From a virus, in the IMG/VR virus record IMGVR_UViG_3300034683_000233, positions 1 to 25,009 of that record: 25,009 nt of DNA; one strand, written 5' to 3'. Below the pieces are notes generated by a model. The model was not told the DNA's origin. It searched no databases and saw nothing but the letters and a program-made list of their open reading frames with translations. A program made the translations under genes and the position numbers. Positions 1 through 25,009 of the stretch are shown piece by piece (the first letter of the stretch is position 1; each line of letters starts with the position of its first letter).

Positions 1-743
1 GCATCACTGGTATCGATGTTTGCAATACGCAAGGCCGCAAAGCGGTTCATGAGCGAAAGGCCGGTGGACATGAGGAACTGGGTGTCTCTCTGGAAGAACT
101 TCTCCCCATTCTCCTCAATGACCTGCCACTGGCCCTTGGTGATCTGGATGCCCTTGTTCGCCGCATAGCGAGGAGTGAGCATGTTGGTTGCCCCTGCACC
201 CCATACAATCATGAAGATGGAGGACATTTCCTCGTCAGTGGTTCCACCGTTGTCCAAGGTGATGAACTGGGGTTTTGCCCTGATGTTCTTCAGGTCTTGT
301 GCCTCAGTGATGTGGTTGAACCGTGGAGCAAGTCCCTTGAACTGACCAGGCTGGGAACCACCGTAGATGAGACAGGACTCAACATCAAGGGACATTGCAG
401 TGACGTGGTCTCTCTCGTCCTCTGCGTAAACCTTCTCCGGATTGGGAGCAATCATGCCTTCCTTCTGACGTGCAGTAGCCCAGGACTCAATCATGCCCAA
501 TTCGTCCTTGAACAATTCCTTGTGTCCCTTGCTGGACTTGCCGCCTTGGTCAATTGCAACCCACTGGTTGGTAGGCAGGCTGGTCTTTCGCAAGCCTTGA
601 TTTTCGAGCATTCCGGTTGCCTCGGTGAAGGAAGCATCGGCAAGCATGGTAGTGGAGCGAGTGATCTCGTCAACCACATTGGTGATATCGGGAGAACCAA
701 GACCCTTGGTCAGCTCCGCTAAAGTCTGGTATTCGTAAGCCAT
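1..743 (-). CDS. Major capsid protein, epsilon15 gp7-like (partial)
   Basis: Reading leftward from ATG at 743 the frame is open to the window edge, so the C-terminus is missing; about 247 residues are visible. The product begins MAYEYQTLAELTKGLG and contains QWVAIDQGGKSSKGHKELFK and a long central region without signal peptide or membrane segment. The N-terminal pattern (MAY.YQTLAEL, then short motifs about switching from inactive to tested states of the coat) resembles the gp7 coat protein family of epsilon15-type podoviruses, which forms the icosahedral shell. An AGAGGAAAT ribosome site lies just before the start. It is the last visible gene of the leftward late operon, 14 bp after the scaffold gene, the usual scaffold-then-coat order. 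The family call rests on remembered sequence pattern and on synteny; coat function is secure, the exact family less so. Confidence 0.8.
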   Translation of the reverse strand, partial: MAYEYQTLAELTKGLGSPDITNVVDEITRSTTMLADASFTEATGMLENQGLRKTSLPTNQWVAIDQGGKSSKGHKELFKDELGMIESWATARQKEGMIAPNPEKVYAEDERDHVTAMSLDVESCLIYGGSQPGQFKGLAPRFNHITEAQDLKNIRAKPQFITLDNGGTTDEEMSSIFMIVWGAGATNMLTPRYAANKGIQITKGQWQVIEENGEKFFQRDTQFLMSTGLSLMNRFAALRIANIDTSD

Positions 744-756
744 GTGTTATTTCCTC

Positions 757-1500
757 TTACATTTGCCACGGATAGATTTCGTTTTCCCTGCTCAGGAAAC
801 CACCCGACTGTTTTTGTTTTCCAACGGAAGACCTGTTGGGTGGGGTATGCTCACTGATGTTTTCCCCGATTTCGGCAAGCAACTGTGCAACGAACGGATT
901 GTTGTGCGCACCGGTCATTTTCAGGCCCTTGTCAATTTCCGAATCCTTGGGAACCATCTTGTCGTAGGCCCTCTGCATTGCCGCAACCTTACCGTCATAC
1001 TCATCGCCCCACTCTTCCCTGAGGGCTTTCTCACACATCTCTTTGCCCTTCGTCTGGAAGGCTTCGATGTTTCCGTTCTGGTAATCGACCAGAGCGTTGT
1101 AGATCGGTTCCGCTTGCTCCTGCGGAAGGTTCAATGACTTGAGTGTTTCCGTCAGCTTCTTTGAGAGAGTTCCATCAGCATCTGCTGCTTCCACAAAACT
1201 CTTCGTGAACTTGTAGTCAATCTCAGGAGGGGTCTCCTGTGATCCTTCACCACCTTCCTTGGTTTTTGGTTCGCTTCCATCCAAAAGTCCCTTCAATGCC
1301 TCACCCAAGCTGGAATACTTGGAAAGGTTCTCGTTGCCTTTCAATTCGTCAGGGAGCTGTGCCATCCACTTCTGGGTAGTGGGTTGCTGTGTTTCAGGGG
1401 TAGCTCCCGTCTGCTCACCATTGGGATTCAAACCCTCTGTACCGGTAGGGTTTTCTCCTGCAGGAGTCTGAACGTTCGGCTGGTCTCCATCGACTTGCAT
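757..1500 (-). CDS. Capsid scaffolding protein
   Basis: A 247-residue acidic, hydrophilic protein. The N-terminal ~50 residues are low complexity (many P, T, G, Q, N), followed by a WMAQLPDELKGNENLSKYSS motif. Similar W..qLP.elk...sL.ky segments are typical of podovirus scaffolds, which organise coat subunits inside the procapsid and then leave. The middle is helical (KLTETLKSLNLPQEQAEPIY) and the C-terminus basic/polar. I chose ATG 1500 because GGAG lies 6 nt upstream; a TTG at 1512 would add four residues (MEKY). It sits directly between the Bbp19-like gene and the coat gene, as expected. Confidence 0.8.
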   Translation of the reverse strand: MQVDGDQPNVQTPAGENPTGTEGLNPNGEQTGATPETQQPTTQKWMAQLPDELKGNENLSKYSSLGEALKGLLDGSEPKTKEGGEGSQETPPEIDYKFTKSFVEAADADGTLSKKLTETLKSLNLPQEQAEPIYNALVDYQNGNIEAFQTKGKEMCEKALREEWGDEYDGKVAAMQRAYDKMVPKDSEIDKGLKMTGAHNNPFVAQLLAEIGENISEHTPPNRSSVGKQKQSGGFLSRENEIYPWQM

Positions 1501-1517
1501 GTATTTCTCCAATCGAC

Positions 1518-1820
1518 CTACAAGGGGTCGTCAATTGCTTCGCCTGTCTCTTCGACAGTCGGTCTCAGGGCGAGTGGAAGGGAGAACATATGGTTCACGA
1601 CCTCCACAATCACTTCTATGTCCAAGAACCCAAGCTCCTCCAGCTTGCGGATTCCATAGTTCCTGAGTGGAAGCTCTTCCGGCTTTATCTCCCGAAACGT
1701 CCCAAGGTCGGCAAGAATCCTGATCAGCTCGGCCCTGCCATCGCCTGTGTTGAAGGCTTTCCTTACCTCTGCCCTGTGGAGCATGTCCTCGTTTGTCAGC
1801 TTGGTATGCTTGGTTATCAT
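1518..1820 (-). CDS. Small Bbp19-like phage protein
   Basis: A 100-residue soluble protein between portal and scaffold, overlapping the portal stop (TGATG), which implies translational coupling. It contains AFNTGDGRAELIRILADLG near residue 25, like the 'F.T.dGr.vL..L' core of the small Bbp19 family found at this place in Bordetella phage BPP-1 and related podoviruses. The role of that family is unknown; it may be a minor head or packaging factor. The C-terminal half is predicted helical with no membrane segment. The family call is moderate; the gene itself is well supported by position, overlap and length. Confidence 0.65.
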   Translation of the reverse strand: MITKHTKLTNEDMLHRAEVRKAFNTGDGRAELIRILADLGTFREIKPEELPLRNYGIRKLEELGFLDIEVIVEVVNHMFSLPLALRPTVEETGEAIDDPL

Positions 1821-3535
1821 CAGTTCATACCTGCCGCATTATTGAGGTTTCCCTGCCCATTCATGTTCCTCTGCATCTCTGAGATCTGTTGCATCTGTTG
1901 CATCTGCTGTTGCTGTTGGATCATCTGCGCCTTTTGCTGTCGCATCTTGGCTACATCGGCAAGTTCCCTGAGAGCAGACTGTGGGAGTCCGGCTGCAGTG
2001 AGGGCCTTCCGTACAAAGACATCGGTATCGAGGTTGTCGAAAGCAGTGGTCATTTGCATTGCATGGAGGGCTTGTAACCATTCAAGGGAGGCTTGCAATC
2101 CATCCTGCATGGCGAACATCTTCACGTTCTTCGCAAGAGGCCCGTCCAGCTCGATTTTCATGAGTGCGTTCTTGACCCTGAGCATTTCCTTGGGAGGCTT
2201 TGGCAACCTGTTTCCCTTTGCCATGATTCTGAACACCCTTTTTACGATGGGGTTTATCTTCATGTACTGGGTCGTACCAAGGATGGAAGCGAGGAGTGCA
2301 AGTTCCTCACTCTTGATTGCCTGTGTCTGTGTGGCGGTGAGTACCTTGTCCTGTCGCATGAGATAGTTGAAGAGGTCGTTGAAGAACAGTCTCCCGATTT
2401 TCTCCTCAAGTTCCTTGATCTCATTGCTTACCCAACCGATATCCTGTACCGTCTGGATGATTTCCGGTTTCTGTTCGCTGTTTCCTACGTAGTTTCGTGC
2501 CCCTGGGTCGGAAGAGAACCTGCCCTTGAGGGATTCCGGCACTGCCATAGGAGGCTTTGCAACCTTCTGGATTGCCTCAAGCTCGTCCCTCGACATGGAA
2601 TTGAGTCTCTTCAGCTCTGTGATGTACTTCATGACCAGACCCTTGCCATAGACGGAAGTGCCATCTGGTTCAAAAACGTGTACAGCTACCGGAAACTCGT
2701 CATAACCGGATTCCTCAACGATACAATCATCAGTCGGGTAATAAGTGACAGCGGCATAAGGCTTCTCTGTGGAGATAAGCACCTTTCCTCGGTCACTCCG
2801 AAGCTTCTTTCTGGGGTAGATAGCCAAAATAAACTCATGCTCGGTATGTCCTGCATCTGTCTCAACCTCACGGACAATATCCTTTGGAGTCCTGTCCTTG
2901 AATCGGTCAAGAGCATCGGAGGCTGTCATGGTGAAGCGAATGAATATGGTATCAACCTTCCCCCTGTGGTTCTTGTCTATCCAGAAGTCCCACGGAGCGA
3001 TGGTCTCGAATACGCAAAGCCCGTCCTCAACATCGTCATACACCCATTCAGCAGAAGTACCCTGTACTGCAGCGTCCTTGGTGGCAAGCTTGTCCATCGG
3101 GTAGAAGTTGGTCTTGTTCAGCTCCGCATACATCTGGTTCTCGGAGATTTCAAGATAGTCGTTCGCACCGTGAATGGTGTCGGAGTCCTCGTAATTCTCA
3201 CCGATGAGGGTGAGCTTGAACCAACGCATGGAAGGGGTAATAAGATTTCCATGATAACCGTTGATGAAGGTGTCAAAGGCAAGTATCCCAGCGGTGTTGT
3301 AGAGCTTCACCGGCTTGATTGGGTTGTTGTTGTCTGAGAATTCATTCATCCTGTGCTGTACGTATGCACAAGCCTCCCAACGGAGTGCCTCGGATTTCTG
3401 ACGAATGGTCTTCATCCTGCTCCATTTGGAAGCAATCGCCTTCGCAAGCGGGTCATTACCTTGTTTCTTTACCGGTTCTCGTCGGCCCAGATAGTCAAGC
3501 GATCCGTTGTCGAGACCTACAGTCACAGTGTTCAT
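1820..3535 (-). CDS. Portal protein (head-to-tail connecting protein)
   Basis: A 571-residue protein of the podoviral 'bacteriophage head to tail connecting protein' family (T7 gp8 / epsilon15 portal type). The dodecamer forms the DNA channel at one head vertex and docks terminase and tail. Visible hallmarks are RWEACAYVQHRMNEF near the N-terminus, then LYNTAGILAFDTFINGYHG followed by LITPSMRWFKLTL, matching the family's 'l.d.tg..a...lasgl.g.ltsPs..WF.L' block. The extreme C-terminus is glutamine/methionine rich (MIQQQQQMQQMQQ), a low-complexity tail probably inside the channel or barrel. ATG 3535 has no clear ribosome site; a GTG at 3541 is an alternative. Length is normal for the family. 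Confidence 0.92.
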   Translation of the reverse strand: MNTVTVGLDNGSLDYLGRREPVKKQGNDPLAKAIASKWSRMKTIRQKSEALRWEACAYVQHRMNEFSDNNNPIKPVKLYNTAGILAFDTFINGYHGNLITPSMRWFKLTLIGENYEDSDTIHGANDYLEISENQMYAELNKTNFYPMDKLATKDAAVQGTSAEWVYDDVEDGLCVFETIAPWDFWIDKNHRGKVDTIFIRFTMTASDALDRFKDRTPKDIVREVETDAGHTEHEFILAIYPRKKLRSDRGKVLISTEKPYAAVTYYPTDDCIVEESGYDEFPVAVHVFEPDGTSVYGKGLVMKYITELKRLNSMSRDELEAIQKVAKPPMAVPESLKGRFSSDPGARNYVGNSEQKPEIIQTVQDIGWVSNEIKELEEKIGRLFFNDLFNYLMRQDKVLTATQTQAIKSEELALLASILGTTQYMKINPIVKRVFRIMAKGNRLPKPPKEMLRVKNALMKIELDGPLAKNVKMFAMQDGLQASLEWLQALHAMQMTTAFDNLDTDVFVRKALTAAGLPQSALRELADVAKMRQQKAQMIQQQQQMQQMQQISEMQRNMNGQGNLNNAAGMN

Positions 3536-3694
3536 GACCACAGTCTAGGAAATGTCAATAAGTCAATGTTGCTCGGAGGTAACGAGAATTTCTGGTTGAG
3601 AAAGTGTGATTGGAAAAGGTGTACAAATACTAAATATTGGCTTAGAATGATAATAGGTATTTGTTATTTGGTTTCAAAATATAAAGGACTTCTC

Positions 3695-4246
3695 ATGAAA
3701 AAAAATGTCATCATCTTCTGTCTCTTGGTAATTATTTGTACAATTCCATTGACCGCTTCAGATTTATTTTCAATTCTGGAATCTGCTAACTCAGTAGAAA
3801 TAAAACGAGCTATATCTAATGGAGCTGATGTGAATGCAAGGGATGAAAAAGGGAATACCCCATTGATGTATGCTGCGCAGTTTAATAAAAACCCAGAAGT
3901 GACACGTATGCTTCTGGATGCTGGGGCTGAGGTTAATACAAGAAATATATATGGCTGGACCCCATTGATGTATGCTGCGCAGTTTAATAAAAACCCAGAA
4001 GTGACACGTATGCTTCTGGATGCTGGGGCTGAGGTTAATGCAAAAAAAAAGGATGGCTGGACCCCATTGATGTATGCTGCTGCTGATAATGAAAATCCTG
4101 AAGTGATACATATACTACTGGAGGCTGGTGCTGATGGTAGTAATAAAAATTATTGGGGTGAGACTGCTTTAGATTATGCAAAAGAAAACGAAGCTCTAAA
4201 AGGGACTAAGGCATTTTGGGAATTGAATGATGCGAGTTATAAATAA
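3695..4246 (+). CDS. Secreted ankyrin-repeat protein (phage cargo gene)
   Basis: A 183-residue protein with an N-terminal signal peptide (residues 1-22: two Lys then a hydrophobic run ending TASD) and four ankyrin repeats from about residue 30. The repeats show G..PLMYAA and LL.AGA.vN, typical ankyrin helices; repeats 2 and 3 come from an exact 81-bp duplication. Ankyrin arrays bind other proteins, so a periplasmic or exported partner-binding role is likely but the partner is unknown. The gene lies on the plus strand between the leftward portal and large terminase genes and is much more AT-rich than they are, which marks it as a moron probably expressed from its own promoter in the lysogen. 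ATG 3695 was chosen because the signal peptide starts there; the upstream in-frame extension overlaps the portal start and looks non-coding. Confidence 0.85.
   Translation: MKKNVIIFCLLVIICTIPLTASDLFSILESANSVEIKRAISNGADVNARDEKGNTPLMYAAQFNKNPEVTRMLLDAGAEVNTRNIYGWTPLMYAAQFNKNPEVTRMLLDAGAEVNAKKKDGWTPLMYAAADNENPEVIHILLEAGADGSNKNYWGETALDYAKENEALKGTKAFWELNDASYK
3857..4039 (+). repeat. Exact 81-bp direct repeat inside the ankyrin gene
   Basis: Bases 3857-3937 and 3959-4039 are identical by eye, offset by 102 bp, which is exactly 34 codons or one ankyrin repeat. Synonymous positions are also identical, so the duplication is recent or kept uniform by recombination. Copy number could change without a frameshift. 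Confidence 0.92.
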
Positions 4247-4348
4247 ATAGTATAACGCAAAAATTGATCTGCTAGACAACTACCATTTCATAGTACAAGG
4301 TATAAGATTGTCTGTTAAACGTAAGCGATTGTTGTCCTATTTGATTGA

Positions 4349-5953
4349 CTATATTGGCTCATAATCAACGGTGATAGCGTCCTCAAACTTCATGCCCCTG
4401 CTCTCCAGTTGCGCCCTAATCTGCTCCTCAATCGACATGGCATCGGGGAATGTCATTTGTCCCCCTGTCTCTGCATCGGCAATCCTTGAGAGAGAGTCCA
4501 GAGCATCATCATGAGCACAGAACGGATAAGCCCTGTATTCCTGGTTGATAAAGGAAGTCATCATATCTTCCCTCTCACCCTCCCAGTTGTAGTGCCATGC
4601 ACTTTTACACAACCAAACCCTGCGCTCTCGAAATAGAGGCTCCAGTGCTTCAATGCGTTGACCTTTGGGAGCGGTTGCGGTGACAGGATTTATGGCAAAG
4701 CGGTAATTCGTATGATTCATGACATACTGGATATGCTCGATATCTGACTGCATGGAGACCTTCTCGTAGAACACGATTGGTTTCCTGTTTCTGTTCGTGT
4801 ACCGCTTAACCAGTTGGATGAGGGTGTTGGTCTTACCGGTGAGGTCAAACTTGTCCCTGATGAGATCGATGATATAGTAGTTCTTGTCAGCACCAAGACC
4901 GATTACCCACATGGTGGTGTAGTCAGCTTTCTTGGTCTTCGTACCTGCAGGGTCAATGATGATGTAGATATTCAGGTTGTTCATGCTCTGACCATCCCAA
5001 ACCTGCAACCATTCATCCTGGAAGCCCATTGTGGAGGCTTGCTTGGGGTCGCACATCATCTGGGAGGCAAAGACTCCGCTACCCATTGCCTTCTTCTTCT
5101 GCTCGATGGTGTGAGCGTCATAGAGGACAGGCACACCTCTTTCATCGACACAGGGATACATTCTTAGCTTTGCGTAGCCTGAATCGATTATCCACTGATA
5201 GGTGTCTGCGTAGTGGTAGCGAGTACCGATGATACGGACACGGAGATTGCCGGAAGAACCGGTGTTGAGAGACATCTGCCACTGCTTCGTGGTCTTGGCA
5301 ATCATTTCCGGAGAAGTAACAGAATCAGGGGTAACGACATCGTCATAGATAAGCAGATTGTAGTGACCACCTGTACGCTGACCGATAACAAGGCCCGAAG
5401 CCTCAACGGTATTTTCCTTTGCATTGGATTTTCTCTTTACACGGATACCATCCTCAGACCATATCATCTTCTGCCTGTCACCGTTCTCGTCTATCCAGTA
5501 GGGCTTGGAGACATCATCGAAGAGAATATCGGGGAACAGGTCTATGAGCTTGCGGTTTCCTTCAAGGACAAGCTTGATCTGACGGAGGAACTTGGTAGCA
5601 GTGGAACTGGAGTATGAGTAGATACAACAGGTGATTTCTGGGTCTACTAGAATATCCTGAATTGTCTTGAGGAAGGTTATCAGGGTCGATTTATAGTGGT
5701 CTCTTGCCCATATATCTATATACCCATTAGGTTTAGCTTGCACTTCCATGCAGCGTTCAAACAACCAGTCTCGATACTGGGGCATACCATCGGGGCCTTC
5801 GATGTGGTCAATATCGGTACGACCAAGGACATAGGTGGCTAGGAAGAAAATGTCATTACGACACATCATCCTCATCCACTCGGTCAGGTTTCCCTTGGCC
5901 TCAGCCTGCACCATCAGGCTCTTCACTTGCTGGTGATACTCAATCCTCGTCAA
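4349..5953 (-). CDS. terL: Terminase large subunit
   Basis: A 534-residue packaging motor and nuclease. A Walker A-like motif ARDHYKST lies near residue 83, a Walker B NLLIYDDVV near 200, then the coupling region and an RNase H-fold nuclease with acidic residues in IIIDPAGTKTKKADYT and in the C-terminal HDDALDSLSR. These are the motifs of podoviral large terminases that pump DNA into the procapsid and cut the concatemer. The start used is TTG 5953, eight or nine bases after GAGGG and overlapping the stop of the preceding small gene; there is no nearby in-frame ATG before residue 14. The ankyrin gene follows on the opposite strand, interrupting the terminase-portal junction. Confidence 0.95.
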   Translation of the reverse strand: MTRIEYHQQVKSLMVQAEAKGNLTEWMRMMCRNDIFFLATYVLGRTDIDHIEGPDGMPQYRDWLFERCMEVQAKPNGYIDIWARDHYKSTLITFLKTIQDILVDPEITCCIYSYSSSTATKFLRQIKLVLEGNRKLIDLFPDILFDDVSKPYWIDENGDRQKMIWSEDGIRVKRKSNAKENTVEASGLVIGQRTGGHYNLLIYDDVVTPDSVTSPEMIAKTTKQWQMSLNTGSSGNLRVRIIGTRYHYADTYQWIIDSGYAKLRMYPCVDERGVPVLYDAHTIEQKKKAMGSGVFASQMMCDPKQASTMGFQDEWLQVWDGQSMNNLNIYIIIDPAGTKTKKADYTTMWVIGLGADKNYYIIDLIRDKFDLTGKTNTLIQLVKRYTNRNRKPIVFYEKVSMQSDIEHIQYVMNHTNYRFAINPVTATAPKGQRIEALEPLFRERRVWLCKSAWHYNWEGEREDMMTSFINQEYRAYPFCAHDDALDSLSRIADAETGGQMTFPDAMSIEEQIRAQLESRGMKFEDAITVDYEPI

Positions 5954-6185
5954 CTAGGGTAGCCCTCATCTTGAACTCATCCTCAGTGACGTATTCGCTG
6001 TCCCCATTGTCGTAGTAGACGTAGTACCCACCTACCTTGGCGTTGTTGTTCATCACCCAGGTATCGGAGACGTAGACAAACTCGATGGGAGCGTCCCCAG
6101 AAGGGTAGAGGATGCAGTGATCCCCATTGTTCTCTATCCTGCCTATCTTGAATGCAGAGGCAAAGACTTGGATGATGTACCTCAT
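5940..6185 (-). CDS. Small hypothetical phage protein
   Basis: An 81-residue protein I do not recognise. It is rich in aromatic residues and beta-prone (ILYPSGDAPIEFVYVSDTWV, GGYYVYYDNGDSEYV), suggesting a small beta-barrel or SH3-like fold, with an acidic C-terminus. It overlaps the genes on both sides (ATG within the previous stop region; its TGA inside the start of large terminase), so it is part of the terminase operon and translationally coupled. A packaging or late accessory role is inferred from position only. Confidence 0.7.
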   Translation of the reverse strand: MRYIIQVFASAFKIGRIENNGDHCILYPSGDAPIEFVYVSDTWVMNNNAKVGGYYVYYDNGDSEYVTEDEFKMRATLVDED

Positions 6186-6379
6186 TTCTTCGCCCTCTCG
6201 ATTATCTCGTCAACAGCGTCAAGAAGTATGAAGAGGTCTTGTCGGATTCTGTCTGCGTCCACCTCGCTCTCCCTGAGAAGCTTTGCAGTCTCACGCATGG
6301 TCTCATTGAACTTACGGTTTGCAGGGAAACGCCGCTCAACGTCAAAATCGACTACATTGTCTTGAGGTTCGTAGGTCAT
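6182..6379 (-). CDS. Small helical hypothetical phage protein
   Basis: A 65-residue charged protein, almost entirely helical after residue 20 (FNETMRETAKLLRESEVDA, then IRQDLFILLDAVDEIIERAKK), so probably a short coiled coil or helical hairpin. Its ATG overlaps the stop of small terminase (ATGA) and its end overlaps the next gene by 4 bp, which argues for a real coupled gene. I do not recognise the family; it could be a terminase-associated factor. Confidence 0.65.
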   Translation of the reverse strand: MTYEPQDNVVDFDVERRFPANRKFNETMRETAKLLRESEVDADRIRQDLFILLDAVDEIIERAKK

Positions 6380-6915
6380 GCCTTGTCCTTTTTCTCAGGT
6401 TCAGGTATACCCTTGACCTCGACTGCAGTCTTCTTGCTCTGCTCAAGGAACATCTTGGACATTTCCTCAAGGTCTTCAGCAAGCTTCTGTGTGACAGGTT
6501 TCTCTTCTTTCGGCTTGTTGTTCTGCTCAGCAATGCCGAGGATATTCACCAGTACCTTTGCAGCTTCGATCTGGTTCTTGAACGTGATGGGAACATCAAC
6601 CACCTGCCCACTCTTGGTCACAAACTGACTGGACAGCTCTCCGTTGAACATCTTGGAAAGACGATTCACAATCTGCTTGGAGTCAATCATGTTCTCCTCA
6701 GCTAGTGCCCTGCGTCTGCGTTCAATCTCAGCCTTTACCTTTGGTACGTTGTAGAGCTTTGCAGCAGAACTGGTCACGGTGGATCGCTTGCCCTTGCCCT
6801 TGTAACCGGCATTGAGCATCGCCTGACGCTTGTTTCCACACTTCATGTATTCATCTATGAACTTCAACTGGTAAGTAGTCAGCTCAGTCAGATTGACATC
6901 TTCATGGTCTTCCAT
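6376..6915 (-). CDS. terS: Terminase small subunit
   Basis: A 179-residue DNA-recognition subunit of the packaging motor. The N-terminus (LTTYQLKFIDEYMKCGNKRQ, then AMLNAGYKGKGKRSTVTSSA and AKLYNVPKVKAEIERRR) is the classic helix-turn-helix region of the Terminase_2 family, in which 'lt.kq..Fv.ey...gna.qAa..AGy' precedes a recognition helix. The remainder is helical (oligomerisation) with a charged C-terminus (EEKPVTQKLAEDLEEM, EPEKKDKA). ATG 6915 was chosen because AGGAGGG lies 5 nt upstream; a longer frame starting at 6954 would place a terminator-like hairpin inside the gene. It heads the leftward packaging/head operon. Confidence 0.88.
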   Translation of the reverse strand: MEDHEDVNLTELTTYQLKFIDEYMKCGNKRQAMLNAGYKGKGKRSTVTSSAAKLYNVPKVKAEIERRRRALAEENMIDSKQIVNRLSKMFNGELSSQFVTKSGQVVDVPITFKNQIEAAKVLVNILGIAEQNNKPKEEKPVTQKLAEDLEEMSKMFLEQSKKTAVEVKGIPEPEKKDKA

Positions 6916-6944
6916 CTTGCCCTCCTGGATAAACCATAAAGAAA

Positions 6945-6965
6945 ATCCCCTCATGAAAAGGGGAT
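6945..6965 (-). terminator. Hairpin with U-rich tail upstream of the late operon (minus strand)
   Basis: ATCCCC and GGGGAT arms (6 bp) with a 9-nt loop; read on the minus strand the stem is followed by TTTTCTTT. It sits 30 bp before the small terminase gene and could stop leftward transcripts that start upstream. If the late promoter lies to its right, this would be an attenuator needing antitermination. The stem is short, so the call is moderate. Confidence 0.5.
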
Positions 6966-7114
6966 GGAAGTAACGAGATTATTATCCTTGCGGAAAAGCG
7001 ATGTGAAAGAATTGAAAGTTTAACCAAGCGTAGTCGAATGAAGTTATTAATCTTGTATTGCTGGGGCTGTAGTGTTACTTTAAGCATAGATACTTTTCGT
7101 AAAGTGAGAGAGAA

Positions 7115-8083
7115 ATGAAGAAATCGCTTTTAATTCTAATCCTTCTATTTTTAGTTATTCCTCTTTTTGCAGAATTCAATCTTGGAATCATTGTTGATGA
7201 ATTTGGAGATCCAACAGGGGAGAATTTCCTATATACATCATCATTAGGTTCATATATTGACGCAAACATGATCGAATCGGAATGTTATGTCCGTACGACT
7301 GTCGATGTATGGGATTTGAATGGAGGCTTATATTTAGGATTTACATTTGAAACACATGAGAATGAATGGAGCAATCCTACTAGAAAGGCAAAGGTGGATA
7401 GTGATGCCACTATTAAAGTTAAGGATGAGGATGGGGTTGTATATTCTTTTTCTACATCAAATTCAAAATACTCCACAGATACATGGAATGAGCTGACGGG
7501 AAAAGATGCTCTTCAATTCTATGAACTACTAATAAATAACAAACTTCTCAAGGTCATCATTTATTATGATGCTTTAAAGTATCAATTTAGTATCGACTGC
7601 CCAAATTTTGAATCCATCTTTGATGAATTCGCTCGCAGTATAGATACTACTCTAGATATCAAGAAATGGCATGTAGAGAATGATTATTGTTATTATAAGG
7701 ATATCCAATATAACAGCAATGAATTTTATGTTTTGCAACTCATTATGCCTAGGTTTGAGGATGTCTACGATAGTATGTGGATTGAGGTGAATTCTTATAT
7801 AAGAGACGGAATGTTTGTTTATCCCACTGATTATTCATGCTATTTAAACACTGCTAAGATTGAATTCGAGGAAGATACGATGATTGTACTAGGTCAAAAT
7901 ATTTATTTTCTGTCACTAGAAGGAGAGCAATTTAGAAAATTTTTAAGACTACTGAAAGATAGTCGATATGCAATATTTTCATTAGAAGCGTTTACTGATC
8001 GATCTTTTAAAACGCCGATAGATATTCTATCGTATACTATTAACAGTAAAGATCTATTAGAGATATATGATAAACTTATTTGA
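7115..8083 (+). CDS. Secreted protein of unknown function (phage cargo gene)
   Basis: A 322-residue protein with a clear signal peptide: MKKSLLILILLFLVIPLFA followed by a probable cleavage before EF. The mature part is acidic and aromatic (GGLYLGFTFETHENEWSN; KVKDEDGVVYSFSTSNSKYS) with alternating beta strands and no further membrane segment, so it is periplasmic or exported. I do not recognise the family. It is strongly AT-rich compared with the late operon behind it and diverges from small terminase, which fits a moron added between phage modules and expressed in the lysogen. The ATG follows a purine-rich GAGAGAGAA ribosome site. Confidence 0.75.
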   Translation: MKKSLLILILLFLVIPLFAEFNLGIIVDEFGDPTGENFLYTSSLGSYIDANMIESECYVRTTVDVWDLNGGLYLGFTFETHENEWSNPTRKAKVDSDATIKVKDEDGVVYSFSTSNSKYSTDTWNELTGKDALQFYELLINNKLLKVIIYYDALKYQFSIDCPNFESIFDEFARSIDTTLDIKKWHVENDYCYYKDIQYNSNEFYVLQLIMPRFEDVYDSMWIEVNSYIRDGMFVYPTDYSCYLNTAKIEFEEDTMIVLGQNIYFLSLEGEQFRKFLRLLKDSRYAIFSLEAFTDRSFKTPIDILSYTINSKDLLEIYDKLI

Positions 8084-8142
8084 TACCAGCCCCCCCCTTA
8101 CAGTTCAATATCCATCTGCCTAATTAAGAAGGCCCTATTCCA

Positions 8143-8179
8143 AAACTTTTGAGCAATATATGGAGGTAGAGGAGGGGAT
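8143..8179 (+). repeat. Direct repeat, copy 1 (before zinc-ribbon gene)
   Basis: A 37-bp segment (AAACTTTTGAGCAATATATG continuing to GGAGGTAGAGGAGG) ends 12 bp before the zinc-ribbon gene and includes its ribosome-binding purine run. A copy with about 30 of 37 matches, differing mostly by transitions, follows the gene at 8584. Confidence 0.8.
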
Positions 8180-8191
8180 GGGGTAATAATT

Positions 8192-8572
8192 ATGAACAGG
8201 ATTGTTTTTATAGACTGTCAATCTTTGGAGTGGTATAGTTTATTCATGGTTATTTATACGATAATTACTATAGCCGTGATTCTTTGTATAGCCTTTATAG
8301 TGTATGTTGCTAAACTCGATAATAAGCAGGAATCAGCTAAGCCGAAGCAGAAATCAGCTAAGCCCGAGTATCTTCCCCCTGAAACTATTTATTGTCCTGC
8401 TTGCGGAAAAGAAGTTAGTAAAACAGCAAAGAGGTGTCCCAATTGTGGACATGATCTCGTCCCAGTCTCTACGAAAATACTGACTGTGCTTGGAATCATT
8501 AGTGTCGTGTTGGTTGTAATAAAGAAAATCCTGCCATTGCTTACACTCAGTTTCACCGTCAGCGTTCAATAG
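8192..8572 (+). CDS. Membrane protein with a zinc ribbon
   Basis: A 126-residue protein. A hydrophobic segment (YTIITIAVILCIAFIVYVAK, about residues 22-42) is followed by a lysine/proline-rich linker, a zinc ribbon CPACGKEVSKTAKRCPNCGH (CxxC...CxxC), and a second hydrophobic C-terminal segment (about 93-115). Such zinc-ribbon/TM proteins are common but have no fixed function; the ribbon probably faces the cytoplasm. The gene is a self-contained cassette between two imperfect 37-bp direct repeats and eight-C tracts, again AT-rich. ATG 8192 was used; an ATG at residue 19 is an alternative but would shorten the first membrane segment's flank. Confidence 0.75.
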   Translation: MNRIVFIDCQSLEWYSLFMVIYTIITIAVILCIAFIVYVAKLDNKQESAKPKQKSAKPEYLPPETIYCPACGKEVSKTAKRCPNCGHDLVPVSTKILTVLGIISVVLVVIKKILPLLTLSFTVSVQ

Positions 8573-8583
8573 TCCATATCCCG

Positions 8584-8620
8584 AAACTTTCAAGCAATAT
8601 ACAGAGGTAGAGGAGAGATT
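8584..8620 (+). repeat. Direct repeat, copy 2 (after zinc-ribbon gene)
   Basis: Counterpart of 8143-8179, beginning AAACTTTCAAGCAATATACA, 11 bp after the stop codon of the zinc-ribbon gene. The pair brackets the gene at a distance of 441 bp and could have served recombination that inserted or could delete the cassette. Confidence 0.8.
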
Positions 8621-8694
8621 CCCCACCCCCTTTAGCTTCAATCCGCCGCCCCCCCCTGCCTTAATTTTGACCCCTCCCCCCTCATTGCTGTGAA

Positions 8695-8856
8695 TATGCA
8701 CCAAATATGCAATTTAGAGCTGTTTATGCAGTCTGTATGCAATTATGCTGGTGTTTTGTCGGGGAATTGGGATACCTTTATTGAATAAATATGCACTAAA
8801 CTATCGTATGTGTGAGGGAAAAGTGGGTTAATTAAGCACCTCTTGCATACTGCATA
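8695..8856. repeat. TATGCA repeat cluster (possible iterons)
   Basis: TATGCA occurs at 8695, 8706, 8725, 8736 and 8790, TATGCT at 8744, and the inverse TGCATA at 8844 and 8851. Two pairs are each 11 bp apart, one helical turn, and the pairs are 30 bp apart. The phasing suggests protein binding sites such as replication iterons or a regulator array; no function is proved. Confidence 0.5.
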
Positions 8857-9057
8857 AATTGGGCTTAGTTGTTATATTGAAATGAATTGAGCTTGGTTTG
8901 TCTGCCTACCTGTGAATCAGGTTGGGTTGGGTGAATCTGGCGAAAAATGGTAATACTACATAGATGTATAGTGGTTAATGAGTGTATAGGAATGTGCAGG
9001 ATATACCCCCCGAATTGGTAGGATATACCCATGCTCTCCTGTTGCATAATGTTGCAG

Positions 9058-9282
9058 TTATCCCTCTTGGTTTGGATCGCTCCTAGTGGATATATGCGCG
9101 CTATCCTTATGCGCCAAAAAAAACCTTATTGCATCCTTGAAAGCTCCCTGCATACTGCCTCCATTTGCTTTCACTGTATCAAGATAGGCTATAATATCAC
9201 TATCTGTATTCTTCATTAAATGTATACCGTAAAAGACTTTATTCTCTTTCATCCACTTTCTTTGGGCTTCTTTATCTCTCAT
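9058..9282 (-). CDS. Ribbon-helix-helix repressor-like protein
   Basis: A 74-residue protein whose centre (VFYGIHLMKNTDSDIIAYLD, then AFKDAIRFFLA) follows the pattern of small Arc/CopG-type ribbon-helix-helix proteins: a short beta strand of alternating residues, helix with 'tD.diI..Ld', turn with glycines, second helix. Such dimers bind palindromic operators through the paired strands. ATG 9282 has AAAGGTG 7 nt upstream, better than the longer frame from 9315. Its own promoter (9321-9349) and the divergent rightward promoter (9385-9413) both contain an RGGT...ACCY palindrome inside the -35/-10 spacer, so I infer that it represses itself and the rightward RNA unit. Family assignment is by pattern only. 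Confidence 0.68.
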   Translation of the reverse strand: MRDKEAQRKWMKENKVFYGIHLMKNTDSDIIAYLDTVKANGGSMQGAFKDAIRFFLAHKDSAHISTRSDPNQEG

Positions 9283-9320
9283 ATAATCACCTTTCAAAAA
9301 ATTTTTTTCCAACATAAATC

Positions 9321-9349
9321 ATTATATCACAAGTAGGTATAACCTACAA
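9321..9349 (-). promoter_or_regulatory. Promoter of the RHH gene with internal operator
   Basis: On the minus strand TTGTAG, 17 bases, then a perfect TATAAT. The palindrome GTAGGT-ATA-ACCTAC (9333-9347) fills most of the spacer and overlaps the -35 box. A bound dimer would block RNA polymerase, consistent with autoregulation by the adjacent gene. Confidence 0.75.
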
Positions 9350-9384
9350 TACCTCTACCATCAAAAAAAACTTTAAAAAAAAGG

Positions 9385-9413
9385 TTGACAGGTTTAACCT
9401 GCTCGAGTATAGT
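9385..9413 (+). promoter_or_regulatory. Strong rightward promoter with internal operator
   Basis: Perfect TTGACA (9385-9390), 17-base spacer, TATAGT (9408-9413); start of transcription expected near 9420. The palindrome CAGGTT-T-AACCTG (9389-9401) overlaps the -35 box, in the same relative place as the operator of the divergent promoter. It should drive the structured RNA region and the 206-aa gene when the repressor is absent. Confidence 0.85.
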
Positions 9414-9419
9414 CTGGGT

Positions 9420-10070
9420 ATGAGTTGATTAAACCAACTTACAGCAACCACCTTCTGGTGGGTATCGCAGGGCACTGAGAACCTTTTCTGGTTCGAATGC
9501 TAACAGGATGGTAGCCAACCTACCTTGAAGCTCAATTCTCTTTCCCTACCTTGCGTGGGTAGCAAGAAAGAAACACCTGTAGTCCATAGTCCTTGAGGGG
9601 AACATGTACAACAGAGAGTGGATAGACAAGGCACAACATAGAGAGGTGATACACCACCAAACTATGACAGTTTTTTGACATCAGACTTGTGTATAAGCGT
9701 ACCAGCGTGTAGAAGCCAGACATTGCACGTATGGAATTGAATGGGGTACGAATCCGTAAGGTCAAAGATGCGCTCTTTCCTGTATAAACCTTGGGACTAA
9801 CCGCTGTAAATCTTAAAAATAGCACGATTAAGCTGGATTTCGGGGAACGGCAAGGTAGGTGTACCCAATAGCGAAGCCTTGAAATGCCCGAAAGGGTGCA
9901 GTAGGGGGTGGACTGAAACTGTAGGCATACAGGAGTAAACACGTGGTCAAAAAACCACCCATAGCGAAGTTAGTAACCACTTGAGCATTGCATTATTGCG
10001 TACCAGGTAGGCAATAGTGGAACGCTTGAGCGTCCATAAAACCAAGAAACGGGTAAAAATACCCTAGGAG
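9420..10070 (+). ncRNA. Candidate large structured phage RNA
   Basis: About 650 transcribed bases with no rightward ORF of note lie between a strong promoter and the 206-aa gene. Local hairpins are dense: CCACC-TTCT-GGTGG (9448-9461), GAACC..GGTTC (9479-9494), CTACC..GGTAG within a longer TTCTCTTTCC..GAAAGAA stem (9536-9571), AAAGA..TCTTT (9755-9769), CCC-GAAA-GGG (9887-9896), GTGGT..ACCAC (9943-9958), a 9-bp CATTATTGC..GCAATAGTG stem (9990-10018), and GGGTA-AAAA-TACCC (10051-10064) just before the next ribosome site. A 10-nt long-range match (9518-9527 with 9851-9860) would close a domain. Length and location fit the large ornate RNAs ROOL or GOLLD known from phages and prophages, but I could not match a consensus; a very long leader is the alternative. 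Confidence 0.55.
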
Positions 10071-10076
10071 TGAATC

Positions 10077-10697
10077 ATGTCAAAGAAAAACGCAACCACC
10101 AAGACCACAGAGAACGTAGCAGTTGAGAAGACCGCAAAAGAGTTGGCCGCAGAAAAGAGAAAGGCCATTGCCGATGCTCTTGCTCTCATCCAGAAAGAGG
10201 CAAACAGCGATATCATGCTCGTAGCAGGTCAAGCCGGTCATTTGCTTGCAGAACTTGACAAAACTCTTGCTAAAATTGCTTCCGATGTTGCCGAAACCGA
10301 CAAAGAATCCGAGCTTTGGAAACTGGAATTGCACCCTGTAACCATCATCAAGGACAAGAAAACCTTCAAATGGGTAGAGGTATCCGGTCTTGACAGAAAC
10401 GCTCGTGTCCAGATTGTAGACAACAATGGCAAGGCTGAGGTTTTGGTATCCCCGACCAATTGCAAGAGCATGGAGCAACAGGCATATATCAACGCTCTTG
10501 TTGAGGCTGGAAAGGACTTGACCAAGGCAGTAGCTTTGAGAAAAGCGGTAGCAGGGAAGACCTTCAGGCAGGTGTATGCAGTAGCACAGGCACAGGACAA
10601 GGCAAGGATGGAAAAGAAGTATTCCAAGATTATCCCTCCGATGGCAGAAGACAAGCAGGAAGCAAAGCTTGTCAAGAAAGCTGACAAGGTAGCATAA
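10077..10697 (+). CDS. Hypothetical protein downstream of the structured RNA
   Basis: A 206-residue, lysine- and alanine-rich soluble protein I do not recognise. Residues 1-85 are predicted helical with coiled-coil character (KTAKELAAEKRKAIADALAL; LLAELDKTLAKIASDVAETD), the middle is a compact beta-rich stretch (KTFKWVEVSGLDRNARVQIV), and the C-terminus is helical and basic. An AGGAGTGAATC site precedes the ATG. It shares the transcript with the structured RNA and ends 12 bp before a tRNA-like minihelix and a terminator, so it is the single protein of that unit. High lysine content and the structured RNA make an RNA-binding role possible, but nothing in the sequence proves it. Confidence 0.7.
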   Translation: MSKKNATTKTTENVAVEKTAKELAAEKRKAIADALALIQKEANSDIMLVAGQAGHLLAELDKTLAKIASDVAETDKESELWKLELHPVTIIKDKKTFKWVEVSGLDRNARVQIVDNNGKAEVLVSPTNCKSMEQQAYINALVEAGKDLTKAVALRKAVAGKTFRQVYAVAQAQDKARMEKKYSKIIPPMAEDKQEAKLVKKADKVA

Positions 10698-10708
10698 CAG
10701 CAAAACCA

Positions 10709-10752
10709 CCCTACACAGGCGTCCAGGAGGGGTTCAATTCCCCTCGTAGGGT
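10709..10752 (+). ncRNA. tRNA-like minihelix 1 (acceptor plus T arm only)
   Basis: CCCTAC (10709-10714) pairs with GTAGGG (10746-10751), one A:C mismatch completes a seventh acceptor position, and the T arm AGGGG-TTCAATT-CCCCT (10728-10744) abuts the acceptor 3' strand exactly as in tRNA. The 7-nt loop fits the T-loop consensus TTCRANY/T. Only 12 bases replace the D arm, anticodon arm and variable loop. No CCA follows. It lies between the 206-aa gene and its terminator. A T-arm/acceptor domain is enough to be seen by RNase P, RNase Z or EF-Tu, so an mRNA processing role is an inference. Confidence 0.6.
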
Positions 10753-10760
10753 TTATCTAT

Positions 10761-10791
10761 CCCCCACAGGTTAAGTGGGGGCATTTTTTTT
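10761..10791 (+). terminator. Rho-independent terminator after the 206-aa gene
   Basis: CCCCCAC (10761-10767), loop AGGTTAA, GTGGGGG (10775-10781), then CA and eight T. A strong terminator that closes the 9420 unit; genes from 10807 need read-through, antitermination or another promoter. The AGGTTAA loop recurs in the hairpin at 15678-15696. Confidence 0.88.
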
Positions 10792-10806
10792 GAAGGAGGC
10801 TGAACA

Positions 10807-11055
10807 ATGAGAACAGCCAAAATTTTCGTAGTGGATGGAAAGTACACAGACTGGTACAAACTGGAGCAAATCGACATTACCCATTTCTACCAGAAGCGTC
10901 TTGATGCAGATGGAACTGATCCAAATCCTGAGCGCAAGGGGTGGGTCTTGCACGTTGCACAACTTGGGTACGGGACACCCATGTATGAGGCAGTATGGGA
11001 ATGGCTTCAGGGCAAGCGAGAACTGCAGAACGTAGGATTCGGGGAGGTAGCATGA
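10807..11055 (+). CDS. Hypothetical early phage protein
   Basis: An 82-residue soluble protein with a good GAAGGAGG ribosome site. It is beta-prone at the start (TAKIFVVDGKYTDWYKLEQI) and has tryptophans in the C-terminal half (MYEAVWEWLQGK). No known domain is recognised. It opens a tightly packed run of small genes and its stop overlaps the next start (ATGA). Confidence 0.7.
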   Translation: MRTAKIFVVDGKYTDWYKLEQIDITHFYQKRLDADGTDPNPERKGWVLHVAQLGYGTPMYEAVWEWLQGKRELQNVGFGEVA

Positions 11056-11228
11056 GCGACAATCAAGAAGTTATGTGGGACTTGTTATGCACTCTCACAG
11101 GGGAACAGGTGGCAAGAGTTTTGACCAACTATCATGGTATGCAACTGCTGGATGTTGGGTTCTGGAAATACTTAATAGCTGAAGGATACTTGGAAGAAGA
11201 GGAGGAAGACGATGAGCAAGCTGTATGA
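11052..11228 (+). CDS. Small acidic hypothetical protein
   Basis: A 58-residue protein starting at the ATG that overlaps the previous stop; a longer frame from 10995 lies inside the previous gene and is rejected. Mostly helical (NQEVMWDLLCTLTGEQVARV) with a very acidic tail (EEEEEDDEQ). Function unknown; short acidic early phage proteins are often inhibitors or DNA mimics, but that is speculation here. Confidence 0.62.
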   Translation: MSDNQEVMWDLLCTLTGEQVARVLTNYHGMQLLDVGFWKYLIAEGYLEEEEEDDEQAV

Positions 11229-11448
11229 AGACGAACCAATCAAGGTAACTCTAGACATGCACGTATTCCACAGGTGCGGAGATTTTGTGATAGTCCAGTA
11301 TTTCACAAGACCCTCCGAATCAGAGGCATTCATATACAACACCAAGACCAACAAATGCTATGGAGGTTATTACAGCATTGACGATGATGAATTGGTGGAA
11401 GATTGGAAAAACCTAACAGGAGAAGGCCCAGATGAAGAAGACGAATAA
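11212..11448 (+). CDS. Small acidic hypothetical protein
   Basis: A 78-residue protein overlapping the previous gene by 17 bp and the next by 17 bp. The core is beta-prone and aromatic (HRCGDFVIVQYFTRPSESEA, KCYGGYYSIDDD), the C-terminus acidic (GEGPDEEDE). No family recognised. The overlaps and the AAGAGGAGGAAG site before ATG 11212 support a coupled early operon gene. Confidence 0.65.
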   Translation: MSKLYEDEPIKVTLDMHVFHRCGDFVIVQYFTRPSESEAFIYNTKTNKCYGGYYSIDDDELVEDWKNLTGEGPDEEDE

Positions 11449-12310
11449 ACCAAAACAGACCGTATACGAGATTGTGACACAGAGGATGATTGACTATATC
11501 GAGCAGTACCAGGAGTTGCCTTGGATGAAGCCTTGGGCAACCGTAGAGTCCCCACAGAAGAACTTTGTGAGCATGAGGCCATACAACGGTATCAATGCGC
11601 TCCTGACAGGCATGAGTGGCTTCTCCAGCCCTTTCTGGATGACATTCAAGCAGGTGAAGGCCAAGGGTGGCACTGTCAAGAAAGGTGCGAAGGCTACACC
11701 TGTACTGTATTGGTCAACATTCGAAAAGAAGGTCGAGGATGAAGAGGATGAGGAAAAGCTGAAAAAGCTTGGGTTCCATCGAATGTATTTCATCTTCAAT
11801 GCAGACCAGATTGATGGCATAGAATTCCCCGAATTCGAGCTACCAAAGTATGACTTCAACCCTATCGATGAGGCTGAAAGGATCATTGAAAACATGCCGA
11901 ACAGACCGGCAATCAGCAGAAAAGGGACTGCAGCGTACTACACACCAATGTTGGATACTGTTACTGTACCGAAGCCGGAACTCTTTACGTTGCCGGAGGA
12001 GTTTTACAGCACACTTTTCCACGAATTGGCACACAGTACAGGCCATCCGAGCAGACTCAACAGGTTCAAGGAAGAGGGTGACAATCACCAGTTTGGCGGT
12101 CAGTCCTACAGCAAGGAGGAACTGGTAGCGGAAATGTCCTCAGCGTTCATATTGAACACGCTGGGAATCAACACAAAGAAGACTGATTACAACTCAGCAG
12201 GGTATCTGAAGGCATGGTTGAGAAAGCTTAAGGACGACCCGAAAATGGTAGTAACAGCCGCAAGTAAAGCAGGTAAAGCGGCAAATTATATTATGGGCAA
12301 GGAGGCCTAA
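11432..12310 (+). CDS. ArdC-like antirestriction protein (zincin metallopeptidase)
   Basis: A 292-residue protein with the ArdC layout: an N-terminal ssDNA-binding domain (VTQRMIDYIEQYQELPWMKP, W.KPW followed by RPYNGINALLT and FWMTFKQVKAKGG) and a C-terminal zincin domain with HELAH (197-201), followed by STGH and a downstream glutamate in KEELVAEMSSAF. The family includes plasmid ArdC and TraC-type primase N-termini; ArdC binds single-stranded DNA and protects incoming DNA from restriction. In a phage early operon this fits counter-defence or protection of replicating DNA. All catalytic residues are present. Actual substrates of the peptidase are not known from the sequence. Confidence 0.88.
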   Translation: MKKTNKPKQTVYEIVTQRMIDYIEQYQELPWMKPWATVESPQKNFVSMRPYNGINALLTGMSGFSSPFWMTFKQVKAKGGTVKKGAKATPVLYWSTFEKKVEDEEDEEKLKKLGFHRMYFIFNADQIDGIEFPEFELPKYDFNPIDEAERIIENMPNRPAISRKGTAAYYTPMLDTVTVPKPELFTLPEEFYSTLFHELAHSTGHPSRLNRFKEEGDNHQFGGQSYSKEELVAEMSSAFILNTLGINTKKTDYNSAGYLKAWLRKLKDDPKMVVTAASKAGKAANYIMGKEA

Positions 12311-12311
12311 G

Positions 12312-12437
12312 ATGTTGAAGAAAAGCAAGATGATTATGTCCTTGGTGAAGCTCGTGTACCTCATGGTGATCGATCCGTCAGATGGTTCTGTTGAGATTGA
12401 ATTCGAAGAGACCCTTGAAGCATTGAGGAGGTTCTAA
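12312..12437 (+). CDS. Very small hypothetical protein
   Basis: A 41-residue ORF directly after the ArdC-like gene (one base between them) with GGAGG upstream, within the end of that gene. It starts MLKKSKMIMSLVKLVYLMVI and ends in an acidic helix (EIEFEETLEALRRF). Its stop is directly followed by the next ATG (TAAATG), so the two are coupled. Too short for a family assignment. Confidence 0.5.
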   Translation: MLKKSKMIMSLVKLVYLMVIDPSDGSVEIEFEETLEALRRF

Positions 12438-12512
12438 ATGTGGTGGGAAACAAGCGAAGACGTATTGGACATCATAGCCCAGAACGGTTCGATCGGTGGC
12501 ACACGGATGTAA
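12438..12512 (+). CDS. Possible 24-residue peptide
   Basis: An ORF (MWWETSEDVLDIIAQNGSIG followed by GTRM) whose ATG touches the previous stop and which is preceded by GAGGAGG. Good ribosome site and spacing support translation; whether the peptide has a role, or is the remains of a longer gene, cannot be told. Confidence 0.4.
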   Translation: MWWETSEDVLDIIAQNGSIGGTRM

Positions 12513-12516
12513 AAAA

Positions 12517-12536
12517 GCGGCTAAATAAATAGCCGC
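12517..12536 (-). terminator. Hairpin with U tract on the minus strand
   Basis: GCGGCTA and TAGCCGC arms (7 bp) with a 6-base loop. A T tract exists only on the minus strand (six T after the stem), so it would stop leftward, antisense transcripts. On the plus strand it may protect the mRNA 3' end of the upstream genes. Confidence 0.5.
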
Positions 12537-12548
12537 AAAACCATTATT

Positions 12549-12591
12549 AAGGAGGCCCTTTTTGTTGAAAGAGGAGGGCTTCCTTTCATGA
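12549..12591 (+). promoter_or_regulatory. Leader hairpin with possible 8-residue upstream ORF
   Basis: AAGGAGG (12549-12555) is followed by TTG at 12565 opening LKEEGFLS and a TGA at 12589-12591. GGAGGCCCT (12551-12559) pairs with AGGGCTTCC (12575-12583) with one wobble, so the hairpin would hide this ribosome site. The TGA lies just before the GAGGAG site and ATG 12602 of the next gene, so translation of the leader could control it. Speculative. Confidence 0.3.
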
Positions 12592-12601
12592 GGAGCATAT
12601 C

Positions 12602-13192
12602 ATGTTTTGCAATGAAAAGAAACAGGCACAGATACATGTTCTCAGGAATTTTCTTGACGACATGGAACAGGACACATCAAAGGACTCTGTAATCGAGGAT
12701 TTAGAGAGGCTTATAAACAGCAAGTCATGCGATTTGCGTGAGATTCGAGAAAGCCCTAGAATCAACGCTTTTGACTTCGGCAAGGATACAGCCAGGATTG
12801 TGAAAAGCATTGCGACAGAGGCTTTCTACAACGCAATGATGGACAATTCCAAGATGGACATGACTATTGAGATGAATCTGGTAAGGTGCTTCAAGAATTA
12901 CCTAGGTAAACTCATTGAGAATCCGAGGGAATCAGAGGCGGTGCGTATTTGCGATGAATGCGGAAAGGTGATGATTGAAGGGTATTGCCTTGGAGGTGGT
13001 GAGGAGTACTACTGCTCCGATGAATGCCTGCACAAGAATTACTCCCATGAGGAGTTCCTGGCTATGTATGCAGGTCTTGACAATACAGACCCAGCAGAGG
13101 TTGAGAGGGCTTCAAAGATGTCACAGGAAGAGCTTGACAGGCTCAGCGATGAAAACGACTCACAGAGTTATTACACGGATTGGGAGATATAA
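12602..13192 (+). CDS. Hypothetical protein with zinc-finger motif
   Basis: A 196-residue protein. Residues 1-110 are helical and charged; a cysteine cluster CDECGKVMIEGYCLGG continuing to YYCSDECLHK (about 117-145) looks like a small zinc finger of CxxC...CxxxC type; the C-terminal part is acidic and helical (PAEVERASKMSQEELDRLSD). I do not recognise the family. A GAGGAG site precedes the ATG. Metal-binding and nucleic-acid or protein contact are plausible inferences. Confidence 0.65.
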   Translation: MFCNEKKQAQIHVLRNFLDDMEQDTSKDSVIEDLERLINSKSCDLREIRESPRINAFDFGKDTARIVKSIATEAFYNAMMDNSKMDMTIEMNLVRCFKNYLGKLIENPRESEAVRICDECGKVMIEGYCLGGGEEYYCSDECLHKNYSHEEFLAMYAGLDNTDPAEVERASKMSQEELDRLSDENDSQSYYTDWEI

Positions 13193-13194
13193 CC

Positions 13195-13665
13195 ATGAGA
13201 AAAGAGATTGTAAAACGATATGAAAAAATGAAAAAGCAGGAGCTGATAGACGTGTTGGTCAATTTTTCGGTAAGGGAAAGATGCTCCATATCGACCCCTA
13301 AAGACAGTGTCGAGGAACTGAGGAGATGTCTCTCTCCAGCAGAGATTATCGCAAAAGAGTATTTCATTGTACTAACCCTAAATGGTGCCCATAAAACAAT
13401 TGATAGCCACATCGTTTCAAGTGGTCTAGTAAACAGGACACTTGTTCATCCGAGGGAGGTGTTCCGACCAGCGATACAAGACAATGCAACCGCAATCATC
13501 ATTGCACATAACCACCCAAGCGGAGATACCACACCAAGCACTGATGACAAGGACGTGACAAGGAGGATAAAGCAAGCAGGAGACCTGATTGGGATTAAGG
13601 TTTTGGATCATATCATCTTCACCAACGAAGACTATTTATCAATGCTGGAAAACAACATGTTTTAG
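13195..13665 (+). CDS. RadC-like JAB/MPN domain protein
   Basis: A 156-residue protein with the RadC-type MPN (JAB1) domain: IIIAHNHPSGDTTPSTDDKD around residues 101-120 carries the HxH and downstream acidic residue of the metal site, preceded by EYFIVLTLNGAHKTIDSHIV and FRPAIQDNATA, all typical. The N-terminal helix-hairpin-helix of full RadC is absent and replaced by ~45 helical residues. RadC-like proteins are common in mobile elements and phages, often beside antirestriction genes as here; their biochemical role is still unclear. ATG 13195 with GGAG upstream is preferred over TTG 13180. Confidence 0.88.
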   Translation: MRKEIVKRYEKMKKQELIDVLVNFSVRERCSISTPKDSVEELRRCLSPAEIIAKEYFIVLTLNGAHKTIDSHIVSSGLVNRTLVHPREVFRPAIQDNATAIIIAHNHPSGDTTPSTDDKDVTRRIKQAGDLIGIKVLDHIIFTNEDYLSMLENNMF

Positions 13666-13674
13666 GAGAAAAAA

Positions 13675-13833
13675 ATGAACAAATATTGCTTAAAAGATTG
13701 TAAACATAAGACTTATTGCAGATTAGATGAAGAGAAAACAAGATTATGCAAAGTTGATTCCAAGGAAGATGGAAAGATTTTTGGGAGGACTTTTGCTCAA
13801 ATAAACGCTATGCAACACAAGGGGAAAGCATGA
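13675..13833 (+). CDS. Small cysteine-rich hypothetical protein
   Basis: A 52-residue protein, MNKYCLKDCKHKTYCRLDEE onward, with cysteines at 5, 9, 15 and 25 that could bind a metal. TTAGGAG lies 5 to 8 nt before the ATG and the stop overlaps the next start (ATGA), which argues that it is translated. No family recognised. Confidence 0.6.
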   Translation: MNKYCLKDCKHKTYCRLDEEKTRLCKVDSKEDGKIFGRTFAQINAMQHKGKA

Positions 13834-14150
13834 GAGATTTACAGACAGAAAAGATAAGTAATTATGACTGGATGGCAAGCTATCTCATCAACAACGATGT
13901 CACAGGTTTGTCAGAAGCGGAGAAGAAACAAGCCGACAAGTTTGTCGAGGATGTGAAGGAAATCTATGGACAAGAGGCTATGATTATCGATTGTGACGAA
14001 GAAAGTTATTTTGGTCTACCAGATTGGGGTGGTATGCCAGGATCACTGGTTAACTATGTTGTCCAGTACGATTACAACAAGCTACCGGCTGAACATTGGG
14101 ATTTGGAGTCCGGTATTCCCGAGGCTTCAAGATACTGCAGCAGCTTTTAG
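13830..14150 (+). CDS. Hypothetical phage protein
   Basis: A 106-residue acidic protein. It has ISNYDWMASYLINNDVTGLS near the start, a helical EAEKKQADKFVEDVKEIYGQ, then YFGLPDWGGMPGSLVNYVVQ. The 'W..yLiN.D.tGL...e' pattern occurs in small proteins of phages and mobile elements without known function. ATGA overlap with the previous gene and a following AGAGGAG ribosome site for the next gene show a packed operon. Confidence 0.65.
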   Translation: MRDLQTEKISNYDWMASYLINNDVTGLSEAEKKQADKFVEDVKEIYGQEAMIIDCDEESYFGLPDWGGMPGSLVNYVVQYDYNKLPAEHWDLESGIPEASRYCSSF

Positions 14151-14162
14151 AGGAGAAAAACA

Positions 14163-14636
14163 ATGCCGAATTGGGTTAAGAACTTGGTTTACGTAAGAGG
14201 GTCACAGGAGGAGCTGGACAGGCTTCAATCGAGGATGGTGAGACATTATGCCGGAGAGAACAAGAACGTTGCTCAGAACTTCTTTAACAGCCTCCTGAGG
14301 ACTCCTGAAAAGCTGGATGAGAATGGTGCTATCGAATGGAGGGTGAAGCACTGGGGAACAAGGGAGGAAGCAATAGATTTGTGGTATGACAGGGTTGATG
14401 CCAACTACCTTGAGCTTGAATTTGAGACAGCATGGACTACCCCACTGGGAATATTCAAGGAAATAAGCAAGCAACTTCCATCAACAAGAGTTGGGGTCTG
14501 TTATGCAAGTGAATGCTATGGAATCAACTGTGGATTGATCCAGTCAAAAGGAGGGGAGGCAACAGTGAGAATCGTTGATGATAACCCTGTATTTGCTGAA
14601 CCGTTTGCAGAGAAAGTCTGGAATTTCTATGAGTAA
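14163..14636 (+). CDS. YubB/DUF1281-like ferredoxin-fold protein
   Basis: A 157-residue protein beginning MPNWVKNLVYVRGSQEELDR, with WRVKHWGTREEAIDLWYDRV and LELEFETAWTTPLGIFKEIS further on. These match the pattern of the plasmid YubB / phage Api92-like family (MPNW..N.l.v.G; NWGTKWD; F.TaWsPP...). Members have a ferredoxin-like fold and no defined biochemical role. It ends the rightward early run; convergent repressor transcription follows across a shared terminator region. Confidence 0.75.
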   Translation: MPNWVKNLVYVRGSQEELDRLQSRMVRHYAGENKNVAQNFFNSLLRTPEKLDENGAIEWRVKHWGTREEAIDLWYDRVDANYLELEFETAWTTPLGIFKEISKQLPSTRVGVCYASECYGINCGLIQSKGGEATVRIVDDNPVFAEPFAEKVWNFYE

Positions 14637-14671
14637 CAAGATATCTCTAATATTTAAGATATAGGAGGCTT

Positions 14672-14735
14672 TATTATTAATATAATATTATTAATATAAT
14701 TAAGCTTTATTGGTCAATAAGCTTATTGGTCAATA
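14672..14735. repeat. AT-rich tandem and direct repeats
   Basis: TATTATTAATATAA occurs twice in perfect tandem (14672-14685, 14686-14699), then TTATTGGTCAATA twice (14707-14719, 14723-14735) around the palindrome CAATAAGCTTATTG. The stretch lies between convergent genes, is almost pure A+T, and could be a DNA-unwinding or protein-binding element. Confidence 0.7.
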
Positions 14736-14744
14736 TACTAAATT

Positions 14745-14793
14745 AAGCTTTATTCCCAAAGAGCCAATAAAAGCTCTTTGGGAAAATAAAGCT
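14745..14793. terminator. Bidirectional terminator between convergent genes
   Basis: CCCAAAGAGC and GCTCTTTGGG (10 bp, perfect) with an 8-base loop, extended by AGCTTTATT / AATAAAGCT past a two-base bulge. A/T-rich flanks on both sides would serve transcripts from the DUF1281-like gene and from the repressor gene. Confidence 0.75.
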
Positions 14794-14807
14794 AGCCATA
14801 AATTAAG

Positions 14808-15158
14808 CTAAGCTCTCTTCGCGTGAGAAAATTCATGAGCTACCAGTTGTTCAATGATTGTGATGTAATCCTCACTGCAGTTTTGAAGATTGTAGGCAAT
14901 CTCCATGATTCTCTCGTCCTTGACAACCGGAGCAAATTTCACATCAATAGCATTCTCATCTTCTCCGGCTATCAGCCAATAAAGTGACACCCCAAATTTT
15001 TTTGCGACCTTGTATGCGAATTCTGCTCTAGGCTCATTGTTTCTGGCGATAGCCGCAGAAAGATATGATGGGCTCAAGTCCATTTGTTTGCTCAGTTCTG
15101 AATAGGAAATTCTATGTATTTCCATAAGGCCTCTCAATCTATCCCAGAATGTTTCCAT
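14808..15158 (-). CDS. CI-like helix-turn-helix repressor
   Basis: A 116-residue protein with an N-terminal HTH of the lambda-repressor/Xre type: WDRLRGLMEIHRISYSELSK then QMDLSPSYLSAAIARNN and AYKVAKKFGVSLYWLIAGED. The C-terminal ~45 residues are helical and probably dimerise; there is no LexA-like self-cleavage domain. ATG 15158 has AGGAGTC just upstream; the longer frame to 15215 runs through the promoter and is rejected. It diverges from a cro-position gene, with repeated TTGATT/AATCAA sites between them, so it is the likely lysogeny repressor. Confidence 0.85.
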   Translation of the reverse strand: METFWDRLRGLMEIHRISYSELSKQMDLSPSYLSAAIARNNEPRAEFAYKVAKKFGVSLYWLIAGEDENAIDVKFAPVVKDERIMEIAYNLQNCSEDYITIIEQLVAHEFSHAKRA

Positions 15159-15286
15159 TGTGTGACTCCTATATTTGATATTATACACCAAGAAGTTGAT
15201 TTTTGCAGTTGACATTAATCAATATTTTGCATAATGTAGCATCATAAAAATCAATAACACTTAACAGACGTAAAGGATTGTGCAGC
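15159..15286. promoter_or_regulatory. Lysogeny switch region
   Basis: Rightward: TTGACA (15209-15214) with CATAAT (15 bp spacer) or TAATGT (17 bp). Leftward: perfect TATAAT near 15180 with a weak -35. The hexamer TTGATT or its inverse AATCAA occurs at about 15196, 15217 and 15248, forming inverted pairs around the rightward -35 box; these are the best operator candidates for the HTH repressor. Confidence 0.6.
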
Positions 15287-15607
15287 ATGGAGAGCAATAT
15301 TCTCAGTTATCAAATCAGAGCAGAGGAATACAGGCGATTAGAAGAAAATGACAAAAGGTTCAACGAGCTCACAAAACTGATTGAGGCAACGAACCCACAA
15401 TTCGTATCAGTCTCAGCAATAGGCAAAGTCAATGGCATGACCAGACAAGAAGTCATCAACAAACCTTGGATGATGCCGAATTTCGGAAAGGTCACTGATC
15501 CAAAGCTCTTTGGTAAGAAACGCTACTGGACATATGACGAATATCTCGATTGGGTAATCATTCCAGAGGACGTGAGAATCAAGCGATACAGACAGCTTGA
15601 AGATTAG
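15287..15607 (+). CDS. Cro-position protein, possible DNA-binding
   Basis: A 106-residue protein, the first gene of the rightward early operon. Residues 1-35 are a charged helix (QIRAEEYRRLEENDKRFNEL); then FVSVSAIGKVNGMTRQEVIN looks like a helix-turn-helix, followed by KPWMMPNFGKVTDPKLFGKK, an arrangement like phage excisionase or HTH 'wing' proteins, and an aromatic basic end. ATG 15287 with AAAGGA upstream is used; TTG 15278 is also in frame. Position opposite the repressor suggests a Cro- or activator-like role, but the fold is only inferred. Its stop codon's last base is the first base of the minihelix. Confidence 0.68.
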   Translation: MESNILSYQIRAEEYRRLEENDKRFNELTKLIEATNPQFVSVSAIGKVNGMTRQEVINKPWMMPNFGKVTDPKLFGKKRYWTYDEYLDWVIIPEDVRIKRYRQLED

Positions 15608-15647
15608 CGGTGTTGGAGTGTTCCGTGTTCGATTCACGGACACCGCA
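15607..15647 (+). ncRNA. tRNA-like minihelix 2 (acceptor plus T arm only)
   Basis: GCGGTGT (15607-15613) pairs perfectly with ACACCGC (15640-15646); the T arm CCGTG-TTCGATT-CACGG (15623-15639) has 5 bp, a canonical 7-base T loop, and is flush with the acceptor 3' strand. A15647 is in the discriminator position. Just nine bases stand where D arm, anticodon arm and variable loop should be. This reproduces the 7+5 bp coaxial 'top half' of tRNA exactly. No CCA follows. It is likely a processing or protein-recognition element in the early mRNA; a functional tRNA is impossible without an anticodon. Confidence 0.7.
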
Positions 15648-15677
15648 AACCTTCCTTGGGGAAGGGAATCTTAAAAA

Positions 15678-15696
15678 GCCACGAGGTTAAAGTGGC
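15678..15696 (+). other. Hairpin with AGGTTAA loop after minihelix 2
   Basis: GCCAC-GAGGTTAAA-GTGGC, preceded by another hairpin CCTTCC-TTGG-GGAAGG (15651-15666). No T tract follows; instead GAGGAG, the ribosome site of the next gene, begins at 15697. The CCAC..AGGTTAA..GTGG core is shared with the terminator after minihelix 1. Confidence 0.55.
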
Positions 15697-15708
15697 GAGG
15701 AGAATTTT

Positions 15709-15972
15709 ATGTTGACGAATTATGAAAAGGCACTTTATGAGAACCTGACCAAAACGCAGGAAATGTTGCACGACAGCATGATTAATGCTGGTCTCCTAAA
15801 ACAGGAGTTGCAAAAGTTCAAAGAGGCTGAGGATCGCTGGTATAAACACTACTGCGAGAAGAGTAATGAGCTTGAGGCTCTCAAGAAAGAGCTTGAAGCT
15901 CTCAAGCAAGAAAAAGAGGAGCAAGATGCTGGAACATCCGACTCCTCCGACAACCTCAAGGAGGCTGTGTGA
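15709..15972 (+). CDS. Coiled-coil hypothetical protein
   Basis: An 87-residue protein that is almost wholly coiled coil (LTKTQEMLHDSMINAGLLKQ; SNELEALKKELEALKQEKEE) with a short disordered acidic tail. A GAGGAG site precedes ATG 15709. The stop overlaps the start of the exonuclease gene (TGATG), so it probably works with, or is co-produced with, the recombination proteins. Function unknown. Confidence 0.7.
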   Translation: MLTNYEKALYENLTKTQEMLHDSMINAGLLKQELQKFKEAEDRWYKHYCEKSNELEALKKELEALKQEKEEQDAGTSDSSDNLKEAV

Positions 15973-16907
15973 TGAAAATTACAAATAAATATAATCTCCC
16001 TGAACCTTACTACAAAAGTTGCTTACGTGACAATCACCCCCGATTTGGCTGGGATACGTTCTCAGTCACAGAGCTTGCCAAGGGCACGAAGGAAATAATC
16101 CTCACCAGAAGGCACTGGAATGAGCTTGAGCAGGACTGTGCTGACATGGTCTGGGCAGTATTCGGTACTGCAGTACACAACATCATGGAAGGCCATGACA
16201 GTGAGGACGAGCTTGCAGAGCAGCGTGTCTGGGTTGATATCGATTGTGGAGAGTTTGGAACACGGAGGGTATCCGGTGGTTTCGATCTCTACAACGGTAC
16301 CACCAAGACCATTACTGACTACAAGACCGCTGGGGTATTCAGCTACAAGATGAAGCTTGAGGAATGGCTGGATTCATCTTGGGCACAGCAATTGAGGGTC
16401 TACTGGTTCATTCTTGAGAAAGCAGGTTTTCCTGTGGAGCATGTCAAGAACACGGTGTTTCTCAAGGACTGGTCAAAGACACAGGCCAAGAGAGACAGCT
16501 CCTATCCTCAGAAGCCAATCGTTGAGATTGAGTGGAACTTTGGAAAGGTCATGAGGAGCGATGTAGCGGCAGAGCTTGAGGCAGACCTAGCACGCAAGAT
16601 CATTGAGGTTTTGCAGTACAAGGACGCTCCAGAGGAACAGATTCCCTCCTGCACAGCAGAGGAACGCTGGGAACGTGGAGAGAAATGGGCGGTCATGAAG
16701 AGTGGCCGCAAGAAAGCAATAAAGCTTCATGACAGCGAGTTCAGCGCAGAACAGCACCTGAGTGAGCTTCCTGCAGGTCATTACATCGACCATCGACCAG
16801 GAGTCTCCGTTAAGTGTGAGGACTATTGCAACTGTGCCGAGAAGTGTTCGTTCTATCGTGAGTATATCGCTTCCCTCAACGAGGAAAAGGAGGCTGTCAA
16901 TGGCTAA
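15972..16907 (+). CDS. PD-(D/E)XK exonuclease, Cas4/RecB-like
   Basis: A 311-residue nuclease. Motifs are in order: FGTAVHNIMEGHD (motif with catalytic His, about residue 65), SGGFDLYNGTTKTITDYKTA (GxxD...DYK, about 102-121) and WAQQLRVYWFILEKAG (QxxxY, about 138). A C-terminal cysteine cluster CEDYCNCAEKCSF may hold an iron-sulfur cluster, as in Cas4/AddB-type nucleases, although only the last four cysteines are clear. It should resect DNA ends to give single strands for the ERF annealing protein, whose gene overlaps its 3' end. ATG 15972 overlaps the previous stop. Confidence 0.85.
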   Translation: MKITNKYNLPEPYYKSCLRDNHPRFGWDTFSVTELAKGTKEIILTRRHWNELEQDCADMVWAVFGTAVHNIMEGHDSEDELAEQRVWVDIDCGEFGTRRVSGGFDLYNGTTKTITDYKTAGVFSYKMKLEEWLDSSWAQQLRVYWFILEKAGFPVEHVKNTVFLKDWSKTQAKRDSSYPQKPIVEIEWNFGKVMRSDVAAELEADLARKIIEVLQYKDAPEEQIPSCTAEERWERGEKWAVMKSGRKKAIKLHDSEFSAEQHLSELPAGHYIDHRPGVSVKCEDYCNCAEKCSFYREYIASLNEEKEAVNG

Positions 16908-17724
16908 CCAGATTTTCGAGGCGATGGCTGGCATCATGGCTGATGTCGAAGCTATCAAGAAAGACCAACAAAACAAATCTCAGGGATTCAAGTTCAGAGG
17001 CATTGATGATGTTTATAATGCAGTTCATCCCCTGCTTGCAAAGCACAAAGTGTTCACCATTCCAACGCTTCTTGATGAAAGGACTGAGGAAAGGCAGACC
17101 AGAAGTGGTAGCAATCTAATCTACAGATTCTTGAAGATGAAATATACATTCTACACCACTGATGGTTCCTTTATTGAAGCAATTGTTCCTGGGGAAGGTA
17201 TGGACAGCGGAGATAAGGCAGCAAACAAAGGCATGGCCGTTGCTCACAAGTATGCTCTCCTGCAATCGCTCTGCATTCCTACCGAGGACATGATTGATCC
17301 AGACAGTGAGGTACAAGAACCAAGCAAGAAAGTGACAAGTCTTCCACAGGGAAACAGGCCACAACCGGTGAAGAGACCTGCTCCCCAGCAGGGATTCGAC
17401 CCGAAGGCCGCTTCAATGGAAGAGGTCAAGAGCAATGTGGAGAAGATCTTTGATGAAAAGAACGCAATCAGAAAAGTTCCTCAGAATATCTTCTCAGTGA
17501 GCTTGGGATGGGGAAATATCCTCAGATTGTGTGACGGAGACAAGAAAACAGCACAGGGCTTGTTTGAGCAATTCGGAGCACCTACCTCGAAGGATATCAC
17601 CTACAGTATCTACTCCCAGGTCTACGATGCAATCCAGAATCCGAATGGAGAACAAGGGCCGGAGTTGTTCGATGGGGATAATCTTGATGATGTTCCGTTT
17701 GAATCGAGCGAGAACATCGCATGA
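16900..17724 (+). CDS. erf: ERF-family single-strand annealing protein
   Basis: A 274-residue recombinase. The N-terminal domain has FKFRGIDDVYNAVHPLLAKH and GEGMDSGDKAANKGMAVAHK, the signature of the ERF (essential recombination function, P22) family, which forms rings on ssDNA and anneals complementary strands. A proline-rich linker (about 150-175) leads to a C-terminal helical region and a final acidic tail (DNLDDVPFE) resembling the SSB-type tip. ATG 16900 overlaps the exonuclease gene, and the pair forms an exonuclease-annealase system like lambda Red or RecET. Probably needed for circularisation or concatemer formation. Confidence 0.92.
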   Translation: MANQIFEAMAGIMADVEAIKKDQQNKSQGFKFRGIDDVYNAVHPLLAKHKVFTIPTLLDERTEERQTRSGSNLIYRFLKMKYTFYTTDGSFIEAIVPGEGMDSGDKAANKGMAVAHKYALLQSLCIPTEDMIDPDSEVQEPSKKVTSLPQGNRPQPVKRPAPQQGFDPKAASMEEVKSNVEKIFDEKNAIRKVPQNIFSVSLGWGNILRLCDGDKKTAQGLFEQFGAPTSKDITYSIYSQVYDAIQNPNGEQGPELFDGDNLDDVPFESSENIA

Positions 17725-18131
17725 AAATGAGCTTTGTTGTTCACGGTGGGGACTTCCGAGTCCCTACCGGCTACGAGGCCGAATTCGAGACAGTGCTTGC
17801 CAAGGCTCTCAAGGGGGATGGGACAATCAAGGTAACGATTGAACCAAACTACCAGAAGCGGACATTGAAGGAAAATGCTTACTTCCATGTGCTTTGCAAG
17901 CGTCTCTCAGAAATGGCTGGTGGAACGCAGGATGATATTAAGGAAATGGCCAAGGCTAAGGCTGTGCATCTTGGGTATCCAATTGAGAAGGATAAATCCG
18001 GCAATCCTGTTAAAGGTGATTACGGATTCAAGGGCATTCCTTCCAGTGAGGCTAACATTGGGGAATGTGCGTTGTTGATAGAGGCTGTTCATATGCTTGC
18101 ATCAGAGAATGGCTATTACTTGGAGGATTAA
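17721..18131 (+). CDS. NinB-like recombination accessory protein
   Basis: A 136-residue protein with KRTLKENAYFHVLCKRLSEM near residue 47, similar to the 'R...QNa..h.lL..ia' core of NinB/Orf proteins, which help load recombinases on SSB-coated DNA, and helical segments after it. The N-terminus is beta-rich. It overlaps the ERF gene (ATGA) and lies directly before ssb, fitting a recombination mediator. The family call is moderate, based on pattern and context. Confidence 0.6.
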   Translation: MKMSFVVHGGDFRVPTGYEAEFETVLAKALKGDGTIKVTIEPNYQKRTLKENAYFHVLCKRLSEMAGGTQDDIKEMAKAKAVHLGYPIEKDKSGNPVKGDYGFKGIPSSEANIGECALLIEAVHMLASENGYYLED

Positions 18132-18134
18132 TTA

Positions 18135-18572
18135 ATGGCAGATATGTGTACGATCATGATAACAGGAAGGCTCACTGGTGACAGTGAAATCAAATATGCA
18201 GGCCAGACCCCGATTCTGAAATTCAATGTTGCTGTAGGCCGATATGAGAAGGGACAGACAACCTCATCTTTCTTTGATGTGGTGCAATTCTCAAGGGCTG
18301 CTGAATCGCTGACCGGCAAGCTGACCAAGGGTAAACCTGTGGTGGTCAGAGGGGAAATGAGACAGGAGTTCTGGAATGCCAACGATGGCTCAAGGCGTAG
18401 CAAATGGGTCTTGTATGCGGATTCATTTGGAGTCCAGCCGCTCCACCTCACTGAAGGCGGTTCTGGTGGTTCTGGTAGCTATAGTGGGCAAGAGTATTCC
18501 AATGGCGGTAACAACCAATGTTACAACAATTCATATACAGGACAATACGATGATGATGAAATACCGTTCTAG
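18135..18572 (+). CDS. ssb: Single-stranded DNA-binding protein
   Basis: A 145-residue SSB. The N-terminal OB fold shows CTIMITGRLTGDSEIKYA, LKFNVAVGRYEKG, SSFFDVVQFSRAAESLTGKL and KPVVVRGEMRQEFW; a Gly/Ser/Asn-rich linker follows, and the tail ends DDDEIPF, the conserved acidic tip that recruits partner proteins. TTGGAGG gives a good ribosome site. It coats the strands produced by the exonuclease and cooperates with ERF and NinB/NinG-like proteins of this operon. Confidence 0.97.
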   Translation: MADMCTIMITGRLTGDSEIKYAGQTPILKFNVAVGRYEKGQTTSSFFDVVQFSRAAESLTGKLTKGKPVVVRGEMRQEFWNANDGSRRSKWVLYADSFGVQPLHLTEGGSGGSGSYSGQEYSNGGNNQCYNNSYTGQYDDDEIPF

Positions 18573-18581
18573 GGGGAAATT

Positions 18582-18854
18582 GTGATTGAGTATTTGTGCA
18601 GAAAGTGTCCCAACAAATGCAAACAGGAAGCAGAGAAGGGAAGTCAACTTAGATATTGTACGGAAGCTCCAGAGGGAAGCAGAAATATAGACGATGTGAG
18701 GAGAAGAGACCGTGCCAGCAAGAAAGCCAAAAAAACCAAACCTATCAAGACAGGAAGCTCAGAGGTTGTATGGAATGTTACCGATTGGAAAAGAGAACGC
18801 AATCTCAAGGAAGGAGCTAAGTACCCTGTGGGGAATGGGGGACAGGTCAGCTAG
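18582..18854 (+). CDS. Small cysteine-rich protein (GTG start)
   Basis: A 90-residue basic protein starting at GTG just after AGGGGGAAAT. Cysteines in LCRKCPNKCKQEAEKGSQLR and the following YC suggest a small zinc-binding site; the remainder is lysine-rich. Its 3' half overlaps the next gene by 143 bp in another frame, so part of the annotated length may not be real. Confidence 0.5.
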   Translation: MIEYLCRKCPNKCKQEAEKGSQLRYCTEAPEGSRNIDDVRRRDRASKKAKKTKPIKTGSSEVVWNVTDWKRERNLKEGAKYPVGNGGQVS

Positions 18855-19077
18855 GCTGATTATCTCCGAGTTGAGAAAGATAGACTTTGGGGATGAATTT
18901 ATCATCGTGAGCTTTTCAGATGGCAAGGGATACTACCGCACGAATGACATCGAAGAGATTGAGGCGTTTGCCAATGAAATGAGGTCGAGGGCGTTGAATA
19001 TCTTTGCTCCCCTGAAGAAGGCAAACAGGATTATCAAGGAGTATGGTACGCCAGCCCTTGAATTTGAGAGGATTTGA
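18712..19077 (+). CDS. Winged-helix phage protein
   Basis: A 121-residue protein starting at GTG 18712 with GAGGAGAAG upstream. AISRKELSTLWGMGDRSARL, IISELR and FIIVSFSDGKGYYRTNDIEE match the winged helix found in phage proteins encoded near ninG and dnaC-like genes ('isr.eLa..tg..dR.vR..I..LR...piiS...gkGY'). The C-terminus is helical. A DNA-binding role in replication or regulation is likely. It overlaps the preceding gene and touches the following one. Confidence 0.72.
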   Translation: MPARKPKKPNLSRQEAQRLYGMLPIGKENAISRKELSTLWGMGDRSARLIISELRKIDFGDEFIIVSFSDGKGYYRTNDIEEIEAFANEMRSRALNIFAPLKKANRIIKEYGTPALEFERI

Positions 19078-19079
19078 TT

Positions 19080-19532
19080 GTGCCAAGTGCGAGAGAGAAG
19101 GCGTTGAAGGAGTTCCAGAGGTACAGACGATATGTGTGTGCTGATGCGAATGGTTACGCAAAATGTGTTTCCTGCGGGAAAATCGGACATGTCTCCAAGA
19201 TGGACGGTGGTCACTACGAAAGTCGAAAAACACGAGCAACTGAGTTGGACGCTGACAACGTATGGGCACAGTGCAAATATTGCAATGGCCCGTTATCTGG
19301 AAACCATATTGCGTACCGTAACCGCCTTCTCTCTCTCATTGGCCTTGAAAGACTGCAGAGGATAGAGGATATGGCAATGGCCTCCAAGGGTTCTGAGGAG
19401 GCAATGGAAAGGTTGTCAGAGGCTGACCGGTTACTGGTCACGACAAAGAAAAAGGACAAGGAATATCTGGAACTGGCAAAGCTCTATAAAAAGCTTGCTG
19501 ACGAGATAGCAAAGGAGAAGGTAATAAAATGA
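19080..19532 (+). CDS. ninG: NinG/Rap-like recombination nuclease
   Basis: A 150-residue protein with the NinG signature: CVSCGKIGHVSKMDGGHYES, then TELDADNVWAQCKYCNGPLS and GNHIAYRNRLL. Two CxxC pairs make the zinc site, and the conserved D.GHy/H..N residues form the HNH-like active site. Lambda NinG (Rap) resolves Holliday junctions and D-loops for the Red pathway. The C-terminal third is coiled coil and lysine-rich. GTG 19080 with GAGAGGA upstream is preferred to TTG 19074. Fits the exonuclease/ERF/NinB/SSB set. Confidence 0.88.
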   Translation: MPSAREKALKEFQRYRRYVCADANGYAKCVSCGKIGHVSKMDGGHYESRKTRATELDADNVWAQCKYCNGPLSGNHIAYRNRLLSLIGLERLQRIEDMAMASKGSEEAMERLSEADRLLVTTKKKDKEYLELAKLYKKLADEIAKEKVIK

Positions 19533-19876
19533 AAGAGCTATTCTTTTTTAGGCATTATATGACCGAGCTGCAGAATCCAGCGATTGCAGCATTGTATAAG
19601 AAATTCGGAGCGAAGGGTTACGGAATGTATTGGCATCTGCTTGAAAGATTGTATGCAGATGAAGCGCATATGCTCCCCAATGGCGTGATTCTTGAACAGA
19701 GTCTTGCTTCCTCATTGAAGCTGAGCAGATTCACTGTACGGAGAATCCTCAACACCATGAGGGAATTGGGGCTTATCAGCAAGCATGGCTCATTCATCAC
19801 TTGTGAGAGGGTGGAGAATGAGATCAGGCAGGTGGAAAAGTGCCGAAGCAGAAACCGTAGCCCACAGGCTTCATGA
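19529..19876 (+). CDS. Phage replication protein N-terminal domain (Lin1244/Lin1753-like), short
   Basis: A 115-residue protein with FFFRHYMTELQNPAIAALYK, GAKGYGMYWHLLERLYADEA and a winged helix LASSLKLSRFTVRRILNTMR. This is the N-terminal domain of phage DnaD/primosome-like proteins, where it binds DNA. Family members usually carry on for another 100 or more residues; here the frame ends at a polar CRSRNRSPQAS, 25-30 bp before the 36-nt repeat array. The gene may be truncated by arrival of that array, or be a short functional form. ATG overlaps the ninG-like stop (ATGA). Confidence 0.78.
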   Translation: MKELFFFRHYMTELQNPAIAALYKKFGAKGYGMYWHLLERLYADEAHMLPNGVILEQSLASSLKLSRFTVRRILNTMRELGLISKHGSFITCERVENEIRQVEKCRSRNRSPQAS

Positions 19877-19891
19877 CGTTCTCCAAATACC

Positions 19892-20646
19892 AGTGTGGCA
19901 GATAACAGCATAATCATAGAGTGAACCAAAAAGACTGAAACGAAAGCAAAATTGATGAGTGAACCAAGACTAAGCGAAAACAGCATGATATAAAAGTGAA
20001 CCTTTTCATATGAGTAAATCTAGAGAATTGTGTGAGTCGTACTGACGAGAACAGCATATATATGAGCGAGTTTACGCATTAGAAAACACCAGAATCTTAG
20101 AGCGAATCAAGAAAAGCAATTAACAGCACAACAGGAAAGTGAATCATTTTTCAGAGAGGCGATCATAGAAGTGAGTGAGTCAAGTAAGAGGAAGAATACA
20201 TTCCTGAAGAGCGAACCATAAAGCAAAAGATCATCAGTTGAACCTAGTGAGTCAGTAGTCAAGAAAGCAACAGAACGTAGGAGCGAGCCGAGTGTCAGAA
20301 AGGAGCAGTATAGAAGAGCGAGTCATTGACTGAGATAACAGTAAAGTAGATGAGCGAGTCAAGAATCAGATAACAACAAAGTAGATGAGCGAGTCAAAAA
20401 GGTTGATAAATACATTTTGCAGAGCGAGCTCTTAAATTAAGAAAACATCAAATCACTGGAGCGAGTTAACCTCCCTAAAAAAATCATTTGAAAAGGGCGA
20501 GCCATAGTTTCGATAACAGCACAAACGAGAGCGAACCCGATAATGAGAGAACATCACAAACGGTAAGTGCGTCAGGTGCAAGGAGAGAGTCAGTACAGAT
20601 AAGCGAGTCATTAAAATTGATATACCACAAAAAATGGGAGCGAATC
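19892..20646 (+). repeat. TIGR-like array of 36-nt dual-spacer repeats
   Basis: A gene-free stretch built from two alternating degenerate blocks. Block 1, AGYGARYC (often GAGCGAGTCA), starts at 19920, 19958, 19995, 20031, 20065, 20101, 20138, 20174, 20210, 20246, 20282, 20317, 20353, 20388, 20423, 20460, 20496, 20530, 20566, 20602 and 20639: 21 copies, mean spacing 35.95. Block 2, consensus GATAACAGCA, lies midway (best at 19901, 19975, 20047, 20334, 20369, 20405, 20441, 20512, 20547). Each unit is thus 8 + ~9 variable + 10 + ~9 variable. TIGR arrays yield 36-nt tigRNAs with two ~9-nt spacers, which matches exactly, and the next gene encodes a Nop/IS110-like protein. The transcribed strand is inferred to be plus. 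Confidence 0.88.
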
Positions 20647-20687
20647 ATAAGAACGATTGTTACTAAATCATTATTAAGGAGAAAATT

Positions 20688-21488
20688 ATGCAATCAGAAG
20701 AACAAAGAATGAGAATTAAGGGAATCGTGAGAACCATCTATGATTATCAGGATATAAGGATAAAGATGGGCAATCGCTTACGGTTCAAGAAGGATGGGAA
20801 CGACCAGAAGGACAATGGTACTGAAATGGTTATCAATGCCGAGGATATCCCCTCCCTGGTCGATGCCTACGATGATTCCAAGGATATTGAGGAGAATCTG
20901 GTAAAGTCCCTCAACAAGGAACTCAAGGGCATTCCTGTCTATGACAAGTTTCTCAAGAATGTTAAGGGTATCGGGCCGATGATGGCGGCTGTCATTATCT
21001 CCGAATACGATATTCATAAAGCCCATACCATCAGTGCAATGGTGCAGTTCACAGGACTCAATCCTGGTCTTGTGAAGGGCAGGAAGATGAAGGATGGGAA
21101 GATTGTTGTCACAGACGATATGATCCGTGGAGACAAGCTCACCGCAGGGTATCTTGCTCCCTACAATGCAAGGCTGAGAACGAAGATGCTTGGGGTGCTT
21201 GGCTCTTCATTCCTTAAATCGAAAAGCCCTTATGCGAAATTCTACTATGACTATAAGAACCGTCTGGAGAATGAGGCAAGGGAAATCGAGGGACGTGAGG
21301 GCAAGACGTGGAATGAGACCACAGCAAAACACCGTCACAACGCAGCTGTCCGGTTCATGATGAAAGCATTCATCAGAGACCTGTACTACGCTTGGAGAGA
21401 GCTTGAGGGTCTTCCTACCAGATGCCCATACGAGGAAGAGTACCTTGGTATTAAACACCATGACTATAGTAAGGAGAAAACAGCATGA
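20688..21488 (+). CDS. Nop/IS110-like Tas protein (nuclease-less, TasA-like)
   Basis: A 266-residue protein. After a helical, charged N-terminus (1-85) comes VKGIGPMMAAVIISEYDIHK (92-111) and AMVQFTGLNPGLVKGRKM (117-134), the helix-hairpin-helix signature of the C-terminal domain of IS110/IS116 transposases, then a long basic helical part (GYLAPYNARLRTKMLGVLGS; HNAAVRFMMKAFIRDLYYAW). The IS110 RuvC-like DEDD domain and its catalytic serine region are absent, and there is no HNH motif. Tas proteins of TIGR systems share this Nop-like fold with box C/D snoRNPs and IS110. AAGGAGAAAATT precedes the ATG, 42 bp after the last repeat, so array and gene form one locus. Expected role: tigRNA binding and guided DNA binding without cutting. 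Confidence 0.82.
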   Translation: MQSEEQRMRIKGIVRTIYDYQDIRIKMGNRLRFKKDGNDQKDNGTEMVINAEDIPSLVDAYDDSKDIEENLVKSLNKELKGIPVYDKFLKNVKGIGPMMAAVIISEYDIHKAHTISAMVQFTGLNPGLVKGRKMKDGKIVVTDDMIRGDKLTAGYLAPYNARLRTKMLGVLGSSFLKSKSPYAKFYYDYKNRLENEAREIEGREGKTWNETTAKHRHNAAVRFMMKAFIRDLYYAWRELEGLPTRCPYEEEYLGIKHHDYSKEKTA

Positions 21489-21682
21489 TTAAAAAACCAT
21501 GTGAGTATTGTGAGCTGGGAGCTAATTCAAAATCGCTTCATTGTGAAACCAATAATGCAGTTGCTTTGGTTGAGAAAGGGTATATCTACGTGGAGATAAC
21601 ACACAAGGACAACAAGCCGGTTGATGCGCAATTTACTGCAAGGTATTGCCCAAATTGTGGAAGGAGGCTTAAGGATGAGTAA
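21485..21682 (+). CDS. Small zinc-ribbon protein
   Basis: A 65-residue protein with CEYCELGANSKSLHCETNNA at the start and YCPNCGRRLKDE at the end; CxxC at both ends would bind one zinc in a rubredoxin-like ribbon. Its start overlaps the Tas stop (ATGA), so the two may be coupled, but small ribbons like this are frequent in phages and need not belong to the system. Confidence 0.7.
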   Translation: MIKKPCEYCELGANSKSLHCETNNAVALVEKGYIYVEITHKDNKPVDAQFTARYCPNCGRRLKDE

Positions 21683-22037
21683 TATTATTCGCCTTGATAA
21701 TGAATCGTTGGAGGAAATGTTAAAGCAGGCTCTGAAAAGCGTTTTTATGGAAGCGTTCGGACAGAATGATATTGCTAAACCTGATAAATACGATCATCCA
21801 AAACCCTCCAATGATAAAAATTCCGATGTAGAAGAGAAGGATAAGAAATACAAAACCTACCTAAAAATTGATGAAGTTGTAGAAATCACAGGGCTTAAAC
21901 AAAAAACGATTAGGGAATATTGTTCTAGAAAATTAATACCTCATATTAAGTTGGGGGGAGCAGTTCGCTTTGACCAAGAAGATATTGAAAAATGGATGCA
22001 GAGCAAGAAAGTCAAAGTTATCAGGGAAATGAAATGA
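21675..22037 (+). CDS. Excisionase/MerR-like HTH protein
   Basis: A 120-residue protein. Residues 1-60 are charged and partly disordered; the C-terminal half (YLKIDEVVEITGLKQKTIRE, YCSRKLIPHIKLGGAVRFDQ, EDIEKWMQSKKV) is a clear winged HTH_17 / excisionase-type domain, the kind that recognises DNA as a small accessory factor. It overlaps the previous gene by 8 bp after AAGGAGG. In this prophage it could be the Xis partner of the integrase or a regulator. Confidence 0.8.
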   Translation: MSNIIRLDNESLEEMLKQALKSVFMEAFGQNDIAKPDKYDHPKPSNDKNSDVEEKDKKYKTYLKIDEVVEITGLKQKTIREYCSRKLIPHIKLGGAVRFDQEDIEKWMQSKKVKVIREMK

Positions 22038-22387
22038 CCGTTAGACAACTACAGGATAGGGCGTATGGTAATGCCCTTAATCATGGATTTCACAAAAAGA
22101 ACCAGAACCTTGGTGAAATGCTGTGCTTGATTCACAGTGAGATCAGTGAGGCTCTGGAGGCTGACAGGAATGGCAGGAGAGCCAATCTTGAAGCCTATGT
22201 GAGTAATGGGAAGTCAAAGGAAGCTTTCCTTGAGCATGTGAAAGACAGTGTTGAGGATGAGTTGGCTGATGCAGTAATCAGGATTGCTGACCTGTGCGGC
22301 TACTTAAACATCGACCTGCAAAAGCATGTTGAGGCAAAGATGAATTACAACAAGAATCGTGGGTATCTCCACGGAAAGAAATATTGA
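22034..22387 (+). CDS. MazG-like nucleotide pyrophosphohydrolase
   Basis: A 117-residue protein with LGEMLCLIHSEISEALEADR and SVEDELADAVIRIADLCGYL: the ExxE...ExxD metal-binding helices of the MazG/dUTPase-like all-alpha NTP pyrophosphohydrolase fold. Such phage enzymes hydrolyse (d)NTPs or lower ppGpp-type signals to favour phage growth. The start overlaps the previous stop (ATGA). Confidence 0.87.
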   Translation: MTVRQLQDRAYGNALNHGFHKKNQNLGEMLCLIHSEISEALEADRNGRRANLEAYVSNGKSKEAFLEHVKDSVEDELADAVIRIADLCGYLNIDLQKHVEAKMNYNKNRGYLHGKKY

Positions 22388-22408
22388 GCAACCATCGCCT
22401 GTCTTTTG

Positions 22409-22693
22409 ATGGGCGATTCATTCTACATCTATGAGGTACGAGAAGGCTTGCATCACTGTATCCCTGTCATCGCTTTCGAGAAAACGGATACCTGGGTATT
22501 CGAATCGATCTCCGATGCCGCTGTTGCCTATGGCGTTAACAAAAAGGTGATTATTGACAGAATCAAGGATGGTTGTACCCTGAAGGATGGATACACAACG
22601 CTTGACTGGTATTCTCCCGAAGAGGAAACAGTGAAGGAATTAAGGGAAATGCGAAAGTATATTCCTTATAATGGTTCTACTGAATTAGATTAA
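22409..22693 (+). CDS. NUMOD1-like DNA-binding protein
   Basis: A 94-residue protein. IAFEKTDTWVFESISDAAVA, YGVNKKVIIDRIKDGCTLKD and GYTTLDWY follow the NUMOD1-type helix-turn-helix normally found as an accessory DNA-binding domain of HNH homing endonucleases; the nuclease part is missing. ATG 22409 lies in the loop of ATCGCC..GGCGAT (22392-22415), which has no clear ribosome site, so translation may be low or regulated. Function is probably DNA binding; a remnant of a homing gene is possible. Confidence 0.6.
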   Translation: MGDSFYIYEVREGLHHCIPVIAFEKTDTWVFESISDAAVAYGVNKKVIIDRIKDGCTLKDGYTTLDWYSPEEETVKELREMRKYIPYNGSTELD

Positions 22694-22857
22694 AGTATTT
22701 TTGCCTTATGGAATGTCATAGGTTATACTATGATAGGTTTTTTGTACCCAAAGCGAAAAATATATCAAACCTAGATACATATAACCAGTGGCTTACCAAA
22801 GGTGGACATAATTTGCACAGATAGAAATCAGATATGTCATTAGAAGGGAGATTACTT

Positions 22858-23427
22858 ATGAAAAAATTGTTTTTAATATTTTTAATTTTAGTATTATTAA
22901 GTTCATGTTATTCAACAAGTAATGATAGTTATAGCATAAAAAATCCATCAAATAATGTTTCAGTATCTCAAGATGACAAGTTCTGGAAAATTAATAATTT
23001 TATAGATGCTTTTCAAGAAAAGACAGATGAACGTTATTTGACAAATATAAAATTTATGAGGGGTACCTTTTCTAACAATATTACAAAAAATGGCAAATTA
23101 ACCGCTGCTTTTATTGTTACTGAATCCACTGTATCTATAAAACTCTATGAAAATGAAAAATATGTTGTCACCGGCAGGGTATTATTTCCTCCAAAATATA
23201 CAATAGAAATAGTTTGTGAAAATGAGAATTATCAATTCACAGCTATAAATATGGATGATAGATTGAGTTTTCTAAAATACGATGAAATCATTGATATATT
23301 AAAAAAAGAGAAAGTAATGGATATTGCAATAACAAGAGACTCGTTAATCGATTATAGAGATTCATATATAATTAAAAATATCATCCCTATTGGATTTAAT
23401 AACCTCTATAAACGATTAGTATCCTAA
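22858..23427 (+). CDS. Lipoprotein of unknown function (phage cargo gene)
   Basis: A 189-residue protein starting MKKLFLIFLILVLLSSCYST: a signal peptide with lipobox LSSC, so a lipid-anchored membrane protein. The mature part is polar, Asn/Lys/Ser rich and beta-prone (ENEKYVVTGRVLFPPKYTIE). I do not recognise the family. GAAGGGAG ribosome site lies between ATG 22834 and 22858, which selects the latter. The DNA is far more AT-rich than the replication genes. Placement next to the integrase at the prophage end is typical for lysogenic conversion genes. Confidence 0.82.
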   Translation: MKKLFLIFLILVLLSSCYSTSNDSYSIKNPSNNVSVSQDDKFWKINNFIDAFQEKTDERYLTNIKFMRGTFSNNITKNGKLTAAFIVTESTVSIKLYENEKYVVTGRVLFPPKYTIEIVCENENYQFTAINMDDRLSFLKYDEIIDILKKEKVMDIAITRDSLIDYRDSYIIKNIIPIGFNNLYKRLVS

Positions 23428-23445
23428 ACAATTTGATTGTATAAA

Positions 23446-23463
23446 GAGGGGCTTCGGCCCCTC
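23446..23463. terminator. Bidirectional terminator with UUCG loop
   Basis: GAGGGGC-TTCG-GCCCCTC, extended by flanking A/T; followed rightward by CTTGTTTT and leftward by TTTATAC. It separates the convergent lipoprotein and integrase genes. Confidence 0.9.
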
Positions 23464-23469
23464 CTTGTT

Positions 23470-24774
23470 TTACACCAATGTATCTACTCTCCCTCTTATA
23501 CCCTGCAGTTGCTCAAGTTTCCTTCTCCCTTCTCGATGGTCATAGCTCTCACAATATTTGGTATGTCCCATCAGTTCAAGAATCTGGTTCTTTTCCAACT
23601 CACCGGATATTGCAGTCTGGAATGAGTGGCGAAGACTGTACTCAGTTCTCCCCTCCAGCCTCACCCCTGCCCTTTCTGCATATGTTATGAAATGCTTATT
23701 CGATGTGTAGGTGGTTATAAGCCTGCCTTTTGATAAGAACAAATACTCCTGTTCTAAGGGAAGGCTCAATAAGTACTGGTCAAGGAGTCTGCAACACTGT
23801 GAGTTGAGCAGGCCAACTTTGTAACGCTTGCCAACCCTTGTTGTCTTGATCCTCTCAACCACTTCCCTCTTCCATGAGCAGACTGCCTGAGTTGTAAAAA
23901 CACCACCAAGGTCTGGGAAGTAGTTTTCTCTTTTCATGCCAGCAATCTCTCCTGGTCTGAAACCAGTGCAGCGCATGATACTGAAATACACAGCCCACTT
24001 CAGATTACCCCAAACCCATTCGACCTGCTTGTCGTTTTCAGGGAATAGTATTGCTATCTCATCCCTAGTGATTGGCAGTCTTGGGTTGCTTCTCTCAACA
24101 ATCTTGAGGATTTTCTTGCATGGGTTGCTATCGATATGCCCATTTATCTCTGCTTCCTCCATTATGTTGTTGAGGCACTCGAATATCTTGTTCTTTGTAC
24201 TTGGGGATAAGTCTCCCTTGGTTCTAAAGCTTTTCAGCGATACGTACCATCGTTCTATCGTTACCCTATTCAAATTATTCAAGCAAACATCACCGAAAAC
24301 AGGAAGGATGTAGTTCTGAAGCCTACCATCCATTGCAAAGAAATAATCATCCTGATATTCCTTGCCCTTCCTGATGCAGCTTGCTCTGAAAGACATTTCG
24401 TCTGTTCTGGTGTAAAAACCTTCAGAGAATTCCTCCAAAGTTAATTCATCTCTTTTAATTTCCCTGAGCTGGGCCTCAGCCCAAATGGTTGCATTGATCT
24501 CATCATCGTAACCAGAGGATACCCACTTGTCAGTGCCCTTGAACATGACCTGTATGTTCCGGCCTTTTCTTCTGGTCATCTTGAAGCCCTTGTGTACTGG
24601 CGTCTGGATGTATCCTGTCTTATTTCTAATTTTTGATTCTGCCCACAATTCTGCATCATGCTTTGTGTAGCAACCGGAAGATACCCATTTGTTGGTACCT
24701 TCAAACATGACTTGGACACAACGACCAGTGCGCTGTGTCAATTTATACGGAGACTTTTTTTTCATGGGATTCAT
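23470..24774 (-). CDS. int: Tyrosine integrase
   Basis: A 434-residue site-specific recombinase. The catalytic domain shows R273 in TGFRPGEIAG, R382 in YSLRHSF (Tyr in place of the first His of HxxR), H404 in LMGHT and the nucleophile Y411 in SYDH. A SAM-like core-binding domain precedes it. The N-terminus carries two related ~45-residue arm-binding repeats: residues 11-49 (RTGRCVQVMFEGTNKWVSSG) and 65-103 (RKGRNIQVMFKGTDKWVSSG). It lies 114 bp from the tRNA-Phe 3' end, so it integrates the phage there. No strong ribosome site is seen; ATG 24774 or 24765 (MKKKSPY) are candidates. Confidence 0.94.
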   Translation of the reverse strand: MNPMKKKSPYKLTQRTGRCVQVMFEGTNKWVSSGCYTKHDAELWAESKIRNKTGYIQTPVHKGFKMTRRKGRNIQVMFKGTDKWVSSGYDDEINATIWAEAQLREIKRDELTLEEFSEGFYTRTDEMSFRASCIRKGKEYQDDYFFAMDGRLQNYILPVFGDVCLNNLNRVTIERWYVSLKSFRTKGDLSPSTKNKIFECLNNIMEEAEINGHIDSNPCKKILKIVERSNPRLPITRDEIAILFPENDKQVEWVWGNLKWAVYFSIMRCTGFRPGEIAGMKRENYFPDLGGVFTTQAVCSWKREVVERIKTTRVGKRYKVGLLNSQCCRLLDQYLLSLPLEQEYLFLSKGRLITTYTSNKHFITYAERAGVRLEGRTEYSLRHSFQTAISGELEKNQILELMGHTKYCESYDHREGRRKLEQLQGIRGRVDTLV

Positions 24775-24810
24775 TATTGTAATAAATAAGTGAATTGTAA
24801 AGCTCTTTTG

Positions 24811-24844
24811 TGTACAAAAATGTACAGTTGTACATCAGTGTACA
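24811..24844. promoter_or_regulatory. Four TGTACA palindromes beside integrase
   Basis: TGTACA at 24811, 24821, 24829 and 24839 (spacing 10, 8, 10) between the int start and the tRNA. The regular near-helical spacing suggests arm-type integrase or excisionase sites, or an operator for int. Confidence 0.65.
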
Positions 24845-24887
24845 CAAGCAAGCTATTACAAAGTAAGGATTTAACTCCTTAATGTTT

Positions 24888-24960
24888 TGCCGCCTCTCAG
24901 AATTGAACTGAGGACACAAGGATTTTCAGTCCTTTGCTCTACCAACTGAGCTAAAGCGGC
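24888..24960 (-). tRNA. tRNA-Phe (GAA), likely attachment site
   Basis: The minus strand folds as a complete cloverleaf: acceptor GCCGCTT / AGGCGGC, D arm GCTC..GAGC, anticodon loop CTGAAAA (GAA), T arm CTCAG-TTCAATT-CTGAG, discriminator A. No CCA is encoded. The 3' end faces the integrase, the usual arrangement when a tyrosine recombinase uses the 3' part of a tRNA as att core. The matching second att copy is not in the window and should lie past the left end of the phage. Confidence 0.95.
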
Positions 24961-25009
24961 GTCAACGTCATCTTGTATACCCTAATTCTCTCACACTTGT
25001 CAACACCTT

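What the first reader, a model, noticed from the sequence alone, without database searches (positions are those of the whole stretch)
19892..21488. TIGR-Tas-like RNA-guided locus in a prophage: 36-nt dual-spacer array next to a Nop/IS110-like protein
Seen: 21 copies of AGYGARYC with a mean spacing of 35.95 nt, alternating with GATAACAGCA-like blocks, leaving two variable ~9-nt segments per unit, with no ORF; 42 bp later a gene for a 266-aa protein with VKGIGPMMAAVII and FTGLNPG. Known: the TIGR-Tas family (described in 2025 by Faure and colleagues) has arrays processed to 36-nt guides with two spacers and a Nop-domain protein related to the IS110 guide-RNA-binding part. Inference: this is a nuclease-less TasA-type system, whose guides would bind, not cut, DNA, and may silence competing phages, plasmids or host genes. 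The repeats are so degenerate that routine CRISPR or tandem repeat finders would miss them.
Basis: partly seen in the sequence, partly recalled or inferred. Interest (0 to 1): 0.95.

Follow-up and report, generated by a model that had tools for sequence, protein, structure and literature searches.

The report
Phage TIGR-TasA guide-RNA array
A spirochaete (Sphaerochaeta) prophage carries a nuclease-less member of the recently described TIGR-Tas RNA-guided DNA-binding systems; its apparently sloppy repeats turn out to be matched pairs that close each 36-letter guide RNA, which pins down the guide's ends although its targets remain unknown.

Summary
A strand-specific array of 21 repeats (AGYGARYCA, mean spacing 35.95 nt) plus a leading half-repeat lies just upstream of a 266-aa protein. 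The protein passes the cut-off of NCBIfam's TIGR-Tas model (139 bits, cut-off 100). Its predicted fold matches TasH and TasR, then IS110-type structures, and it has no HNH or RuvC domain, so it is a TasA. The published TIGR-TasH array of Salicola phage CGphi29 has the same edge repeat, unit length and 8-nt spacers. Six Sphaerochaeta-group genomes and many IMG/VR phages carry relatives, most with arrays. New here: the "degenerate" repeats are compensated. Base 6 of each edge repeat pairs with base 3 of the NEXT one in 20/20 units of this array, and in 232 of 234 unique units over 19 arrays. A second stacked pair (7 with 2) is weaker but supported. This marks each guide as running from the middle of one edge repeat to the middle of the next. 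Spacers change more slowly than loops, suggesting selection on the guides. No target was found in own or related phages, 2.3 Mb of a lysogenic host chromosome, or (four guides) 26 related genomes. The biological role is inferred.

The parts
19888..20647 (+). TIGR dual-repeat array: leading half-edge plus 21 edge repeats alternating with loop repeats; 21 predicted guides (tigRNAs)
   Evidence: same array design at the same place in L001, L002, L004, L029, L030
19888..19892 (+). 5'-truncated first edge repeat (TACCA, only the box C half), as described for published TIGR arrays
   Evidence: sequence; A19889 would pair with T19922 of the next edge, as in all later units
19893..19919 (+). first guide: spacer A 19893-19900, loop GATAACAGCA 19901-19910, spacer B 19911-19918, then G19919, the first base of the next 10-nt edge
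   Evidence: sequence
19920..20638 (+). 20 full units (edge repeat plus two spacers and a loop). Edge repeats start at 19920, 19958, 19995, 20031, 20065, 20101, 20138, 20174, 20210, 20246, 20282, 20317, 20353, 20388, 20423, 20460, 20496, 20530, 20566, 20602 (last edge at 20639)
   Evidence: each unit keeps a Watson-Crick pair between base 6 of its own edge and base 3 of the next edge (20/20)
20639..20647 (+). last edge repeat AGCGAATCA, which closes the final guide; no terminator-like site follows before tasA
20676..20681 (+). Shine-Dalgarno-like AAGGAG of tasA, 6 nt before the ATG
   Evidence: sequence
20688..21488 (+). tasA: 266-aa Nop/IS110-RNA-binding-domain protein without a nuclease domain
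   Evidence: NCBIfam NF052498 139.2 bits, cut-off 100; phmmer to TasH 9e-14 and TasR 2e-11; Foldseek to TasH/TasR up to 2e-9; PHROG 4285 5e-38
19529..19876 (+). context: Lin1244_N / phage replication-initiation-like gene directly upstream of the array
   Evidence: a gene of similar size and sequence in the same place in L002 and L004
19074..19532 (+). context: NinG/Rap-like phage recombination nuclease
   Evidence: same order in L002 and L004
23470..24774 (-). context: tyrosine integrase next to tRNA-Phe (24888-24960), a likely attachment site

Best explanation
This is a TIGR-TasA system of a temperate Sphaerochaeta phage. Inferred: the array is transcribed rightwards with tasA as part of the phage's early/replication operon, and the transcript is cut inside each edge repeat (between bases 3 and 6, most likely G4|A5) into about 36-nt tigRNAs. 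Supported by covariation: each tigRNA is closed by two stacked pairs between its ends (base 6 with base 3 of the next edge, base 7 with base 2 of the next edge). Inferred by homology: a TasA dimer holds one tigRNA, and the two spacers (about 8 nt each) pair with opposite strands of one DNA site of about 16 bp. With no nuclease, the complex would bind and bend DNA and block transcription or replication there rather than cut. Most likely use: silencing rival mobile elements not represented in the collections searched. Shown here: family membership, array anatomy, end-pairing, slower change in spacers than in loops, whole-unit gain and loss. Not shown: expression, processing, binding, targets. 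The confidence given is for the identity and guide anatomy; for the silencing of rival elements as the role it would be about 0.5.
For: Protein family and fold. No nuclease domain. Array real and strand-specific. Same repeats as the published SpTIGR array. End-pairing: 20/20 Watson-Crick in the window (exact chance 1/77,520 given its 13 G-C and 7 A-U; permutation 1e-5). Over 19 arrays, 234 unique units give 133 G-C, 93 A-U, 6 G-U and 2 unpaired; within-array z = 29.8 for pair 6-3' and 5.1 for pair 7-2' (A-U in 13 of the 15 units in which base 2' is A). Same-edge, previous-edge and skip-one controls leave 10-11% unpaired against 1%. Spacers vary less than loops in orthologous units (odds ratio 0.48-0.56, P 0.004-0.014). 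Whole units gained or lost between window, L001 and L029. No terminator-like site between array and tasA.
Against: No natural target found: no excess over shuffled guides in own/related phages or in 2.31 Mb of the G027 chromosome, and no exact match of four conserved guides in 26 genus genomes. IMG/VR matches number what chance predicts and no contig is hit by two guides. So the silencing of rivals is inferred from the absence of a nuclease and the turnover of units, not shown. The AlphaFold model is of moderate confidence (pLDDT 67.6).
Confidence: 0.9

Rival explanations
1. Same TIGR-TasA machinery, but the guides regulate genes of the bacterial host or of the phage itself (an RNA-guided repressor, comparable in logic to phage-borne nuclease-dead TnpB repressors; that comparison is from general knowledge).
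For: No nuclease, so binding host DNA need not kill; spacers change more slowly than loops, as expected for stable targets; location in the replication region of a temperate phage.
Against: No excess of matches over partner-shuffled guides in 2.31 Mb (74% of the main contig) of the G027 chromosome or in own and related phage DNA; four conserved guides have no exact match in 26 genus genomes. One perfect match in the opposite geometry (a guide of L002 in G027) fits chance. No shared units were detected between the lineages compared.
Confidence: 0.2
2. The complex bends target DNA to help the phage integrase or replication machinery rather than to silence rivals.
For: TasR bends DNA by about 180 degrees and Faure et al. 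suggest aid to integrases (PMC12045711); the locus is a prophage with an integrase.
Against: The integrase region of the window is only about 75% alike in G027 (and the neighbouring tRNA differs, Leu instead of Phe) while array and tasA stay about 95% alike; more than 20 different guides are more than one attachment site would need; no matches in the available chromosome.
Confidence: 0.06
3. A decaying, non-functional array whose repeats have drifted.
For: Edge and loop repeats vary more than in the published Salicola array; unit length varies 34-38 nt.
Against: Perfect cross-unit pairing (20/20) and absence of A.C mispairs in the Sphaerochaeta arrays require continuing selection; tasA is intact and 97-98% identical in protein among the nearest relatives; spacers are constrained.
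Confidence: 0.03
4. An IS110-type transposon remnant next to an unrelated repeat.
For: Pfam Transposase_20 just above cut-off; PHROG 4285 is labelled transposase.
Against: Much better match to the TIGR-Tas model than to the IS110 model (139 bits against 18); no catalytic domain found; arrays recur beside most relatives tested.
Confidence: 0.01

Closest known systems
TIGR-TasA of Flavonifractor plautii (FpTIGR; Faure et al. 2025, PMC12045711)
   Same: Solo Nop-domain protein without nuclease beside a dual-repeat array; FpTasA was shown to bind 36-nt tigRNAs.
   Different: FpTIGR sequence was not compared here; the Sphaerochaeta array lies upstream of and adjoining tasA, has 21 guides (27 edges in L029), two classes of closing pair within one array, and about 8-nt spacers (Fp: 18 nt for both spacers together).
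TIGR-TasH of Salicola phage CGphi29 (SpTIGR; published as TasH in PMC12045711)
   Same: Edge repeat AAGCGAGYCA against (G)AGYGARYCA here; 10-nt edge, 8-nt spacers, 10-nt loop, 36-nt unit; homologous Nop region (solved TasH: phmmer 9e-14, Foldseek 2e-9).
   Different: TasH carries an N-terminal HNH nuclease and its array is downstream; its closing pair is always G-C and its loops are more uniform (mostly AAGACAACCA).
TIGR-TasR (PDB 9mty)
   Same: Same Nop fold and the same two closing pairs (the box C/D pair plus one more), seen there in the structure.
   Different: RuvC nuclease; in Faure et al. the extra pair was supported by covariation between arrays, here by variation within single arrays.
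IS110/IS621 bridge-RNA recombinases
   Same: Shared RNA-binding fold (Foldseek probability 1.0, E about 0.01).
   Different: No DEDD catalytic domain found; an array of short units in place of a bridge RNA.

Membership tests
TIGR-Tas | Protein with the Nop-type RNA-binding domain of the Tas family | tested here: met
   NCBIfam NF052498 139 bits, cut-off 100; Foldseek top 11 hits all TasH/TasR
TIGR-Tas | Adjacent array of two alternating 8-12-nt repeats with spacers of about 8-9 nt, unit 36 nt | tested here: met
   the published Salicola array used as a yardstick
[quoted passage not shown]
   TACCA at 19888-19892
[quoted passage not shown]
   The last edge is complete and no terminator-like site is found; the array leads into tasA. 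Published arrays may lie upstream and/or downstream of tas, so this is a typical, not a defining, feature
TIGR-Tas | Box C / box D pairing between the two ends of each tigRNA | tested here: met
   Pairs 6-3' (z 29.8) and 7-2' (z 5.1) by within-array covariation
TIGR-Tas | Processing to 36-nt tigRNAs bound by Tas | not testable with these tools
   Needs small-RNA sequencing; the covariation fixes the expected ends
TIGR-Tas | Tandem-spacer DNA targeting on opposite strands | tested here: inconclusive
   No target found; absence of targets does not test binding
TasA subtype | No HNH or RuvC nuclease domain fused | tested here: met
   266 aa; aligns from residue 123 of TasR, and the well-scoring part aligns from residue 183 of TasH; no nuclease domain in Pfam or NCBIfam
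IS110 transposase | Match to the IS110 transposase model at its curated cut-off | tested here: not met
   NCBIfam IS110 18 bits, cut-off 140

The most novel reading that the evidence does not exclude
TIGR arrays evolve in tigRNA-shaped modules: each half of an edge repeat belongs to a different guide, units enter and leave with breakpoints inside the edge repeat so that end-pairing is kept, and TasA phages keep guides under selection against a stable set of rival elements without any adaptation genes.
Probability: 0.25. Interest if true: 0.75.

Novelty: new member of a known kind. Interest (0 to 1): 0.6.

Why it matters
What TasA does, where its spacers come from and what it targets are open questions stated by the discoverers, who note that most systems sit in metagenomes. 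Here closely related arrays sit in near-complete single-contig Sphaerochaeta-group chromosomes (G006, G014, G027), so native expression, processing and targets could be tested in lysogens if those strains are cultured. The within-array covariation gives a sequence-only way to confirm TIGR arrays and locate guide ends, including arrays whose repeats look too degenerate for repeat finders.

Tried and rejected
Target search in both possible geometries (A then reverse complement of B, or the reverse), gaps 0-2, spacers of 9+9 and 8+8: nothing beyond partner-shuffled controls in phage DNA or the G027 chromosome. A perfect 18-nt match of an L002 guide is in the less likely geometry, in AT-rich DNA, and fits chance. 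Four conserved guides against 26 genus genomes: none. Three guides against IMG/VR: 44, 25 and 59 hits, chance level, no contig hit twice. Profile search in the phylum added no new relative. Loop-internal covariation: no convincing pair. Breakpoint comparison between orthologous arrays: suggestive but too few events. Rejected: IS110 remnant, decayed array, chance.

Full report
What was checked. The array is real: 21 edge repeats AGYGARYCA, all on the + strand, mean spacing 35.95 nt, range 34-38. A chaining score of 15.5 compares with at most 1.55 in 500 dinucleotide-preserving shuffles and 1.0 elsewhere in the window or on the other strand. A leading half-edge TACCA (19888-19892) precedes the first guide. 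Each unit reads as 10-nt edge, about 8-nt spacer A, 10-nt loop ending in CA, about 8-nt spacer B.

The protein. The 266-aa product of 20688-21488 passes NCBIfam's TIGR-Tas model (139 bits, cut-off 100) and fails the IS110 model (18 bits, cut-off 140). It matches the sequences of solved TasH (8.8e-14) and TasR (1.8e-11). Its predicted structure (mean pLDDT 67.6) matches 11 TasH/TasR chains first and IS621/ISCro4 next. No nuclease domain is found, and the TasR alignment starts only at residue 123. It is therefore a TasA; NCBI's name for the model ('endonuclease') would mislabel it.

Relatives. In the group around G001 (26 genomes), six carry a relative; G001 is the genome of L001, Sphaerochaeta sp. 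S2. G001, G002, G006, G014 and G027 carry close ones (76-98% identity), each with an array just upstream of tasA. Two IMG/VR phages do too. G012 has a 42%-identical one, with an array of very regular units. A query with that protein found 17 further IMG/VR loci, most with arrays of the same edge type. The published Salicola phage CGphi29 array and a Microcystis phage array share the design. In L002 and L004 the gene order around the array is the same. The G027 copy lies in a chromosome next to tRNA-Leu, while the window's integrase lies next to tRNA-Phe, so the TIGR module travels with different integrases.

The key new result. Number the edge repeat A1 G2 Y3 G4 A5 R6 Y7 C8 A9. In the window, R6 of every edge is the Watson-Crick partner of Y3 of the next edge, 20 of 20 (13 G-C, 7 A-U; given those numbers, the chance is 1/77,520; permutation 1e-5). 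Pairing R6 with Y3 of the same edge, the previous edge or the edge after next leaves about 20% unpaired. Over 19 arrays, 234 unique units give 133 G-C, 93 A-U, 6 G-U and 2 unpaired; the within-array z-score is 29.8. The only other pair of positions that clearly stands out is Y7 with G2 of the next edge (z 5.1): when base 2 is A, base 7 is T in 13 of 15 units. These two stacked pairs correspond to the box C/D pair and the extra pair seen in the TasR structure and supported there by covariation between arrays (PMC12045711). Here the support comes from inside single arrays and reaches TasA systems. It implies that the functional RNA runs from the middle of one edge repeat to the middle of the next, that is about 36 nt, and that the 'degenerate' repeats are under selection.

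Evolution of the array. Window, L001 and L029 share most units, in order, and differ by whole-unit gains and losses. In 38 groups of orthologous units, variable columns are rarer in spacers than in loops (43/684 against 37/344, P 0.014; core positions P 0.004). No orthologous unit was detected between window and L002 or between L002 and L004, although their TasA proteins are about 75-78% identical to the window's. So guides are kept within a lineage and replaced between lineages.

Targets. The geometry used (spacer A, gap 0-2, reverse complement of spacer B on one strand) follows from the 3' overhangs and the C-5 rule in PMC12045711; that paper also contains one sentence that fits the opposite reading, so both were tested. 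Nothing exceeded shuffled controls in own or related phages or in 2.31 Mb of the G027 chromosome. Four conserved guides have no exact match in 26 genomes. Three guides in IMG/VR give chance-level numbers and no contig with two guides. This weakens host-gene or self-regulation and leaves unseen mobile elements as the likeliest targets, but that is inference.

How it most likely works. Array and tasA have no terminator-like site between them and probably share a transcript in the phage early operon. The RNA is cut inside edge repeats by an unknown host RNase, as suspected for other TIGR systems (PMC12045711), TasA dimers hold the 36-nt RNA, and the complex binds and bends a site matched by both spacers without cutting. 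Family membership and end-pairing are shown; processing, binding and role are inferred.

Novelty. It is a new member of a known kind (TIGR-TasA, 2025). What is new is the within-array evidence for guide ends, the constraint on spacers, and sets of closely related TasA arrays in near-complete single-contig chromosomes.

Noticed in passing
window 11432-12310: ArdC-type anti-restriction protein (ArdcN plus zincin-like metallopeptidase) in the same early region: a counter-defence gene in the same phage.
   Followed up: partly
window 3353-4246: Ankyrin-repeat protein on the + strand within a region of - strand structural genes; possible lysogenic-conversion cargo.
   Followed up: no
window 13180-13665: Stand-alone RadC-like JAB domain protein in the early region.
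   Followed up: no
window 23470-24960; G027:C2 around 2.947 Mb: The integrase region differs between window (tRNA-Phe) and G027 (tRNA-Leu) while most of the rest of the window is about 84-95% identical: integrase and attachment-site exchange.
   Followed up: partly
L002 4968-4991; L030 1468-1491: In this lineage the last edge repeat directly abuts the ribosome-binding site of tasA (AGTGAACCA-AGGAG), which would let TasA binding or processing there limit its own translation.
   Followed up: no
L154, L159, L161 and other IMG/VR loci: Large, regular TIGR arrays of up to about 23 edge repeats in viral contigs beside Tas proteins of about 290-370 aa.
   Followed up: partly
NCBIfam NF052498: The model name 'TIGR-Tas system RNA-guided endonuclease' also catches nuclease-less TasA proteins such as this one, so automatic annotation will call them endonucleases.
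   Followed up: yes
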